From contig CP019169.1 in assembly GCA_001953215.1 (NCBI GenBank), positions 4,464,001 to 4,528,000 on the forward strand: a stretch of 64,000 nucleotides of DNA. Reading direction: 5' to 3'. Source of the DNA: Betaproteobacteria bacterium GR16-43. Lineage in GTDB: Bacteria > Pseudomonadota > Gammaproteobacteria > Burkholderiales > Usitatibacteraceae. The notes beneath the pieces are model-generated. The model ran no database searches. It was not told the DNA's origin and saw nothing but the letters and a program-made list of their open reading frames with translations. Positions 1-64,000 of this stretch are shown here, piece after piece; the stretch's first letter is position 1; each line of letters begins with the position of its first letter. A program made the position numbers and the translations under genes.

Positions 1-1601
1 TTGCCGTCGGGCTGCACGGCCGCGGCATGCGCGCCGAGCGCTCGCAGGTTTCCATCGACGCCGAGGTCGTAGTAGCCGCCGGTTCCGAACGCCGTGTCGA
101 GCTGCCCCGAACCATCGAGGCGTCCGACTCGCGCCGCGCCCGAAGTGGACGTCGCGGCGACGATCAGCTTGCCGTCCGCCTGGAGCGCGAGGCCGTTCAA
201 TGCGACTTGCGTAGGCACCCACGGCGCGTAGGTGGCCGCGCCGGCATTCCCGAACGTTGCGTCGGCGACACCGGCCTCGGAATTGTTGAACCGCGCGACC
301 GCCACCGCGTTGCCCTTGCTCCCCACGCTCACGAACTTGTAGTCGCTCGCGGTGTAGAGGCCCAGCACGCTGCCGCCGTCAAGTGAAGCCGGGGCGAAGT
401 AGCGGCCACCGCTGCCGCAAATCGTCGCGAGCCTGTTGTCCGGATAGACGCACGCATACGCCGTGCGCGTGCCGCTTGCGTTCGAGACCGTACCTCCGAT
501 CATCACGATCCAGTTGTCCTGCGTGATGTGCAGCGCCGTCGCGGATGCGTCGGCGTCGTTCTCCATGGCGATCGGCATGTCGATCACCTGCGCGCCCTCC
601 GACGTCGTGTAGCCGTTGTCGCCAATGCGCCAGACGTAGAACTTGGAGCTCGATTGTCCGTTCCAGTGCGTGTAGCCCGCCGTGCCCGCCACGACGATCG
701 TGCCGTCACCCTGGATCGCGACGGCGCGCGCCGTATCGCCTTCTCCCGTGTAGGACACCCACGCGTTGTTCGTCATGCCGAACGGGCCGATCGTGCCGTT
801 GGCCTGGAAGCGCGTCGCCAGCATGAAGCGCGATCCACCCAGGCTCGCCGTGCCATAGCCGACACCGACGATGCGATCCGTGCCATCCACGGCAAGTGCC
901 AGCAGCTCGTCGTCCCCCAAGGCCAGGGATTGCGTCGAAAGGCCCGCCATGCCGAACGCGCTGCCGAAGTTCGCATCGCCCACCCCGTTGCCGAGGTAGC
1001 GCTTCATGAACGCGTTCGAGGCCGTCGTGGGGCTCGTGCGGCGGCTGCCGCCGACGATGATCCGCCCCTGCGAGTCCACCGCGATGGCGCGCGCGGTGAG
1101 CTGGGCGCCGTACTCGTCGATGCGCGAGCCGCTGCCGTACCAGGAGCCGAAGTTGACGTTGGGCGTGCCGTCGTAGTTCACCGAGAAGAGCGTGATGCTG
1201 CCCTCGCACGTCGCGAGCGCCGTGATCGTCGCGCTCCCCCGGGCAACGCCGACCGCGCTGCAGGTGACCGGCGTATAGGGCGGGGTCGAGGGCCTCGGCG
1301 CCACCATGATGGTCCACCCCGCGGTGCCGAACGTCGTATCGAGCGTGCCGTCGTTGTTGAGGCGCGAGAAGACGACGTGCTGCAAGCCGTCGTCGGGCGA
1401 GGCGATGTCGCCGACCACCACGATCTTCCCGTCCTGCTGCTTCGCGGAACCCTTCACGTTCACCGCGCGGCCTTCGGCGAAGCCGAGCTTCGCGACGCCG
1501 GACGTGCCGAAGAGGGGATCGAGATCACCGGTGCCGGCGATGGCCGGTGCGGTCAACAGCAGGAAACTGAGCGAGGCCGCGGCAGCCTGTAGGACATTCA
1601 T
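1..1601 (-). CDS. Exported delta-60 repeat protein (3' end outside window)
   Basis: Open from an ATG at 1601 to the window edge with no stop, so the C-terminus is missing. The start has a GGGAG ribosome site about 8 bases upstream. Residues 1-22 form a signal peptide (hydrophobic LSFLLL stretch, AIA cleavage region). The rest consists of repeats of the delta-60 type: LDxxFGxxG followed by a stretch ending in DGKIVVVG or DGKLIVAA (for example LDPLFGTSG, LDTTFGTAG, LDTAFGTGG). Such repeats are predicted to fold as a beta-propeller in secreted or surface proteins. Their function is not known. It is divergent from the amidohydrolase at 1691, sharing an 89-base spacer. Confidence 0.85.
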   Translation of the reverse strand, partial: MNVLQAAAASLSFLLLTAPAIAGTGDLDPLFGTSGVAKLGFAEGRAVNVKGSAKQQDGKIVVVGDIASPDDGLQHVVFSRLNNDGTLDTTFGTAGWTIMVAPRPSTPPYTPVTCSAVGVARGSATITALATCEGSITLFSVNYDGTPNVNFGSWYGSGSRIDEYGAQLTARAIAVDSQGRIIVGGSRRTSPTTASNAFMKRYLGNGVGDANFGSAFGMAGLSTQSLALGDDELLALAVDGTDRIVGVGYGTASLGGSRFMLATRFQANGTIGPFGMTNNAWVSYTGEGDTARAVAIQGDGTIVVAGTAGYTHWNGQSSSKFYVWRIGDNGYTTSEGAQVIDMPIAMENDADASATALHITQDNWIVMIGGTVSNASGTRTAYACVYPDNRLATICGSGGRYFAPASLDGGSVLGLYTASDYKFVSVGSKGNAVAVARFNNSEAGVADATFGNAGAATYAPWVPTQVALNGLALQADGKLIVAATSTSGAARVGRLDGSGQLDTAFGTGGYYDLGVDGNLRALGAHAAAVQPDG

Positions 1602-1690
1602 GGTTGTTATCTCCCTGATGCCCACGGTGTACCACGGCCGGGGCTTCATCTTCAACCGGCTAATATGACGGCTTCAAGGGAGAAAATTCC

Positions 1691-2971
1691 GTGCAACGAA
1701 TCCGATTCGCCGTCGTCCTCGGCCTGGCCGCGTTCTCACCCGCGCTCTGCGGTGCCGCCGACACCTACATCACCGCCGAACGCCTGCTCGACGTGCGCGC
1801 GGGCAAGTACATCGAGAAACCCGCGATCCTCGTCCGGGAGGGCAAGATCGTCGATGTGAAGACGCAAGCGCAGCTGGCAGCGCCCGCCGATGCCAGGCGC
1901 GTCGACCTCGCCGGCCTCACGCTCGTCCCGGGCTTGATCGACATGCACGTGCACCTCGACAGCGACCCGACGTATGGCGGCTACACCTACCTGCAGTTCA
2001 CCGACCGCTTCTGGTCCGCGATCATGGTGCCCGCCGCCCGACGCACGCTGGATGCGGGCTTCACGACCGTGCGCAACGTCGGCTCCTCCGACTGGAACGA
2101 CGTGGGCCTGCGCCAGGCCATCGAGGCCGGCAAGGTGGTCGGCCCGCGCGTCGTCACGGCCGGCTACTCGTTCGGCTCGACCGGCGGGCATTGCGACAAG
2201 ACCTACTTCCCGCCCTCCTTCGACGCGAAGAACAAGTACAGCGCCGACAGCCCCGACGAGGCCCGCAAGAGCGTGCGCGCGGTGCGCAAGTACGGAGCGC
2301 AGGTGATCAAGATCTGCGCCACGGGCGGCGTCTTCTCGCGCAACACCGAGCCGGGCCAGCAACAGATGTCGCTCGCGGAGATGAAGTCGATCGTCGAGGA
2401 AGCGAAGATGCAGGGCCTCAAGGTCGCCGCGCACGCGCACGGGACGTCGGGCATCAAGGATGCGATCCGCGCCGGCGTGAACACGATCGAGCATGCGAGC
2501 CTGATCGACGACGAAGGCATCGCGCTCGCCAAGCAATACGGCGCGTGGCTCTCGATGGACATCTACAACGGCACGTACACGGCCCTCGAGGGCAAGAAGA
2601 ACGGCGTGCTGGAGGAGAACCTCAAGAAGGACCGCGAGATCACCGACCTGCAGCGCGAGAACTTCCGCCGGGCGCACGCCGCGGGCGCGAAGATGGTCTT
2701 CGGCTCGGACGCGGGCATCTATCCGCATGGCGACAACGCGAAGCAGTTCGCCTACATGGTGAAGTATGGAATGTCCCCCATCGAGGCGATCCGCGCGGCC
2801 ACTCTGAACGCATCCGAAGCGCTAGGCCGTGACGACGTGGGCGTCATCGAGAAAGGCCGCTTCGCCGATCTCGTCGGCGTGAAGGGCGATCCGCTGAAGG
2901 ACGTGACGGTGCTGGAGAGTGTGTCCGCGGTGGTGAAGGGTGGAGAGATGATTCCGAAGGCCGTGCCCTGA
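1691..2971 (+). CDS. Exported amidohydrolase (imidazolonepropionase-like / Xaa-Pro dipeptidase-like)
   Basis: 426 residues. The GTG start is preceded by AGGGAG at good spacing. Residues 1-22 are a signal peptide (LGLAAFSPALCGAA), so the enzyme should act in the periplasm. Amidohydrolase-superfamily metal motifs are visible: GLIDMHVHLD near residue 85, IKICATGG, VAAHAHG, NTIEHASLID and a late FGSDAG aspartate motif. The C-terminal GVIEKGRFADLVGVKGDPL closing strand is typical of this family. Members of this exported group act on dipeptides or related amides, but the sequence does not define the substrate. It is probably transcribed from the spacer shared with the delta-60 gene; a TAATAT hexamer lies at 1661-1666. 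Confidence 0.85.
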   Translation: MQRIRFAVVLGLAAFSPALCGAADTYITAERLLDVRAGKYIEKPAILVREGKIVDVKTQAQLAAPADARRVDLAGLTLVPGLIDMHVHLDSDPTYGGYTYLQFTDRFWSAIMVPAARRTLDAGFTTVRNVGSSDWNDVGLRQAIEAGKVVGPRVVTAGYSFGSTGGHCDKTYFPPSFDAKNKYSADSPDEARKSVRAVRKYGAQVIKICATGGVFSRNTEPGQQQMSLAEMKSIVEEAKMQGLKVAAHAHGTSGIKDAIRAGVNTIEHASLIDDEGIALAKQYGAWLSMDIYNGTYTALEGKKNGVLEENLKKDREITDLQRENFRRAHAAGAKMVFGSDAGIYPHGDNAKQFAYMVKYGMSPIEAIRAATLNASEALGRDDVGVIEKGRFADLVGVKGDPLKDVTVLESVSAVVKGGEMIPKAVP

Positions 2972-3024
2972 AGCATCGGAATCGCGCCAGAATTCCGCCA
3001 CATTCGCCCGGGAGGATCGTCTCC

Positions 3025-3672
3025 ATGAACCGATGGCTCGCCCTTCTTCTTCTCGTCCTCGCGTTGCCCGCCTCCGCCGGCGACTACGGCTACGGATATG
3101 GCGGCAGCAACGATGCGCGATCTTCCGTGATGCTGCGGGTTCGCGCCGACGTCCTGGCCGTGCCGCTGGTCCTTCGCGCCGACAAGCGCGACATGGCCGA
3201 ACGCGTCCAGTCGCTCTCCACCGGCCGCGCGACGTTGCTCGCGGCGGCGCGCCAGAAAGGCTGGGAGCTCGTGAACGGCGTGGTGCAGGCTCCCGCGGCC
3301 GGGACCGGCAAACTGTCTTCGCTGACGGGCACCTCGGCCGAGTGGCGCTTCACGCTGCACGTGCCGCTCCAGGAGACGACGGATCCGTTCGGCGCGATGG
3401 CCGCGGTGATCCGCTGGGCCGACACCTTCAAGCCGGCCGACGGCGTCGAGATGAGCATCGGCCCGATCGTTCCGTCGCTGCGCGATCCGCAGAAGTACCG
3501 GCCGCAGCTGCTCAAGCTCATCGCGGAGGAAGTCGCGCGGACGCGCGAGGCGATTCCGGGCACATTGCCCGCCCAGATCGGCGGGCTGGAGAACGCGGTG
3601 GTCCTTCGCGCCGTGGACGAACGCGAGGTGCAGCTTTCCCTCGCCTACACGTTGAGTCTCGAGAAGCGCTAG
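3025..3672 (+). CDS. Small exported protein, possibly SIMPL-like
   Basis: 215 residues with a clear signal peptide (LALLLLVLALPASAG) and a GGGAGGATC ribosome site before the ATG. The mature protein begins with a Gly/Tyr-rich patch (DYGYGYGG) followed by an alpha/beta region. The run VMLRVRADVLAVPLVL, the internal helical segment and the C-terminal VQLSLAYTLSLE strand resemble SIMPL (DUF541) periplasmic proteins, but the match is by eye and weak. It lies 53 bases downstream of the amidohydrolase and may be co-transcribed with it. Function unknown. Confidence 0.7.
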   Translation: MNRWLALLLLVLALPASAGDYGYGYGGSNDARSSVMLRVRADVLAVPLVLRADKRDMAERVQSLSTGRATLLAAARQKGWELVNGVVQAPAAGTGKLSSLTGTSAEWRFTLHVPLQETTDPFGAMAAVIRWADTFKPADGVEMSIGPIVPSLRDPQKYRPQLLKLIAEEVARTREAIPGTLPAQIGGLENAVVLRAVDEREVQLSLAYTLSLEKR

Positions 3673-3724
3673 CACGAGGCGCGCTGCTGGTACGATGGCC
3701 GGGTCCACTCCGCGACCATCGCCC

Positions 3725-4858
3725 ATGCCCATCGACAAGTTTTCCTTCCCCACCGTCATCCACTTCGGCCCCGGAGCGCGTTCGCTCGTCGCGAAGCACT
3801 TGGCCGACAACGGCCTCAAGCGTCCGCTGATCGTCACCGACAAGGGATTGGCCGCGCTGCCGATCCTCGCGGACTTCCGTTCCTCGTTGAAGGGCCTCGC
3901 GGTCGAGACGTTCGGCGGCGTCTTCGGCAACCCGACGAAATCGCAGGTCGATGCGGGTGCCGCCGCGGCGCGTGCACACAAGGCCGATTCGATCATCGGT
4001 TTCGGTGGCGGCGCGGCGCTCGACGTGGCGAAGGCCGTGGCGCTGATGGCCACGCACGACGGCGATGTCCTCCAGTACGCGTGGGACCACCCGCAGGTGC
4101 TGCCAATCAAGAATGCGCTGCTGCATTTCGTGGCGCTGCCGACGACGAGCGGAACGGGCAGCGAAGTCGGGCGTTCGAGCGTGATCTCGCACGACACGAC
4201 GCACGTGAAGAAAGTGATCTTCAATCCGGCACTGCTGGCGAAAGCCGTGTTCGCGGACCCGGAGCTCACGCTCGACCTTCCCGCGAAGGTCACCGCCGCG
4301 ACGGGCATGGATGCGCTCACGCACAACGTCGAGAGCTACCTTTCGCCGGCCTATCATCCGCTGTGCGACGGCATTGCGCTGGAAGGCGCGCGCATCGCGG
4401 CGCGTTCCCTGGAGAAAGCGGTGAAATCGCCCCGGGACATCGCCGCGCGCTCCGACATGATGATGTCGTCGCTGATGGGCGCCATCGCGTTCCAGAAGGA
4501 TCTGGGCGCCGTGCACTCGTGCGCACATGCACTCGGCACCGTGGCCGACATGCACCACGGCCTGGCCAACGGCATCATGATCGACCACGTGATGCGCTTC
4601 AACGCGGATGCCGCGGGCGCGAAGATGTCGGAGCTGGCGCGTGTGTGCGGGGCCGGTTCGACGCCGCAGGATTTCATCGACTGGCTCACCGCGATGAAAG
4701 CGCGGCTTGGCATCCCCGCGAAGCTGGGGGAGGTCGGCGTCACGAAGGCGCAGATTCCGGCGCTCGTGGAAATCGCCATCAACGACATCTGCCACCAGAC
4801 CAATCCGAAGCCCTGCACCGCGAAGGACTTCGAGAAGCTCTTCGCCGACGCGATCTAG
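3725..4858 (+). CDS. Iron-containing alcohol dehydrogenase
   Basis: 377 residues from the ATG at 3725. An in-frame ATG at 3695 would add ten residues with no family counterpart, and neither start has a strong ribosome site. Family III alcohol dehydrogenase features are present: GFGGGAALDVAKAVAL (nucleotide binding, near residue 93), TTSGTGSE, and metal-ligand regions GMDALTHNVESYLS and HSCAHALGTVADMHHG with the conserved histidines. The enzyme should interconvert an alcohol and an aldehyde or ketone using NAD(P) and Fe2+ or Zn2+. Substrate unknown. The gene ends 4 bases before a REP-like palindrome. Confidence 0.88.
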   Translation: MPIDKFSFPTVIHFGPGARSLVAKHLADNGLKRPLIVTDKGLAALPILADFRSSLKGLAVETFGGVFGNPTKSQVDAGAAAARAHKADSIIGFGGGAALDVAKAVALMATHDGDVLQYAWDHPQVLPIKNALLHFVALPTTSGTGSEVGRSSVISHDTTHVKKVIFNPALLAKAVFADPELTLDLPAKVTAATGMDALTHNVESYLSPAYHPLCDGIALEGARIAARSLEKAVKSPRDIAARSDMMMSSLMGAIAFQKDLGAVHSCAHALGTVADMHHGLANGIMIDHVMRFNADAAGAKMSELARVCGAGSTPQDFIDWLTAMKARLGIPAKLGEVGVTKAQIPALVEIAINDICHQTNPKPCTAKDFEKLFADAI

Positions 4859-4862
4859 CCAC

Positions 4863-4934
4863 CTGAATAAAGGGGTCAGACTCCTTTATTCGACAAGGCG
4901 GGCACGAATAAAGGAGTCTGACCCCTTTATTCAG
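4863..4934. repeat. REP-like 72-base palindrome, copy 1
   Basis: Two 30-base arms (left arm begins CTGAATAAAGGGGTCAGACT) are perfect inverted copies separated by a 12-base spacer, ACAAGGCGGGCA. It sits between the convergent alcohol dehydrogenase and alpha/beta hydrolase genes and supplies the TAA stop codon of the latter. A second copy is at 40868-40939 and a related element at 40057-40129. GGGGTCAGAC-type palindromes are common in betaproteobacteria and resemble REP/BIME elements mobilised by RAYT transposases, none of which is in the window. It could also act as a bidirectional terminator. Confidence 0.85.
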
Positions 4935-5832
4935 GAACGCGATGGATGTGGTCGACGATATGCCCGGTGATCAAGTCGAGCAGCCGGGTTGGCAGGTCGT
5001 GCCCCATCCCGCCCACCACCACGTGCTTCACGTCGCCGCCGGCGTCGCGGATCACGCGCGCGGTGTGGGCGCCGCAGGGCGGGCGCAGCAGCGGATCCTC
5101 CGCGCCGTGGAGCACGAGCGTGGGCACGCGGATCTTCGCGATGGTCTTGCTGCGGTCCCCGGCGGCGGCGATGGCGAGCATCTGGCGCGCGGCCCCCGGC
5201 GGGTTCGAGCCCTGCGCGACGTGGCGCTCGCAGAACGGGCGCAGCTCTTCTTCCGGCGAGGGATTCGTCTTGCTGCCGATCACGCGCAGCAGGAACATGA
5301 GGTGCCGCACGGCGCCCTCGAAGTCGCCCCGCTTCGGAGGCGCGGATATCAGCGCCTTGTAGGCTCGCCGCTCCGGGCGCGGCAGCTTGCGGCTGCCGGT
5401 GGTGGACATGATGGAAGTGAGGCTCGCCACCTTGTCGGGATGGAGTGCCGCGACGTTCTGCGAAATCATCCCGCCCATCGAAACGCCCACGATGTGCGGC
5501 TTCACCAGGCCCAGCGCGTCGATCAACGCCACCGTGTCGGCGGCCATGTCGTCGAGCGTGTACGGCGAACGGATCTTCAGGTGCAGGAGGTACTTCAGCG
5601 CCTCCTTCGCGATGTTGGGCGTGCCGAGGTGGTCGAGCTGCGTCGAGCGGCCCGCGTCGCGATTGTCGAAGCGCACCACGTGGAAGCCCGCGGCGGCCAG
5701 CTTCTCGCAGAACGCCGAGGGCCAGAGGCGCATGTTGGCGCCCAGGCCCATCACCAGCAGGATCGTCGGATTCTTCGGTTCGCCCAGCGTTTCGTATTCG
5801 AGGGCGATGCCGTTCGCGGAGACGCTAGGCAC
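4927..5832 (-). CDS. Alpha/beta hydrolase
   Basis: 301 residues from a GTG at 5832 that overlaps the upstream gene's stop; upstream codons in the frame look non-family. Alpha/beta hydrolase fold: oxyanion-region VMGLGANMRLW, FDNRDAGRS, nucleophile elbow GVSMGG, later acidic VLHGAEDPLL and catalytic histidine in GGMGHDLP. These make a complete Ser-Asp-His triad. It is the last gene of a three-gene operon with a wax ester synthase/DGAT, so a lipase, esterase or thioesterase role in storage-lipid turnover is plausible. The stop codon lies inside the REP-like palindrome. Confidence 0.82.
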   Translation of the reverse strand: MPSVSANGIALEYETLGEPKNPTILLVMGLGANMRLWPSAFCEKLAAAGFHVVRFDNRDAGRSTQLDHLGTPNIAKEALKYLLHLKIRSPYTLDDMAADTVALIDALGLVKPHIVGVSMGGMISQNVAALHPDKVASLTSIMSTTGSRKLPRPERRAYKALISAPPKRGDFEGAVRHLMFLLRVIGSKTNPSPEEELRPFCERHVAQGSNPPGAARQMLAIAAAGDRSKTIAKIRVPTLVLHGAEDPLLRPPCGAHTARVIRDAGGDVKHVVVGGMGHDLPTRLLDLITGHIVDHIHRVPE

Positions 5833-6595
5833 GCTGCGGGTCGGCGAAGACCCATTCGCGCCAGCCGCGGCGATGGAACGGCTTCCACCGGCCCTCGCGT
5901 TGCGACAGGCGATCGGCCACCGCATACCAGGCCGCGGGATTCAACCCCATGCCCACGTGGCTCGCCGCGACCTCGATGTTCTCCGTCTGCCCGCCCGGCG
6001 CCTGGAACGAACACTGCCAGGCCACGATGCCGTCGGTGCGGCTGAAGATCGACGTGGTCGGCACCGGCGGCGCCGCGCGCACTTCCTCGAGGACTTCCGG
6101 ATCGTCCAGCTTGTGGCCGCTCGCGAGTTCGTAGATGCGCCAGGCGTTCGTGGCCTTGGGGGAACCCGTGAATGGCGAGCCCATCGTCACGACGCAACGC
6201 ACTTCGCGCGGCAGGCGCTTGGCGATCTCGCGGGCATACACGCCGCCCAGGCTCCAGCCGACGAGGCTCACGCGCCGCCCCGTGGACTTGCGCAGCGACA
6301 GGACGCGCTCGATGCTTTCGTCCAGGACGCCTTCGCGCGGGCCGTAGTTGCGCTTGAGTTCCCAGCCGTGCGCATCGAAGCCGCGCTGGCGCAGGAACAT
6401 GCGCAGCGGCAGCGTGCTCATGTCCGTGGCGACGAGGCCCGGGTACACGATGACGGGATGGCCGTCGCCCGAGGCGGCTCGGCGCAGCCAGGGCAGCGTT
6501 GCGAGGGTGGCGCCCACTTCCCAGAACGCGCGGCCCTCGAGGGCAAGAAGCATCGGGCCCGGGGCCCGCAGTTCCGACGAATTCTTGTTCTTCAT
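5825..6595 (-). CDS. Alpha/beta hydrolase (lipase-like), middle gene of the wax ester operon
   Basis: 256 residues. The ATG at 6595 overlaps the upstream acyltransferase stop as ATGA. It has a lipase-like core: VIVYPGLVATDMSTLPLR, serine elbow VGWSLGGVYAREIA, TMGSPFTG, acidic SRTDGIVAW and a C-terminal ASHVGMGLNPAAW histidine. The VGWSLGG context and short substrate lid resemble PGAP1-like or triacylglycerol lipase-type esterases. No signal peptide, so cytoplasmic or membrane-associated. Tight coupling with the wax ester synthase suggests hydrolysis or remodelling of the ester products; this is inference from context. Confidence 0.8.
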   Translation of the reverse strand: MKNKNSSELRAPGPMLLALEGRAFWEVGATLATLPWLRRAASGDGHPVIVYPGLVATDMSTLPLRMFLRQRGFDAHGWELKRNYGPREGVLDESIERVLSLRKSTGRRVSLVGWSLGGVYAREIAKRLPREVRCVVTMGSPFTGSPKATNAWRIYELASGHKLDDPEVLEEVRAAPPVPTTSIFSRTDGIVAWQCSFQAPGGQTENIEVAASHVGMGLNPAAWYAVADRLSQREGRWKPFHRRGWREWVFADPQRA

Positions 6596-8001
6596 TTCTT
6601 CCGAGAGAGTGCCAGTAATTCTTCGTGTGCGGCCTGCAGGTGCTTCGCGAAGCCGCGCAGTTTCGGCATGGTATCGCGGCAGGCGACGAAGCCGAAGTCC
6701 AGCGATCCATCGTAGCTGAGGATGGTGATGTTGAGGGCCAACCCGTGTGTCACGATTGAAACCGGGAAATACGCCGTCAGCCGCGCCGTGCCCATGTAGA
6801 GCGCCACCTGCGGGCCGGGCACGTTGGAGATGATCACGTTGGCCACCGCGGGGATGCGCTGCGCGGCCGCGGCTTTGCGGTAGAGCGGCGTGGCGGCGGC
6901 CATGAGCCACGGCACGCCGAGCGACGGGAGGTCGGTCGGGATCGCCCCCTTGGCGCTGCCGGTCAGCATCTTCGCGCGCGTGCTCGCGGCCTGGATCGCC
7001 GCCATGCGCTTCACGGGATCCGCGATGTGCGTGGCGAGCTGCACCAGCATCATCGTCACGTAGTTGGCCTGCGTCGTGTCGCCCGGCGCGCGCAGGCTGG
7101 CGGGCACCGCCCCGATCATCGAGCGCGCGAGCGCCGCGCGGTTGCCCGCGAACTGCCGGCGCAACGCGCCCGAGCACAGGGCGAGCACGACGTCATTGAG
7201 CTTGCCGTCGAAGTGCTTCGCGATCTCCTTCGCCTCGGCGAGCGGAATCTGCGTGGCCACGAAGATGCGCTTCGATCCGATCGCGACATTGAGCGGTGTG
7301 CGCGGGCCCAGGGACTTCGAGGACTTCGGCTTGGCCGGCGCGGCGAGCGTGACCGCACCCACGCGGCCCGCGGCCTTCAGCACGTCGGGGAGCGACTTCG
7401 CGATGCGTCCGTACTGGGCCACGGTGTTCCGCAGTGCGGCACCCAACATGCGAGCCGTCGTGGGCGCGATCTGGGGTTCGGCGCGACCCGCGGCCTTCGC
7501 GGACTTCGGAGTCGAAGGCGCGGTGTCCAGCAGCGCCTGCGCGACCGCAACGCCACCTTGGCCGTCGAGTGCCGCGTGGTGGATCTTCGCGTAGAACGCG
7601 ACCTCCCCGCTCTTCAGCCCGTCGATCACGGTGAACTGCCAAAGCGGGCGATCGCGGTCGAGCGTGGATTCGTGCAGCTTCGCCACGGCCGCCTCGAGCT
7701 GCAGCTGCGTGCCCGGCTTGGGCAGCGTGAGGTGGCGAAAGTGGTAATCGAGGTCGAGGTTCGGCTCCGTGACCCACACCGGGTTGGCGAGGTCGAAGGG
7801 CATGCGTGCGAGCTTGCGCGAGAAGACCGGCGCGAGGTGCAGGCGGCCCGAGATGTGGTCGCGGATCATGCCGAAGGCATCGGATGCCTTGGCGCGCTTG
7901 GCGGCGGGCATCCGCAGCTGCATGAGGCTCCCGACGTGCATCGGTGTTTCGGGCGTCTCCAGCTGAAGGAACAACGCGTCGAGCGCGCTGAGGTGCTTCA
8001 T
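6592..8001 (-). CDS. Wax ester synthase / diacylglycerol acyltransferase (WS/DGAT)
   Basis: 469 residues from the ATG at 8001 (MKHLSALDALFLQLE), which matches the usual N-terminus of the family; another ATG lies at 8010. Condensation-type acyltransferase with the catalytic HHxxxDG motif visible as HHAALDG near residue 140, the WxxTEPNLDLDYHFRH region, the conserved NVIISNVPGP segment and NITILSYDGSLDFGF near the C-terminus. The family joins acyl-CoA to fatty alcohols or diacylglycerol at the inner membrane or lipid bodies. First gene of the operon, divergent from 8030 with only 28 bases between. Confidence 0.93.
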   Translation of the reverse strand: MKHLSALDALFLQLETPETPMHVGSLMQLRMPAAKRAKASDAFGMIRDHISGRLHLAPVFSRKLARMPFDLANPVWVTEPNLDLDYHFRHLTLPKPGTQLQLEAAVAKLHESTLDRDRPLWQFTVIDGLKSGEVAFYAKIHHAALDGQGGVAVAQALLDTAPSTPKSAKAAGRAEPQIAPTTARMLGAALRNTVAQYGRIAKSLPDVLKAAGRVGAVTLAAPAKPKSSKSLGPRTPLNVAIGSKRIFVATQIPLAEAKEIAKHFDGKLNDVVLALCSGALRRQFAGNRAALARSMIGAVPASLRAPGDTTQANYVTMMLVQLATHIADPVKRMAAIQAASTRAKMLTGSAKGAIPTDLPSLGVPWLMAAATPLYRKAAAAQRIPAVANVIISNVPGPQVALYMGTARLTAYFPVSIVTHGLALNITILSYDGSLDFGFVACRDTMPKLRGFAKHLQAAHEELLALSRKK

Positions 8002-8029
8002 CGCTGCCATTCTGGCACAGTCGCAGGCG

Positions 8030-9019
8030 ATGAAATCGTCCCGCATCCCGCGTCGCCTCGCGGCCCTGGCCATCGCGGTCCTGTGCATCCCTGCCGCGGC
8101 GGAGACCATCAGCCGCCGCGCGTTCCTGGACATGGTCGGCCTCTACCTTTACGCCCCGGCAGAGGACCGGGCCTCGGGCCAATTGCGCGGCGAGGCGGCC
8201 CGCGTCCATGTCTACATCTCCGAGTTCCTCGCGAAGAACGACGCGGTCGCACGCTGCCTGCCCGTGGAGAATCGGATGGACGTGGCCGCGCTCCTCATCG
8301 CGGCGGCGCCGCAGGGACGGCTGAGCTCCTTCTTCGGCGATGGCGAGTCGATCCTGCGCGAGGCGATCGCACCGGGCGGCCAGTGCCGCTACGAGCGCGG
8401 CTTCACCCGCGCTGTGCTGCGCGCGACGGCGACCGCGGGCGTGCAAGCGGACCTCCGGAAGACCGCGCACGCCATCCTGGCCGATGCCCTGCTCGCCGAG
8501 TCACGCGGCGACCAGCGCCATGCCGCGTGCCTGGACCTGCCGCGTACGCGCGAGGTGCTGACCGAGGCGGCGGCAGCGTACCTCGCAACGCTGCCGTCCA
8601 ATGCCGGCGAGGAAGCGGAGTTCACGGCCATCGTTGCGCAAAAGGCCGTCGAGCGCGCGTGCGATCCCCCCGCCGCCTCGCGCGACTACGGACGGGACGG
8701 AGCGGACCCGGACGCCTCGCCCGCCGCCGCGAAAAAGCCGACCTGCAAGCGCGAAGGAGGCTTCAGCCCCCTCCAGAAGACGAGCCTGCAGTTTCCCCGC
8801 AACGCCACCCAGTTCGGCATCGAGCGCGCTTCGATCGTGGTCAACCTTCGCGTCGACGCCGAGGGCCGGCCGGTGTCCTCACGCGTCGTGAGCGTGAAGC
8901 CTTCCCACCTGCAGGGCGTGTTCGACCGCGCGGCGTCCGATGCCCTGCTGCAATGGCGCTGGCCGGCCGGCTGCCCCTTCATCGCGGAGTTCGAGCTCAA
9001 CTTCAAGCTCACGGACTGA
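8030..9019 (+). CDS. Exported protein with a TonB C-terminal-like domain
   Basis: 329 residues. Signal peptide at residues 1-25 (LAALAIAVLCIPAAAE). The middle part is an alpha-helical region with Cys residues at about 81, 115, 168, 208 and 234, and no recognisable domain. The last ~80 residues (QFPRNATQFGIERASIVVNL, then VDAEGRPVSSRVV, then ALLQWRWPAG) fit the TonB C-terminal fold, which in energy transducers binds TonB boxes. Here there is no proline-rich spacer or uncleaved N-terminal anchor, so it is unlikely to be a true TonB. More likely it is a periplasmic protein using the same fold. Function unknown. Confidence 0.75.
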   Translation: MKSSRIPRRLAALAIAVLCIPAAAETISRRAFLDMVGLYLYAPAEDRASGQLRGEAARVHVYISEFLAKNDAVARCLPVENRMDVAALLIAAAPQGRLSSFFGDGESILREAIAPGGQCRYERGFTRAVLRATATAGVQADLRKTAHAILADALLAESRGDQRHAACLDLPRTREVLTEAAAAYLATLPSNAGEEAEFTAIVAQKAVERACDPPAASRDYGRDGADPDASPAAAKKPTCKREGGFSPLQKTSLQFPRNATQFGIERASIVVNLRVDAEGRPVSSRVVSVKPSHLQGVFDRAASDALLQWRWPAGCPFIAEFELNFKLTD

Positions 9020-9069
9020 ACGGCCTCCCCTTTCCCACGTCCAACAGGGAAATCTGGGAAAATGCCCCC

Positions 9070-9882
9070 ATGGAACCCCTCAAGATCGGACTTTCGGCCC
9101 GGCTCCTCTATCCGGACCCGGCGCGCCAGTTCCTGCCCACGAAGACGGTGCAGTACATGGAGCAATCCGCGGCCAACTGGGTGATGTCCGGCGGCGTGCT
9201 GGCGTTCATGGTCCCCGAGATCAGCCTCGCCTCCCCGCACCTGCCCAAGGGCATCACCGTGAAGGACTACGTCGATGCCCTCGACGGGCTGGTCCTGCAG
9301 GGCGGCGCCGACATGTCGCCCGAGTCCTATGGCGAGACGCCGATGAACCCCGCGTGGTCCGGCGACAAGATCCGCGACCGCTACGAGATCGACCTCTTCA
9401 CCGAGTTCGTGCGCCAGGGCAAGCCCGTGTTCGGCATCTGCCGCGGCTGCCAGGTGATCAACGTGGCGCTCGGCGGCACGCTCTACCAGGACCTCGCCAC
9501 GCAGGTTTCCGCGGGCCACCACCGCGACGAGGCGAAGTACGAACACAACTTCCACGACATGCGCGTGCTGCCCGATACGTGGCTCGCGAAGATGTACCCG
9601 AAGGTCACGCAGACCCGCATCAACACCATCCACCACCAGGCCGTGAAGACGCTGGGCGAAGGCCTGGTCGTCGAAGCGAAGAGCGATCCGGACGAGATCG
9701 TCGAGGCGCTGCGCTGGGAGGGCCACAGTTTCGTGGTCGGGGTGCAGTGGCACCCGGAGTTCATGGATCCGAAGGACGTGTCGCTGATGGACGGCAAGCC
9801 GCTCCTCGACGCGTTCCTCGGCGCGTGCGAGCAACGCAAGAAAACAGGCAAGCCATCACCCGTCCTGGCACGAGCGGCATAA
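9070..9882 (+). CDS. Class I glutamine amidotransferase-like hydrolase (peptidase C26, PuuD-like)
   Basis: 270 residues. Nucleophile cysteine in VFGICRGCQVINVALGG, and the histidine and glutamate of the triad in VGVQWHPEF near the C-terminus. An additional NTIHHQAVKTLG substrate-side segment is typical of gamma-glutamyl-GABA hydrolases. No synthetase domain, so it acts as a stand-alone gamma-glutamyl hydrolase. The aldehyde dehydrogenase begins 8 bases downstream. Together they resemble the last steps of the gamma-glutamylated putrescine (Puu) pathway, though the kinase-like synthetase and oxidase are not in the window. The substrate remains inferred. Confidence 0.85.
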   Translation: MEPLKIGLSARLLYPDPARQFLPTKTVQYMEQSAANWVMSGGVLAFMVPEISLASPHLPKGITVKDYVDALDGLVLQGGADMSPESYGETPMNPAWSGDKIRDRYEIDLFTEFVRQGKPVFGICRGCQVINVALGGTLYQDLATQVSAGHHRDEAKYEHNFHDMRVLPDTWLAKMYPKVTQTRINTIHHQAVKTLGEGLVVEAKSDPDEIVEALRWEGHSFVVGVQWHPEFMDPKDVSLMDGKPLLDAFLGACEQRKKTGKPSPVLARAA

Positions 9883-9890
9883 GGGGAACC

Positions 9891-11258
9891 ATGCAGAAGT
9901 TGAAGGTCGTGAACCCGGCGACGGGCAAGGTCGCCGCTTTGCTCGGCGCGGATGACGCGAAAGGCGTGAAGGCGAAGTACGAACGCGCCCGCGCCGCCCA
10001 GCCCCGGTGGGCGAAGCTTCCGCTGAAGAAGCGCCTCGCGATCATCGCCAAATTCCGCGAGAAGGTCGCCACCCAGGCCGAGCGGCTCGCGAAGGTGCTC
10101 ACGACGGAGGTGGGCAAGCCCATCTCGCAATCGCGAAACGAACTGCGGGGCCTGCTGCCGCGCATCGACTTCTTCCTCGCCGAGACGGCGAAGGCGTTGA
10201 AGCCGCGGCGCGTCTCGAACGATGCGGGCATGGAAGAGCGCATCTCGCTCGAGCCGCTGGGCGTCATCGCGAACATCTCGGCCTGGAACTACCCGTACTT
10301 CGTCGGCGCGAACGTCTTCGTGCCCGCGCTCCTCACCGGCAACGCCGTGCTCTACAAGCCGTCCGAGTATTCCTCGATGACGGGCCTCGAGATCGCGCGG
10401 CTGCTGCACGAGAGCGGCGTGCCCGAGGAGATCTTCATCGCGCTGATCGGCGCGGGCGATGTCGGCGCGGCCCTCCTGAAGCAGCCCGTGGACGGCGTGT
10501 TCTTCACCGGCTCCTACGGCACCGGCAAGAAGATCGCCGAGTCCGTGCGCGGCCGCATGATCAAGCTGCAGCTCGAGCTGGGCGGCAAGGATCCCGTCTA
10601 CGTCTGCGAGGACGTGGACGTCGCCAAGGCCGCCGCGGGCATCGCCGACGGCGCGTTCTACAACACCGGCCAGAGCTGCTGCTCGGTCGAACGCATCTAC
10701 GTGCACCACAAGATCTTCCAGCCTTTCGTCGACGCCTTCGTCGCAGAGGTGAAGGGCTACAAGTCCGGCGACCCGATGGACGAAAAGACCTACATCGCCC
10801 CGCTCACGCGCGCGCCGCAGGTGAAGGTGCTCGAGGCCCAGGTGGCCGACGCGACGAAGCGAGGCGCGAAGGTCCTCACGGGCGGCAAGCGCGGCAAGGG
10901 CAGCTACTTCGAGCCGACCGTCCTGGTGGACGTGAACCACAAGATGGCCGTGATGCGCGAGGAGAGCTTCGGGCCGATCATCGGCCTCATGTCCGTGAAG
11001 GACGACGCCGAAGCCCTGCGCCTGATGAACGACACCGACTACGGCCTCACCGCCGGCATCTACACGACCGACCGCAAGCGCGCCGAAGCGCTGCTCTCCG
11101 GCGTGAACTCCGGCTCGGTGTACTGGAACTGCTGCGACCGCGTGAGCCCGAAGCTGCCGTGGTCCGGCGTGGGCCACTCGGGCGTGGGCCTCACGCTTTC
11201 GACCTACGGCATCGAGACATTCACCCGCACCAAAGCCTGGCACCTGCGCAGCGCATAA
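9891..11258 (+). CDS. NAD(P)-dependent aldehyde dehydrogenase
   Basis: 455 residues. The ATG at 9891 has AAGGGGA just upstream. Full aldehyde dehydrogenase fold: AWNYPYFVGANVFVPALLTG (cofactor side), FFTGSYGTGKKIAES, catalytic glutamate in LELGGKDPVYV and catalytic cysteine in NTGQSCCSVERIYV, with the C-terminal PWSGVGHSGVG loop. It oxidises an aldehyde to the acid. At 455 residues it is slightly short for the family and lacks a long N-terminal extension, as in semialdehyde-type enzymes. Its neighbour is the gamma-glutamyl hydrolase; the small exported protein follows 11 bases later. Confidence 0.9.
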   Translation: MQKLKVVNPATGKVAALLGADDAKGVKAKYERARAAQPRWAKLPLKKRLAIIAKFREKVATQAERLAKVLTTEVGKPISQSRNELRGLLPRIDFFLAETAKALKPRRVSNDAGMEERISLEPLGVIANISAWNYPYFVGANVFVPALLTGNAVLYKPSEYSSMTGLEIARLLHESGVPEEIFIALIGAGDVGAALLKQPVDGVFFTGSYGTGKKIAESVRGRMIKLQLELGGKDPVYVCEDVDVAKAAAGIADGAFYNTGQSCCSVERIYVHHKIFQPFVDAFVAEVKGYKSGDPMDEKTYIAPLTRAPQVKVLEAQVADATKRGAKVLTGGKRGKGSYFEPTVLVDVNHKMAVMREESFGPIIGLMSVKDDAEALRLMNDTDYGLTAGIYTTDRKRAEALLSGVNSGSVYWNCCDRVSPKLPWSGVGHSGVGLTLSTYGIETFTRTKAWHLRSA

Positions 11259-11269
11259 GGAGAATCGCC

Positions 11270-11716
11270 ATGAAGACGGTCCGCATCGCCATCGCCGCAT
11301 CCCTGCTCTTCACCGGCGACGCTCTCGCCCAGCGCTACGAGGAGACCGAAGCCTACAAGTCGGGCTTCAAGGAAGGCTATTCGAAGGGCTATCGCGAGGG
11401 CATCGCCGAGGGCGAGAAGCGCGCCGGCAACTACGCGCCCCCGCCGCCCGTGGCCGCGCCGAAGCCCGTGCTCGGGCCGATCACGATCTCGAACGCGTAC
11501 TACGGCACGGAAAAGAAGAACTGCAACGCCACGCATTGGCTTTCGCGCCGCGTGAACGGGCGCTCGACGGCTTCGGTGGACGTGGAGAATTCGATCTGCG
11601 GCGATCCGGCGCCCGGTGCGCGGAAGAGCCTCGAGGTGAGCTACATCTGCGGCCAGGTCGCCAAGACGGCCTCGGCGTACGAACACCGCACGCTCTACCT
11701 CGACTGCACGAGCTAG
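11270..11716 (+). CDS. Small exported protein with GY repeats
   Basis: 148 residues with a signal peptide (IAIAASLLFTGDALAQ) and an AAGGAGAA ribosome site. After the signal there is a short Gly/Tyr/Lys repeat with a four-residue period (GFKEGYSKGYREGIAEG), then a proline-rich linker and a C-terminal domain with four cysteines (NCNATHW, ICGDP, YICGQ, LDCTS) that could form two disulfides. No family recognised. The gene is probably co-transcribed with the aldehyde dehydrogenase but is not obviously related to it. Its TAG stop overlaps the convergent diguanylate cyclase stop through a shared CTAG. Confidence 0.72.
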   Translation: MKTVRIAIAASLLFTGDALAQRYEETEAYKSGFKEGYSKGYREGIAEGEKRAGNYAPPPPVAAPKPVLGPITISNAYYGTEKKNCNATHWLSRRVNGRSTASVDVENSICGDPAPGARKSLEVSYICGQVAKTASAYEHRTLYLDCTS

Positions 11717-13218
11717 GTTTTTTCGACGCGGTTCTTGCCGGACGCCTTCGCCGAGTGCATCGCGGCGTCGGCGCGGCGCAGCAGGTCGTCCTGCGTCTCG
11801 CCGGCCTTGCGCTCGGTCACGCCGGCGCTGAACGTGATGAACACGCGCTCGTTGTTGAAGAGAAAGAAGCGCTTGGTGAGCTCGCGCTGCAGGCGCGTCA
11901 TCACCTCGGCCGCCTCCGCCACGCCCGTATCGGGCAGCAGGATCACGAATTCCTCGCCGCCGAAGCGCGACATGGTGTCGGTCGGGCGCAGCGTCCGGCG
12001 CATCGCCTTCGCGAGGTGCGTGAGCGCCCCGTCTCCACCCAGGTGACCCAGGCGATTGTTCAGCGACTTGAAGTTGTCCAGGTCGAGTAGCGCCACCGAA
12101 AGCTTGCCCCCGGCGCGCTCGGCACGCGCGAGCTCGGTGTTGAACGCCTGGTCCAGGCCGCGGCGGTTCAGCAGCTCTGTGAGCGGGTCCTTGGTGATGA
12201 GGTCGGAGATCGAAGCGAGCTCGCCCTCGAGCTGGCGCACGCGCCGCTCGCCGGCCTCGACTTCATCCTTCGCGGCCTTCAACTCCTCGTGGGCCTTCCT
12301 CACGTCGGCGCCCAGCCCCCGCGCGTCGGAGACGATCGCGGAGACCACGTCGGAAATCTCGCGCACGCTGGTCGCGGCCGCCACCTTCGCGGCATGGCGT
12401 TCGAAGCGCATCGGATACTCGTCGGTCGCCGCGGCAAAGGAACCGAAGCGCTGCAGCACGATCTCGACGAACTGGCGCAGCGCGCGCTTGGCCTCGTCGA
12501 GGCTCGCCTTGATCATGGCCTGGCGGTAGGCCGCTTCGCGCAAGGTCTTCTCCGCTTCCATGATGGCCCGCGGGTCGAGCGGATCGCCGATCAACGCCTG
12601 GGCGCGCTGGATCTGGCCCTTCAGCCACGGCTCCTCGCCCACCAGGTCGGCCACGTTGCGTGCGAGCACGTCGATCAACGAACGCAGGCTGCGGATCACT
12701 TCGTCCACCGCTTCGCCTCGCACTTCGAGCTTGAACCAGAAGTCGCGCAACTGGCGCGAGAGCGTCTGCAGGGACGCGGGCGTGGTCGCGGAGCGGAACG
12801 CTTCGGCGATCGCCTGCGATTCCTGCGCCAGCACCGGCGTGTAGCCGAGGCGCTCGGAGACGGCCGTCGTGATCGTGGCGGCGAGCAACTCGCGCAGCGC
12901 CTCGCCATCGGCGGTCGGGGCATTCAATTCGATTGTGGGCGGAGCCACGGTCTCGAGCATGCGGTCGAGGATGACGGGCAGCCGGTCCCAGCTCCCGTTG
13001 TCGATCACGGCCACCAGCGCCATCGCGGTGCGCTTGCCCTGCCCCGCCCTGGCGCGGGCATCGGCGAACTGGCGCAGCGCCGAGATGGCCGGGTGCTTCG
13101 CCGGCACGCCCGAGACTTCGGCGTAGATCTCGGCGTAGTTCTCCGGCGTGGGAAGGACCCGTCGCGACGCGAGGCGGCGAAGGGTTTCCCGGGCAACTTC
13201 GTTGGGTTTGGTGGCCAT
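11713..13218 (-). CDS. Cytoplasmic diguanylate cyclase (GGDEF)
   Basis: 501 residues from the ATG at 13218 (MATKPNEVARETLRRLA). The N-terminal ~300 residues are helical with no membrane segment. A coiled-coil-like stretch around KAAKDEVEAGERRVRQLEGE leads into the GGDEF domain (LITKDPLTELLNRRG, DLDNFKSLNNRLGH, active-site FGGEEF). RPTD five residues before GGEEF is the RxxD inhibitory site, so product inhibition by c-di-GMP is expected. The enzyme should make c-di-GMP from two GTP. The sensor input is unrecognised. Confidence 0.9.
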   Translation of the reverse strand: MATKPNEVARETLRRLASRRVLPTPENYAEIYAEVSGVPAKHPAISALRQFADARARAGQGKRTAMALVAVIDNGSWDRLPVILDRMLETVAPPTIELNAPTADGEALRELLAATITTAVSERLGYTPVLAQESQAIAEAFRSATTPASLQTLSRQLRDFWFKLEVRGEAVDEVIRSLRSLIDVLARNVADLVGEEPWLKGQIQRAQALIGDPLDPRAIMEAEKTLREAAYRQAMIKASLDEAKRALRQFVEIVLQRFGSFAAATDEYPMRFERHAAKVAAATSVREISDVVSAIVSDARGLGADVRKAHEELKAAKDEVEAGERRVRQLEGELASISDLITKDPLTELLNRRGLDQAFNTELARAERAGGKLSVALLDLDNFKSLNNRLGHLGGDGALTHLAKAMRRTLRPTDTMSRFGGEEFVILLPDTGVAEAAEVMTRLQRELTKRFFLFNNERVFITFSAGVTERKAGETQDDLLRRADAAMHSAKASGKNRVEKT

Positions 13219-13338
13219 GACGGGTCCCACTATGGGGCCGGGGTTCCCCCTCCCAAAGCCCGAGAAGCGGGCCAAAAACCCGCCTTTCCCGGAAACGCCC
13301 GCGTCGTACAATGACCTCGGGGAAAAGAAGGGGGAAGC

Positions 13339-14967
13339 ATGGCCACCATCATCCTGTTGTCGGCGTTCATCATCTCGATCGTCGCGCTGGTCTTCTTCAT
13401 CGTGGCGATGATCCGGGGCTGGTTCGACCCGGACTCGAAAGGCGCCGAAGTCATCTTCGCCGCGAACGAGATCGGCAACCCGGAGGACCCGGCTGCGAGC
13501 CCCGAGGCCCGCAAGGCGCTGGAACGGACTTCACCCGAGGGCGACGACCACGCCCCCGACCCGCGGGAGCTCGAATCGCGGGCGGCCGCGGACCGCTCCA
13601 CCGACACCATCACCTTCGTCTTCCTCAGCTGCGCGATCGTGTGGCTGCTCGCGGCGTCGTTCGCCGGCCTCACCGCCTCCATCAAGATGCACGAGCCGGA
13701 TTGGCTCGGCGCCTACGAGTGGCTCACTTTCGGGCGCATCCGCACGCTGCACCTGAACGCGCTCGCCTACGGGTTCCTGCCGATGGCCGGCCTGGGCCTC
13801 GCCATCTGGATGCTGCCGCGCCTGCTGAAGACCACGCTGGTGGGTGGGCAGTTCGCGCTCCTCGGCGCCATCCTGTGGAACGCGGGACTCATCGCGGGAC
13901 TGGGCGCCATCGCCGCGGGCTTCAGCGACGGCATGGAGTGGCTCGAGATGCCCTGGCAGGTCGACATCCTGCTGGTCGTGGGCGGCGCCATCGTCGCGGT
14001 CACGCTGGTGCTCACGCTGCGGCGTCGCAACGTGGACCATCTCTATGTTTCGGTCTGGTACATGGGAGCCGCCCTCTTCTGGTTCCCGATCCTCTTCCTC
14101 GTGGGCAACATTCCCGGCGTGCACTTCGGCGTCCAGCAGGCCGCGATGAACTGGTGGTACGGGCACAACGCGTTGGGGCTCTTCTTCACGCCGCTGGCCC
14201 TGGCCACCATCTACTACTTCCTGCCGAAGGTGATGGGCACGCCGGTGAAGTCCTACGCGCTCTCGCTGCTGGGCTTCTGGACGCTCGCGTTCTTCTACGG
14301 GCAGGTCGGCGCGCACCACCTCATCGGCTCGCCGGTGCCGGGCTGGCTCATCACGCTGTCGATCGTGCAGAGCATGATGATGGTGATCCCGGTGTTCGCG
14401 TTCTCGGTGAACCAGTACTACACGATGCAGGGCAAGCTGCGCATGCTGCTGCACTCGCCCACGCTGCGCTTCCTGGCCTTCGCCGGCCTCATGTACGCGG
14501 CGAGCTCGGTGCAGGGCTCGTTCGAGGCGCTGCGCGCCATCAACACCGTCACCCACTTCACGCACTACACCGTGGGCCACGCGCATCTCGGCCTCTACGG
14601 TTTCGTCGCCATGGCGCTCTTCGGCGGCATGTACTTCGTGATGCCGCGCGTGATGCAACGCGAGTGGCCCTATCCGAAGCTGATCCTCGTGCACTTCTGG
14701 CTCTCGGTCGCGGGGATCGGCATCTACTTCATCGCCCTCACGTTCGGCGGCTGGTTCCAGGGCATGGCGATGCTCGACGCCACGCGGCCGTTCATGGAGT
14801 CGGTCACGCTCACCCTGCCCTACCTCAAGGGCCGCAGCATCGGGGGCGCCCTGATGACGCTGGCCCACGTCGTGTTCGCCGCGCACTTCGTCGCGATGGT
14901 CTTGCGGCTGGGGCCGGCACGCGACGCGCCCGCGCTCTTCTACGTGCCGAAGGGGGACCGCGCATGA
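13339..14967 (+). CDS. ccoN: cbb3-type cytochrome oxidase subunit I (CcoN) with N-terminal extension
   Basis: 542 residues. The core is a C-family heme-copper oxidase: low-spin heme histidine in RTLHLNALAYGF, CuB histidines in WWYGHNALGLFF and GAHHLIGSPVP, with the catalytic tyrosine six residues before HH, and heme ligands in HYTVGHAHLG. Before the core there is an extra membrane segment (residues 3-27) followed by WFDPDSKGAEVIF and an acidic, proline-rich linker. This extension resembles the small maturation protein CcoS, so it may be a CcoS-like fusion (inference). The gene heads an operon with CcoO, a cytochrome c and SCO. A TACAAT hexamer at 13307 could be a -10 element. Confidence 0.92.
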   Translation: MATIILLSAFIISIVALVFFIVAMIRGWFDPDSKGAEVIFAANEIGNPEDPAASPEARKALERTSPEGDDHAPDPRELESRAAADRSTDTITFVFLSCAIVWLLAASFAGLTASIKMHEPDWLGAYEWLTFGRIRTLHLNALAYGFLPMAGLGLAIWMLPRLLKTTLVGGQFALLGAILWNAGLIAGLGAIAAGFSDGMEWLEMPWQVDILLVVGGAIVAVTLVLTLRRRNVDHLYVSVWYMGAALFWFPILFLVGNIPGVHFGVQQAAMNWWYGHNALGLFFTPLALATIYYFLPKVMGTPVKSYALSLLGFWTLAFFYGQVGAHHLIGSPVPGWLITLSIVQSMMMVIPVFAFSVNQYYTMQGKLRMLLHSPTLRFLAFAGLMYAASSVQGSFEALRAINTVTHFTHYTVGHAHLGLYGFVAMALFGGMYFVMPRVMQREWPYPKLILVHFWLSVAGIGIYFIALTFGGWFQGMAMLDATRPFMESVTLTLPYLKGRSIGGALMTLAHVVFAAHFVAMVLRLGPARDAPALFYVPKGDRA

Positions 14968-15557
14968 AAAGCGAAAAGGTCCTGATCGCCGGCGCCCTGG
15001 TGATGATCGGCATCGCCGGCGGGCTGCTCGTGGTGATCCCGTTCATCCAGTTGAAGGACATCAAGCCGCCCAAGGGCCTCAAGCCCTACACCTCGTCGCA
15101 ACAGCGCGGACGCGAGGAGTACATCAAGCAGGGATGCGTCTACTGCCACTCGCAGCAGCCGCGCGACCGCCGCCAGGCCCCGGACGCCGAGCGCGGATGG
15201 GGGCGGCCTTCCGTGGCCGGCGACTACTACTACGACCGGCCGCACTTGCTGGGCACCATGCGTACCGGCCCCGACCTCCTCAACATCGGGGCGCGCCAGC
15301 CCAGCCTCGACTGGCACCTGGGCCACCTCTACCAGCCGCGCGCCTACGTTCCGGGCAGCATCATGCCGCCGTACGGATTCCTCTTCGACGTGAAGGAGAA
15401 GGCCGATCCGGGCGAACGCGTGATCAGCCTGCCTCCGGACTTCGCGCCCAAGGGCATGGTCGTCGTCGCGCAGCCGCGCGCGCTCGACCTCGCCAATTAC
15501 CTCATCGCGCTCGACCGCACGTATCCCGCGATCGACGCCCCCGAAGCGAAGCGCTGA
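14964..15557 (+). CDS. ccoO: cbb3-type oxidase mono-heme subunit (CcoO)
   Basis: 197 residues. Its ATG overlaps the CcoN stop as ATGA. One N-terminal membrane anchor (VLIAGALVMIGIAGGLLVVI) and a single covalent heme site, GCVYCHSQQPRD, with conserved downstream GPDLLNIG and the axial methionine in SIMPPYGFLF. These are the hallmarks of CcoO, which passes electrons from a c-type cytochrome to CcoN in the inner membrane and faces the periplasm. The length is typical. Confidence 0.9.
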   Translation: MKSEKVLIAGALVMIGIAGGLLVVIPFIQLKDIKPPKGLKPYTSSQQRGREEYIKQGCVYCHSQQPRDRRQAPDAERGWGRPSVAGDYYYDRPHLLGTMRTGPDLLNIGARQPSLDWHLGHLYQPRAYVPGSIMPPYGFLFDVKEKADPGERVISLPPDFAPKGMVVVAQPRALDLANYLIALDRTYPAIDAPEAKR

Positions 15558-15566
15558 GGAGCCGCC

Positions 15567-16160
15567 ATGGACCCGAAACAGGTTTCCGCGCAGGAAAAAC
15601 GCGAGCACGCCGACCCGCACGAGCAGGCGATGTCGATCCCGATCCCGATCCTCATCCTCGTGGCGCTGATGGTGATCTTCGGCATCTTCTACATCCTCGC
15701 GGGCGATTCCTCGACGCCCCCGGAGTACGGCGACCAGCGCACGATGAAGGACCTCATGGCCAAGGCCGCGTCGACGTCCGACTCGGTCGATGGCGCGGCG
15801 ATCTACACCGCGCGCTGCGTGGCCTGCCACCAGGCCACCGGCGCGGGCCTGCCGGGCGTCTTCCCGCCGCTCGCCGGATCCGACTGGGTCGCGGGCAAGC
15901 CGGAAGTGATCGCGAAGATCGTGCTGCATGGCGTGCAGGGCACGCTCACCGTGAACGGCACGGCCTTCAATGGCGCGATGCCGCCGTTCAAGGAGCAGAT
16001 GAACGACGTGGAGATCGCCGCGGTCGCCACCTACGTGCGCAAGAGCTGGGGCAATGCCGCGCCGCCGGTCGGCGCGGCCGTGGTGGCGGCCGCGCGCACC
16101 GAGACCGCCTCGCGCACCGAGCCCTGGAAGGGCGACGCCGAACTCGCGGCGATGAAATGA
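15567..16160 (+). CDS. Membrane-anchored mono-heme cytochrome c (in the position of CcoP)
   Basis: 197 residues. The ATG has GAGGAG upstream. A soluble N-terminal tail precedes one membrane segment (IPIPILILVALMVIFGIFYI), followed by a single cytochrome c domain with CVACH and the axial methionine in GAMPPFKEQM. Canonical CcoP has two hemes and a TM near the start; this subunit has only one heme and a C-terminal Ala-rich tail. It probably hands electrons to CcoO in place of CcoP. It sits between CcoO and SCO and its stop overlaps the SCO start. Confidence 0.85.
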   Translation: MDPKQVSAQEKREHADPHEQAMSIPIPILILVALMVIFGIFYILAGDSSTPPEYGDQRTMKDLMAKAASTSDSVDGAAIYTARCVACHQATGAGLPGVFPPLAGSDWVAGKPEVIAKIVLHGVQGTLTVNGTAFNGAMPPFKEQMNDVEIAAVATYVRKSWGNAAPPVGAAVVAAARTETASRTEPWKGDAELAAMK

Positions 16161-16789
16161 ACGCCCCGCGGCCGCTCCTGCCCACGCTCGCCGCCGTGGG
16201 CGTCACGCTCGGCGTGGCGTTCGCCGCCGCCGCGCACCTCACGCTGGGCTTTCGTGCCTTCACCGCCGAGGACGCGCGCCGCATCCGCGTCGCCGAGTCC
16301 GCGGTTGCGCTCTCGCCGTTGGAAGTCGTCGACGCATCCGGACGCACGCGCACGCTCTGGAACGCCGATCCCGCGGCGCGAGCCTGGCTCGTCACCTTCG
16401 TCTACACGCGCTGCCCGTCGGCGTGCCTGGCCCTCGGCACGGAATTCCAGCAGCTCCAGCGCTCCGTGCTCTCGACGGGAAAGGATTCGCACGTGCGCTT
16501 CGCCAGCGTCTCCTTCGACCGCACGCACGACACGAGCGCGGAGCTGGCCCGCTACGCCGAACGCTTCCGGGCCGATCCCGCGCTCTGGAGCGTGGCCGTA
16601 CCCACCACCGACGCGGCGCTCGCCAAGCTGCTCGCCGAATCGGGCGTCGTGGTGATCCGCGACGGGCTCGGCGGCTACACGCACAACGCCGCGATCCACG
16701 TGGTCACGCCGTCGGGAAAGCTGGTGGCCATCTTCGACCTCGAGCGCTATTCCGAAGCGCTTGCCTTTGCAGTGAATCTCGCATCATGA
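16157..16789 (+). CDS. SCO1/SenC-type copper chaperone
   Basis: 210 residues with one N-terminal membrane segment (LAAVGVTLGVAFAAAAHLTL). Thioredoxin-like fold with the copper-binding CxxxC visible as TRCPSACLALG and the third ligand histidine in YTHNAAIHVV. SCO proteins deliver copper to oxidase metal centres; in cbb3 systems they help load CuB. ATGA overlaps on both sides tie the gene to the cytochrome c and to the following membrane protein. The sequence VSFDRTHDTS matches the usual VSxDPxxDT segment with Arg for Pro. Confidence 0.88.
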   Translation: MNAPRPLLPTLAAVGVTLGVAFAAAAHLTLGFRAFTAEDARRIRVAESAVALSPLEVVDASGRTRTLWNADPAARAWLVTFVYTRCPSACLALGTEFQQLQRSVLSTGKDSHVRFASVSFDRTHDTSAELARYAERFRADPALWSVAVPTTDAALAKLLAESGVVVIRDGLGGYTHNAAIHVVTPSGKLVAIFDLERYSEALAFAVNLAS

Positions 16790-17301
16790 ATCCACTCGCC
16801 GGACTGGAAGCCGACATGGCCCTGCACATGCTGGTGGAATTCCCGCTGCTCGTCGGCGCGGGGGCGGCACTCGCGCACTACGCACCGCGGCGCATCGACG
16901 AAGCGATCGCGCCGTTCGACCGCTATGGCCTCGCAGGCTGGACGCTCGCGAGCCTGGTCGCGGCCTACTGGATGATTCCCTCGGCCCTCGATGCGGCACT
17001 GGGCAGCAGCGTCGTGAATGCGTTCAAGTACGCGAGCCTGCTCGCCGCGGGGTTCGCGCTGCGGGGCTCGCTCCGCCGTTCGCCGTTCGCGCTCGAGGCG
17101 TTCTTCGTCGGCAACTTCACCTGGATGGCCGCCACCGTGGGGCTGGTCTACCAGGACGCGGACGTGCAGCTCTGCCTGAACTACCTCGCGGGCTCCCAGC
17201 AACAAGCGGGCCGCGGCCTCGTGCTCCTCGCCGTCGCCGCGCTCGTCGGATGGTTCGCACTGCGTTCGGCACGCGTGATGCCGCGCGTACCGGCGGGCTG
17301 A
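16786..17301 (+). CDS. Five-helix membrane protein of the oxidase cluster
   Basis: 171 residues with about five predicted membrane helices. The sequence ALHMLVEFPLLVGAGAALA followed by AAYWMIPSALDAAL recalls the histidine/WMLPxALD pattern of CtaG-like (caa3_CtaG) membrane proteins involved in copper oxidase assembly, but it is shorter than that family and the likeness is by eye. Its start overlaps the SCO stop, which supports a role in oxidase assembly. Otherwise unknown. Confidence 0.7.
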   Translation: MNPLAGLEADMALHMLVEFPLLVGAGAALAHYAPRRIDEAIAPFDRYGLAGWTLASLVAAYWMIPSALDAALGSSVVNAFKYASLLAAGFALRGSLRRSPFALEAFFVGNFTWMAATVGLVYQDADVQLCLNYLAGSQQQAGRGLVLLAVAALVGWFALRSARVMPRVPAG

Positions 17302-17305
17302 CGCG

Positions 17306-17989
17306 ATGGACACCTTGCTCCTGCAGAGCTTCTTCTCCTCGGCGCTGGTCGCGATCGCGGCGCTCATCCCGATCACCAATCCGCCCGGCAACGCGCCGAT
17401 CTTCCTGCAGTTCACCGAGGGGCTCGACGAAGCCGAGCGCATGTCGCTCGCGAAGCGCGTGGCGTTCAACTGCTTCCTGTTGCTGCTCGTGTCGGCTTTT
17501 GCGGGAAGCTACATCCTGCAGTTCTTCGACATCTCGCTGCCGGTGGTGCGCGTGGCCGGGGGCTTGCTCGTCGCGTCGATGGCCTGGCGCCTGCTGACCG
17601 CCGAAGCCGACGACGAAGCGCGCGAGGATCTTCCCGCCGGCCCCGTCATGCGGCCGGCGAACATCGGCGTGCGCGCCTTCTACCCGCTGGCTTTCCCCGT
17701 CACGGTCGGGCCGGGCTCGATCTCGGTCGCGATCGCGCTGGGGGCGAGCGTGCAGTCGAGTTCGCGCGGCTCCTTCATCGCGACCACGGTCGGGTTCGTG
17801 GTGGGCATCGCCATCGTCGCCGTGCTGATCGGCCTCGCGTTTCGCTACGCGGCGCGCTTCGTGCGCCTGCTGGGCCCCAACGGCACGATGGTGTTCCTGC
17901 GGCTTTCGGCGTTCATCCTGCTGTGCATCGGCGTGCAGATCGGCTGGGACGGCGTGAGCGAGCTGCTCGCGCCGTGGAAGGCGCGCTGA
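17306..17989 (+). CDS. MarC-family membrane protein
   Basis: 227 residues with six predicted membrane helices. The IPITNPPGNAPIFLQF loop in the first third and the second-half FPVTVGPGSISVAIAL repeat identify the MarC (UPF0056) family, which is an integral membrane protein family of uncertain transport function; it is not an antibiotic resistance determinant despite the name. The gene begins 4 bases after the oxidase-cluster membrane protein and may be in the same transcript. The stop codon is set in a GCGCGC-TGA-GCGCGC palindrome at 17981-17995, convergent with the cyclase gene. Confidence 0.9.
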   Translation: MDTLLLQSFFSSALVAIAALIPITNPPGNAPIFLQFTEGLDEAERMSLAKRVAFNCFLLLLVSAFAGSYILQFFDISLPVVRVAGGLLVASMAWRLLTAEADDEAREDLPAGPVMRPANIGVRAFYPLAFPVTVGPGSISVAIALGASVQSSSRGSFIATTVGFVVGIAIVAVLIGLAFRYAARFVRLLGPNGTMVFLRLSAFILLCIGVQIGWDGVSELLAPWKAR

Positions 17990-17996
17990 GCGCGCG

Positions 17997-20033
17997 CTAC
18001 ATCTTCTCCAGCGATTCGGCGGGAACCCAGTCGTCCGGCAGCGTCGCGCCCGAGATCTCGGCGATGCGCGCGAGGTAGCGCAACGCGAGCACGTCGCCCG
18101 GACGGTGCTCGAGGATCGCGTGGAAGGCCTCGCGTGCGCCCTCCCAGTCGCGTTGCGCGAAGGCCGCGTTGCCCTGCACGGTGAGCGTGCAGACCCGGGC
18201 ATCGTCGTCGAACGTGTAGACGTCCACCGGCTCGCTCTTGCCCTTCACGATCACGCTCGACACCGGGCGCAACGCCGCGCGGTCCGTGAGCGCCGCCGCG
18301 GTGGAACCGCTCACGAGGATCCGCGTGCCAAACGCCTTGTTCGCGCCCTCCAGCCGCGACGCGAGGTTCACGCCATCGCCCAGCGCGCTGTAGTACCACT
18401 GCTCCTCGGAGCCGAGGTTGCCGACGATCACTTCGCAGGTATGGATGCCGATGCGCATGCTGATCAACGGGAGACCCTGCTCGGCAAGGTCCTTGCGCAG
18501 CAACTCCATGCCGGCCTGCATCTCTCGCGCCGCATTGCACGCGTTTGCGGCGTGGTTCGCGTCTTCGACCGGCGCACCCCAGATCGCCATCAGGCCGTCA
18601 CCTGCGAACTGGATGAAAGTGCCGCGGTGTTTCTTGGCGATCGCGGTGGTGAGCGTGAAATGTTGCTTCAGCACGCGGACGACGACATCGGGGCCGTGCT
18701 TCTCGCTGATGCTCGTGAAGCCCGCGAGGTCGCTGAAGAACACCGTGACGATGCGGCGCTCGCCGCCGAACGTGAGCCGCCCCGGCTGCGCCAGCAAGTG
18801 GTCCACGACTTCGGGCGCCACATAGCGCTCGAACGCGCGCTTGATCTCCGAACGGCGCTGCCGCTCGCCGAGGTACCCGATGGCGCCGTAGACGAAGTAC
18901 GAAGCGGCGATCGCCGCGAGGATGCCCATGCCCGGCAGCCAGCGCGAATGCGTCGAGAAGCTCCAGTAGGCGGGACCGATGACGAGGAAGGCGATGGCGA
19001 GCGCGAGCACCGCGCTCAGGATCGGTCGCCAGCGCCGCATCAGCAGCGAAGAGAGCACGGTCACGAGCGCAAGCACGCCCAACTGGACCGGCATGGGCAG
19101 CGGCTTCACGGCGCGGCCCGTGATCGCGCTCTCGAGGATCTGCGCGTGCAGCTCGACGCCCGGCGTCACGAGGCCCGTGACCGACGTGAACGGCGTGGCG
19201 AATGTGTCCTGCGTGCCCATTTCCGCGCTGAGCGATGCCGTGAGCCGCAGGCCCACGAGGACGATCTGGTCCTGGAAGTGTCCCTTGGGCAGGTGCGTCT
19301 CGGGGGAGAGCGCCTGGTAGTAGGAGACATACGGATAGGCCCCGTCTTCTCTCGGCAACGCATAGCGGATCAGCTTGCCGGTCTGGTCGTCCGGCTCGGC
19401 GAGCAGGCCCGGGCGCACGACGTTCGCGCGGCGGACGATCTCGCGCCACAACACGTCGTTGCCCTCGGGAAGGTTGCGCACGATCGTGTCGCGGTCGGGT
19501 GACACGTTGGCCAGGCCCACGCCGGCGCCGGAGGCGAGCAGCACCGGCGTGGGATCGGTGCGCGTCCACTGGCGGAAGTACGCGCTCTCCTGGAACGTCG
19601 AGCTCGCGACCACGACCACATTGCCCGCCTCGGCGATCGCCTGCGCGAAGGCCCGGTCATCCGCCGGATCGTTGGACGGTTCCGCGAACAGCATGTCGAA
19701 GACGATCACCATCGCGCCCGCTTCGTTCAGGGCCTTGACCAGCTTCGCGTGCGTGCTGCGCGGCCAGGGGAACTGGCGGCCGACCTCGGCGAGCGAGGCA
19801 TCGTCGATCCCGATCAGCGTGATCGGCAGTTGCTGCGGCCGCGCGGAAGTGACCGTGAGCTCGTCGAAGCCCTTGCGCTCCATCGCCCGGCCCCATTCGG
19901 TGAGCGCAAGGCCGCCGAACAACGCGAAGATGCCGGCGGCCACCGTGGCCGTCACCCTCCACGGCAGCGGCGCGGCCCGCTCTCCCGACGGCAAACGCAG
20001 GAACGCGATGCCCCGCCCGAGCGCTCGCCGCAT
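17997..20033 (-). CDS. CHASE2-domain class III adenylate/guanylate cyclase
   Basis: 678 residues. TM1 at about residues 28-47; an extracytoplasmic CHASE2 domain (residues ~50-335, LIGIDDASLAEVGRQFPWPR and FDMLFAEPS); three TMs (~340-420); then a class III cyclase domain with metal aspartates in FFSDLAGFTS and FAGDGLMAIWG and the ALGDGVNLASRLEG motif; and a ~60-residue tail resembling a TPR pair. The purine-specifying lysine of adenylate cyclases, three residues before GD, is Gln here (IQFAGD), and the partner position is Ser (YYSALGD). ATP versus GTP specificity is therefore uncertain. Last gene of the five-gene GWWWNP operon; its ATG is 5 bases after the FecR-barrel stop. Confidence 0.9.
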   Translation of the reverse strand: MRRALGRGIAFLRLPSGERAAPLPWRVTATVAAGIFALFGGLALTEWGRAMERKGFDELTVTSARPQQLPITLIGIDDASLAEVGRQFPWPRSTHAKLVKALNEAGAMVIVFDMLFAEPSNDPADDRAFAQAIAEAGNVVVVASSTFQESAYFRQWTRTDPTPVLLASGAGVGLANVSPDRDTIVRNLPEGNDVLWREIVRRANVVRPGLLAEPDDQTGKLIRYALPREDGAYPYVSYYQALSPETHLPKGHFQDQIVLVGLRLTASLSAEMGTQDTFATPFTSVTGLVTPGVELHAQILESAITGRAVKPLPMPVQLGVLALVTVLSSLLMRRWRPILSAVLALAIAFLVIGPAYWSFSTHSRWLPGMGILAAIAASYFVYGAIGYLGERQRRSEIKRAFERYVAPEVVDHLLAQPGRLTFGGERRIVTVFFSDLAGFTSISEKHGPDVVVRVLKQHFTLTTAIAKKHRGTFIQFAGDGLMAIWGAPVEDANHAANACNAAREMQAGMELLRKDLAEQGLPLISMRIGIHTCEVIVGNLGSEEQWYYSALGDGVNLASRLEGANKAFGTRILVSGSTAAALTDRAALRPVSSVIVKGKSEPVDVYTFDDDARVCTLTVQGNAAFAQRDWEGAREAFHAILEHRPGDVLALRYLARIAEISGATLPDDWVPAESLEKM

Positions 20034-20038
20034 GCGGG

Positions 20039-23000
20039 TCAGAATCTCCAGCTGGCCACCGCTCCGAACACGTCCGACTCGCGCTTCTTCAGGAGGTTGA
20101 AGCCGTAGACCTCCACGGCCCAGCGCTTGTCGCGGGACTCCAGGAAGACGTTGAAGCGCGCGTCCCAGCCCATCGGCACCGGCACCGCGTTCGCTTCATC
20201 GGAGAAACGCTCGCTGCGCCAGGCGGCTTGCACGGTCACGAACGCATGCGCACCGGGCGCCCAGGTGACGCCGAGGTCCGCATGGTGGCGCGGCAGCCAC
20301 GGGATCTTGCGGCCGGGGAAGATCGGATCGGTGTTCTCGCTGTCCGTGTACGTGTAGTGCGCGCGCGCGGCAAAGCCCCGCCCGAGGATGCGCTCGTACC
20401 CCACGTGCGTGCGTTTCGCGATGCCCTCCGCGTAGACCGGCGTGTCCTCCAGCTCGTCGCCGCGGCCCGGGGGCGTGAGCACGCGATTGCGCAGGCGGTC
20501 GAGGTTGGTGATGTCGGTGCCCGTGTTGAGGATGCCGTCCAGGGGCGAGACGAGGTTCTTCACGTGCGCTTCCTGGTAGTGCGCCGACGCGAAGTCGTCC
20601 TGCGAGATCGTCCACTCCCATTGCGCGCGGCACTGGCGCAACGTGCCGCCTGCGAACACGAGCTGGTCTTCGAGCGGCACGCCCGCGATCGCCACCGGCA
20701 TCAGCGTGTCGGGCGCGATCGGGCGCACCCAGCGGCGGCATGCGGCGCGTACTGTCTGGCTGTCCACCGGCTTCCACGCGAATCCACCCATCGGATCGGT
20801 GCCACGCACTTCGTAGCTTTCGTAGAAGTTCGTCGCGCCCTGCGGCTGCACCACGTGGATGTCGCGCGTCTTCGTGTAGTCGCGCCAGCCGAGGCCGAGG
20901 TCCGCCCGGAAGGCGCCGCTGCCGAAACGGCCCACGCCATAGAGAGACCGCATGCGGTCCTGGTCGTCCTGGTCGAGCGATTCCTTCGCGATGGCAGCAC
21001 CCGTGAAATGCAGGCCCACATCCCGCACGAGCGTCTTCGGCGTCTCGAGCTTCGAATACTCCGCGCCCCAGGTGAGCTCCACGCCCTCGCGCATCTTCCA
21101 CGTCTGGCGCAAGGCGGTGTCGCGGCCCTCGGGCTTCGTGTTGAACGCGGAACTGCGCTCGAGCGCCTGGCTCGGGAGGAACACCGAGGCCAGCGTGTCG
21201 TAGTCGGAATCCTGCTTGCTGGTACCCGCCTTCAGCCACCAGGCGACGTTGGAGTTGGGCGAATACCTCGCCCCGACGTCGAGGCGGCTCGCGTAGCCGT
21301 CGATCTGCCCGAACTCGCCCGTGACGCCGCGCTTGCCGAGGTCAACATCGGCGTCCAGTCGCGTCGCATACAGGAAGAGCGAGAGCTCGCTCGTGGGCTT
21401 CGCGCCGAGGGCCACGGTGAAGGTCTTGGCGGTCGCCTCGAAATCGGTGTTGCCCGGCTCGATGCGCGTCGCGATGCCCTCGGCGAAATACGCGAACGGA
21501 ACGGACGTCGTGGTCGAAAGGCCGTTCACGGTGGCGACCGGCTCCACCAGCGAGACATCGTCGCTGCGGTTGTAGCGCACGGATGCCGTCGCGTGATTGC
21601 CCGGCGTGGGCACCAGCGCCTGGAAGCGGTTCGAAGCGCCGAACGCGAGCGGGTCCGTGAGAAAGCCCTGCATCAGCTCGGAGCGGCGGTCGAACGCGCC
21701 CGGATAGCGATCGGCGAGGAAGAGGTGGCTGGCACCCCAGAACGGCTGGTAGGAGTCCTGCGCCGCGGCGCGCGCCCACGACTCGAGGCCCATGAACGCG
21801 AGCGCCGAGCCCACGTTGGCCACGCCCTTCTGGTTGTCGGCGATCGCGTCGAACGACTTCAGGTATTTCATGCGTGCGAGCGCTTCCCGCGCTTCGGCGG
21901 CCCCGGCAGCGGGCTGGATCTCGTCGAGGCGGATCTCGGAAGCGAGGATGTGCGGCAACGGATCGTTGGGATCGGATTCGGTCGCGCGGCGCAGTTCCTC
22001 CAGCGCGGGCCCGGTGCGCTCGGCCGCGTAGTGCGCCGCCGCGAGGTAGATGTGCGCGCGCGAGAAGCGAGGTTCGATGAGCGTGGCCTTCAACAGCGCT
22101 TCGGTCGCGGCATCGAGGTTGCCCGAGCGCAGCTCGAGGATGCCGAGGCCGGTCAACGCGACATAGTTGTCGGGTTCGATCGCGAGCGCGCGGCCGAAAC
22201 TCGCGCGGGCTTCGGCGAGCGCGCCCGCGAGAGTCGCGACGGTACCGCCTTCCGACAGCGCCGTGACCCGGGACGCGTCGAGTTCGATCGACTTCGCGAT
22301 CAGCGAACGGGCGCGCCGAAGGTTGCCGCGCTCGCCTTCGACCGTGCCCAGGCCGAGCCAGCCGCGTGCGTCGCCTGCAGCGAGGTCGATCGCGCGCTGG
22401 TACGCCGCCATCGACTCGGACGCGAGGCCTTCGAATCGCGCCGCATCGCCGAGGGCCAGCAGGAGTTCCACCGAATCCGGTCCGACCCGTGCGGCCTGCC
22501 GCGCCAGCGAGAGGGCCCGCGGCCCATCTCCGGCGAGCAACGCGAGGCGCGAGAGTCCCGCGAGGAACCGGGGATCCGCGGGGTAGCGCGAGTTCCCTTC
22601 GTCCAGGGCGCGCTCGGCGAGCACCAGCTCGCCGCGGTACGCCTCGAAATCGGCGAGCATCAGGAAGGTCTCGGGCGTGCGCTGGGCAGAAGCGGCGTCC
22701 GCCTTCACGCGCGCATACGCGGCCGGCAAGTCGAGCCCTTTCGTGGGTCCGTAGCGATCCGGATCCAACGTCACGGACGAGACCCACTGGATACGATCGC
22801 GCGAGACCACGATCTGCAGCTTCACCGGCGCCTTGCCGCGCTCCACTACGGCTTGCTCACCGCGGCGGACGTTCACCGAACCCAGCTCGTTGGAGAAATC
22901 CACTTCGCCGCTGAACACCGACAGCGTCGAGCGCCCGTCGCCGTCAACGGCGATCTCCCAGTCCGTACCCCGGATCGCCGCCACCGCCGTCGGCGTCTCC

Positions 23001-23383
23001 ACGCGAAGGTTCTGCGGCGCGGTCTTCGATTGCATCCACGAACGGCCCGCATTGAGGTTCACCGTCGTCTTCGCGTCGGGGCCTTTCCCCGCTTCCTTGA
23101 TCTGCAAGAGGCTGTTGGGCGCGAGGCGAAGCTGCGTGCGGTCCGCGAAGAGGATCGCCATGCGCGAGAGGTCGAGCGTGCGCACGTAGTTGGTCGGGAA
23201 GAGGCCCTGCTTCACCTTCGCCGCGTTCCACGTGCTCTGCGGTGCCTCGCGGAATTCACCCTTGCCGTCGACGCTCACGATCTCCGCGGCCGGGGCCTGC
23301 GCGAAGGCGGCACCCGGTGCGACGGCGAGCGCGAGGACTGCGAGGACTGCGAGGACTGCGAGGAGGGAGCGGATGCGGCCCAT
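20039..23383 (-). CDS. FecR-TPR-outer-membrane beta-barrel fusion protein
   Basis: 1114 residues. Signal peptide with a VLAVLAVLA run, then a FecR domain (residues ~30-170: VRTLDLSRMAILFADRTQLR, ETPTAVAAIRGTDWEIAVDG, SVFSGEV), a TPR array (~230-540; LGDAARFEGLASESMAAYQR, ALAIEPDNYVALTGLG) and a C-terminal ~480-residue region of alternating strands ending in a final phenylalanine (AVASWRF), the usual signal of a BAM-assembled beta-barrel. It should be an outer-membrane protein with a periplasmic FecR/TPR part. It lies between three exported cassette proteins and the CHASE2 cyclase, with 5-base gaps on both sides, suggesting one pathway. The substrate is unknown. Confidence 0.88.
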   Translation of the reverse strand: MGRIRSLLAVLAVLAVLALAVAPGAAFAQAPAAEIVSVDGKGEFREAPQSTWNAAKVKQGLFPTNYVRTLDLSRMAILFADRTQLRLAPNSLLQIKEAGKGPDAKTTVNLNAGRSWMQSKTAPQNLRVETPTAVAAIRGTDWEIAVDGDGRSTLSVFSGEVDFSNELGSVNVRRGEQAVVERGKAPVKLQIVVSRDRIQWVSSVTLDPDRYGPTKGLDLPAAYARVKADAASAQRTPETFLMLADFEAYRGELVLAERALDEGNSRYPADPRFLAGLSRLALLAGDGPRALSLARQAARVGPDSVELLLALGDAARFEGLASESMAAYQRAIDLAAGDARGWLGLGTVEGERGNLRRARSLIAKSIELDASRVTALSEGGTVATLAGALAEARASFGRALAIEPDNYVALTGLGILELRSGNLDAATEALLKATLIEPRFSRAHIYLAAAHYAAERTGPALEELRRATESDPNDPLPHILASEIRLDEIQPAAGAAEAREALARMKYLKSFDAIADNQKGVANVGSALAFMGLESWARAAAQDSYQPFWGASHLFLADRYPGAFDRRSELMQGFLTDPLAFGASNRFQALVPTPGNHATASVRYNRSDDVSLVEPVATVNGLSTTTSVPFAYFAEGIATRIEPGNTDFEATAKTFTVALGAKPTSELSLFLYATRLDADVDLGKRGVTGEFGQIDGYASRLDVGARYSPNSNVAWWLKAGTSKQDSDYDTLASVFLPSQALERSSAFNTKPEGRDTALRQTWKMREGVELTWGAEYSKLETPKTLVRDVGLHFTGAAIAKESLDQDDQDRMRSLYGVGRFGSGAFRADLGLGWRDYTKTRDIHVVQPQGATNFYESYEVRGTDPMGGFAWKPVDSQTVRAACRRWVRPIAPDTLMPVAIAGVPLEDQLVFAGGTLRQCRAQWEWTISQDDFASAHYQEAHVKNLVSPLDGILNTGTDITNLDRLRNRVLTPPGRGDELEDTPVYAEGIAKRTHVGYERILGRGFAARAHYTYTDSENTDPIFPGRKIPWLPRHHADLGVTWAPGAHAFVTVQAAWRSERFSDEANAVPVPMGWDARFNVFLESRDKRWAVEVYGFNLLKKRESDVFGAVASWRF
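23331..23364 (-). repeat. 9-base tandem repeat in a signal peptide
   Basis: Three complete copies and most of a fourth of the 9-base unit GCGAGGACT (plus strand) lie inside the signal peptide of the FecR-barrel protein, where they code for repeats of Leu-Ala-Val. Because the unit is a multiple of three, gain or loss of copies would change the length of the hydrophobic core by three residues without a frameshift. Confidence 0.85.
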
Positions 23384-23388
23384 GGCGA

Positions 23389-25368
23389 TCAGTACCGTTG
23401 GCGAACGAGGTTGGTCGTGCGGCCGTTGGGCAGCGTCAGCGTCGCCGTCGTCGCGCTGGTGAACGTGAACGTCATCGGTGCCACGTTGTCGTTGATGCGC
23501 GTGGGCGGCTTGTACGCGCCGGTGAGCGACTGCCCGTTGGCGAAGAGCCACCAGTTGCCCACATAGCGCTGCACGTCGGGCACCGGAACGCTCGTGAGGT
23601 ACCAGACGGGGTTGCCGTTGTCGTCGTACATGTAGCCCGCGATGTCGGCCCAACCGTTCTGCCATTCCAGGAAGAAGCCGCGGCCGCTCTCGTTCGGGTT
23701 CCACCACCAGCCGCTCTCGGGCTGGTTCAGGCGCGGCGGCGCGATGAGCCCGTCCGGCACGATATTCATGCGTTCGATCGGGACGGCACCGCCCGGCCAG
23801 ACCATCGTGCCGTGCGAAGCGTCCGAGAACGCGAGCGTGATCGCGCCCACGGTCTGCGCCGGGTTGTTGGGGCGGTACGTGCCGCCGAGCGTCTGCCCGC
23901 CGGTGACGCGCAGGAGGTCGCCCGCGAAGAGCGACCCATCGAGCGAAACGTTGCCGGCCGCGATCAGCCAGTGCGAACGCCCCGCATCGTCGTACAGGAA
24001 CGCGGCATAGAAGATGTGGTTGCCCTGCACCTCGACCGAATAGCCGCGGCCGCCCTCCGCCGGGTTCCACCACCATCCGGTCTGCGGCGGCTGCGGCCTG
24101 CACTCGAGCGAACCCGGCACGGCGACCACGTTGCGGTTCACTCCGTTGTTGATCATCGACTGCGCGCTCGAGCCATAGCCCACGTAGAACGTGGCGCCCG
24201 CGATGTTGACCGTCGCGATGCCGTTGATCACGGCGACCGATTGCCCCTGCGAGCCCAGCACGCCGCTCACGAAGGCCTGCAGGCCCGAGACACTGACCGC
24301 CTGGAGCTTCCCGGCGGCGTTGAGCTGCGCGAGGACGCACGCCACGTTGGTGTCGGCCTTGCCGCCGTCGGCCCGCTTCGCGTAACCCAGCGGCGGAAGC
24401 AGCGTGTCGCCGCTCTTGAGCAGCGCGGGCAGCACGAGCGTCTGCGGGGCCACGGCGAACGTGTACACGCTGCCGCTGGAACCGACGTCCTGCGGGCGGT
24501 ACTTGATGTCGGCGTTGATGGTGGAGACCGTCGGCCCGATGCCGCCCGTCACGACCATCGGGAAGATCGGCGTCTCGGCCTTGATGGTGATCCCGGTATT
24601 GGACTCATAGCGGGCCGAGTTGTAGCTGCCCGGCAAGCCGGCGTTCGGCTTCAGGTCGACGACCGCCTGGAAGCTGGCGCCCGCGAAGTACTCCTGGCCG
24701 GCCACGAAGGTGCCCGCGGGCACGGTGAACGTCTGCACGTTGGGCGAAGGCGTCACGTCGCGGCCCTGGACCAGCCGGCCGACGCCCTCGACGCCGATCA
24801 CCATCACCCCGTTCACGTTCTGCCCGTACTCCGCGAACGGATCGGTCGTGAGGGTGAGCGGCCGGGCCGGATCGACCACGTACTTCCCGTTGGCCCAGAC
24901 CCCACCGCTGAGGATCAGCCGCGGCCGCACCGGATACTTGTCGCCGGCGAGGTTCACCGCCACCGTCTGGCCGTTGACGACCACCGTGTACGTCCCGTTG
25001 GGGAACTTGGAGTCGAGGTCGGCCTTGTTGGGCGAGCCCCAGTCGTTGCCGTTGACGCCGAGGCGCCACGCGGCGTCGCCGGTGTTGTAGACCAGCTTGC
25101 CGTTGTTGAAGAACGAGCCGATCGCCGCGAGGTTGTACGGCCCCGAGGTCGTGGGCATCGGAATGCCCGCGATGTTCGTGCCTTCGACGTTGACGGCGAA
25201 GCCGTAGGGACCGCCGTAGAGCGGCCCCAGGGGCTGGGGATTCACGACGACATCCGTCGCTGAAGTCTGCGAATACTCGGTGGTCTTGCGAACCGTCACG
25301 TATTCGACGGCGGCGAGGACTTCGAGCGGGAAGGCGAGTGCGAGCGCCAGTGCGAATGCTTTTTTCAT
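23389..25368 (-). CDS. Exported GWWWNP-cassette protein, third of three
   Basis: 659 residues with a signal peptide (ALALALAFPLEVLAAV). The N-terminal ~280 residues are unique: beta-rich, NGKYVVDPARPLTLTTDPFA, a central NGTYTVVVNGQTVAVNLAGD strand, no recognised domain. The last ~370 residues are the shared cassette: a linker domain (YRPQDVGSSG, VACVLAQLNAAGKLQ, SQGQSVAVINGIA, FYVGYGSS) followed by two Trp-rich repeats opening with TGWWWNPAEGGRGYS and SGWWWNPNESGRGFFLEW. The cassette ends in PNGRTTNLVRQRY. Very similar at the DNA level to the same part of the neighbours at 25387 and 27074. Role unknown; surface display or secretion is inferred from context. Confidence 0.85.
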   Translation of the reverse strand: MKKAFALALALAFPLEVLAAVEYVTVRKTTEYSQTSATDVVVNPQPLGPLYGGPYGFAVNVEGTNIAGIPMPTTSGPYNLAAIGSFFNNGKLVYNTGDAAWRLGVNGNDWGSPNKADLDSKFPNGTYTVVVNGQTVAVNLAGDKYPVRPRLILSGGVWANGKYVVDPARPLTLTTDPFAEYGQNVNGVMVIGVEGVGRLVQGRDVTPSPNVQTFTVPAGTFVAGQEYFAGASFQAVVDLKPNAGLPGSYNSARYESNTGITIKAETPIFPMVVTGGIGPTVSTINADIKYRPQDVGSSGSVYTFAVAPQTLVLPALLKSGDTLLPPLGYAKRADGGKADTNVACVLAQLNAAGKLQAVSVSGLQAFVSGVLGSQGQSVAVINGIATVNIAGATFYVGYGSSAQSMINNGVNRNVVAVPGSLECRPQPPQTGWWWNPAEGGRGYSVEVQGNHIFYAAFLYDDAGRSHWLIAAGNVSLDGSLFAGDLLRVTGGQTLGGTYRPNNPAQTVGAITLAFSDASHGTMVWPGGAVPIERMNIVPDGLIAPPRLNQPESGWWWNPNESGRGFFLEWQNGWADIAGYMYDDNGNPVWYLTSVPVPDVQRYVGNWWLFANGQSLTGAYKPPTRINDNVAPMTFTFTSATTATLTLPNGRTTNLVRQRY

Positions 25369-25386
25369 TTTTATTGAATTTCTCTC

Positions 25387-27051
25387 TCAGAACTTCTGAC
25401 GTTGGAGGGAGGTCGTGCGGCCGTTGGGAAGGGTCATCGTGGCGGTGGTCGTGCTGCTGAACTGGATCGTGAACGGAGCAACGTGGTCGCTCACCTGGAT
25501 GGGCGGCTTGTACGCACCGAGCAGCGACTGGCCGTTCGCGAATTGCCACCAGTTGCTCGCGATCGAGCGCGCGTCGGGCGTGGGCACCGAGTTCAGGTAC
25601 CAGACCGCGTTGCCGCTGTCGTCGTACATGAAGCCCGCCATGTCCACCCAGCCGTTCTGCCACTCGATGAAGAATCCGCGCCCGCTCTCCTCCGGGTTCC
25701 ACCACCAGCCGCTCTCGGGGATGTTGTCCTGCGGCGGCGCGGTGAGCCCGTTGGGCACGATGTTCATGCGCTCGATGCCGATCGGCCCGCCCGGCCACAC
25801 CATCGTGCCGTGCTGCGCATCGGTGAAGGCGAGCGTGACGGATCCGACCGTCGTGGCCCCGGCGGGCGCCTTGTACGCGCCGCCCAGCGACTGGCCGCCG
25901 GCGAAGTGAAGGAGATCCCCGGTGAAGAGCGAACCGTCGATCGAGGTACTGCCCGCGGCGATGTACCAGTCGGAGCGGCCCGTGACGTCGTAGAGGTAGC
26001 CGGCCCAGAAGATGTGGTTGCCGTTCACCTCCAGCGAATAGCCGCGGCCGCCCTCCGCCGGATTCCACCACCAGCCGGTCTGCGGCGGACCCGGCTTGCA
26101 CTCGAGCGCGCCCGGCACGGTCGCGACGTTGCGGTTGAGGCCGTTGCCCAGCATCGACTGCGCGCTGGCACCGTAGCCCACATAGAACGTCGTGCCGCCG
26201 ATGGCCGTGGTCGCCACACCGTTCACCACCGCGATGGCCTGGCCTTGCGAGCCCAGCACGCCACTCACGTAGGCCTGCATGCTCGAGGCACTGACCTGCT
26301 GCAACTGGCCCGCGGTGTTCAACTGCGCGAGGACGCACGCGACCGACGTGTCTTCCTTGGCGCCGTCCGTTCGCTTCGCGTAGCCCAGCGGCGGCAGCAA
26401 GGTCTCGCCGCTCTTGAGGACCGCGGCCTTCACGATCGTCACCGGCGCCACGGCGAATGCGAAGACGCGCCCGTTCGTGCCCTGGTCCTGCGCGCGGAAC
26501 TGGATGTTGGCGTCGACCTTCGCCAGGCCGCCCTCGAAGCGCGCGGAGACGGTCATCGGAAAGGGAGGGTCGATCTTGTCCGCGGTGAACGAGCCGTTCA
26601 GCGTCACCATGCCGCCCATGTCGTCGGTCGGGATCGTCGCGCTGATCGTGCCTCGCGTCCCATCCCACGTGCCGGTGAACGGGATCACCGCGTCCCGGAT
26701 CGTCTCCGGTCGGATGACACAATTGCCGCCGTTGATGTTGTCTTCGAATTCGGCGCGCACGAAGCGGAAGTCGGCGGCGATCGGCCCGGGGACCGCGAGC
26801 TTGAGCCCGGTGATCACGAAGTCGTCCACCAGGCGATAGGGGCTGTTGCACCCGATGTATTTGGTGGTGAGCGAGTAGCTGCCGATGCAGGGATCGGCGC
26901 CCGTGCACGAGAACGTCGCCGCATTCGTGTCGGTCGCCGTGTTGCCCGAGAAACCGCCCTTGATGCGGGTCACGGTCTGCCCCGCCGCGTCCAGGGCGAG
27001 CAGGCACACGAAAGCCGTTACCAGGGTGCGGATGTGCGCATGCATCTTCAT
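25387..27051 (-). CDS. Exported GWWWNP-cassette protein, second of three
   Basis: 554 residues with a signal peptide (LVTAFVCLLALDAAGQ). The N-terminal ~170 residues form a small beta-rich domain with five cysteines (FSCTGADPCIGS, IGCNSPYR, GNCVIRPE) that may form disulfides. The C-terminal cassette matches the other two proteins: FRAQDQGTNG, VACVLAQLNTAGQLQQVS, YVGYGASAQSMLGNGLNR, TGWWWNPAEGGRGYSLE, SGWWWNPEESGRGFFIEWQN, ending PNGRTTSLQRQKF. It starts 22 bases after the RCC1 protein stop and ends 18 bases before the next gene, so it is part of the same operon. Unknown function. Confidence 0.85.
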   Translation of the reverse strand: MKMHAHIRTLVTAFVCLLALDAAGQTVTRIKGGFSGNTATDTNAATFSCTGADPCIGSYSLTTKYIGCNSPYRLVDDFVITGLKLAVPGPIAADFRFVRAEFEDNINGGNCVIRPETIRDAVIPFTGTWDGTRGTISATIPTDDMGGMVTLNGSFTADKIDPPFPMTVSARFEGGLAKVDANIQFRAQDQGTNGRVFAFAVAPVTIVKAAVLKSGETLLPPLGYAKRTDGAKEDTSVACVLAQLNTAGQLQQVSASSMQAYVSGVLGSQGQAIAVVNGVATTAIGGTTFYVGYGASAQSMLGNGLNRNVATVPGALECKPGPPQTGWWWNPAEGGRGYSLEVNGNHIFWAGYLYDVTGRSDWYIAAGSTSIDGSLFTGDLLHFAGGQSLGGAYKAPAGATTVGSVTLAFTDAQHGTMVWPGGPIGIERMNIVPNGLTAPPQDNIPESGWWWNPEESGRGFFIEWQNGWVDMAGFMYDDSGNAVWYLNSVPTPDARSIASNWWQFANGQSLLGAYKPPIQVSDHVAPFTIQFSSTTTATMTLPNGRTTSLQRQKF

Positions 27052-27073
27052 TTTTTATTGTCTCCCTTGGGAG

Positions 27074-30000
27074 CTAGTACCGCTGGCGTTGGAGTGCCGT
27101 CGTCCTTCCGTTCGGGAGCGTCATGATGGCGGTGGTGGCGCTGGTGAACTGGATCGTCACCGGCGCCACGTTGTCGTTGATGCGGGTAGGCACCTTGTAC
27201 GCCCCGGTGAGCGACTGGCCGTTGGCGTACAGCCACCAGTTGCCGGCATAGCTGCGCACGTCCGGCGCGGGGACGCTCGTGAGGTACCAGACCGGATTGC
27301 CGGCATCGTCGTACATGTAGCCCGCGATGTCGGCCCAGCCGTTCTGCCACTCCATGAAGAAGCCGCGGCCGCTCTCCAGCGGGTTCCACCACCAGCCGCT
27401 CTCGGGCTGGTTCGGACGCGGTGGCGTGTCGAGGCCGTTGGGCACGATGTTCATGCGTTCGATCGCCACGATGCCGCCGGGCCAGACCATCGTGCCGTGC
27501 GAGGCATCCGAGAACGTGAGCGAGATCGTGCCGATGGGTGCCGGCGTGTTGTTCGGGTGGTACGTGCCGCCCAGCGTCTGTCCGCCGGTGACGCGCAGGA
27601 GGTCGCCCGTGAAGAGCGAGCCGTCGAGCGAGACGTTGCCGGCCGCGATCAGCCAGTTCGAACGCCCGGCATCGTCGTACAGGAACGCGGCATAGAAAAT
27701 GTGGTTGCCCTGCACCTCGACCGAATAGCCGCGGCCGCCTTCGGCCGGATTCCACCACCATCCGGTCTGCGGCGCCTGCGGCTTGCACTCGCGCGCGCCC
27801 GGCACCGTCACCACGCTGCGGTTCGTGCCGTTGCCGATCATCGAGGTGCCGGTGCCGCCGTAGCCCACGTAGAACGTGGTGCCGCCGATGACCGCGGCCG
27901 ACGAGCCGTTGATGATGGTCACCGCCTGGCCCTGCGCGCTCAGCACGCCCGATACGTAGGCCTGCAGCGACGAAGCCGACACGCCCTGCAACTGGCCGCC
28001 GCTCACGAGTTGCGCCAGCACGCAGGCCACCGACGTGTCCTTGCGACCGTCGCGCCACTTCGCGCGGCCGACCACGAGAGGCGGCTCGCCATTCTTCGCG
28101 GCCTTCACCATGTCCTGCGGCGCGACCGCGAAGACGTAGATGTTGCTCGAGGTCCCGATGTCCTGGCCTCGGAACTGCACGTTCGCCGTGACCGCGCCGG
28201 CGGCGTTCGTCGTCACCATCAGGAAGATCGGCACCGGTTGCGGCGTGGCCGCCTTCGGCACCGCGGGATTGAGGTCGAGGAACCAGTTGTTCGCCTCGAG
28301 CGTGCCCGCGCCGTCTTCGCGCACGACGACCACCGGCGTGTAGCGCGTGACGAAGGTGCCGTCGCCGAGGCGGCCGTCGATGTTGCCGCCGAACGCGTAG
28401 ACGGTGCCGTCGTTCTTCAACGCCATCGCGCCGCCGCGGCCCGCGCTCACCATCGTGATGCCGGAGAGGCCCGGGACCATCACCGGGCGCACCTGCTCGT
28501 AGCCCTCGCCGTCGCCCACCTGCCCGTCGTAGCCCGTGCCCCAGGCCCACACATTGCCGTCGCGCGTGACCGCGTAGCTGTTCGCGCCCCCGGCGGCGAT
28601 CGACGCGATGTTCGCGAGGTCCGGCACGATGGCGGGGACCGACCGGCTGTTGTTCGTCCCGTCGCCCAGCTGGCCCGAGTAGTTGCTGCCCCAGGTGTAG
28701 ACGGTCCCGTCGGTTTTCAGGGCCACCGAGTGGTCGTAGCCCGCCGCGACGGCGCTCACGTTCGTGAGTCCCTGCACGTTCACGGGGCTCAAGCGCAGGT
28801 CCGTCGAGCCGTCGCCCAGCTGGCCCGCGCCGTTGACGCCGAAGGCCATCACGCGTCCGTCGGCGAGTGCCACGAGCGTGTGCCCGGCGCCCGCGCTGAT
28901 CGCGCGCGCATTGGCGATGCCGGCCACCCGCGTGGGCCGGAAGCGGGTTTCTTCGTCGCCCTGCCCCAGGACACCCTGGTAGTTGTAGCCCCATGACCAC
29001 ACGGTGCCGTCGTTCTTCAGCGCGATCGAGCTGAAGTAGTTGGCGCCGATGTCGGACACGCCGGTGATGTCTTCGACGGGCCCGGCCGTGGAGCGGCCAT
29101 TCAGCACGTCGCTGCCCAACTGGTGGCTGTAGTTGTTGCCCCACGCGAGGATGGTGCCGTCCGCCTTGAGTGCGAGCGAGTGTTGCCCGCCGCCCGCGAT
29201 CTTGACGATGGAAGCCACGTTCGGCACGCGCGTCGGCGTGGAGCGCAACGGCCGGAAGCCATCGCCCAACGCGCCATAGTCGTTCGAACCCCACGCGCGG
29301 ACGCGGCCGTCGGTGCCCACTGCGTATGTGTGGGAGCCGGCCGCGGAGATCGTCGCGATGCCGGAGACTCCCGGAACGCGAACCGGCACGCCGCTCCCGT
29401 CCGTCGTGCCGTTGCCGAGCTGGCCGTAGTCGTTGTTGCCCCAGGCCCAGACGCCGCCATCGGAGGTGCGGGCCACGGAGTAGAAGAAACCTCCGGCGAT
29501 CTCGGTCACGTTCGCGAGGCCGGTCACCCGCACCGCGATCGGCGAAGGATTGCGCAGCCCGTCGCCCAGTTCGCCCGAGTAACCGCTGCCCCAGGCCGCG
29601 ACCGTGCCGTCTCCCAGGAGCACGAGCGTATGCACTCCGCCCGCCGCGATCTTCATGACGCCCGCGACACCCGGCACGGGAACCGGTGTTCCGCGATTGA
29701 CGCTGAATCCATCGCCGATCTGGCCGTACTCGGACGAACCCCAGGTGAGCACGATGCCGTCGCCGCGCAGGGCCACGCTGTGCTGGGCGCCCGCGGCAAT
29801 GGCCGTGATGTTCGCGAGCGTGGTGATGCGTGCCGGGTTGTAGCGGTCCGCGGTCATCGCATCGCCGAGCTGGCCGTTGTCGCCACGGCCCCAGGCGTAC
29901 ACGGTGCCGTCACGGAGGAGTGCCAGGCTGTGGTCGCCGCCCGCCGCGATCGCCATCACGTTGGCGATGCCCGGCACCTGCGCCGGCACGAGGAGGCTGT

Positions 30001-30478
30001 CCGCGTAGCCCAGCTGGCCCTGGTAGTTGCCGCCCCAGGTCCACACCGTGCCGTCGGACTTGAGGGCCATCGAATGGATGCTGCCCGCCGAGACCGCGAG
30101 CACGCCGGTGAGTCCCGTGACGGGACCCGGCGTCGAACGATTGGTCGTGCCGCCATCGCCCAGCTGGCCCAGGTCGTTCTGGCCCCAGGCCATGACGGTG
30201 CCGTCGGAGAGCCGGGCCAGCACATGGTTGTAGCCGGCCGACACTTGCGTGGCCGTGGCGATCGAGACCACCGAGATCGGCGTGCTGCTCTGCAGCGTGC
30301 GCCCGAGGCCGAGCTGGCCGGCGGCGTCGTCGCCCCAGGCCCGGACGGTGCCGTCGGCATGGAGGGCCAGGGCATGATTGGCGCCCGAGGCAATGACCGG
30401 TGTGACGGCCTGCGCCAGGGGCGCCGCGGCCGCCAGGGCGAGCCAAACAGCTACGAGGTAAGTGCCGCGCTTCCGCAT
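27074..30478 (-). CDS. Exported 14-repeat RCC1 propeller protein with GWWWNP cassette, first of three
   Basis: 1134 residues from the ATG at 30478, which sits 10 bases after AGGAG; an ATG at 30487 is too close to that site. Signal peptide (LVAVWLALAAAAPLAQAV), then fourteen ~50-residue RCC1/ATS1-type repeats (for example DGTVWTWGGNYQGQLGY, DGTVYTWGSNYSGQLGDG), enough for two seven-bladed propellers. The C-terminal ~370 residues are the shared cassette (FRGQDIGTSSN, VACVLAQLVSGGQLQGVS, TGWWWNPAEGGRGYSVE, SGWWWNPLESGRGFFMEW), ending PNGRTTALQRQRY. Bacterial RCC1 propellers are usually extracellular binding domains. First gene of the five-gene operon. Confidence 0.9.
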   Translation of the reverse strand: MRKRGTYLVAVWLALAAAAPLAQAVTPVIASGANHALALHADGTVRAWGDDAAGQLGLGRTLQSSTPISVVSIATATQVSAGYNHVLARLSDGTVMAWGQNDLGQLGDGGTTNRSTPGPVTGLTGVLAVSAGSIHSMALKSDGTVWTWGGNYQGQLGYADSLLVPAQVPGIANVMAIAAGGDHSLALLRDGTVYAWGRGDNGQLGDAMTADRYNPARITTLANITAIAAGAQHSVALRGDGIVLTWGSSEYGQIGDGFSVNRGTPVPVPGVAGVMKIAAGGVHTLVLLGDGTVAAWGSGYSGELGDGLRNPSPIAVRVTGLANVTEIAGGFFYSVARTSDGGVWAWGNNDYGQLGNGTTDGSGVPVRVPGVSGIATISAAGSHTYAVGTDGRVRAWGSNDYGALGDGFRPLRSTPTRVPNVASIVKIAGGGQHSLALKADGTILAWGNNYSHQLGSDVLNGRSTAGPVEDITGVSDIGANYFSSIALKNDGTVWSWGYNYQGVLGQGDEETRFRPTRVAGIANARAISAGAGHTLVALADGRVMAFGVNGAGQLGDGSTDLRLSPVNVQGLTNVSAVAAGYDHSVALKTDGTVYTWGSNYSGQLGDGTNNSRSVPAIVPDLANIASIAAGGANSYAVTRDGNVWAWGTGYDGQVGDGEGYEQVRPVMVPGLSGITMVSAGRGGAMALKNDGTVYAFGGNIDGRLGDGTFVTRYTPVVVVREDGAGTLEANNWFLDLNPAVPKAATPQPVPIFLMVTTNAAGAVTANVQFRGQDIGTSSNIYVFAVAPQDMVKAAKNGEPPLVVGRAKWRDGRKDTSVACVLAQLVSGGQLQGVSASSLQAYVSGVLSAQGQAVTIINGSSAAVIGGTTFYVGYGGTGTSMIGNGTNRSVVTVPGARECKPQAPQTGWWWNPAEGGRGYSVEVQGNHIFYAAFLYDDAGRSNWLIAAGNVSLDGSLFTGDLLRVTGGQTLGGTYHPNNTPAPIGTISLTFSDASHGTMVWPGGIVAIERMNIVPNGLDTPPRPNQPESGWWWNPLESGRGFFMEWQNGWADIAGYMYDDAGNPVWYLTSVPAPDVRSYAGNWWLYANGQSLTGAYKVPTRINDNVAPVTIQFTSATTAIMTLPNGRTTALQRQRY

Positions 30479-30487
30479 CGGTGCCAT

Positions 30488-30601
30488 TCTCCTATGAAGC
30501 GGCCAGCTTCGCATTGGAGGGGGTCCGGGCGGTACGGGGAAAGCGTCAGCAAAGGCGCCGAATGCGCCATGGGCTGGCGCGTGAACTATTCACGTCCCCC
30601 T
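30488..30601 (-). promoter_or_regulatory. Spacer before the GWWWNP operon, with two small hairpins
   Basis: The spacer between the ABC ATPase and the RCC1 protein genes, both on the minus strand. It holds a CGTGAA-CTA-TTCACG palindrome at 30580-30594 and a GCGCCA/TGGCGC hairpin at 30564-30580. No convincing -35/-10 pair was found by eye. The spacer must terminate or attenuate the Liv operon and start the GWWWNP operon, but the exact signals are not resolved. Confidence 0.35.
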
Positions 30602-31216
30602 TCAGATCTCGGCGGCGAGGCGTCCGAGATAGGCGTTGAAGGCGTCGTGGGCCTTGAGCTCCTGGAGGCTCGCGGCCTGCAGGAGCCGGCCCTTGTTCAC
30701 GAAGATGAAGCGCTCGCACACCTCGCGCAGCAGCTCCACGTGGTACGGCTCGTTCGGATGCAGGCACACGAAGACGAGCTTGCCCTCGGAACGCAGGCGG
30801 CGGAAGAAATCCAGCATGAAGCCGATGTAGCCGTCCTGCGGGTTGAACTGGGGCTCGTCGAAGAGGTGGATCGCGGGGGCCTCGCAGCGCGCGGGTTCGA
30901 GCAGGAACTCCGGCACGCGCCGCTGGAACGAGCGCACCTGGTAGCTCTGGTGGTAGTGCATCGCAAGCTGGCAGCGCTGGCGGTAGCGGACCTTGTGGAT
31001 GTCCTGCCCCATCGCCATCACGCGGCCGGAGGTCGGCGCGTTGCTGCCGGTGATCAGCTCGAAGAGCGTGGTCTTGCCCGAACCGTTGGGGCCCATCACG
31101 CCGATGATCTGCGGGGATGCGACCTCGAAATCCGCCTCGAGCGAAAACGTCGGCACGCGCGAGAAGCGTCCCCGCGTGTAGACCTTGGCCAGCTTCTCGA
31201 CGTGGAGCATCGTCAT
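30602..31216 (-). CDS. Third ABC-type ATPase, degenerate signature motif
   Basis: 204 residues, start overlapping the LivF stop as ATGA. It has a Walker A (MGPNGSGKTT), a Walker B with catalytic glutamate (AIHLFDEP) and an H-loop histidine (VFVCLHPNE). However the LSGGQ signature is absent: the region before Walker B reads FQRRVPEFLLEPARCEAP, and the D-loop SALD is replaced by QFNPQD. Such proteins pair with a full ATPase to give one active and one degenerate site. Liv transporters normally need only LivG and LivF, so a third ATPase is unexpected. It may form an alternative heterodimer or serve another role. Confidence 0.85.
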   Translation of the reverse strand: MTMLHVEKLAKVYTRGRFSRVPTFSLEADFEVASPQIIGVMGPNGSGKTTLFELITGSNAPTSGRVMAMGQDIHKVRYRQRCQLAMHYHQSYQVRSFQRRVPEFLLEPARCEAPAIHLFDEPQFNPQDGYIGFMLDFFRRLRSEGKLVFVCLHPNEPYHVELLREVCERFIFVNKGRLLQAASLQELKAHDAFNAYLGRLAAEI

Positions 31217-31950
31217 GCGGCCAGCAGCTGCCGGCGCAGCGCCCGGTCGTCGCGCAATTCCTGCGCGGGGCCCGTCCACGCGAGCGTGCCGCGGTCGAGC
31301 ACGCAGACGCGGTCGGCCACGTCGAGCGCGGTCTCCACGTTCTGCTCGACCACGAGGATGCCCACGCCCTCGTCGCGCAGCCTCCGCACGGCGCGCACCA
31401 CGTCCTGCACGATGCGCGGGGCGAGGCCCTGGCTGGGTTCGTCGAGAAGGACCAGCCCGGGGGAGCCCAGCAGCACGCGAGAGATGGCGACCATCTGCAT
31501 CTCGCCGCCGGAGAGGTTCTCGCATTCGCGGTCCATCAAATACTCCATCGCCGAGAACACCTCGAAGCATTCCTTCAGGGTCCAGGCACGGAAGCGCGTG
31601 CGCTTCACCGCGAGGTCCAGGTTGCGCCGCACGGTGAGCGTGGGAAACACGCGCCGGTCGTCGGGCACCCAGCCCACGCCGGAGCGCGCGATCTCATGGG
31701 TGTGAGACCGCGTCACGTCGCGGCCATCGAAGCGGATCGAGCCGCGGCGCGGGCGCGTGAGCCCGAGGATGGAGCGCAGGGTCGTTGTCTTGCCCGCGCC
31801 GTTCGCGCCGAGCAACGCCACCACTTCGCCCGAAGCCACCTCGAGCGAGACGCCGAAGAGCGCCTGCGTCTCGCCGTAGTAGGTGTCGATATTGGAGACT
31901 TCGAGAATTCTCCCTCCCCCTTGGGGGAGGGCCGGGGAGAGGGTATTCAT
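31213..31950 (-). CDS. LivF-type ABC transporter ATPase
   Basis: 245 residues from the ATG at 31950 (ATGA overlap with LivG). Walker A LLGANGAGKTTT, signature LSGGEMQMVAISR, Walker B LVLLDEPSQGLAP, H-loop VVEQNV: all intact and typical of LivF in branched-chain amino acid type (HAAT) transporters. The first codons (SPALPQGGGR) overlap a CCCTCCCCCTTGGGGGAGGG palindrome at 31912-31931, a repeat that has become coding. Works with LivG, LivM and, presumably, LivH and the binding protein at 37633. Confidence 0.92.
   Translation of the reverse strand: MNTLSPALPQGGGRILEVSNIDTYYGETQALFGVSLEVASGEVVALLGANGAGKTTTLRSILGLTRPRRGSIRFDGRDVTRSHTHEIARSGVGWVPDDRRVFPTLTVRRNLDLAVKRTRFRAWTLKECFEVFSAMEYLMDRECENLSGGEMQMVAISRVLLGSPGLVLLDEPSQGLAPRIVQDVVRAVRRLRDEGVGILVVEQNVETALDVADRVCVLDRGTLAWTGPAQELRDDRALRRQLLAA
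31912..31931. repeat. GC-rich palindrome inside the livF start region
   Basis: A perfect 20-base palindrome, CCCTCCCCCTTGGGGGAGGG, followed by GCCGGGGAGAGGG. It encodes part of the N-terminus of the LivF protein (residues SPALPQGGG). A related sequence at 32690-32712 encodes the end of LivM (SPKEGGG). CCCTCCCCTTGGGGAGGG-type palindromes are widespread dispersed repeats in proteobacteria. Confidence 0.6.
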
Positions 31951-32690
31951 GCGGCGAGACTCGATCTCTGGACCCACGGATTGGCGCGCAACGCCTCGGG
32001 CGTGCCGCGCGCGATCACCTGCCCCCAATGCACGACCGCGATGCGATCGGCCAGTCCGAACAGGAAACGCATGTCGTGCTCGATCAGCACGATCGTGACC
32101 TTGCGCCGCAGCGAGCCGATCAGCTTCGCGATGCGCTCGGTCCCCTCGGCGCCGAGGCCCGCCGTGGGTTCGTCGAGGAACAGCAGCTTCGGATCGGAGG
32201 CGAGCGCCACGCCGATCTCGAGCGCACGCCGCTCGCCGTACGAAAGTCCTTTCGCGCGGGCCGAGGCCTGGTGCTCGAGGCCCACGTCCGCGAGCGCGCG
32301 CTGCGCTCGCTCGGTCGCAGCTTCGAGCCGCGCCGCGTCGCTGAAGAGATCGAATCCCCGGGCGCGCATCTCGGGCGTGGCGACCATCGTGTTCACGAGC
32401 GCGGTCTCGTCGTCGAAGAGGTTCATCAACTGGAAGGACCGCGCGATGCCGCGGCAGGCGATCTCGCGCGGCGCGAGGCCCGTGATGTCTTCGCCGCGGA
32501 AAGTGACGCGTCCCGCATCGGGCTTGTGCTGGCCGGTGAGCACGTGGAAGAACGTGGTCTTGCCCGCGCCGTTGGGGCCCATGATTCCGTGGATCTCGCC
32601 TTCCTCGACTTCGAGGCCGACATCCTGCAGCACCACACGATCGCCGAAGCGCTTGGCGAGGCCCTCGGCCTTGAGCAGCGGCTGGCTCAT
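31947..32690 (-). CDS. LivG-type ABC transporter ATPase
   Basis: 247 residues from the ATG at 32690, overlapping the LivM stop as ATGA. Walker A MGPNGAGKTTFF, the LivG-specific FQLMNLFDDETALVN segment, a signature-like LSYGERRALEIGVALA, Walker B LLFLDEPTAGLG and H-loop LIEHDM. All ATP-binding motifs are intact. Partner of LivF in powering a HAAT-family importer. Confidence 0.92.
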   Translation of the reverse strand: MSQPLLKAEGLAKRFGDRVVLQDVGLEVEEGEIHGIMGPNGAGKTTFFHVLTGQHKPDAGRVTFRGEDITGLAPREIACRGIARSFQLMNLFDDETALVNTMVATPEMRARGFDLFSDAARLEAATERAQRALADVGLEHQASARAKGLSYGERRALEIGVALASDPKLLFLDEPTAGLGAEGTERIAKLIGSLRRKVTIVLIEHDMRFLFGLADRIAVVHWGQVIARGTPEALRANPWVQRSSLAA

Positions 32691-33688
32691 GCGAGTCCCC
32701 CGCCTTCCTTGGGAGAGGGTGTCATGCGAGCCCGGAACGATTGCCACGCGCCCGCGATCCCCTCGGGCTTGAACAGCACGAGCCCCATGAACAGCAGCCC
32801 GTACCAGAGCAGCCACGCTTCGGTGTAGGCGCCCAGCAGGTCGCGCGCGAGGATGAAGAAGATGGCGCCGATCACCGGGCCCCAGAAGCTCACGAGCCCG
32901 CCGCCCACCAGCACCATCATCACGACGAAGCCCGACTGGTGCAGGCTCATCACGTTCGGATAGGCCGATTGCTGCGCGAGGCAGAAGATCGCGCCGGCCA
33001 GGCCGGCCACGGCACAGGAGATGGTGAAGGCACTCCATTTATAGAGCCACACCGGATGGCCCACGAAAGCGGCGCGCGTTTCGTTCTGCTTGATGGCGCG
33101 CAGCACGCGGCCGTAAGGCGAGTGGACGAGGCGCCACAGGAAGATCGAGACGACAACGAAGGCGGCAAGCGCGAACTCGAGCATGGCGGTGTTGGAAGCG
33201 AGCGGGAAGGCCGCGAAGCCCAGGTCCAGCACCGGGCGCTTCACGTTGAGCAGGCCGTCCTCGCCACCGGTGACGCTGTGCCACTTCACCGCGACGAACC
33301 AGAACACCTGCCCGAACGCGATGGTGAGCAGCGCGTAGTAGATGCCCCGGCGATGCGAGATGAAGGCGGCGACGAGGGCGCCGGCCAGGGCCGCGGCGAC
33401 GATCGCCAGGCCGAGCGAACTCCACAGGCCGGTGCCCAGCTTCAGTTGCGCGAGGCCGAAGGCATACGCACCCACGCCGAAGAAAGCGCCGTGGCCGAAC
33501 GAGGGCAAGCCCCCGTAGCCCAAGAGAAGGTTGTAGCCCAGCGCGAAGATCATCCAGACGAGGATTTCGACGCCGAGATACGGATAGAGTCCGATGCGGG
33601 TGATCCACCAGGGTGCGGTGGCGAAAAGGAGGGCCACCACCACGTGCGTGGGCGTGATGAGCGGTGCGCGAGCGAGGGCCGAGGGCAT
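32687..33688 (-). CDS. LivM-type ABC transporter permease
   Basis: 333 residues with about ten membrane segments. The start ATG at 33688 fits a promoter in the divergent spacer (TTGCAA, 17 bases, TATATT). Conserved LivM motifs: GYNLLLGYGGLPSFGHGAFFGVGAYA near residue 50, YYALLTIAFGQVF and GSPYGRVLRAIKQNE-like VHSPYGRVLRAIKQNE (the EAA coupling loop), and MMVLVGGGLVSFWGPVIGA. First gene of the minus-strand transport operon. Its partner permease LivH and binding protein are on the other strand at 39154 and 37633. Confidence 0.92.
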   Translation of the reverse strand: MPSALARAPLITPTHVVVALLFATAPWWITRIGLYPYLGVEILVWMIFALGYNLLLGYGGLPSFGHGAFFGVGAYAFGLAQLKLGTGLWSSLGLAIVAAALAGALVAAFISHRRGIYYALLTIAFGQVFWFVAVKWHSVTGGEDGLLNVKRPVLDLGFAAFPLASNTAMLEFALAAFVVVSIFLWRLVHSPYGRVLRAIKQNETRAAFVGHPVWLYKWSAFTISCAVAGLAGAIFCLAQQSAYPNVMSLHQSGFVVMMVLVGGGLVSFWGPVIGAIFFILARDLLGAYTEAWLLWYGLLFMGLVLFKPEGIAGAWQSFRARMTPSPKEGGGLA

Positions 33689-33745
33689 GGATTCAATATA
33701 CGTTCCACCGTTGCAATTTGCAAGAACGTTTGTTCTAATGTGCCC
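33689..33745. promoter_or_regulatory. Divergent promoter/operator between livM and the RpiR regulator
   Basis: The 57-base spacer holds TTGCAA-T-TTGCAA (33711-33723), a perfect palindrome and direct repeat, and an adjacent AGAAC-GTTT-GTTCT palindrome (33723-33736). Each TTGCAA can be a -35. Minus strand: TTGCAA (33723-33718), 17 bases, TATATT (33700-33695). Plus strand: TTGCAA (33711-33716), 17 bases, TCTAAT (33734-33739). The plus transcript would start at about 33746, the regulator's ATG, suggesting a leaderless mRNA. The palindromes are probable RpiR operator sites. Confidence 0.7.
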
Positions 33746-34621
33746 ATGACGTCGCCCGCCGGTACCTACGACGAGCTGCAGGCCGAGATCGGCCGGCGGT
33801 TCCCCACCCTTTCGCGGCAGCTCCAGCGCATCGCGCGCTTCGCGCTCGAACGCCCGCAGGACGTGGCGCTCGACACCGTGGCCGCCGCGGCCACCAAGGT
33901 GGAGGTGCAGCCCTCCGCCATGGTGCGCTTCGCGCAGGCGCTCGGCTACGACGGCTATACCGACATGCAGCGCGTGTTCCGCGACCGCCTCGTGGAACGC
34001 AGCCACTCCTACCGCGAGCGCATCGCGACCATGCGCAAGGGCCCCGAGGCCCCGACCGCGCGCCCGAACGCCGTGCTGCGCGATTTCGTCGCGGATTCCA
34101 TCGCGAACCTGTCGCACCTCGAGGAACACGTTCCCGAGGACCGGCTGCGCGAAGCCGTCCGCCTCCTCGCCCGCGCCCCGCGCATCCACCTGCTGGCGCA
34201 GCGCCGTGCCTTTCCCGTCGCTTGCTACCTTTCTTATGCGCTGGCGCAGCTCGAGCTGCCGGTCACCCTGATGGACGGCGTGGGCGGCATGGTGCGCGAC
34301 CAGGCCCGCACGCTGGGGCCGGAAGACGTGCTCGTCGCGATCAGCTTCCGCAACTATTCGCCCGACGTGATCGAGATCGCGTCCGACTGCCACCGGCGCG
34401 GCATTCCCGTCATCGTCATCACCGACAGCTCCGTGAGCCCGCTCTACCGCAGCGCCACCGTCGCCTTCGAGCTGGGCGATCCCAGCGACCGCCCGTTCCG
34501 CTCGCTGGTCGAACCCATCTGCCTCGCGCAATCGCTGGTCGTGAGCGTGGGCCACGAGTTGGACGCCAAGGCCCGCACGCCGCGTCCGGCGCGCACTTCC
34601 GGGAAGCGCCATGGGAAGTAA
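33746..34621 (+). CDS. RpiR/MurR-family transcriptional regulator
   Basis: 291 residues: N-terminal RpiR helix-turn-helix (residues ~12-85; ALERPQDVALDTVAAAATKV, then FAQALGYDGYTDMQR) and a C-terminal SIS sugar-phosphate-binding domain (~125-265; RIHLLAQRRAFPVACYLSYA, DVLVAISFRNYSPDVI). RpiR regulators control sugar or inositol catabolic genes in response to phosphorylated intermediates. It is divergent from the Liv transporter operon and heads the catabolic operon, so it most likely controls both. Its stop overlaps the IolC-type gene start by 11 bases. Confidence 0.92.
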   Translation: MTSPAGTYDELQAEIGRRFPTLSRQLQRIARFALERPQDVALDTVAAAATKVEVQPSAMVRFAQALGYDGYTDMQRVFRDRLVERSHSYRERIATMRKGPEAPTARPNAVLRDFVADSIANLSHLEEHVPEDRLREAVRLLARAPRIHLLAQRRAFPVACYLSYALAQLELPVTLMDGVGGMVRDQARTLGPEDVLVAISFRNYSPDVIEIASDCHRRGIPVIVITDSSVSPLYRSATVAFELGDPSDRPFRSLVEPICLAQSLVVSVGHELDAKARTPRPARTSGKRHGK

Positions 34622-36560
34622 GCCGCAAGTGGCCCGCGAATTCGAGCTGGCGTGCATCGGGCGCGCCGCAGTGGACCTCTACGGCGAGCAGATCGGCTGC
34701 CGCATCGAGGACGTCTCGACGTTCGCGAAGTATCTCGGAGGCTCGCCGGCCAACACGTCCGTCGGCGCTTCGCGCCTCGGGATTCGCGCCGCCATGATCA
34801 CGCGCGTGGGCGACGAGCAGAACGGCCGCTTCGTGCGCGAGCAGCTCGCCCGCGAGGGCGTGGACGTCTCGCAAGTCACCACCGACCCGAACCGCCTCAC
34901 GGCACTCGTGTTCCTCGCCATCCGCGGAGCGGACGATTTCCCGCACATCTTCTATCGCGACCGCTGCGCCGACATGGGCCTGGCGCCGGCGCACATCGAC
35001 TCGACGTTCGTGCAGTCGTGCGGCGCGCTCCTCGTCTCCGGGACGCACCTCTCGCAATCCACCACGCGCGCGGCGTGCGAGAAGGCCATCGAAGCGGCGC
35101 GCGGCGCGGGCACGCGCGTGATCCTCGACATCGACTATCGCCCGGTGCTGTGGGGCCTCGCGCGGCCGGGGGATGGCGCGGCGCGCTACGTCGAATCCGA
35201 AAGTGTCAGCGCGGTCGTGGCGCCGCTGCTGCGCGATTGCGACCTCGTCGTCGGCACGGAAGAAGAGATCCGCATCGCCGGCGGCAACCCCGACACGCTC
35301 GAAGCGTTGCGCACGATCCGCAGCCGCTCGAAGGCGCTCATCGTCCTGAAGCTCGGCCCGAAGGGTTGCATCGCGTATCCCGAAGGCATTCCGGATTCGC
35401 TCGAGGGCGGGATCGTCGCGCCCGGATTTCCCGTCGAGGTGTTCAACACGCTCGGCGCCGGCGACGCGTTCATGGCCGGGTTCCTGCGCGGCTGGCTTCG
35501 CGGCGAGCCGATCGAGCGCTGCTGCCGCTACGCCAACGCGTGCGGAGCCATCGTCGTCTCGCGCCACGGCTGCTCGCCCGCGATGGCGACGCAAGACGAG
35601 CTCGAACTGTTCCTCTCCACCGGCGTCACCACGCCGCGGCTGCGCGAGGATGCGGAGCTCTCGCACGTGCACCGCGCCACCACGCGCCGGCCCATCGCCG
35701 AGCGGCTGCATGTGCTCGCGTTCGACCATCGCAGCCATTTCGAGGACCTCGTGCGCTCGCACGAAGCCCCGCCCGAACGCATCGAAGCCTTCAAGGACCT
35801 CGTGGCCGAAGCTTTCGAGCACGTGGCGCAGGACCGTCCCGGTTCGGGCGTCGTGCTGGACGACCGCTACGGCGCACCGGCCCTCGCCCGCCTCACCGGC
35901 CGCGGCCTCTGGATCGCGCGCCCGGTCGAGCTGCCCAACACCATCCCCCTCGCCTTCGAAGCCGGCGCGAACCTGGGCCTGGCCCTGCGCACGTGGCCCG
36001 AAGAGCACATCGTGAAGTGCCTCGTGTACTTCAGCTCGAACGATGCCCCCGCGCGCCAGGCCGAGCAGATCGCGAGCGTGCGCATGCTGGCCGAAGCGTG
36101 CGTCGCGACGAATCGCGAGCTGTTGCTCGAGATCCTGCCGCCCTCCGGCGGCAAGGCCGGCGCGGCGCCCGTGATGGAAACCTTCTATGCGGCCGGCATC
36201 CGGCCCGACTGGTGGAAGCTCCCGCCCGATCCGGACCCCAGCGCGTGGAGCGCCATCGCGCGCGCCATCGAACGCCACGACCCGCATTGCCGCGGCGTCC
36301 TGGTGCTCGGGATGGAGGCCGCGCTCGAACAGTTGCGCGAGGGTTTCGCGGCCGCGGTTCGCTGCCCGTGGGTTCGCGGCTTCGCCGTCGGCCGGTCCAT
36401 CTTCGCGACCGCCGCCACCGAATGGTTCGGCGGGCGCATTGGCGACGCGGCGGTCATCGAACATGTGGCCGCCCGCTACGGGGAAGTCATCGACGCCTGG
36501 GAGCTCGCCGAGCGCGAAGCCCGCGGCACGCATTCCAGTCATCTCAAGGAGAAGGCATGA
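34611..36560 (+). CDS. iolC: 5-dehydro-2-deoxygluconokinase (IolC-type) fused to DUF2090 aldolase-like domain
   Basis: 649 residues. Residues ~10-325 are a PfkB-family sugar kinase (GGSPANTSVGASRLG, VFNTLGAGDAFMAGFLRG with the catalytic aspartate). Residues ~345-640 form a DUF2090/LacD-aldolase-like domain (RLHVLAFDHRSHFEDL, VLDDRYGAPALARL, VLGMEAALEQLREGF). This two-domain architecture is known for IolC of many proteobacteria, where it phosphorylates 5-dehydro-2-deoxy-D-gluconate and then may cleave it. No other iol genes are in the window. Translationally coupled to the regulator before it and the dehydrogenase after it (ATGA). Confidence 0.88.
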   Translation: MGSKPQVAREFELACIGRAAVDLYGEQIGCRIEDVSTFAKYLGGSPANTSVGASRLGIRAAMITRVGDEQNGRFVREQLAREGVDVSQVTTDPNRLTALVFLAIRGADDFPHIFYRDRCADMGLAPAHIDSTFVQSCGALLVSGTHLSQSTTRAACEKAIEAARGAGTRVILDIDYRPVLWGLARPGDGAARYVESESVSAVVAPLLRDCDLVVGTEEEIRIAGGNPDTLEALRTIRSRSKALIVLKLGPKGCIAYPEGIPDSLEGGIVAPGFPVEVFNTLGAGDAFMAGFLRGWLRGEPIERCCRYANACGAIVVSRHGCSPAMATQDELELFLSTGVTTPRLREDAELSHVHRATTRRPIAERLHVLAFDHRSHFEDLVRSHEAPPERIEAFKDLVAEAFEHVAQDRPGSGVVLDDRYGAPALARLTGRGLWIARPVELPNTIPLAFEAGANLGLALRTWPEEHIVKCLVYFSSNDAPARQAEQIASVRMLAEACVATNRELLLEILPPSGGKAGAAPVMETFYAAGIRPDWWKLPPDPDPSAWSAIARAIERHDPHCRGVLVLGMEAALEQLREGFAAAVRCPWVRGFAVGRSIFATAATEWFGGRIGDAAVIEHVAARYGEVIDAWELAEREARGTHSSHLKEKA

Positions 36561-37462
36561 GCAAACCGCGCGTAGGCTTCATCGGAGTGGGCTTGATGGG
36601 ACATGGCATGGCGAAGAACCTGATCGCCAAGGGCTTCCCCCTCACGCTCAAGATCAACAAGAATCGCGCGCTCGCCGCCGATCTCCTCGCCGCGGGCGCC
36701 AAGGAAGCGAAGACGCCCGCCGAAGTCGCGGCCGCTTCCGACTTCCTCATCATTTGCGTGACCGGCTCGCCGCAAGTCGAGGAAGTGATCCTCGGCCCGA
36801 ACGGGGTGCTCTCCGCCGCGCACGCCGGCCTCACCGTGATCGAGACTTCCACCGCCGAGCCCGGCTCCACGGCGAAGCTGCGCGACGCGCTGCAGGCCAA
36901 GGGCGCCTCCCTCGTGGACTGTCCGCTCGCCCGCACGCCGAAGGAAGCCGAAGAAGGCCGCTTGAACACGATGGTGGGAGGCTCCGATGCCGACTTCGCG
37001 AAGGTGAAGCCGGTGCTCGAAGCCTTCTGCGAAAACATCTTCCACGTGGGCGGGCCCGGCGCCGGCCACACGCTGAAGCTCGTGAACAACTTCATGGCGA
37101 TGACGATCGTCGCCTCCATCGCCGAGGCTTTCGCCGTCGCATCGAAAGCCGGCGTGAAGACCGACATGCTCTTCAAGGTCGTCTCGATGGGCGCGCTCAA
37201 CTCGCCGATCTTCCAGATGATGGCCGGCGGTGCCGTCGAAGGCGACCTCACCAAGATGAAGTTCGCGATCGTGAACGGCGCGAAGGACATGCGCTACTAC
37301 ACGCACCTCGCCGAAAGCCTGCCCATCGCCTCGTTCGTGGGCGAGGCGGTGCACCAGTCGTTCGAGCTCGCCGTCGCCCTGGGCCTCGGCGACAAGATGG
37401 TTCCCTCGATGATCGAAGCCCAGGAAAAACTCAACTCGATGCAGATCGTGAAAAAGAAATAA
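36557..37462 (+). CDS. 3-hydroxyisobutyrate dehydrogenase-family oxidoreductase
   Basis: 301 residues. N-terminal Rossmann fold with GFIGVGLMGHGMAKNL, and the catalytic lysine in GAGHTLKLVNNFMA. In place of the usual DAPVSGG substrate loop it has DCPLARTPKEAEEGRLN; an Arg-Thr pair here recalls sulfolactaldehyde reductase YihU (VGRT, from memory), so the substrate may carry a negative group rather than being hydroxyisobutyrate itself. The family reduces or oxidises small 3-hydroxy acids and semialdehydes, for example tartronate semialdehyde. Start overlaps the IolC stop. Followed by a hairpin region. Confidence 0.87.
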   Translation: MSKPRVGFIGVGLMGHGMAKNLIAKGFPLTLKINKNRALAADLLAAGAKEAKTPAEVAAASDFLIICVTGSPQVEEVILGPNGVLSAAHAGLTVIETSTAEPGSTAKLRDALQAKGASLVDCPLARTPKEAEEGRLNTMVGGSDADFAKVKPVLEAFCENIFHVGGPGAGHTLKLVNNFMAMTIVASIAEAFAVASKAGVKTDMLFKVVSMGALNSPIFQMMAGGAVEGDLTKMKFAIVNGAKDMRYYTHLAESLPIASFVGEAVHQSFELAVALGLGDKMVPSMIEAQEKLNSMQIVKKK

Positions 37463-37471
37463 AGAAAAAGC

Positions 37472-37594
37472 ATTGAACCGCAGAGGCCCCGGAGGCCCCA
37501 GAGGAAAAGCAAGGAAGTCAGTCAATGGGCATGAATGAGTCGCTCGAATTGCCTTTGCTTTCCTCCGGGGCCTCCGGGGCCTCTGCGGTTCAAT
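37472..37594. repeat. Long imperfect inverted repeat between dehydrogenase and binding protein genes
   Basis: The left arm begins ATTGAACCGCAGAGGCCCCG and the right arm is its near-exact reverse (ending GGCCTCTGCGGTTCAAT), each about 40 bases, with internal GGCCCCGGA repeats, around a ~42-base loop. Purine/pyrimidine-biased arms can fold into a very stable RNA hairpin. Sits in the 170-base gap between the dehydrogenase and the ABC binding protein genes. It may limit read-through or protect upstream mRNA. Confidence 0.85.
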
Positions 37595-37632
37595 CGCCTT
37601 AGTCAGTTCAAACCAAGAAGGAGGAGACGACC

Positions 37633-38913
37633 ATGAACAAGCAACGCAGAAGCCTGCTGCAGGCAGTAGCCGCCGGATCCGCCACGACGTTCATGGGCCC
37701 GTGGGCCGTGAACCGCGCGTGGGCGCAAGCCGCCGCGAAGAAGCCCCTCGTCATCGGCCTCACCATGGACGCCTCCGGCCAGTACGGAGCCTCCGGCGGC
37801 GAAGAGCGCCTCGGCGCGATGATGGCCATCAAGGAGTTCAACGAGAAGGGCGGCGTGCTCGGCCGCACGATCGAAGCGCTGCACATGGACACGGAGACGA
37901 CGCCGGCCACCGGCTCGCGCGTGGCCGAGCGCATGATCACCCGCAACGAGTGCGCCTTCCTCGTGGGCGCCCTGCACTCGGGCGTGGCCAACGCCATCTC
38001 GCAGGTCGCGCAGAAGTACGGTTGCGTGTTCCTCAACACCAACTCCAGCTCGCCCACCGAAGCCGGCAAGGACTGCCACCGCACGAAGTTCGTGTGGGAC
38101 GGCAACGGCACCAACTTCGCCCACGCCATCGTGAAGAACGCGATGAAGGTGAACGGCAAGAACTGGGTGCTGCTCACCAACGACTACGTGTGGGGCCACA
38201 ACACCTCGAAGGCCACGCGCGCGATCGTCGAAGCCAACGGCGGCAAGATCGTGGACGAGCTGCTGATCCCGCAGAACACGCGCGACTTCAGCGCCTACCT
38301 CCTCAAGCTGCAGCAGATCAAGCCGAACGTCGTGGCGGCCGCGGTCGGGGGCGACGACATCAAGGCCCTGCGCAAGCAGGTCGTCCAGCTGAAGCTCAAC
38401 AAGAGCTTCGCCTTCATCAACAACCAGCAGGACTGGCCGGACGTGTACGGCCTCGGGCCCGAGGACATCTTCGGCGTGTTCGGGACCAACTGGTACTACC
38501 GCCTCGACCTGCCGGGCGTGAAGGAATTCGTCGAGAAGTACCAGAAGGCCTACCCCGGCGTGCAGATCAAGGTTCCGGGCAACGTGTACTACAACGGCTA
38601 CATGGCCACGCGCGAGCTGCTGCGGGCCGTGGAGCGCGCCGGCTCGACGAACAACATCAAGGTGATCAAGGAGCTCGAGAACCTCAAGGTGAGCGCGAAG
38701 GACCGGATGCAGACCTTCGACGCGTACATGAACCCGAACACGCACCAGATGCAGCAGACGATCTACATGGCCACGTACAACGACCAGCCGGCGGAGAAGG
38801 ACGACATCTTCAAGATCCTCGCCTCCGTGCCGCCGCAGGAAGTCGAGGACAAGGACGCCCCCGGCGCCTGCAAGCTGGAGACGTACGAAGCCACGCCGAC
38901 GTACGAGGTTTGA
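37633..38913 (+). CDS. ABC transporter substrate-binding protein (HAAT family, Tat-type signal)
   Basis: 426 residues. N-terminus QRRSLLQAVAAGSATTFMGP with an RR pair and AWAQA cleavage region: a probable Tat signal. Periplasmic type I binding-protein fold as in LivJ, AmiC and urea/amide binders (IGLTMDASGQYGASGGEERL; AFLVGALHSGVANAI; FVWDGNGTNFAHAI; YVWGHNTSKATRA). It should deliver substrate to LivH/LivM. The ligand is unknown; the catabolic neighbours suggest a polyol or sugar acid rather than an amino acid. GGAGGAGAC at 37619 is its ribosome site. Flanked on both sides by hairpin-forming repeats. Confidence 0.9.
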   Translation: MNKQRRSLLQAVAAGSATTFMGPWAVNRAWAQAAAKKPLVIGLTMDASGQYGASGGEERLGAMMAIKEFNEKGGVLGRTIEALHMDTETTPATGSRVAERMITRNECAFLVGALHSGVANAISQVAQKYGCVFLNTNSSSPTEAGKDCHRTKFVWDGNGTNFAHAIVKNAMKVNGKNWVLLTNDYVWGHNTSKATRAIVEANGGKIVDELLIPQNTRDFSAYLLKLQQIKPNVVAAAVGGDDIKALRKQVVQLKLNKSFAFINNQQDWPDVYGLGPEDIFGVFGTNWYYRLDLPGVKEFVEKYQKAYPGVQIKVPGNVYYNGYMATRELLRAVERAGSTNNIKVIKELENLKVSAKDRMQTFDAYMNPNTHQMQQTIYMATYNDQPAEKDDIFKILASVPPQEVEDKDAPGACKLETYEATPTYEV

Positions 38914-38953
38914 TCGTGCTGGAGGCAGCGCCTCTCCGGGGGCGCTGCAGGTA

Positions 38954-39099
38954 AACACAGAGGACACAGAGGTAGCACAGAGGACACGGAGGAAAAGCAG
39001 GACTTGAACTGACTTCTCGATCTTCGAGCGAGCCGCGACGCTTCCACGAAATCCTGCCGTCCTCTGTGTCCTCTGTGATTCCTCTGTGTCCTCTGTGTT
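38954..39099. repeat. Inverted repeat built from CCTCTGTGT units
   Basis: The left arm (38954-38998) contains CACAGAGGACACAGAGG and a second copy; the right arm (39052-39099) contains the reverse CCTCTGTGTCCTCTGTG and a second copy. The two arms can pair over about 40 bases. It fills the 240-base gap between the binding-protein gene and livH; the remainder up to 39153 holds no gene and no clear ribosome site for livH. CCTCTGTG-type repeats are known dispersed elements in proteobacteria and other phyla. Confidence 0.85.
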
Positions 39100-39153
39100 G
39101 AAAATCAGCTGTTTCCTCTGGTTGAAAATCGGCGCCCCAATCACTCACCCCCG

Positions 39154-40056
39154 ATGGACTTCATCGCCAACCTCCTGCCCCACGTCCTGAACGGCCTCTC
39201 GCTGGGTCTGCTCTTCGCGCTGATCGCGCTCGGTTTCATGCTGATCGTGGGCGTGATGGAGGTGATCAACCTCGCGCACGGCTCGCTCTTCGCGCTGGGC
39301 GCGTACGTCGCGTTCTCGATGATGGGTTGGAGCCCCCTCGCGGGGCTCCCCCTCGGCGCGCGCTATGCGGTCGTGTTCGTGCTGGCGCCCGTGGCCGTCG
39401 GGCTCTTCGGCATGGTGCTGGAGCTGTGCATGCGCCGCACCTACGGGAAGGACCCGCTCTACGGGTTGCTGCTCACCTTCGGCGCGGCGCTGGTGATCGA
39501 GGAGGCGATCCGCCTCTACTGGGGTTCGCAGGAAAAAGCCCTGGCGCTGCCCGAAGCGATCTCGGGCGCGGTGCTGGTGGGCGACCTCATCTACGCGAAG
39601 TACCGCTTCTTCGCCTGCGCCGCGGCGATCGTGTTGATCGTGCTGCTCTGGCTCTTCGTCGAACGCACCCGCTCGGGCGCCATCATCAAGGCCGGGGCGC
39701 ATGACGGCGAGATGGTACGCGCGCTGGGCTACAACCTTTCGCGCCTGCGGCTCTGGGTCTTCGCGCTCGGCACGGCGCTGGCGGCGATCGCCGGCATCGT
39801 GATGGCGCCGATCTGGGGCATCCGGCCGCACGTGGGCGTCGATGCCGTGGTGCCCGCCTTCCTCATCATCGTGCTGGGCGGCGTCGGCAGCTTCTGGGGC
39901 GCCGTGCTGGCCGGCCTGCTGGTGGGTCTCGTGGTCGGCCTCACCGGTGCCTACGCTTCGGAGTGGTCGCTGCTCTCCATGTACATTCTCTTCATCGTCG
40001 TCGTCACCTTCCGGGCTCGCGGCCTGTTCGGCAAAAAAAGCGCGCTCGACAACTGA
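39154..40056 (+). CDS. LivH-type ABC transporter permease
   Basis: 300 residues with about eight membrane helices. LivH hallmarks: LSLGLLFALIALGFMLIVGV, INLAHGSLFALGAY near residue 40, LLLTFGAALVIEE and the EAA-like loop (RTRSGAIIKAGAHDGEMVRA), and IIVLGGVGSFWGAVLAGLLV. The partner of LivM encoded at 32687 on the other strand. Shine-Dalgarno not evident before the ATG at 39154. Followed one base later by a REP-like element. Confidence 0.92.
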   Translation: MDFIANLLPHVLNGLSLGLLFALIALGFMLIVGVMEVINLAHGSLFALGAYVAFSMMGWSPLAGLPLGARYAVVFVLAPVAVGLFGMVLELCMRRTYGKDPLYGLLLTFGAALVIEEAIRLYWGSQEKALALPEAISGAVLVGDLIYAKYRFFACAAAIVLIVLLWLFVERTRSGAIIKAGAHDGEMVRALGYNLSRLRLWVFALGTALAAIAGIVMAPIWGIRPHVGVDAVVPAFLIIVLGGVGSFWGAVLAGLLVGLVVGLTGAYASEWSLLSMYILFIVVVTFRARGLFGKKSALDN

Positions 40057-40129
40057 GAGTTTAGGGTCAGCACCTTTACTCGATAAAGGTGCTGACCCTG
40101 AACCGAGAAAAGGTCCTGACCCTAAACTC
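40057..40129. repeat. REP-like palindrome, variant form
   Basis: Begins GAGTTTAGGGTCAGCACCTT and ends with the reverse complement (CTGACCCTAAACTC), with an additional internal TAAAGGTGCTGACCCT copy, so it can form nested stem-loops. It ends one base before the ATG of the short-chain dehydrogenase at 40131 and replaces its ribosome site. The GGGTCAG...CCTTTA core relates it to the elements at 4863 and 40868. Confidence 0.82.
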
Positions 40130-40130
40130 C

Positions 40131-40871
40131 ATGACACTTTCCGGAAAGACTGCAGTGGTGACGGGTGCCGCGGGCACGATGGGCAGCGCCGCCGTGCGCT
40201 TCCTGCTCGAGGATGGCGCCAAGGTCGCATTGGTGGACGTCGATCCCAAGCGCCTCGAAGCCCTCGCGCGATCGCTGCCGGGCAAGACGCTCGCCGTGAC
40301 GTGCGACATCGCCGATCCCGCGGCGGTGCGCGCGGCCTTCCAGCGCATCGAAGCCGAACTGGGGACGGTGGACATCCTCGTGAACAACGCGGGCATCCTT
40401 TCCAACAACAAGGTCGAGCAGACGGGCGACGACGAGTGGCGCCGGGTGATGGGCGTGAACCTCGACGGGGCCTTCCACTGGTCGCGCTCGGCGCTGCCCG
40501 GCATGAAGGCGCGCCGCTGGGGACGCATCATCAACGTGTGCTCGCTGGCCGCGAAGACCGGTGGCCTCACCGCGGGCACGGCGTACTCGACGTCGAAGGG
40601 CGCCCTCACCTCGCTCACCTTCTCGCTCGCCCGCGAGGCCGCGGCCCATGGCGTCACCGTGAACGGCATCTCGCCCGCCTACGTGAAGACGCCCATGATC
40701 ACGGAGGGCCTCACCGAAGCGCAGCGCAACCAGCTCCTGGCGACAATCCCCGTCGGACGCTTCTGCGAACCCGAGGAATTCGCCCACGCCGTACGCTTCC
40801 TCGCCTCACCCCTCGCCGGCTTCATCACCGGCGAGATCCTGGACGTGAACGGCGGCCTGCAGATGGACTGA
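40131..40871 (+). CDS. Short-chain dehydrogenase/reductase (SDR) 1
   Basis: 246 residues from the ATG at 40131 (MTLSGKTAVVTG); in-frame codons further upstream lie inside a repeat. Classical SDR: TGAAGTMGSAA cofactor motif, NNAG, catalytic serine in NVCSLAAKTGG and YSTSK, then a PxxVxTPM loop. Probably reduces or oxidises a keto or hydroxy group on the substrate of the operon, using NAD(P). Its stop codon lies within the following REP-like repeat. Confidence 0.88.
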   Translation: MTLSGKTAVVTGAAGTMGSAAVRFLLEDGAKVALVDVDPKRLEALARSLPGKTLAVTCDIADPAAVRAAFQRIEAELGTVDILVNNAGILSNNKVEQTGDDEWRRVMGVNLDGAFHWSRSALPGMKARRWGRIINVCSLAAKTGGLTAGTAYSTSKGALTSLTFSLAREAAAHGVTVNGISPAYVKTPMITEGLTEAQRNQLLATIPVGRFCEPEEFAHAVRFLASPLAGFITGEILDVNGGLQMD

Positions 40872-40939
40872 ATTAAGGGGTCAGACTCCTTTATTCGACA
40901 AGGCAGGCACGAATAAAGGAGTCTGACCCCCTTATTCAG
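40868..40939. repeat. REP-like 72-base palindrome, copy 2
   Basis: Same length and design as the element at 4863: left arm CTGAATTAAGGGGTCAGACT, spacer ACAAGGCAGGCA, matching right arm ending TTATTCAG. It differs from copy 1 by a few bases, two of which weaken the outer stem. It includes the TGA stop of SDR 1. Confidence 0.85.
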
Positions 40940-40957
40940 TCCCCTTACTCTTACGAC

Positions 40958-41731
40958 ATGAAAGAACTCTTCGACCTGCAGGGAAAAGTGGCCTTCATAC
41001 CCGGCGGCTACGGCGGCATCGGCGCGGCCGTGGCTGAAGCGCTCGCGCGAGCGGGCGCCAGCGTGGCCGTGGGCGGGCGCAGTCTCGACAAGGCGCAAGG
41101 CCTGGCTGCCAAGCTCACCTCAGCCGGCCACCGCGCGATGGGCGTGGAGGTCGACGCCGAAGACGTGGAAAGCATCCGCAAGGCCACCGACGCCGTCGCG
41201 CTGAAGTTCGGGCGCCTCGACATCCTCGCCAATTGCGTCGGCAAGAACCAGGAGCAGAAGGTGGCCGAGGTCACGGCCGAGACCTTCGACGAGATCTACC
41301 GCACCAACCTGCGCTCGGCGATGTTCTTCGCGCAGGCCGCCGCGAAGCACCAGGTGGCCGGCGGCCGCGGCGGCAAGCAGGTGCACCTGCTCTCGGTGCG
41401 CTCGCTGCTCGGCATGCGCGGCTACGGCTACTCGGCGTACTGCGCCACCAAGGGCGCGCTCGTCATGCTGGTGAAGCAACACGCGGTGGAACTCGCCTCG
41501 CATGGAATTACGGTGAACGGGATCGCACCCACCGTCGTGCTCACCGAGACCGCCAGGAAGTGGAAGAGCGACCCCGGACGCTGGGAAGCGCTGCTGGCCC
41601 GCATCCCGCTGGGCCGCGTCTGCGAGCCGAAGGACGTCGCCGCAGCCGCCCTCTATTTCTGCTCGCCCGCGTCCGACTTCGCCACGGGACAGGTCCTCTA
41701 CCTCGACGGCGGCATCAGCTCCACGCAGTAG
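40958..41731 (+). CDS. Short-chain dehydrogenase/reductase (SDR) 2
   Basis: 257 residues. Cofactor loop PGGYGGIGAAVA, a divergent form of the usual TGxxxGIG; NCVGKN where most SDRs have NNAG; catalytic SVRSLLG serine and YCATK; C-terminal VLYLDGGISSTQ. The N-terminal KELFDLQGKVAFIPGG is normal for the family. Last gene of the regulator-led operon; the REP-like element lies between it and SDR 1, yet both are probably on the same transcript. Confidence 0.87.
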   Translation: MKELFDLQGKVAFIPGGYGGIGAAVAEALARAGASVAVGGRSLDKAQGLAAKLTSAGHRAMGVEVDAEDVESIRKATDAVALKFGRLDILANCVGKNQEQKVAEVTAETFDEIYRTNLRSAMFFAQAAAKHQVAGGRGGKQVHLLSVRSLLGMRGYGYSAYCATKGALVMLVKQHAVELASHGITVNGIAPTVVLTETARKWKSDPGRWEALLARIPLGRVCEPKDVAAAALYFCSPASDFATGQVLYLDGGISSTQ

Positions 41732-41815
41732 CACCCCCGGCGCGTAGGACGTTTCCCACGCCCGCTTCGGCGCCCTCCTGCAGGCGGGTTCGCCCATTCA
41801 CCCGACCATGGGTGC

Positions 41816-42067
41816 ATGAAAAACCGCGCCATCATCCTCACGCTGGCCACGCTCGGTTTCTGCGGCGCCACCGCGGACGCCATGACGTCTTCGCCCGGTT
41901 CGCCCGCGGACTTCTCCCCCGAAGGCATCCGCGCGACGGTGGCCGTGAAGTTCGCGATCGACCGCGCGAAGTGCACTGCGTTGTCCGGCTACGAGCGCGA
42001 CAGCTGCGTCGTCGCGGCCCATGCGACGCGGTCGAGGACCTTGATGGCCTACCGCATCGAAGGCTGA
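41816..42067 (+). CDS. Small exported protein with CxxLxxYExxxC motif
   Basis: 83 residues with a signal peptide (ILTLATLGFCGATADA). The mature part contains AKCTALSGYERDSCVVAAHA, two cysteines 11 residues apart that may form a disulfide in a helical hairpin. The same pattern appears in the protein at 43240. Such small periplasmic proteins (with a KxxC...C pattern) are common in betaproteobacteria, function unknown. Convergent with ctaA, with a 7-base gap. No strong ribosome site. Confidence 0.6.
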   Translation: MKNRAIILTLATLGFCGATADAMTSSPGSPADFSPEGIRATVAVKFAIDRAKCTALSGYERDSCVVAAHATRSRTLMAYRIEG

Positions 42068-42074
42068 GCGCCGC

Positions 42075-43139
42075 CTAGCGCAGCGCGTGCCGCAGCCAGA
42101 GCGCGCAAGTGAGCACCACGACGGCATTGCCCTGGTGCGCCGCGCCCAGCTCGACCGGAACGCGCAGGAGCAGCGTGAAGATCCCGAGGGCGACTTGGAT
42201 GGCCACCGCGACCAGCAGCGCCGTCGCGGCCCAGGAGGCGCGGCGCGAGACCGCCGGCGAGCGCCACACCCACAGCCACATCAGCGGCACCAGCACGATC
42301 AGCGACCACGCGACGATGCGATGGTCGAACTGGACCGTGGCCATGTTGTAGCCGAAGTTCTTCCACCACGGCTGCAGCATCAGGATTTCGGGCGGCACGA
42401 AATGCCCGTTCATCAGCGGGAAGGTGTTGTACGCCTGCCCCGCGCGAATGCCGGCCACCAGCCCGCCCGTCACCACCATCGCGAACACCAGCAAGACCAG
42501 CCCGGTGGCCAGGCGCCGGGCGCCCCAAGGCGCGCCATGCCGGTTGGGCTGCAGCAGGCCCAGCGCCACCCAGAACATCGCCGCGTAGATCAGGAACGCC
42601 AGGGTGAGGTGGGCGGTCAGCCGGAACTGGCTCACGCGCGGGTCGTCCACCAGGCCGCTCGCGACCATGTACCAGCCGAGCGCGCCCTGCAGCCCGCCCA
42701 GCACGAAGATGCCGCCCAGCTTCCACGCGAGCGGCCGGTCCAGGCGCCGTCGCGCGAGGAAATAGAGGAACGGCAGCAGGAACACGACGCCGATCGCACG
42801 CCCCAGCAGCCGGTGGATGTACTCCCACCAGAAGATCGCCTTGAAGCCCTCGACGGTCATGTCGAAGTTGCGCTGCTTGAACTCCGGGGTCCGTTTGTAC
42901 TTCGCGAATTCGGCCTGCCACTCCGCGTCGCTCACCGGCGGGATGGCGCCGATCAGGGGCTGCCACTCGACGATCGACAGCCCCGAGTGCGTGAGGCGCG
43001 TGACCCCGCCCACCACCACCATCGCGAAAACCAATGCGCAGCAGGCGAGCAGCCACGTGGCGACGGCCCGGCGGCTGCGCGGAACGGCGGGCGAAGCGGG
43101 GGTCCCTGCGAAGGAGAAATCGGGGTTTCGGGTCGACAC
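42075..43139 (-). CDS. ctaA: Heme A synthase (CtaA/COX15)
   Basis: 354 residues from a GTG at 43139. Eight membrane helices in two similar halves. Conserved histidine motifs at the heme sites: EYIHRLLGR, TAHLTLAFL, FDHRIVAWS and AAHQGNAVV; also GGVTRLTHSGLSIVEWQP near the N-terminus, which is diagnostic. It oxidises the methyl group of heme O to the formyl group of heme A for aa3-type oxidases. The cbb3 oxidase in this window does not need heme A, so an aa3-type oxidase should exist elsewhere. Confidence 0.93.
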   Translation of the reverse strand: MSTRNPDFSFAGTPASPAVPRSRRAVATWLLACCALVFAMVVVGGVTRLTHSGLSIVEWQPLIGAIPPVSDAEWQAEFAKYKRTPEFKQRNFDMTVEGFKAIFWWEYIHRLLGRAIGVVFLLPFLYFLARRRLDRPLAWKLGGIFVLGGLQGALGWYMVASGLVDDPRVSQFRLTAHLTLAFLIYAAMFWVALGLLQPNRHGAPWGARRLATGLVLLVFAMVVTGGLVAGIRAGQAYNTFPLMNGHFVPPEILMLQPWWKNFGYNMATVQFDHRIVAWSLIVLVPLMWLWVWRSPAVSRRASWAATALLVAVAIQVALGIFTLLLRVPVELGAAHQGNAVVVLTCALWLRHALR

Positions 43140-43239
43140 GCGTCCATTTTAAGGCGCCCGGCGAAGTAGGCGCATTCCGATGCCGGATTCAGCCGCGCGG
43201 CGACAGACCCGGGCCGCGTCCGGCGCGAGCATAGGCCCC

Positions 43240-43671
43240 ATGAAACGCGCCTCCCTCCTCGTGAATATCGGTCTCGCCGCGCTCGTGACAGGCAGCCTGG
43301 TCTACGCAGCGGTCGACAACGGCCCCCGCGCCACCCTCATGGCCCCGCGGGTCTACGACGCGGCACTGAAGCAGATCGAACGCGACGCCAACAAGGCCCG
43401 CATGCGCTGCGCCAGCCTCAACGATTACGAGGCCCGGGTGTGCGGCACGGAAACCGAGGCCAAGCGGAGAGTACAAGTCGCCGAGCTGGACGCCCGCTAC
43501 CTGGGCACCGTGACCGCCGCCTGGAACGCCCGTGCCGCCCGCCTCGACGCGGAGCACGAAGTCGAGCAGACCCGTTGCACGGCCTTCAGCGGCGAAGAGC
43601 GGGGAGCCTGCGAGAAGATCGCGAAGCACACGTATTCGGCCGCGGTCCAGGCATTGGGCAAGCCGGCCTGA
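43240..43671 (+). CDS. Small exported protein with repeated Cys pairs
   Basis: 143 residues from the ATG at 43240. Signal peptide or N-terminal anchor (LLVNIGLAALVTGSLVYAA). Two cysteine pairs: MRCASLNDYEARVCGTE and TRCTAFSGEERGACEKI, both spaced 11 residues apart, related to the motif in the small protein at 41816. Helical between. Probable periplasmic protein of unknown function. Confidence 0.65.
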   Translation: MKRASLLVNIGLAALVTGSLVYAAVDNGPRATLMAPRVYDAALKQIERDANKARMRCASLNDYEARVCGTETEAKRRVQVAELDARYLGTVTAAWNARAARLDAEHEVEQTRCTAFSGEERGACEKIAKHTYSAAVQALGKPA

Positions 43672-43711
43672 CTGCCATGAGACAGTTCAGCCTCGCCGCA
43701 AAGCGTTTCGA

Positions 43712-44074
43712 CTACCGGAAGGAATACCGGAAGACGACCGAATCGCGCCGCACCGAGATGTGCTCGGGCTTGAGGCCGCCGATTTCGGGCATCCAGTTGC
43801 GCGACGGGCGATACACCAACCGGCCGGCCTTGTAGTCGTAGCAGAGGTCCGTGGCTTCCGAAGCGCAGGTCGCCGAGCGGTCGCCCAGGTCCATGCCGGG
43901 AATGTCCGGCAGCGCGGCGCCCGGCGCGAGCGCAGCCGGGATGGAAACGACGGGAGTGCTGGTCGCCGCGGCCACGACGGCCTTCTGGCGGCTCTGGGGG
44001 TCGATTTCGAGGGCAAGCGCCTGGCTCCCGCTCACCGCGGCGGCAAAACCAACGACCATCGAAATGCGCTTCAT
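43712..44074 (-). CDS. Small exported protein
   Basis: 120 residues from the ATG at 44074 (GGCGAG just upstream). Signal peptide (ISMVVGFAAAVSGSQALA), then EIDPQSRQKAVVAAA, two cysteines (ATCASEATDLCYDY) and a C-terminal beta-like segment (VYRPSRNWMPEIGGLKPEHI, then VVFRYSFR). No family recognised. The last residues resemble an outer-membrane strand, but the protein is too short for a barrel. Confidence 0.6.
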   Translation of the reverse strand: MKRISMVVGFAAAVSGSQALALEIDPQSRQKAVVAAATSTPVVSIPAALAPGAALPDIPGMDLGDRSATCASEATDLCYDYKAGRLVYRPSRNWMPEIGGLKPEHISVRRDSVVFRYSFR

Positions 44075-44232
44075 CTCGCCCCCCCCGTGGAGGACATGCC
44101 GGTATATGGCATAGACCATCCTACTCGGCGCACGGTTCCCCGCTGTGCGGAATTCCACAGACCGCGAAGCTTATTTCGGGATATTCCGTCGCCGGCAAGC
44201 GACGCGCGCCGCTCGTCGCCAAAACGGCGCCG

Positions 44233-46155
44233 CTAGTCGTCCCCGGCGGTCGCGCGCAGCGCGAGGCGTTCCTCGTCCAGGAACGCGATCAGGTCGACTT
44301 CGGCCAGCGGCGGCTTGCAGAAATAGCCCTGGATCTGGTCGCAGCCTTCGCGCCGCAGCGTGTCGAACTGGCCCTGGTGCTCCACGCCCTCGGCCACCAC
44401 GTCCATGCGCAGGCTGTGCGCCATGGCGATCACGGCGCGCGTGATGGCCACGTCGTCGCCGTTGTGCGGCAGGTCGCGCACGAAGCTGCGATCGACCTTG
44501 AGGCTCTGGATCGGAAAGCGCTTCAACACGCCCAGCGAGGAGTAGCCGGTGCCGAAGTCGTCCATCGCGAGGCGGATGCCCATGGCCCGCAGGCGCTTCA
44601 TCGTCACCGTCGCGGCGTCGGGATCGCTCATCACCATGCTCTCGGTGATCTCGAGCTCGAGTCGCGCGGCGGGAAGTCCCGTGGTGCGCAGGATCGCCGC
44701 GAGTTGCTCGACCAGGTCGTCCTGGCGGAACTGGCGCGCCGAGAGGTTCACGGCCACCGGAACCGCGGGATAGCCCACGTCACTCCAGGACTTCGCCTGC
44801 CGGCAGGCCGCCGTGAGGATCCAGTAGCCCATGCCCACGATGAGCCCGGTCTCCTCGGCGAGCGAGATGAATTTTTCCGGCATCAACAGGCCGTGGCGCG
44901 GATGCTGCCAGCGCATCAGGGCTTCGACGCCCGCGATGCGTCCGCTGGCGAGGTTGATCTTCGGTTGGTAGTGCACGCGCAGCTCGCCGCGCTCCGCGGC
45001 GCGGCGCAGGTCGGCTTCCAGCTCCAGGCGGCCCACGCTGCGGTCGTCCTGCGCCTGCGCGTAGAAGCACGAGGCGCCCGGGTTCATTTCCTTGGCGCGA
45101 TACATCGCGGCATCCGCGTTGGCCACGAGCTCGAGCGCGTCGCGCGCATCGACCGGGTAGGTGCAGATGCCGATGCTGGCGGAGATGGCGAGCGAGTGGC
45201 CGTCCACTTCGAGCGGCGCGCCGAGCGCGGCGATCACCTTCTGCGCGACTTCCGTGAGGTCCTGCGGATGCTGGTAGTTCTCCACCAGCACCACGTATTC
45301 GTCTCCACCCAGGCGCGCCACGATGTCGCTGTCGCGCACGGCACCGGCAACCCGGCGCGCGGCGATCTGAAGGACGCGGTCACCGACCGGATGGCCGAGC
45401 GTGTCGTTGATGTTCTTGAACCGGTCCAGGTCCATGAAGAGCAGCGCCACCGGATACTTGTGGCGGGCGGCCTGCGCGAGCGCATGCTCGAGCGTCTCGC
45501 TGAAGAGGACGCGATTGGGCAGGCCGGTGAGCGAATCGTGCGTGGCCATGCGCTGGATCGTGCCGAGCGCGCTGCCCAGCTCGTCGTTGGTCCTGCGAAG
45601 GCGCATGCGCAGGTCGCTGATGCGCCCGCCGATGTAGCCGAAGGTCGGCAGCACGCACGCGAGTGCCAGCCACTGGAAGGCTTCCATCCAGACGTCCACG
45701 GTCTCGGGCTTGCGCCACATCGCGATGTTGATCACGCCCACGTAGCCCATGAGCATCACCATCGAGGCGACCACGTACTCGCGGACGCGGAAGCGGAAGG
45801 TGCCGAAGACGAGGATCACGAGGCAAAGCAGCAGCACCACCGCCCGCGCGCGATCGAAGCTGTACGCCGTGAACATGAGGATCACGGTACCCGCGAGCAT
45901 CTGGACCCAGGTGAGGCTGGGGTCCACGAACTGCAGGTTGTAGCCCGTCCGGAAGATCCAGTAGAAGGCGATGTTGTTCGCGATGATCGCCAGCGTGCAG
46001 AGCAGCACCGCGTCGCGCTGGATGAAGCCCGCGGCGTACGCGAACCACAGCAACGGGGCACAGACCATGTAGACGGAGGCGCCGAGCCAGAACCGGCGCA
46101 GTCGCACGCCCTGGAGGGCTCCGGTGTTTTCTAGTTGGAATGGGATGGCTGCCAT
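44233..46155 (-). CDS. Membrane GGDEF-EAL dual-domain c-di-GMP protein
   Basis: 640 residues. N-terminal membrane sensor (about six helices, residues 20-175, MASE2-like), GGDEF domain (~200-360: DSLTGLPNRVLF, DLDRFKNINDTLGH, active site GGDEY with the RDSD inhibitory site five residues earlier), EAL domain (~375-630: EALMRW, NLSARQF, EITESM, DDFGTGYSSL, KVDRSFVRDL, AEGVEH). All catalytic motifs of both domains look intact, although the last GGDEF residue is Tyr. It could synthesise and degrade c-di-GMP. The activity balance cannot be told from sequence. Confidence 0.92.
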   Translation of the reverse strand: MAAIPFQLENTGALQGVRLRRFWLGASVYMVCAPLLWFAYAAGFIQRDAVLLCTLAIIANNIAFYWIFRTGYNLQFVDPSLTWVQMLAGTVILMFTAYSFDRARAVVLLLCLVILVFGTFRFRVREYVVASMVMLMGYVGVINIAMWRKPETVDVWMEAFQWLALACVLPTFGYIGGRISDLRMRLRRTNDELGSALGTIQRMATHDSLTGLPNRVLFSETLEHALAQAARHKYPVALLFMDLDRFKNINDTLGHPVGDRVLQIAARRVAGAVRDSDIVARLGGDEYVVLVENYQHPQDLTEVAQKVIAALGAPLEVDGHSLAISASIGICTYPVDARDALELVANADAAMYRAKEMNPGASCFYAQAQDDRSVGRLELEADLRRAAERGELRVHYQPKINLASGRIAGVEALMRWQHPRHGLLMPEKFISLAEETGLIVGMGYWILTAACRQAKSWSDVGYPAVPVAVNLSARQFRQDDLVEQLAAILRTTGLPAARLELEITESMVMSDPDAATVTMKRLRAMGIRLAMDDFGTGYSSLGVLKRFPIQSLKVDRSFVRDLPHNGDDVAITRAVIAMAHSLRMDVVAEGVEHQGQFDTLRREGCDQIQGYFCKPPLAEVDLIAFLDEERLALRATAGDD

Positions 46156-46436
46156 GGCTGCGCGATTGTCGCTGCCAATTCGGCAAACCCTTCGTTAAGT
46201 GCGTCACAAAACGCACCCCTATCGGCGATTGCAATTGAAACCCGATCGCCGCGCGGGCTCGCGACGCATCGCGTTCGTTTCCGTTGTAGGGAAGGAGAGG
46301 CGCGGATTGTGCGTTCTCCTACTTTCGGATCCGGCCTTTCTCCACATACTAAATGGGAGATTCGTTCCAGACGAATCCAAACGCGCAGTGGATAGTACCT
46401 ACACCAACCAGGCACATTCGCCTGCAGGAGATCCAG
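46156..46436. other. 281-base spacer between divergent genes
   Basis: Separates the divergent GGDEF-EAL and small IYP-motif protein genes. Lower GC than its surroundings. No open frame here looks like a gene. It should hold the promoters of both genes but no clear -35/-10 pair was identified by eye. Confidence 0.5.
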
Positions 46437-46676
46437 ATGGAACCCCTGATGAACGAAGAGCGGCTCGGACACGAGTGCAACGCCCGCCAGATGATCGCCT
46501 CGGCACAATACTTCGTGCTGGGTTTCACGCCGGCCTACCTCGACTTCGGAACGCAGACGATCTATCCGACGTGCTGGAGCCCGATCCTCATCCCCGGCTT
46601 CGAGCGCGATGGATTCTTCTATACGCGCACCGCCGCGGCGAAGGCCGTCGTCGAATGGAGCCTGCCCCCCAACTGA
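46437..46676 (+). CDS. Small IYP/FYTR-motif protein 1
   Basis: 79 residues from the ATG at 46437, with CAGGAG upstream. No signal peptide. Key segment: [15 protein letters not shown]...[21 protein letters not shown] homologous arrangement (PAFFDMETFAIYPS...ISGFVRGGAFYTREAAARAV) occurs in the protein at 52241. No family known to me. Precedes aquaporin Z by 37 bases and could share a transcript. Confidence 0.65.
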
Positions 46677-46713
46677 GCTAGAGTGGGGCTCCCCGGAGAA
46701 CGGAGGCGGCCCC

Positions 46714-47430
46714 ATGAACAAGTACGGTGCGGAGTTCCTTGGAACGCTCTGGCTCGTCCTCGGCGGTTGCGGCAGCGCGGTGCTCGCGGCCACTTTTCCA
46801 GGCGTCGGAATCGGCCTGCACGGCGTCTCCCTCGCCTTCGGCCTCACGGTCGTCACCATGGCCTACGCCATCGGCCACATTTCCGGCTGTCACCTGAATC
46901 CCGCGGTCTCGATCGGCCTCTGGGCCGGCGGCCGCTTCCCGGCGAACCAGCTCGTGCCCTACATCGTGGCGCAGGTCCTCGGCGCGATCGCAGCGGGCGC
47001 GGTCCTCTACACCATCGCCAGCGGCGCCGTCGGCTTCGATGCCGCGAAGGGTTTCGCCTCGAACGGCTACGGAGCCCATTCGCCCGGCGGCTACACGTTC
47101 ATGGCGGCGCTGGTGTGCGAGGTCGTGATGACCGCGTTCTTCCTGTTCGTGATCATGGGAGCCACGCATGGTCGCGCGCCGGCGGGTTTCGCTCCGCTCG
47201 CGATCGGCCTGTGCCTCACGCTGATCCATCTCGTGAGCATCCCCGTCACCAACACGTCGGTGAATCCGGCTCGCAGCACGGGCGTGGCCGTCTTCGCCGG
47301 CGGCTGGGCCGTCGAGCAGCTCTGGCTCTTCTGGGTCGCGCCGATCCTGGGCGGCGTGGCGGGGGCGATCGCCTACCGCTTCGTCACGAGCGAAGACCCT
47401 TCGCCCGCGCCGATCGTCGGCAAGAACTAG
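46714..47430 (+). CDS. aqpZ: Aquaporin Z
   Basis: 238 residues, six membrane helices plus two half-helices with the NPA motifs HLNPAVS and SVNPARS. The second NPA is followed by Arg of the selectivity filter; SGCH before the first NPA and the TNTS region match AqpZ rather than glycerol facilitators. GGAGG precedes the ATG. It passes water through the inner membrane. Its TAG stop overlaps the convergent kinase stop in a shared CTAG. Confidence 0.95.
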
Positions 47431-50033
47431 ACGTCGGCGCCGCTCAGCAGCCGATCGAGCACCCGCGCGTATTCGTCGACGGTCCCGGGCTTGAAGATGA
47501 CGCCGCGCACGCCGCATGCGCGAGCACGCTCTTCGTCCTCGTGCCGCACATACCCGGAGGCGAGGACGACGGGAATGCCCGGGCGAATCGCCAGGATCGC
47601 GCTCGCGAACTCGAAGCCGGACATGCCGGGCATCGCCAGGTCGGTGATGACCGCGTCGAATTCAGCCGGCCTCTCGCGGAATTCCTCGAGGGCTTCCTCG
47701 ACGTTGGTCTTTCCGGTGACCTCGTAGCCGAGGCGCTTGAGCACGTAGCCCGCCAGGAAGACCAGGTCCACCTCGTCATCGACGAAGAGGATCCGCTGTC
47801 CCCGCCCCTTCGGCATCGCGGCGTCCGCGGCGGTCTCGCGATGTCCCTGTGACTCGACCACGGGAAAGTAGAGGTGGAAGCGCGTTCCCTTGCCGACCTG
47901 GCTGTAGACGGTGATCGCGCCCCCCGCCTTCTTCATGATGCCGTGGATGATCGACAGGCCGAGGCCCGTGCCCTTCCCGACCGGCTTCGTCGTGAAGAAC
48001 GGATCGAAGATGCGTGCCTGCGTAGCCGCATCGATTCCGGACCCGTCGTCGCTCACGGTGAGGCGCACGAAGCCCTTGCCTCCATGCCCGGCCGGAAGCA
48101 CGGCCACCTGTTCATCGCTGCGCACGAGCTCCAGCCGCAGCTCGATGGTGCCGGGCTCCGCGCCGATCGCATAGGCCGCGTTGGCCAGGAGGTTGACGAC
48201 GATCTGGTAGAGCTCCGTCGGATCGGCGTCGACCTCGGGCAAGCCCGGCGGGAATTGCGTGCGGATCCCGATCGTCGCCGGAAGCGTCGCGCGCACCAGC
48301 TTGAGCGCATCGTCGATCGCGTCCTCGAGGTGCAGGCGCAGCGTGCCGCGTTCCTCGTGGGGCCGGCTGAACACGAGGATGCGATGCACGAGATCGGAGG
48401 CCCGCGCCGCCGCGCCCGCGATCCCGGCGAGGCTCGCCTGGGCCGGATGGTCGGGCGGCAGCTCGTCCCTCGCCTTGGCGGCGAAGCCGCGGATGGCCGG
48501 AAGGATGTTGTTGAAGTCGTGCGCGATGCCGCCCGCGAGCGTGCCGAGCGCGTCCATGCGTTCCGTTCGCTGCAACAGCGCCTCCGTGCGCTTTTGCTCG
48601 GTGAGGTCGTTCACGAGCACGAAGGCGCCGCGCACGCGCCCGTTGGCATCCAGCTCGGGAACGATGGAGCCGCCCGAGACGCGCTTCTCGCCGTCCGGGG
48701 CGGTGAGCGTGTGTTCGAACTGGACTGCCTGTCCGGCCAGGGCGGCGGCGATGCGCGGTTCGATCACCTTGTAGTTGTCGGCGCCGACGACGTCCCCGAT
48801 CGTCCGGCCGACAACCTCCTGCGCGGTGCTTCCCCATGCGACGGCATAGGCCTTGTTGACGTAGCGCAGCCGGCCGTCCTCGCCCACGTGCGCGATGAGC
48901 GCCGGAAGCGCATCCGTGACCAACCGCAGCTGGGCTTCGCTCTCGCGCAGCGCCCGGTGGCCGCGCTCCACTTCTTCCGTCCGCTCGCGCACGCGCGCCT
49001 CGAGCGAATCGTTCAACTCCCGCAACGCCGCGTCCGCGCGCCGGCGCCCCGCGAAGTCGCGGTGGACCACGAACATGGCCGCGAAGATGAACAGGAACGC
49101 GAGCGCGCCGCCGAACATGATCGCGCTGCGGGTCATCGCAGCATACCGGTCGACCCCGCGCTCACGCTCTTGCTGGATCGCGTCCTCGGCCTCCTCCATC
49201 TCCCGGGTGACGCTGCGCATCGCATCGACGAGTTGCTTGCCCTCGCCGGTGCCGATGGCGGCGCTGGCCTGCGCGAACGAGCGACGGCGCAACTCGATGT
49301 ACTCCCGTCCGACCTGGATTCGCCGCACGGCGAGCGCCTCGAGCTTGTCGACCTGGGCCCGGTCGTCCGCGCCTCCCGTGGGCAGCCCCCGGAGGCGGGC
49401 GAGCTCGGCGCGAACCACCAGCGCCGCGTCCTCGAACGTGACGACATGGGCCTCCGAGCCCGTGATCACGAAGCGCCCCGCCCCGGTCTCGATGTCGCGC
49501 ATCCCGACCATCACCGCCTTGATCGCGTCGATCCTCGCTTCGGACCGCCGGACCGCGGCGGTGCCCGCGCTCTGCTGGGAGACGCTGTAGTAGGCCAGCC
49601 CCACGGCAGCGAACATCACCAGGAGCGCCACCGCGAAGACGACCTGCACTTTCCATTCGATCGCCACCGGTTCGGCCCCGGGCTCCGGCACGCGCGAGCG
49701 ATGCAGCGACTCGGACAGGGCGCTCACCACGACGCCCATCACGATCATGGCGAACCAGGCCACCCGCTGCCCCGGCTGCGCGATATCGAAGGTGTACCTC
49801 GGCGGGAGGATGAGGTAGGCCGCGCCGAGCGCCGCAAGGGCCGTGGCGAGGAGGCCGGGCTTGAGGCCCCCGACGTACGCGCTGACCACGATCGGCAACA
49901 GGAGCGCGATCAGGATGGGACTGTCGCCAAGCCAGGGATCGGCAGCCACGCGCAAGCCGATCATCATCCCGGTGAGCGTGAGCGCCAGGAAGTAAGCGGC
50001 GGGACCATCCAGTCTGAGCGAGCGGCGTTCCAC
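47427..50033 (-). CDS. Hybrid sensor histidine kinase (CHASE3-like, PAS, HisKA, HATPase, receiver)
   Basis: 868 residues from a GTG at 50033 that has AAGGGGG 5 bases before it; an ATG at 50069 has no ribosome site. Order: DUF4118-like membrane segments (~15-110), another TM, a CHASE3-like periplasmic helical domain (~165-310), TM, PAS (~370-490), HisKA with [12 protein letters not shown], HATPase with [18 protein letters not shown] and [10 protein letters not shown], and a C-terminal receiver with the phospho-acceptor aspartate in [14 protein letters not shown]. An internal phosphorelay or self-inhibition is expected. No output regulator adjacent. Confidence 0.9.
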
Positions 50034-50126
50034 GTTCCCCCTTTGCGATACGGGGTTAACTGATGGCAATCATGAACCATTGGCAGCCCGCCTGCTTGGC
50101 GCCTCCACGGCGGACTAAAATGCGGC

Positions 50127-51194
50127 ATGCCCGCCCAAGCGATCCAGTTCTGCACGAGCCATGACGGCACGCGCATCGCCTATGCCGTGAGCGGGAGCGG
50201 GCCCGCCCTCGTCCGCGCGCCGCACTGGCTCACGCACCTCGAGTACGAGTTCTCGAATCCACTCTGGCGGCCGTGGATCGAAGCCCTCGCCAACGGCCGC
50301 CACCTGCTGCGCATGGACGCGCGCGCCTGCGGCCTCTCGGACCGCGGCGTGCCCGATCTCTCGTTCGCCCAGTCGCCGCGCGACCTCGAAGCCGCCGTCG
50401 ATGCCGCGGGCTTCGAGGCCTTCACGCTCTTCGGGCACTCGCAGGGTGCCGCCATCGCGATCGAATACGCGGCCCGCCATCCCGGGCGCGTCGAGAAACT
50501 CGTGATCCTCGGGGGCTATGCACGCGGCGTGAAACGGCGTGGCTACCCGCCGGAGCGCGTCGCCGAGTTCGACGCACTCGCGCAGCTCGTGGAGGCGGGC
50601 TGGGGCCGGGACGACCCCACGTACCGCAACCTCTTCTCGATGCAGTTCATGCCCGGTGCGACACTGGAGCAGATCAACAGGATGAGCGAGGTCCAGCGCG
50701 CCTCCAGCACGCCACGGGATGCCGCGCGGCTGGTGCGCAGCTACTACGAGATCGACGTGACCGCATCGGCGCCGGAGGTGAAATGCCCGACCCTCGTGCT
50801 GCATGCGCGCAACGACCGGCGCGTGCCCTTCGAGGAAGGACGGCTCATCGCGAGCCTCATTCCCTCGGCGCGACTGATCCCGCTCGAGACCGACAACCAC
50901 ATCCTGCTTCCCCAGGAACCCGCCTTCGCGCAGTTCTTCGAGGCCCTCCAGGCTTTCGCACCGGCCGCCGCCACGGATGCGGCGCGCAGTCCCTTCCCCG
51001 CGCTCACGAAGCGCGAGGCCGAGGTCCTCGATCACATCGCCCGCGGCCAGGACAACGCGCAGATCGCCGCGCACCTGGACCTCTCCGAGAAGACCGTGCG
51101 CAACAACATCACGAGCATCTTCGACAAGCTGGGCGTGGAGAACCGCTCGCAGGCGATCGTGCTGGCGCGCGAGAGCGGCCTCGGCAGGACCTGA
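50127..51194 (+). CDS. Alpha/beta hydrolase-LuxR fusion regulator
   Basis: 355 residues. Residues ~8-275 are an alpha/beta hydrolase with nucleophile elbow GHSQGAA, acid in VLHARNDRRVPFE and histidine in ETDNHILLP: triad intact. Residues ~290-350 are a LuxR-type helix-turn-helix (LTKREAEVLDHIARGQDNAQ, then LSEKTVRNNITSIFDKLGV). Fusions of this kind could sense or hydrolyse a small ester or lactone and change transcription. No target identified; the divergent neighbour is a sensor kinase. Followed by an intrinsic terminator. Confidence 0.88.
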   Translation: MPAQAIQFCTSHDGTRIAYAVSGSGPALVRAPHWLTHLEYEFSNPLWRPWIEALANGRHLLRMDARACGLSDRGVPDLSFAQSPRDLEAAVDAAGFEAFTLFGHSQGAAIAIEYAARHPGRVEKLVILGGYARGVKRRGYPPERVAEFDALAQLVEAGWGRDDPTYRNLFSMQFMPGATLEQINRMSEVQRASSTPRDAARLVRSYYEIDVTASAPEVKCPTLVLHARNDRRVPFEEGRLIASLIPSARLIPLETDNHILLPQEPAFAQFFEALQAFAPAAATDAARSPFPALTKREAEVLDHIARGQDNAQIAAHLDLSEKTVRNNITSIFDKLGVENRSQAIVLARESGLGRT

Positions 51195-51200
51195 GCGGAT

Positions 51201-51224
51201 GCGGGACACCGGTCCCGCCTTTTT
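51201..51224 (+). terminator. Intrinsic terminator after the hydrolase-LuxR gene
   Basis: GCGGGAC (51201-51207), a 4-base loop, GTCCCGC (51212-51218), then a run of five T (51220-51224), six bases after the stop codon. Stem is GC-rich and followed by U-tract, the classic rho-independent layout. Confidence 0.85.
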
Positions 51225-51317
51225 GGACGTCCGATCAAGAAACCGGGACGTTGGGCCCATGACCGCAGGCCCCCGAGCGGCGCATCGTGGAGCCTTCCCA
51301 AATAGCGGATGCCTTCC

Positions 51318-52070
51318 ATGACTCGCCTGCTCACCCTGCTCTACAGCGTCGCTTCCTACACCACGTTCCTGGCCTCGTTCCTTTACGCCGTCGCGTGGCT
51401 GGGCGGCTTCCTCGTTCCCAAGACCATCGACAGCGGCCCGGCCTCGCCCGTGGTCGAAGCGGTCGTCGTGAATCTCCTGCTGCTCTCCGCCTTCGCGATC
51501 CAGCACAGCGTGATGGCCCGTCCCGCGTTCAAGCGCTGGTGGATGCAATACGTCTCGCGCCCCGTCGAGCGTTCGACGTACGTGCTCCTCGCCAGCATCC
51601 TGCTCTTCGCGATCTGCTTCGGCTGGCGCGCGATGCCCGACATCGTCTGGCAGGCGCAAGGCGGCGCGGCGATCGCCCTCGCCGCGATCTGCGCGGCCGG
51701 CTGGCTCACCGTGCTGTTCTCCACGTTCATGATCAACCACTTCGAGCTCTTCGGCCTGCGCCAGGCGTGGCTGTACGCGCGCGAGCAATCGTGGTCGGCG
51801 CCGCGCTACGTCGAACGGTTCTTCTACCGCTTCGTGCGCCATCCGCTGATGCTGGGCTTCCTCATCGCGTTCTGGGCCGCGCCCACGATGAGCGTGGGGC
51901 ATCTCCTGTTCGCCGCGGTGACCACGGCGTACATCCTCATCGCGCTGCAACTGGAAGAGCGCGACCTGCTGAAGGAGCACGGTGCTTCGTACGCCTCCTA
52001 CCGCGAGCGCGTCCCGATGCTGATCCCCGGCACGAAGCTCGGCCGCAAGCGGGGGGCCGTTCGGGCCTGA
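51318..52070 (+). CDS. mddA: Probable methanethiol S-methyltransferase (NnrU/ICMT-like membrane protein)
   Basis: 250 residues from the ATG at 51318; an ATG at 51309 adds three residues. Five to six membrane helices and characteristic MddA signatures remembered from the family: VPKTIDSGPASP, AIQHSVMARPAFKRWW, ERSTYVLLASILLF, STFMINHFELFGLRQ, VRHPLMLGFLIAFWAAPTMS, LEERDLLKEHG, RVPMLIP. MddA converts methanethiol to dimethyl sulfide with S-adenosylmethionine. Stand-alone gene between a terminator and a small protein. Confidence 0.8.
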   Translation: MTRLLTLLYSVASYTTFLASFLYAVAWLGGFLVPKTIDSGPASPVVEAVVVNLLLLSAFAIQHSVMARPAFKRWWMQYVSRPVERSTYVLLASILLFAICFGWRAMPDIVWQAQGGAAIALAAICAAGWLTVLFSTFMINHFELFGLRQAWLYAREQSWSAPRYVERFFYRFVRHPLMLGFLIAFWAAPTMSVGHLLFAAVTTAYILIALQLEERDLLKEHGASYASYRERVPMLIPGTKLGRKRGAVRA

Positions 52071-52240
52071 GGTGTGACGTAACGCACGTTTGCAGTGTGT
52101 ATTTGTGAGGCTGGAACCGCCTCCGGTGGCAACGGAAACAATGGCGGTTTCGGCAGCAACGGGAATCGGCGATTTCGACATTCCCGTGACAACGGGCGGG
52201 AGTCCAATGTCTCCATCGAATACGAAGCGATGGAACGACC

Positions 52241-52591
52241 ATGAACGAACCCCTCGTCAACCCGATGGACCAGAGGCTGCTCCTGCTGGAGAACGCGACC
52301 TACGGAGGCACCGGCGGTGTCAGCCGCGTGGCCGAACCCCACGGCTTCCGTCCCGCGTTCTTCGACATGGAGACGTTCGCCATCTATCCGTCGCGGTTCT
52401 GCAACGGGGCGCCCGCGCCCTTCCATATCCTCGACGGCTTGCCCGACGAAGTCGTGATCGAGCGCCACGTTTCCGGCCGCGTGGTCTGCGCCAAGCCCAC
52501 GATCATCTCGGGCTTCGTGCGCGGGGGTGCCTTCTACACGCGGGAAGCGGCGGCACGCGCCGTCGCGGGCAGACCGGCCGACGCGAACTGA
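52241..52591 (+). CDS. Small IYP/FYTR-motif protein 2
   Basis: 116 residues, no signal peptide. The segment PAFFDMETFAIYPSRF and the ending SGFVRGGAFYTREAAARAV match the 79-residue protein at 46437, but here a ~25-residue insertion (HILDGLPDEVVIERHVSGRV) separates the two motifs, and there is an extra N-terminal helical region. Unknown function. Preceded by a 170-base spacer with no gene. Confidence 0.65.
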   Translation: MNEPLVNPMDQRLLLLENATYGGTGGVSRVAEPHGFRPAFFDMETFAIYPSRFCNGAPAPFHILDGLPDEVVIERHVSGRVVCAKPTIISGFVRGGAFYTREAAARAVAGRPADAN

Positions 52592-52601
52592 CGGCCTTGC
52601 C

Positions 52602-52883
52602 TCAGGGCGCGGCGGAGGCCTTCGTGATCGCCGCGCAGACGTCCGTGGCGCTTCGCTTCGTCACGTAGCGGTGCCCCGAGCTCAGGGTGAGGATCGAGCG
52701 GAGGTCGCCCTGCTTGCTGTCCTTCACCGCCTCGATCTGCACGATGTGGTCGATGGAGAGGTGGAGCTGGATGGACCGCCGCGACTCGTACGTGACGACG
52801 CGCAGGCCTTCCTTGTCGCGTGAGTCGGCGGAGAAATCATTCTCCACGATGGCTACTTCTTCCAGGATGAATTTGGTCGTCAT
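52602..52883 (-). CDS. Small soluble hypothetical protein
   Basis: 93 residues, no signal or TM. Beta-rich beginning (TKFILEEVAIVENDF), a YESRRSIQLHLSIDHIVQIE strand-rich middle and a helical end (SATDVCAAITKASAAP). Ends 10 bases beyond the convergent IYP protein. Amino acid use is balanced, as in a real gene. No family recognised. Confidence 0.55.
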   Translation of the reverse strand: MTTKFILEEVAIVENDFSADSRDKEGLRVVTYESRRSIQLHLSIDHIVQIEAVKDSKQGDLRSILTLSSGHRYVTKRSATDVCAAITKASAAP

Positions 52884-52936
52884 GCGCCCAGCATAGGCCC
52901 CTCGCGCGCCGTCGACCGTGCGCTACCGCACGAACC

Positions 52937-53284
52937 TCAGCGGCGCAGGCCCCAGCGCCACACCGCCGCGGCCAGCAGGATCAACCCCGCGGCGCATCCG
53001 GTGGCGATGAAGATCAACGAGAGCGCCCGGTCGAAGGCGAGGTCCCCCGCCTCCCGCAGGAGCGCCGTCGTGCGTTCCGGTTGCGTCAACGCGCCCACCG
53101 AGGCGAGCGAAACGGTCATCGCCGCGACGGACTTGTCGATGGATTCGAGGCGTTTCTCGATTTGCCTCACTTCCTGCGAGATCTCGACGGCGCTCCCCAT
53201 GGCGTCCTTGAGGGTCGGGGGCTTGTCGGCCGCGTAGACCGGTACGCATGCAAGGGCGAACGCCAGGGCGACGAGCGATTTCAC
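52937..53284 (-). CDS. Small exported/membrane protein, unknown
   Basis: 115 residues, GTG start overlapping the upstream gene's stop (GTGA). Signal peptide (LVALAFALACVPVYA), a short amphipathic/coiled-coil region (EISQEVRQIEKRLESIDKSV) and one C-terminal TM (LSLIFIATGCAAGLILLAAAV) ending WRWGLRR. Would be anchored in the inner membrane with a periplasmic coiled coil. Coupled to the membrane protein at 53281. Confidence 0.65.
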   Translation of the reverse strand: MKSLVALAFALACVPVYAADKPPTLKDAMGSAVEISQEVRQIEKRLESIDKSVAAMTVSLASVGALTQPERTTALLREAGDLAFDRALSLIFIATGCAAGLILLAAAVWRWGLRR

Positions 53285-54000
53285 GGGTGGATCTCCTTTT
53301 CATGAGGGCGTGCTGCAAGTTCGCGCAGGATGCCGACCAATTCGGCGTGCGCGCGTGAAGTCTTTTCGCTGATGACCTCGACCGGATTGGCCTCGGTCAG
53401 CCGGTTCAACCGCGAGAGCAGGCGAATGCGCTGGCGCCGCGTGAGCTTGGCCTCGGACGAGTGCCAGCGCAGGAAGAGCCGCGGCAGCTCGCCGTCGCCG
53501 AAGAGCGTGTCGAGCTCGTGCGCGGTCACGTAGACCAGGAACAGCACCATGAGCCAGATCTGGATCGCGAGGAAACGCGGCCACGAGAACTGCGCGACCA
53601 GGAAATCCGGGAACGCCCCGAGCGCGCCACCGTCGATCAGGAAATGGACGAGACCCTCGGCGATGCGGAACACGAAGACGCACACCCAGTAGATCGCCGA
53701 CTTGAACAGGATCGGCTGGATCAGCGGCGCGCCGTCGAAGCGGCGCATGAACGGCAGGTTGTCGACCACCAGCACCACCTTGCCCACCAGCAGCGCCGCG
53801 AGTGTCGCGGCGAAGAAATTGGTGAACGGGATGCCGTGCTCCTGCAGCGTCATCCAGCGCGTGAACAAAATCAGGTTGAAGCCGATGGCGAAGAAGATCG
53901 TCGGCGGCAGCATGTGCTTCACCTGGACGAGCCACCAGTCGAAGGCTCGGCGCCAGATCGGCGCCACGGTCCCCGACTCCGCGCGAATGGACGACGTCAT
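53281..54000 (-). CDS. Four-helix membrane protein, unknown
   Basis: 239 residues, ATG at 54000 with CAGGAGAAGG upstream. Four predicted TMs (IFFAIGFNLILF, FAATLAALLVGKVVLVVDN, AIYWVCVFVFRIAEGLVHF, FLAIQIWLMVLFLVYV) and a cytoplasmic helical tail rich in charged residues (GRIRLLSRLNRLT-like helix). No family recognised. It overlaps the small exported protein after it (GTGA), so the two are probably one unit. It starts 53 bases after the beta-oxidation operon and could be read through from it. Confidence 0.7.
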   Translation of the reverse strand: MTSSIRAESGTVAPIWRRAFDWWLVQVKHMLPPTIFFAIGFNLILFTRWMTLQEHGIPFTNFFAATLAALLVGKVVLVVDNLPFMRRFDGAPLIQPILFKSAIYWVCVFVFRIAEGLVHFLIDGGALGAFPDFLVAQFSWPRFLAIQIWLMVLFLVYVTAHELDTLFGDGELPRLFLRWHSSEAKLTRRQRIRLLSRLNRLTEANPVEVISEKTSRAHAELVGILRELAARPHEKEIHP

Positions 54001-54053
54001 GGCCTTCTCCTGGCGAGTGCAGGCATCACGCGTCCAATCTACTACTAACTCCG

Positions 54054-54818
54054 CTAGCGCGGAGCCATCCGCAGCGCCCCGTCGAGGCGGATCACCTCGC
54101 CATTGAGTGAAGTGTTGGTGATGACCTGGATGGCGAGGCTGGCGAACTCCTCGGGCTTGCCCAATCGCCTGGGGAAAGGAATGGAGGCGGCCAGCGCCTT
54201 CTGCACGTCCTCGGGCAGTTGGTGCAGCAGCGGCGTGAGGAACAGGCCCGGGGCGATGGTACAGACCCGGATCCCCCACTGCGCGAGGTCGCGCGCAAGC
54301 GGCAGCGTCATCGCGACGATGCCGCCCTTGGATGCCGAATAGGCTTCCTGCCCCACCTGCCCATCGAACGCGGCCACCGAGGCGGTGCACAGCAGGACCC
54401 CGCGTTCGCCGTCTTCCCGCGGATCGAGCACGGCCATGCGCGCGGCCGCCAGGCGAATCACGTTGTAGGTGCCGATCAGGTTCACGCGCACGATGCGCTC
54501 GAAGTCCTCCAGCGGCGCCGCCGAGCCATCCCGCGCGATCACGCGCTTCGCGCCCCCGATACCGGCGATGTTCATCACGATCCGCGCGGGACCGTGAGCC
54601 GCGCTCGCCGCGTCGAGCGCCGCGGTGACGGACGCCGTGTCGGTGATGTCGCACGCGTGACCCGTGCCGCCGATCTCGGCGGCGACCCTGGCCGCACCTT
54701 CCGCGTTCACGTCGAACACGGCTACTTTCGCCCCGCGGCGCGCCAACTCGCGCGCAACCGCCTCCCCGAGACCCGACGCGCCGCCGGTGACGAGGGCCGC
54801 TTGTCCTGAAATATCCAC
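54054..54818 (-). CDS. 3-hydroxyacyl-CoA dehydrogenase, type II (HSD10-like SDR)
   Basis: 254 residues from a GTG at 54818, 4 bases after the ligase stop and 9 after an AAAGGA site. TGGASGLGEAVA cofactor loop, MNIAGIGGAKR, catalytic serine in LLCTASVAAFDG and YSASK, then PGLFLTPLL and PFPRRLGKPEEFA. These segments closely follow the HSD17B10-type family, which oxidises 3-hydroxyacyl-CoA with NAD+. It supplies the dehydrogenase step of the operon's beta-oxidation cycle. Confidence 0.88.
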   Translation of the reverse strand: MDISGQAALVTGGASGLGEAVARELARRGAKVAVFDVNAEGAARVAAEIGGTGHACDITDTASVTAALDAASAAHGPARIVMNIAGIGGAKRVIARDGSAAPLEDFERIVRVNLIGTYNVIRLAAARMAVLDPREDGERGVLLCTASVAAFDGQVGQEAYSASKGGIVAMTLPLARDLAQWGIRVCTIAPGLFLTPLLHQLPEDVQKALAASIPFPRRLGKPEEFASLAIQVITNTSLNGEVIRLDGALRMAPR

Positions 54819-54822
54819 GACG

Positions 54823-56679
54823 CTATTCCTTTCCTGGCAGAAACGTGAACGGCTCGGGCGACGTCGTCGCGTGCAGTCTTTCCACGGATGCGGCCCGATG
54901 CCCAAGCACGGCGCGCTGGTTGAACGATCCCTTGTCGGTGATCTCGCCCCGGTCGATCGACGCCGGTTCGGTTTGCAACTGGATGCGCGAAATGCGATTC
55001 GCACTACCGGTTCCTTCGCGCCACATCCGGTCGCACAGCCGCTGGAAGAACGCGCTCACGGCCGGATGGCGCAAGACCTCGGTCGCCGGCGTGTCGGACG
55101 GCAGCCCCGCCAGGCCGGCGCAGTCGTGGACGCGCGGAAACACCAGGGCACCGACCTCGTCCCGGTCCACGCCCGTCAGCACGACGTCCAGGACGCAGGG
55201 ATAGCCGGCCATGACCATCCGGGCCCGAAGCGGTCCGACATTGACGAACGTGCCCGTGGAGAGCTTGAAGTCTTCCGCGATGCGGCCGTCGAACAGCAGG
55301 CCCTTTCGCCAGTCCTGCGGATCGATGAACTTCGCCGCGTCACCGGTGCGATAGAAACCCTCCTCGTCGAACGCGTCGGCGGTCTGCCCGGGAGCGCGCC
55401 AGTAGCCCGGCATGACATTCGGGCCGCGGAAGCGAAGCTCCGTCTTGCCGTCGAGCGGAGCCAGTTTCACGTCGACGCCCGGGCACGGCAGGCCGATGTA
55501 CCCGGACCGGGCGTTCGTGCCGACCATGAAAGTGCATGCGGGAGCCGTCTCGGTCATGCCCAGGCCGGTGATGACGCGCACGCGCTCGCCGATGGTCCGC
55601 TCGCCATGCGCGTCGAGCTTGTCCCACACCGCCTGCGACAGGCCCGCGGCCGCGAACATGAATGCCTTCACGCGCTTGAACAGCGAGCGGCGCAAGGCCT
55701 CGTCGTGGTCCATCGCACGGGCAATTTCCTCGAAGCCCTTGGGTACGTTGAAGTAGATGGTGGGCGAAATTTCCTTCAGGTTGCGCACGGTTTCCGCGAT
55801 GCCCGCGGGCGTGGGCCTGCCGTCGTCGATGTAGTACGTGCCGCCGTTGTAGAGCACGATGCCGACGTTGTGGCTCCCGCCAAAAGTGTGGCTCCACGGA
55901 AGCCAGTCGACCACGACCGGCGGTTCCTCGGCCAGGAAGGCCATGCACTGCCGCAGCATCTGCTGGTTGGAACACACCATGCGGTGCGTCGTGATCACCC
56001 CTTTGGGCTGACGGGTCGATCCCGAGGTAAACAGGACCTTCAGGATCGTGTCGGGCGTGGTTGCGGCGTGCGCGGCATCAACCTCGGGGCCGGGCTTGGT
56101 GGCCAGCAACTGGTCGAACGACAGGCTGGCGCGGCTCTCCAGCCGCCCCTCGGTCAGCACGACCGCGACATCGGCATCGACAAGCGCGTCGATGGCCCCG
56201 GCAAACGCGGTGTTGGCGGCGAACACCAGCCCGGGCGTTGTGGTGGCGAAGATGTGGCGCAGCTTGCCGAAGTCGGTCGAAACCAGGGAATAGGCCGTCG
56301 AAACCGGAATGCAGGGCACGCCCGCCCACATCGCGCCCATCGCCATCGTCAAATGTTCGAGGTCGTTGCCCGACAGGACGACCACCGGGCGGGAGACCGA
56401 CACGCCGGTCGCCAGGAGCGCCTGCCCGACCGCGCGGGCGCGCTGCAGCATCTGCGCGTAGCGGATGGAACGCCACCCACCGCTGCCGCTTCCTCCCTCG
56501 CGGCGCGCCACGAAGACGCGATCGGGTGCCTCGGTCGCCCAGCGTTCGAGGCAATCACTCAGGCGCCTCGGATAGTCGCCGAGAGGTTCGGTCGAACGCA
56601 ACAGCAGGCTGCCGTCGGCGCGCGTCTCGAGCGTCGCATCGACGCAGCCCCCGACGGAGGCGGCCCGGTACCGCGTCAC
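54823..56679 (-). CDS. Feruloyl-CoA synthase-like acyl-CoA ligase
   Basis: 618 residues, GTG start overlapping the hydratase stop (GTGA). AMP-binding enzyme with P-loop FTSGSTRQPKGVITTH, WLPWSHTFGGSHNVGIVLYN, the A8-like TGLGMTETAP, YRTGDAAKF and the late catalytic lysine in GEITDKGSFNQRAVL. The LPWSHTFGGSHN and YNGGTYYIDDGRPTP runs are the feruloyl-CoA synthase type rather than general fatty acid ligases. Activates an aromatic acid such as ferulate, p-coumarate or a relative to the CoA ester; exact substrate inferred. Confidence 0.85.
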   Translation of the reverse strand: MTRYRAASVGGCVDATLETRADGSLLLRSTEPLGDYPRRLSDCLERWATEAPDRVFVARREGGSGSGGWRSIRYAQMLQRARAVGQALLATGVSVSRPVVVLSGNDLEHLTMAMGAMWAGVPCIPVSTAYSLVSTDFGKLRHIFATTTPGLVFAANTAFAGAIDALVDADVAVVLTEGRLESRASLSFDQLLATKPGPEVDAAHAATTPDTILKVLFTSGSTRQPKGVITTHRMVCSNQQMLRQCMAFLAEEPPVVVDWLPWSHTFGGSHNVGIVLYNGGTYYIDDGRPTPAGIAETVRNLKEISPTIYFNVPKGFEEIARAMDHDEALRRSLFKRVKAFMFAAAGLSQAVWDKLDAHGERTIGERVRVITGLGMTETAPACTFMVGTNARSGYIGLPCPGVDVKLAPLDGKTELRFRGPNVMPGYWRAPGQTADAFDEEGFYRTGDAAKFIDPQDWRKGLLFDGRIAEDFKLSTGTFVNVGPLRARMVMAGYPCVLDVVLTGVDRDEVGALVFPRVHDCAGLAGLPSDTPATEVLRHPAVSAFFQRLCDRMWREGTGSANRISRIQLQTEPASIDRGEITDKGSFNQRAVLGHRAASVERLHATTSPEPFTFLPGKE

Positions 56680-57485
56680 GACTTGGTGACCTTCCCGGCG
56701 CGCTTCTCCAGGAAGTCACGCATGCGTTCCTTGGCCGCATCGTCGCCCTGGGCGATGGCCGCCATCAGCGATTCCATGAAGAGGCCGTCGGAGTGCGACA
56801 GGTCGGCGATGCGCGGCAACGCCTGCATCACGGCGAAGTTCGAGAGCGATGTGTTCGTGGCAATCTTGCGCGCCAGTCGCAGGGCCTCCTTGAACCCCTT
56901 GCCGTCTTCGACGGCGTACTGCGCCAGCCCGCGCCGCATGCCCTCCTCGGCGTCGAGCACGCGCCCCGTGAGCATCATATCGGTCATGCAGGCGACGCCG
57001 ACCAGGCGCGGCACCCGGACCGAACCGCCGCCGCCGACGAAGATCCCGCGCTGCCCTTCCGGCAGGCCGTAGTAGGTGCTGGCTTCCGCGACGCGGATAT
57101 GCGCCGCGCTGGCCAGCTCGAGTCCGCCGCCGATCACCGCCCCGTGGAGCACGGCGACCACCGGCACGCGTCCCAATTGCAGCGCGTCCAACGCCGAATG
57201 CCACATCCGCGAATGCATCATGCCCTGGCCGACGCTGCGCTCGCCCAGTTCCGACAGGTCGAGGCCGGCGCAGAAGTGCGCGCCTTCGCCGGACAGGATC
57301 ACGCAGCGCACCGATTCCGGCAGGCCCAGCATGCACGCCTGCAACTGCAGGATCATCGTGTCGTTGATGGCATTGCGCTTGGCGGGCCGGTTGAGCCGCA
57401 CATGGGCAATGGATCCGCCGAACTCGACTTTCAGGAAGTTCATCCCGGCGAACGCGCCGGTCGCAGCGGTGAAGGTGGCCGTCAT
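56676..57485 (-). CDS. Enoyl-CoA hydratase/isomerase family protein
   Basis: 269 residues, ATGA overlap with the CoA-transferase before it. Crotonase fold: RPAKRNAINDTMI, oxyanion hole SGEGAHFCAGLDL and HGAVIGGGLELASAAHIRV; the second catalytic position falls at YYGLPEGQRGIFVGGG. In feruloyl catabolism such enzymes hydrate the enoyl-CoA; a hydratase-lyase (Ech type) would also cleave it. The presence of a dehydrogenase and thiolase in the same operon favours plain hydration. Function stays inferred. Confidence 0.85.
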   Translation of the reverse strand: MTATFTAATGAFAGMNFLKVEFGGSIAHVRLNRPAKRNAINDTMILQLQACMLGLPESVRCVILSGEGAHFCAGLDLSELGERSVGQGMMHSRMWHSALDALQLGRVPVVAVLHGAVIGGGLELASAAHIRVAEASTYYGLPEGQRGIFVGGGGSVRVPRLVGVACMTDMMLTGRVLDAEEGMRRGLAQYAVEDGKGFKEALRLARKIATNTSLSNFAVMQALPRIADLSHSDGLFMESLMAAIAQGDDAAKERMRDFLEKRAGKVTKS

Positions 57486-59065
57486 GCCGATACCCGTTGA
57501 CGAACCGGATGCGGGCGCAGGGCCTGCGCCAGTCCGCCCCAGGCCTGCGCGAACAGGCCGGCGTCCATCCGGCGCGGATTTCCCACGATCGGCGTGAAGT
57601 CCATGTGCCGCAGCACGTCGGCTTCGATGTCCACGCCCGGAGCGACTTCGACCAGTTCGAGGCCCGTGGCGCGCAGCCGGAACACCGCGCGCTCGGTCAC
57701 GAAGACGACGTCCTGCTCGCGAAGCACCGCATCGCGGCCGTTGAACGTGACCTGCTCGACCTGGTCGACGAACTTGCGCTTGCGGCCTTCGGCCTTGAGG
57801 GTCAACCGGCCCCCGCCGACTTCCGCCTCGAGGCCGCCGGCGGTAAAGGTGCCGCAGAACACCAGCTTCCTCGCCGAGCGGGTGATGTTGATGAAGCCTC
57901 CGCAGCCCACGGGGCGGCCGTCGAACTTGCTCACGTTCACGTTGCCGTGCCTGTCGACCTGCGCGAGGCCGAGAAAGCTCGCATCCAGCCCCCCGCCGTC
58001 GTAGAAATCGAACTGCGCCGACTGCTCGATGATCGAATCGGCGTTGTACGCCAGGCCGAAATCGCCCGCTTGCGCCGGAATGCCGCCGTTGACGCCGCTC
58101 TCGACGCTGAGCATCAGCCGGTCGGACACGCCTTCCTCGGCCGCGATCGACGCGATGCCCGCGGGAACGCCGATGCCGAGGTTGGTGATCGCACCCGAGG
58201 CCAGCTCCAGCGCGGCGCGCCGTGCGATGACCTTGCGCTCGTCGAGCGGCATCGGACTCAGGCTGCCCGCCGGAACCTGGATGTCGCCACAGAGCGCCGG
58301 GTTGAATTGCGTGGCGATGGTTTGCCTGTGGTTCGCAGGCTGGCCGACCACGACGTAGTCGATCGCCATGGCCGGAATCCTGACCGCCTTCGGATGGAGG
58401 GATCCCGCCTTCACGATGTTCTCGACCTGGCAGATCACGATGCCGCCGCAGGCACGGGCCGCCTGCGCGATCGAGAGCTGCTCCAGCAGCACGCCTTCCT
58501 TGTCCAGCGTGATGTTGCCGTTCTCGTCGGCCAGCGTGCCCCGGATGATGGCCACGTCGATCCGTGGCGTCGGGTAGAAGAGCCACTCCTCGCCGGCAAA
58601 CTCCACGAGCCGGACCAGGTCTTCCGTCGATTTCGAATTCAGCTTGCCGCCTTCGAGGCGCGGATCGACGAAGGTGCCCAACCCGACTTTCGTCAGCAGT
58701 CCGGGCGAGCGGCTGGCGATGTGGCGGGTGAGATGCGAGATCGACCCCTGCGGAAAATTGTAGGCCTCGACTTTCCCCTCCATCACGAGCGACATCATCT
58801 CCTTTCCCGTCTGGCCGAAATGGCCGGCGACGGTGCGCTTGATCATGCCCTCGTGGGCGAAATGCACCATTCCGCCGTCGCCGCCATTGCCAATGGCGCC
58901 GCAGGCCCAGGTCGTGAGCGCGCGGGGGTGGCCGGCGGACTTGAAGCTCGCTTCGATACCCTGGAGCACCTCTTCCGCGAGGCCACTGATCGCGAGGCCG
59001 CCCAGGAAGAGGGTTGCCCCATCCTGGATCAGCGCACCAACCTCGCCGGCGGCAATGACTTTCAT
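57482..59065 (-). CDS. Family I CoA-transferase (acetate/propionate type)
   Basis: 527 residues, one chain holding both alpha-like and beta-like halves, as in YdiF/propionate CoA-transferase. Catalytic glutamate E322 in the LSVESGVNGG motif; N-terminal GATLFLGGLAISGLAEEVL, central NLGIGVPAGIASI, and late CGTFTAGGLEAEVGGG. Moves CoA between an acyl-CoA and a free acid, perhaps recycling acetyl-CoA or starting substrate activation in the same pathway. ATGA overlaps on both sides. Confidence 0.88.
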   Translation of the reverse strand: MKVIAAGEVGALIQDGATLFLGGLAISGLAEEVLQGIEASFKSAGHPRALTTWACGAIGNGGDGGMVHFAHEGMIKRTVAGHFGQTGKEMMSLVMEGKVEAYNFPQGSISHLTRHIASRSPGLLTKVGLGTFVDPRLEGGKLNSKSTEDLVRLVEFAGEEWLFYPTPRIDVAIIRGTLADENGNITLDKEGVLLEQLSIAQAARACGGIVICQVENIVKAGSLHPKAVRIPAMAIDYVVVGQPANHRQTIATQFNPALCGDIQVPAGSLSPMPLDERKVIARRAALELASGAITNLGIGVPAGIASIAAEEGVSDRLMLSVESGVNGGIPAQAGDFGLAYNADSIIEQSAQFDFYDGGGLDASFLGLAQVDRHGNVNVSKFDGRPVGCGGFINITRSARKLVFCGTFTAGGLEAEVGGGRLTLKAEGRKRKFVDQVEQVTFNGRDAVLREQDVVFVTERAVFRLRATGLELVEVAPGVDIEADVLRHMDFTPIVGNPRRMDAGLFAQAWGGLAQALRPHPVRQRVSA

Positions 59066-60330
59066 GAAAGGGCTCCGGGGTTTTCGACCAGCAACGCCAT
59101 GCCTTGACCGCCGCCCACGCAGGCCGACGCAATGCCGTAGCGCAGGTTGCGGCGGCGCAGCTCGCGGGCCAGCGTGATGGTCAAGCGCACGCCGGTCGCG
59201 GCAAGAGGATGGCCCAGCGCGATCGCTCCGCCATTCACGTTGAGCTTGTCGCGATCGAGGCCCAGCTCACGCTCCACCGCGATGGTCTGCGCGCCCTGCG
59301 CCTCATTCACCTCGAAGAGGCCGATGTCCGCCAGCTCCAACCCGCAGCGCTCGAGCAAGGCGCGGATCGCGGGCGCCGGACCGATGCCCATGATGTCGGG
59401 CGGGACGCCCACGGCCGCGGCCCCGCGCAACCGCGCGAGCGGCTTGAGCCCGTGCTTGCGGACATAGCCGTCGCCCGCGACCAACGCGCTTGCCGCGGCA
59501 TCGACCAGCGCGGAGCTGTTGCCCGCGGTCTGCACGCCGCCGGAATGGACCGAACGCAGCTTCGCCAGGGCTTCCACGGGCGACGGCCGCGGGTGCGTGT
59601 CGCACTCGACGCTCGCGATCTTGCGCGGCAACTCGATGCCGCGATTCGCATGCTCCGCGAGCTCGAACTTCTCGTTCACCACCGGCACGATTTCGCCGGC
59701 GTGAAAGCCATCGGCCTGGGCACGCAGCGCCCGCTCGAAGGACAAGGCCGCGTAGGTGTCCACGTCGGCGCGGCTGATGCCATATCGCACGGCCAGGTTT
59801 TCCGCCGTCTCGATCATCGTCACCGGCACGGCCGGGTCGATGAGCGCCTCGAAGAGGAAGTCCTTGAACTCCACCGGCGCGCCGAGCCTGAAACCGCCTC
59901 GATGCGTATAGGCGGCGATCGGATTGCGCGTCATCGACTCCGTGCCCACCACGAGGGCCAGTTCCGCATAGCCGAGGATGATCTGGTCGGCGGCCTGCCG
60001 GAACATCTCGAAACCGGTGCCGCAAATCCGTTGCACCAGGATCGCCGGCACCTCCTGCGGGACGCCGGCGTAGAGGCCGATGTGCCGCGGCAGCACGTAC
60101 GCGTCGAAGTCCGCCTGCGCCACGGAACCGGTGATCACCGAGCCGATGTCGGCGGCCGCCACCCCGCTGCGTTCGAGGACGGCGCGCGCCACCTTGATGC
60201 CCATGTCGGTCGGCGACAACGCACCGAACGCGCCGCAATAGTCGACCATCGGCGTGCGAACGCCGTCGACGATCCAGATGTTGTCGAAGCGGGCGGAGAA
60301 CCGTGTCACGGCGGAAGTGCCATTGCCCAC
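59062..60330 (-). CDS. Thiolase (acetyl-CoA C-acyltransferase family)
   Basis: 422 residues, a GTG start at 60330 that shares one base with the binding-protein stop; no obvious ribosome site. Catalytic cysteine C103 in QRICGTGFEMFRQ, GGAIALGHPLAATGVR with the conserved histidine, and CVGGGQGMAL with the second cysteine. Cleaves a 3-ketoacyl-CoA into acetyl-CoA and a shortened acyl-CoA. Completes the beta-oxidation set with the ligase, hydratase and dehydrogenase of the operon. Confidence 0.9.
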   Translation of the reverse strand: MGNGTSAVTRFSARFDNIWIVDGVRTPMVDYCGAFGALSPTDMGIKVARAVLERSGVAAADIGSVITGSVAQADFDAYVLPRHIGLYAGVPQEVPAILVQRICGTGFEMFRQAADQIILGYAELALVVGTESMTRNPIAAYTHRGGFRLGAPVEFKDFLFEALIDPAVPVTMIETAENLAVRYGISRADVDTYAALSFERALRAQADGFHAGEIVPVVNEKFELAEHANRGIELPRKIASVECDTHPRPSPVEALAKLRSVHSGGVQTAGNSSALVDAAASALVAGDGYVRKHGLKPLARLRGAAAVGVPPDIMGIGPAPAIRALLERCGLELADIGLFEVNEAQGAQTIAVERELGLDRDKLNVNGGAIALGHPLAATGVRLTITLARELRRRNLRYGIASACVGGGQGMALLVENPGALS

Positions 60331-61496
60331 TACCGGGACCCGGTCTCCTTGATGTCCTCGAACTTCTCGAACTCGACGTTCTCCAGCCGCCCCGAGACCT
60401 TCTCGACGCGGCGGATGTACACGGTCTGGACGATGTCCCGGGTCTGCGCGTCGATCGTGATCGGCCCGCGCGGACTGGTGAGCTTCAGCCCCTTCACGGC
60501 CTCCATGAATTTTTCGCCGTCCATGCTCCCGTTCGACGTCCTGGCGACCGCGAACACGGCGGCCATCGCGTCGAAGGTATGCACCGCCATGAACGTCGGA
60601 CGGCCCTTGGCCTGCGTGACCTCGGCGAACGCCTTGACGAAAGCGCGGTTCTCCGCCGAATCGTGCGCGACCGAATAGTTGCCCGACGAGATCGAACCGA
60701 TCACGGCGTCGCCCAGCGAGTTGAAGACATGGTCGTCCATCAGCTCGCCCACGCTCGCGAACTTCGCGCCGGGAATGATCCCGCGCTCGAGGAGCGCCTT
60801 GGTGAGTCCCACGCCCTGCTCGCCGGCCGGCACGAAGGCGAACACGGCCTCGGCCTTCGCATCCTTCAGGCGCTGCACGAAAGGCGAGAACTCCGGACCC
60901 CGGAGCGGTACGCGAATCGATTCCGAGACCTGCCCGCCGGCGGCCGTGAACCCGGACTTGAACGCGTTCTCCGCGTCGATGCCCGGGTTGTAGTCGGACA
61001 CGAGCGTCGCGGCCCGCTTGACGCCGGACTTCGCGAGCCAGGCCGCCAGGGGCACCGTGGTCTGCGCAAACGAGCTGGCGGTGCGGATCATGAAAGGCGA
61101 CCGGGCCGTGATGCCGGAGGAGGAGGCCAGCGTCGCAAACAGCGGCTTCCTGGCTTCGGTCGCGACCATCGCGACCGTGAGCGTCTCGGGCGTGAAGCCC
61201 GTGACGATGAACAGGTCGACCTTGTCACGGACCACCATCTCCTGCGCGAGGCGCTTGGCCACCTCGGGCGACGCGGCAGTGTCCTTGACGATGACTTCGA
61301 TTTTTCTCCCGGCAACGCTGTCCCCGTTGAGCTTCAGGAACGCCTTGATGCCCCCCTCGCCGAGGGCCCCGTACTCCGCGAACGGGCCGGAGTACGGAGC
61401 CAGGAAGCCGATCCGGATCGGCTCCTGGGCAAGGACGCGAGGTGCGAAGAGAGCCAGCGAAAGCGCCAGCAGCCAGGGGCTCGACCAGGACTTCAT
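60330..61496 (-). CDS. ABC transporter substrate-binding protein (HAAT family)
   Basis: 388 residues from the ATG at 61496 with GGAGG just upstream. Signal peptide (LLALSLALFAPRVLAQ). Type I binding fold: IRIGFLAPYSGPFAEYG, VDLFIVTGFTPETL, FAFVPAGEQGVGL, TFMAVHTFDAMAAV. This family includes binders of aromatic acids as well as amino acids. The permeases and ATPases are not adjacent, so it must use a transporter encoded elsewhere or, less likely, the one at 30.6-40 kb. Second gene of the LysR-linked operon. Confidence 0.88.
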   Translation of the reverse strand: MKSWSSPWLLALSLALFAPRVLAQEPIRIGFLAPYSGPFAEYGALGEGGIKAFLKLNGDSVAGRKIEVIVKDTAASPEVAKRLAQEMVVRDKVDLFIVTGFTPETLTVAMVATEARKPLFATLASSSGITARSPFMIRTASSFAQTTVPLAAWLAKSGVKRAATLVSDYNPGIDAENAFKSGFTAAGGQVSESIRVPLRGPEFSPFVQRLKDAKAEAVFAFVPAGEQGVGLTKALLERGIIPGAKFASVGELMDDHVFNSLGDAVIGSISSGNYSVAHDSAENRAFVKAFAEVTQAKGRPTFMAVHTFDAMAAVFAVARTSNGSMDGEKFMEAVKGLKLTSPRGPITIDAQTRDIVQTVYIRRVEKVSGRLENVEFEKFEDIKETGSR

Positions 61497-61536
61497 GTTG
61501 CACCTCCAGGGTGATTCCACGTTGGACGGCCCGGCC

Positions 61537-62865
61537 TCAGAAAATGAACTGGACGCCGATGCCGACGCCCCGCGTGGAGGCGCCCACGGCCGTCGCTCCG
61601 TTGCCCGCCGCGCCCGCGGGCGCGCTCGGGAAGGTTCCGTAGGATGCCGAGCGGTCGTTGTTCACGCCATAGGCCTGCGCGAAGAAGGTGACGTCCTTCA
61701 TGAAGTCGTAGCTGTATCCGACCGCGTACTCGCTGGCTCCCAATCCGGTGGTCGAGCAATCCCCGCCCCCGACGAGCGTGCAATTGCCCTTCAGCGCCTT
61801 TCCGTACATCCCCCACACCTGGTGGGCGCCGAAACGCGGCTGGACGATCGCGTACCAGGAGTCCCGCTTGTACTCGTTCAGCTTGGCCGCCGTCGAATCG
61901 TCGTTGCGATACCGGAGCCGCTCGACGCCGCCGCTCAGCTTCACGTTGCCCAACTGATAGATCGCGACGAACTGGTTTCCATCGTCGCGGGACGACGGGT
62001 TGGCATTGGAGATGCCCGAGGCGAGGGCCGGTGCCGGATTGAAGGCATTCGCCGCCGGGCCCGCGATGGCGCTCAGGCCGAAGTAGTCCCTGTGCTGTTC
62101 ATACGCGTAACGCAGGATCAGCGGACCGCTCGCGTACTCCGCGCTGCCGGAGAAGAGCGTCGGCTCGGTCGAGGGCGTAGTCGCGCTCGCGGACGTCTTG
62201 CCTTCGCCCACCGAATAGGCGAGGCGCCCCGAGAAGCCGCCGACCTTGGGGCTCCAGTACTGGATGCTGTTGCCCTGCCTGCGGTTGAAGGCCGCATCCG
62301 CCGACGTATTGGTGCGGCCGCTTTGCGTGGTGGTGACCGGCACGCGGAAACCGGGGGTCTGGATCGTGTTGCTGTAGTCGGCGACGGTGAGCCCGCGGAG
62401 GAAGCCGGTCTGCAGCGCGATCCACTTGTACGGCGTATCCCAGATGCCGAGGAAGGCCGTGCCCCACTTGCCCTGCAGTCCGACGTGCGTGTTGCGGCTG
62501 GCCAGGGTGTTGGGTCCCGGATCTCCATCGACCGGGATTCCGCTCTCGATCTGGAACAGGGCCTTCATGTCCGGGCCCAGGTTCCTGCTGCCGCGGAACC
62601 CGATGTTGGTCGTGCCCCCCGTCAGCCGGCCGCGGCGGTCCGCGTTCACGCCCGTATAGCTCGACGCGGGCACCATGCTCGACCCGACGGTACCGGGCGC
62701 CGATGCGCCGGTCGTCTGCGCGCTGTCCAGGAACGGAATCAGGAGGCCGTAGATCTCCACGCTGTAGTCCTTCGGCGCCTGCTCCGCCTGCTGCGCGTGC
62801 GCGGTTCCCTGCAACCCGGCGAGCGCCAAGCCGGCGGCCACCGCAAAGCTCTTGTATTGGGACAC
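61537..62865 (-). CDS. Outer-membrane general porin (Gram-negative porin family)
   Basis: 442 residues from a GTG at 62865 that follows GAGGAGGAG. Signal peptide (FAVAAGLALAGLQGTAHA), YGLLIPFLDSAQ first strand, GLQGKWGTAFLGIWDTPYKW, YSNTIQTPGFR, and a final phenylalanine (GVGIGVQFIF). Typical 16-strand betaproteobacterial porin. First gene of the aromatic operon; it probably admits the aromatic acid through the outer membrane. Divergent from the LysR regulator. Confidence 0.9.
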   Translation of the reverse strand: MSQYKSFAVAAGLALAGLQGTAHAQQAEQAPKDYSVEIYGLLIPFLDSAQTTGASAPGTVGSSMVPASSYTGVNADRRGRLTGGTTNIGFRGSRNLGPDMKALFQIESGIPVDGDPGPNTLASRNTHVGLQGKWGTAFLGIWDTPYKWIALQTGFLRGLTVADYSNTIQTPGFRVPVTTTQSGRTNTSADAAFNRRQGNSIQYWSPKVGGFSGRLAYSVGEGKTSASATTPSTEPTLFSGSAEYASGPLILRYAYEQHRDYFGLSAIAGPAANAFNPAPALASGISNANPSSRDDGNQFVAIYQLGNVKLSGGVERLRYRNDDSTAAKLNEYKRDSWYAIVQPRFGAHQVWGMYGKALKGNCTLVGGGDCSTTGLGASEYAVGYSYDFMKDVTFFAQAYGVNNDRSASYGTFPSAPAGAAGNGATAVGASTRGVGIGVQFIF

Positions 62866-63019
62866 GTCAGTCTCCTCCTCGTCGTCATCGAACCTGCGCA
62901 TTCGAACCTGCGCATGGTCCTGGTGAGGGCGCGAAAGGATTCGCTACCCCCTGCTTTGATCGATGCGGCGCGATTCTGGGGAGGGGCAACGCAATCTGTC
63001 GATGGGATATCGTTTATAG

Positions 63020-63033
63020 TTGGTATTCACCAA
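63020..63033. promoter_or_regulatory. Palindrome in the porin/LysR divergent promoter region
   Basis: TTGGT-ATTC-ACCAA directly before the LysR start codon at 63034. It has the inverted-repeat form of a LysR-type operator, and TATAGT (63015-63020) overlaps it as a possible -10 for the regulator. The 168-base spacer 62866-63033 must carry promoters for both directions; no other strong motif was picked out. Confidence 0.5.
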
Positions 63034-63984
63034 ATGGATATCGCCAGGCTCGACCTCAACCTGCTCGTCGTCTTCGACATGCTGTTGCGAAAGCAGAGCG
63101 TTTCGCGGGCGGCCGAGGCGTTGAACATGAGCCAGCCGGCGGCGAGCGCCGCGTTGAACCGGTTGCGCGCGACGTTCGAGGATCCGCTTTTCATCCGCTC
63201 ATCTCGCGGAATCCAGCCGACGCCGCGCGCCCTGCAGCTGGCCGAGCCGCTGCAGTCGGTGCTCGATCGCATCAAGAACGACATGCTCCAGCAGTCGAAA
63301 TTCGACCCCGCCTCGGCGAAGCGGCGGTTCGTCTTCAACATGGTGGACGTGGGGGAGCTGGTCTTCCTGCCGAGGCTGCTGAAGCACTTTCGCGCCAGCG
63401 CCCCGAACGCCGACATCGTGACCGTATCGACGCCGCCGGATCAGCTCGAAGCCGCCCTGCAAGTCGGGGACGTCGACCTGGCCGTGGGTTACTTCCGCGG
63501 TTTCCAGAGCGCGAGCCTCTACCAGCAACGCCTCTTTCGGCACGCCTTCGTGTGCGCCATGCGCAAGGACCATCCGGTGGTGGGCGAGAACATCACGCGC
63601 AAGCAGTTTCTAGACGCGCACCACGCGGTGATCCATCCCGAGGGCAAGAGCCACGAGCTGTTCGAGCGCGCGCTCGCCGAAAGCGCCCTGGCTCGCCGCG
63701 TCGTGCTGCGCCTGCCGCACTACCTGGCGATCCCGATGATCCTGGCGGAGTCCGACTTGATCGTCACCGTCCCCTATGCCGTGGGACAGAGCTTCGCCAA
63801 GATGGGGAATATCAAGATTTCCCGCGTGCCCTTCGACGTTCCTTCGGCCGAAGTGAAGCAGTTCTGGCACGCGCGCTTCCAGAACGATCCGGCGAACCGC
63901 TGGTTGCGCGAGACGGTCTTCTCGCTCTTCGCCGCGAAGGCACCAAAGAAAACGCCCCAACCGAAGTTGAGGCGTATTCACTGA
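63034..63984 (+). CDS. LysR-family transcriptional regulator
   Basis: 316 residues. N-terminal winged helix (LNLLVVFDMLLRKQSVSRAA, then MSQPAASAALNRLRATFEDP, FIRSSRGIQPTPRA) followed by a periplasmic-binding-like effector domain (from ~95). Divergent from the porin-led operon, which it most likely controls in response to an aromatic acid or its CoA ester. The first helix resembles NodD/LinR-type members (DLNLLVVFDMLL). The stop at 63982 is near the window end. Confidence 0.92.
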   Translation: MDIARLDLNLLVVFDMLLRKQSVSRAAEALNMSQPAASAALNRLRATFEDPLFIRSSRGIQPTPRALQLAEPLQSVLDRIKNDMLQQSKFDPASAKRRFVFNMVDVGELVFLPRLLKHFRASAPNADIVTVSTPPDQLEAALQVGDVDLAVGYFRGFQSASLYQQRLFRHAFVCAMRKDHPVVGENITRKQFLDAHHAVIHPEGKSHELFERALAESALARRVVLRLPHYLAIPMILAESDLIVTVPYAVGQSFAKMGNIKISRVPFDVPSAEVKQFWHARFQNDPANRWLRETVFSLFAAKAPKKTPQPKLRRIH

Positions 63985-64000
63985 AGCTGGCGCGCCCGGC

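Follow-up and report, generated by a model that had tools for sequence, protein, structure and literature searches.

We find that five minus-strand genes in our window (the whole 64,000-nucleotide stretch analysed) set a receptor and cyclase pair of a known kind, homologous by sequence to NsrA and CyaK of Sinorhizobium meliloti, directly behind three exported proteins that share a previously undescribed domain, here termed 'module A'. What is new is the association: our data suggest that one clade of these receptors is coupled to module-A proteins, together with the loss of a purine-reading lysine from most of its cyclases. The reading we favour, which we give an even chance of being right, is a trans-envelope sensor of the NsrA-CyaK type with exported partner or ligand proteins of its own, in which docking would likely fall to module A.

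Working through the genes in order, gene 1 (P0001; 27074-30478, minus strand like every feature below; 1134 aa) encodes an exported protein in which 14 RCC1 repeats, seen by Pfam as two propellers (28244-30406), precede module A (27773-28243) and a pair of GW repeats (27077-27772). Gene 2 (P0002; 25387-27051; 554 aa) and gene 3 (P0003; 23389-25368; 659 aa), likewise exported, end in the same way, with module A at 26086-26580 and 24088-24582 and the GW pair at 25390-26085 and 23392-24087, respectively; at their N-termini the former has a cysteine-containing domain (about 26581-26991) and the latter one that is different again (about 24583-25311). P0002 gave no Pfam family match and P0003 a sub-threshold match only; signal peptides of the exported proteins were judged by eye. 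The receptor (gene 4, P0004; 20039-23383; 1114 aa) and the cyclase (gene 5, P0005; 17997-20033; 678 aa) follow. All five reading frames are present, separated from gene 1 to gene 5 by 22, 18, 5 and 5 bases, just as a sequence-only reading of this region had described. Since a scan for promoters of E. coli type found none (0.9 expected), the five genes are taken as an operon from their spacing and shared strand; the corresponding scan for terminator-like sites returned 3, against 6.0 expected.

The three exported proteins align over their last ~375-400 residues (67-73% identity; BLAST E about 1e-180 or less), and all BLAST E-values between the remaining parts lie above 2; the three passengers are mutually dissimilar, bearing out the unrelated N-terminal halves noted before. 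The ~370-residue common cassette of that reading is thus shared, but not as a single unit: it consists of module A (~150-165 aa) followed by the GW pair (~230 residues; two repeats of ~110 aa, 32-39% identical to each other), and the differing distribution of the two parts rules the single unit out. Neither part of the gene 1 cassette has a Pfam match. The GW part is frequent in the host genome, where the cassette query finds 47 matches, many on other exported proteins, and module A gives three matches there, all of them genes 1-3 (13 of 21 first-look candidates scored). Within the 20 stretches read, GW pairs or single repeats sit on 27 further proteins, 21 of which end no more than 10 aa past the last repeat; pairs also occur on proteases and other proteins distant from a barrel, and 15 of the 23 GW-containing genomes, in a sample of 300, are without a barrel. 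The structure model of the cassette is only moderate (pLDDT 72.8); its fold has no meaningful overall Foldseek match (best rows TM about 0.1) and weak, partial matches to lipocalin-like folds (nitrophorin 7, E 0.07), whilst profiles of module A and of the GW repeat gave, against solved structures, no match and one chance-level match, respectively. Separately, a module-A protein at locus L179 carries a weak Lipocalin_4 match behind module A (E 7e-5).

That unrelated passengers carry one cassette and are encoded beside a TPR-bearing barrel could mean that the barrel exports or anchors cassette-bearing proteins; the earlier reading had spoken of a C-terminal sorting or secretion tag. Genomes with few full receptors and many scattered module-A proteins fit this idea (G334, 24 matches and one receptor; G330, 16 and two). 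Against it, the 43 proteins in which module A was placed (matches covering under 60 profile positions omitted) carry it at the C-terminus in only 18 cases, internally in 14 and at the N-terminus in 11, a spread that contradicts a strict, T9SS-like C-terminal tag for this module; the GW pair is scattered as just described, the barrel is of TonB-receptor type, and NsrA, the nearest studied relative, is a receptor. We regard a sorting device as unlikely. Cassette proteins without a FecR-barrel neighbour, which the sequence-only reading had itself named as counting against a link to the barrel, are indeed the rule for the GW part and partly so for module A: of 36 module-A matches in 300 genomes of the host's order, 12 intact genes and 1 remnant lie beside a receptor.

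Gene 4 combines a FecR-type domain (22814-23287), a TPR superhelix (21875-22729) and a C-terminal beta-barrel (20042-21601; 23 strand segments assigned by DSSP in the model), with Pfam matches to FecR, TPR and TonB-receptor barrel and a mean model pLDDT of 91.5, in agreement with the architecture first proposed for it. The best fold matches of the barrel are FemA, PqqU, BauA, FhuA and FecA (E from 4e-16), and this high-confidence model predicts a barrel of TonB-receptor type that lacks the plug: the fold is the same as in FecA and FhuA, but no Plug domain was matched by Pfam at E up to 1, and P0004 carries its FecR and TPR parts fused in front of the barrel. The TPR-then-barrel order, which is also that of PgaA and BcsC, would suit the export or anchoring idea above. 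In contrast to FecIRA-type signalling, the FecR domain of P0004 appears to be exported (signal peptide by eye), and Pfam found neither a sigma factor of that type nor a cytoplasmic anti-sigma part in the five operon proteins.

Gene 5 joins a CHASE2 domain (19059-19919) to a class III cyclase domain (18231-18749), both identified by Pfam as anticipated. Asp435 and Asp479, which we take to be the metal-binding pair, and Asn556 and Arg560, presumably the transition-state residues, are kept, as they are in 51 of 51 relatives. The protein departs from CyaK at Gln475 (codon CAG, 18609-18611), which occupies the position of the purine-reading lysine, a residue associated with ATP specificity; because of this exchange we describe the P0004-P0005 pair as a variant of NsrA-CyaK. 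The lysine is lost from 7 of the 10 readable clade-A cyclases at named loci (L132, L152 and L170 keep it) as well as from P0005, and is kept in all 43 of the others. Judged from sequence, the clade-A cyclase may have a changed nucleotide product.

A single S. meliloti pSymB gene aligns with most of P0004 (27-31% identity, among the matches listed), and in S. meliloti ml47 the matching gene overlaps a gene annotated cyaK by one base; we take nsrA to be the gene before cyaK, and the 'FecR domain-containing protein' there to be NsrA. In phmmer comparisons with NsrA the homology of P0004 is weakest in the barrel (FecR E 6e-37, TPR 3e-26, barrel 1e-9), and P0005 is 34% identical to CyaK (E 8e-89). 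The two pairs are homologous across FecR, TPR, barrel, CHASE2 and cyclase, and share the same order, receptor directly before cyclase. They differ in that exported partner genes like genes 1-3 are not annotated in the 13 kb read around NsrA-CyaK, the cassette having no match among plasmid records of Sinorhizobium, and in the signal, which in S. meliloti comes as a plant or ribosomal protein; the candidate partners here are self-made.

In S. meliloti, NsrA, an outer-membrane receptor, and CyaK, a CHASE2 adenylate cyclase, are both required for an extracellular protein signal (uL2) to elicit cAMP-dependent expression (PMC7529298; PMC13001267). A FecR-domain protein and a TPR protein are named among Clr targets (PMC5498481). 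A Campylobacterota cluster, compared here by its description in an excerpt, similarly has a CHASE2 adenylate cyclase beside a FecR-domain outer-membrane protein, but with separate TPR and phosphodiesterase genes, cassette proteins going unmentioned in that excerpt (PMC9239204); in the Burkholderia BiofilmReg operon, as far as the excerpted account goes, a FecR protein again adjoins a CHASE2 sensor, though it is a LysM-FecR protein with no barrel mentioned and a histidine kinase replaces the cyclase (PMC5192318). The claim that no described system has this set is not borne out: barrel plus CHASE2 cyclase is of the NsrA-CyaK kind, and a related cluster is in print. Literature searches combining FecR domain, adenylate cyclase and filamentous hemagglutinin, RCC1 repeat and FecR, or RCC1, outer membrane, adenylate cyclase and Betaproteobacteria returned nothing.

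Exported proteins adjoin the FecR-TPR-barrel in 5 genomes of the host's family; at L196, in another genome, two exported-protein genes come first, followed by barrel, cyclase and a module-A protein, with gaps of 96, 11, 5 and -4. By tblastn, a CHASE2 domain lies within 2 kb of the barrel at 54 of 80 loci, 14 having room but none and 12 being without room (52, 15 and 13 by called genes); five of those 14 are clade-A barrels (L127, L129, L130, L177, L193). Later gene calls came from a codon-trained caller, which overlooked the cyclase lying at the beginning of L132; domain positions were rechecked by tblastn in six frames and adjacency was recounted in this way. Loci on the same contig (L094/L123, L095/L124, L025/L122, L096/L134 and L097/L173) were counted once per pair.

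Receptor clade A, picked from the tree with gene neighbours in view, forms one branch with support of 100 in two trees: the first left out one short barrel (L197) of the 80 and contained NsrA on a very long branch, with a few other long-branched rows; the second was built without NsrA. Across the 50 of 80 barrel genomes in which it was counted, module A is found, at any position, in 18/18 genomes with a clade-A receptor against 11/32 with other receptors (p 2e-6), and still for 7/7 against 9/30 (p 0.001) when the genomes used to build the profile, 11 of the 18 clade-A genomes among them, are removed; kinship of the genomes inflates both p-values, and the match for L193 is partial (E 3e-12). 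Of the 32 'other receptor' genomes, six were checked for additional receptors (G338, G349, G359, G361, G362 and G365, the last holding L195), and each has at least two receptor matches. Module A occurs in 3 of 287 receptor-negative genomes of the host's order; G166, G197 and G252 have matches (best E 1e-17 to 8e-9) without a full receptor. Within the host's family, cassette matches are present in 10/10 barrel genomes versus 2/18 without a barrel. The 12 intact receptor-adjacent genes of the 300-genome sample all come from this family, and among the named loci a module-A gene beside a receptor is present in other families too. The link between exported proteins and barrel proposed at the outset is in this respect upheld, by adjacency in the family and by co-occurrence with one receptor clade.

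Could chance or drift nevertheless have placed the two sets of genes in a common operon, functionally unlinked? Clade-A loci L125, L134, L177 and L193, where the stretch examined contains no module-A gene, would agree with this; gaps of only 5-22 bases, the recurrence of the adjacency in the five family genomes and at further clade-A loci, and the complete genome-wide co-occurrence in clade A make it very unlikely in our judgement.

A shared regulon without contact deserves more weight, and we consider it possible, if clearly the weaker candidate beside a sensor with its own partners. Here the receptor and cyclase would sense an outside ligand, as NsrA does, the adhesin- or propeller-like exported proteins would be co-expressed output, and module A a general extracytoplasmic domain. 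The following are consistent with it: a TPS exoprotein beside the barrel at L125 (itself clade A), RTX proteins beside barrels at L154 and L183, proteins of sortilin/BNR or ice-binding-like type that end in a different cassette beside barrels at L133 and L175, and the presence of module A on further exported proteins, including some from genomes that lack a full receptor. That said, module A tracks one receptor clade genome-wide even where large distances separate the genes, and plain co-expression would not require this.

In the sensor with self-made partners that we prefer, the products of genes 1-3 would be sensed by, or held on, the gene 4 receptor, with module A as the likely docking domain and the differing N-terminal domains (RCC1 propellers and others) as variable ends facing outside. 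The receptor, its barrel in the outer membrane and its FecR and TPR parts in the periplasm, would signal to the CHASE2 domain that the inner-membrane class III cyclase exposes outside the cytoplasm, either directly or via a partner, and the cyclase would then make cyclic nucleotide; receptor occupancy or ligand capture would in this way be reported inward. What we infer here is that module A binds the receptor, together with the direction of the signal and the surface location; the earlier suggestion of a report into the cell by the cyclase gains support as an idea. Taken together, the data suggest a receptor that senses or displays proteins made by the same cell. A tentative generalisation, to which we attach about one chance in four, is that NsrA-CyaK-type receptors split into clades, each with self-made exported proteins bearing a clade-specific docking module; in the window's clade, module A and receptor would form a self-ligand or surface-display sensor whose cyclase has moved beyond strict ATP use, its output maybe cGMP or mixed.

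To our knowledge, little is settled about how an outer-membrane receptor passes its signal on to an inner-membrane cyclase; in the literature searched we met no receptor of this build, other than NsrA, whose signal is known. Module A or cassette B is present at 17 of the 80 loci, 10 of which have CHASE2 within 2 kb; if either of them serves for docking, at least 17 loci of the 80 would combine a receptor with candidate partner genes, making receptor-to-cyclase signalling directly testable, and the lysine lost from the cyclase poses a plain biochemical question, namely which nucleotide is made.

Reading frames on the reverse strand bear out the five-gene arrangement proposed from the sequence alone (17997–30478), with intergenic gaps of 22, 18, 5 and 5 bases. 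Working along the direction of transcription with Pfam, we see an exported protein of 14 RCC1 repeats, two more exported proteins for which no significant family match was returned, a FecR-TPR-barrel protein (P0004; hereafter the type of the ‘receptor’) and a CHASE2 class III cyclase (P0005). The genome is a single contig of 4.81 Mb. The operon is preceded, on its own strand, by an ABC transporter cluster of branched-chain-amino-acid/urea type; a frame there (30602–31570), also on that strand and partially matching an ABC ATPase, ends 123 bases ahead of gene 1. Downstream is a convergent MarC-type gene. A search for a sigma-70-like promoter for the operon found none, and its transcription might run through from the Liv/Urt-type transporter cluster.

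The AlphaFold model of P0004 (mean pLDDT 91.5) consists of a FecR-type beta domain, a TPR superhelix and a C-terminal barrel with 23 strand segments. Foldseek ranks TonB-dependent receptors highest (E from 4e-16); P0004 shares their barrel fold, although Pfam finds no plug domain in it. Searching plasmids by tblastn gave 86 records (67 Sinorhizobium, 9 Ensifer, 5 Rhizobium). The homologue in Sinorhizobium meliloti ml47 is a 1197-aa ‘FecR domain-containing protein’, matched in its FecR (E 6e-37), TPR (E 3e-26) and barrel (E 1e-9) parts; its gene, which we take to be nsrA, has a one-base overlap with one annotated cyaK, and P0005 is 34% identical to CyaK. Two papers describe NsrA as an outer-membrane receptor and CyaK as its cognate cyclase for one signal, with the protein uL2 setting off cAMP signalling via both (PMC7529298, PMC13001267). 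Related clusters are likewise described: one from Campylobacterota shares the CHASE2 cyclase and FecR outer-membrane protein, alongside a TPR protein, but adds a phosphodiesterase (PMC9239204), whilst a Burkholderia operon pairs LysM-FecR with a CHASE2 histidine kinase where the window has a cyclase (PMC5192318). Given these homologies and published clusters, the operon's receptor and cyclase are of a known kind, that of NsrA–CyaK; the sequence-only reading, which knew of no described system, is not supported here.

Scanning named genomes with the receptor alignment gave 123 confirmed stretches, of which the best 80 loci, mostly Betaproteobacteria by title, were used. By tblastn, 54 of these 80 have a CHASE2 match 2 kb or less from the barrel (14 had room but none; 12 lacked room); called genes gave 52, 15 and 13, respectively. 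Among the 52 called-gene pairs, 45 have CHASE2 on the barrel's strand, 42 of these downstream at a median distance of 22. The window's genome (G000) encodes five further CHASE2 proteins (L018, L019, L020, L022, L023); in their surrounding stretches (L086–L090) the window's FecR domain is matched, weakly, in L088 only (E 3.5e-7).

The three exported proteins are pairwise 67–73% identical across their last ~375–400 residues, with no significant mutual alignment elsewhere. This alignment upholds the shared cassette envisaged earlier, though not as a single unit: it divides into two parts with different distributions, ‘module A’ (~150 residues) and, behind it, a C-terminal ~230 residues formed of two GW repeats. 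The cassette query finds 47 matches in G000, chiefly to the GW part except for the three full ones. GW repeats occur there on 27 further proteins in 20 stretches (L249–L268), the last repeat falling within 10 residues of the C-end in 21; none of 29 GW rows matched Pfam. When ten of the 27 were scanned, passenger families were recognised in nine: trypsin-like peptidases in three, and in the others M23, S8 and matrixin peptidases, a sugar dehydrogenase, sortilin/BNR or DUF1800; the tenth had no match. Mostly paired, the repeats (consensus LWWNPxESGWG...) stand at the end of numerous enzymes and propellers that G000 exports. Across 300 genomes of the Burkholderiales they are present in 23, from 15 of which the barrel is absent.

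Module A, by comparison, is matched within G000, among the 13 of 21 first-pass candidates scored, in the products of genes 1–3 only. Against Pfam, three of its 23 rows gave one borderline match each, to three different families (best E 0.004). Of 43 proteins that carry it, just 18 have it at the C-terminus, 14 at an internal position and 11 close to the N-terminus, which counts against a strict C-terminal tag.

Other exported proteins also adjoin barrels. A second C-terminal cassette, ‘cassette B’ (core ~220 aa, alignment A7), is found in L133, L141, L175, L182 and L196 on sortilin/BNR, Ig/fn3 and ice-binding-like passengers; in L196 two exported proteins are followed by barrel, cyclase and a module-A protein, at successive gaps of 96, 11, 5 and -4. 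TPS-type or RTX-type exoproteins adjoin the barrel gene at L125:7353-12287, L154:4643-9799 and L183:6489-9809, and still other barrels have, by eye, a housekeeping-like gene upstream.

Of the 28 genomes of the Usitatibacteraceae, 10 have the barrel and 12 the cassette, and all 10 barrel genomes show cassette matches. Cassette genes immediately precede barrel and cyclase in G000, G023, G024, G004 and G027, and lie on a different contig from the barrel in G005, G002, G006 and G001 (barrel contigs of 3–3.5 kb in G002 and G001, and one starting within the barrel gene in G006). Module-A genes sit inside 13 of the best 80 loci, two of which coincide with the G004 and G027 records. In the receptor tree P0004 falls in a clade of 21 rows (‘clade A’), with support of 100 in both FastTree (83 rows) and a quick IQ-TREE (51 rows). 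Genome-wide searches of 50 of the 80 barrel genomes found module A in 18/18 with clade-A receptors, against 6/8 for the cassette-B clade, 1/8 for the RTX-type set and 4/16 for Acidovorax-type and other receptors; excluding profile-building genomes leaves 7/7 versus 9/30 (p 0.001, kinship ignored). Among the 300 genomes of the order, module A occurs in 10, the receptor in 13 (G041, G161 and G298 by FecR-TPR only) and both in seven (G219 through a remnant), and therefore module A in 3 of 287 receptor-negative genomes (p 5e-9, kinship ignored). In all these searches the first pass capped how many candidates were scored in each genome. Of the 36 module-A matches in these genomes, 12 intact ones and the G219 remnant adjoin a receptor; the remnant, a short match with two stops (G219:C15:62483-62674) located 33 bases behind the receptor–cyclase pair, suggests a partner gene since lost. 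Parachitinimonas caeni (L177/G334) has 24 module-A matches and one full-length receptor, with no module A within 10 kb either side of it. Four Acidovorax genomes (G359, G361, G362, G365) each carry module A and two full-length receptors.

In class III cyclases an aspartate pair binds metal, and an asparagine and an arginine serve the transition state; P0005 retains all four. The adenine-reading lysine, however, is replaced by Gln475 (codon 18609-18611). Of the 10 readable cyclases from named clade-A loci, 7 have lost it (to Q, R, S or T) and three, those of L132, L152 and L170, retain it; the 43 others, CyaK among them, all keep it (p 3e-7, computed at 7/9 without L132). Further kin have Q (G023, G024, G002) or R (G020). 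In mycobacterial Rv0386, glutamine at this position can reportedly accompany use of both ATP and GTP.

On our best reading, the operon encodes a receptor–cyclase together with exported partners, made by the same cell, that the receptor would bind. Our searches of open-licence papers returned no report of receptor coupling to module-A proteins, nor of a changed purine site within clade A. Whilst the receptor–cyclase is itself of an already known kind, the coupling to module A and the altered purine site, together in one receptor clade, are the candidate new elements.
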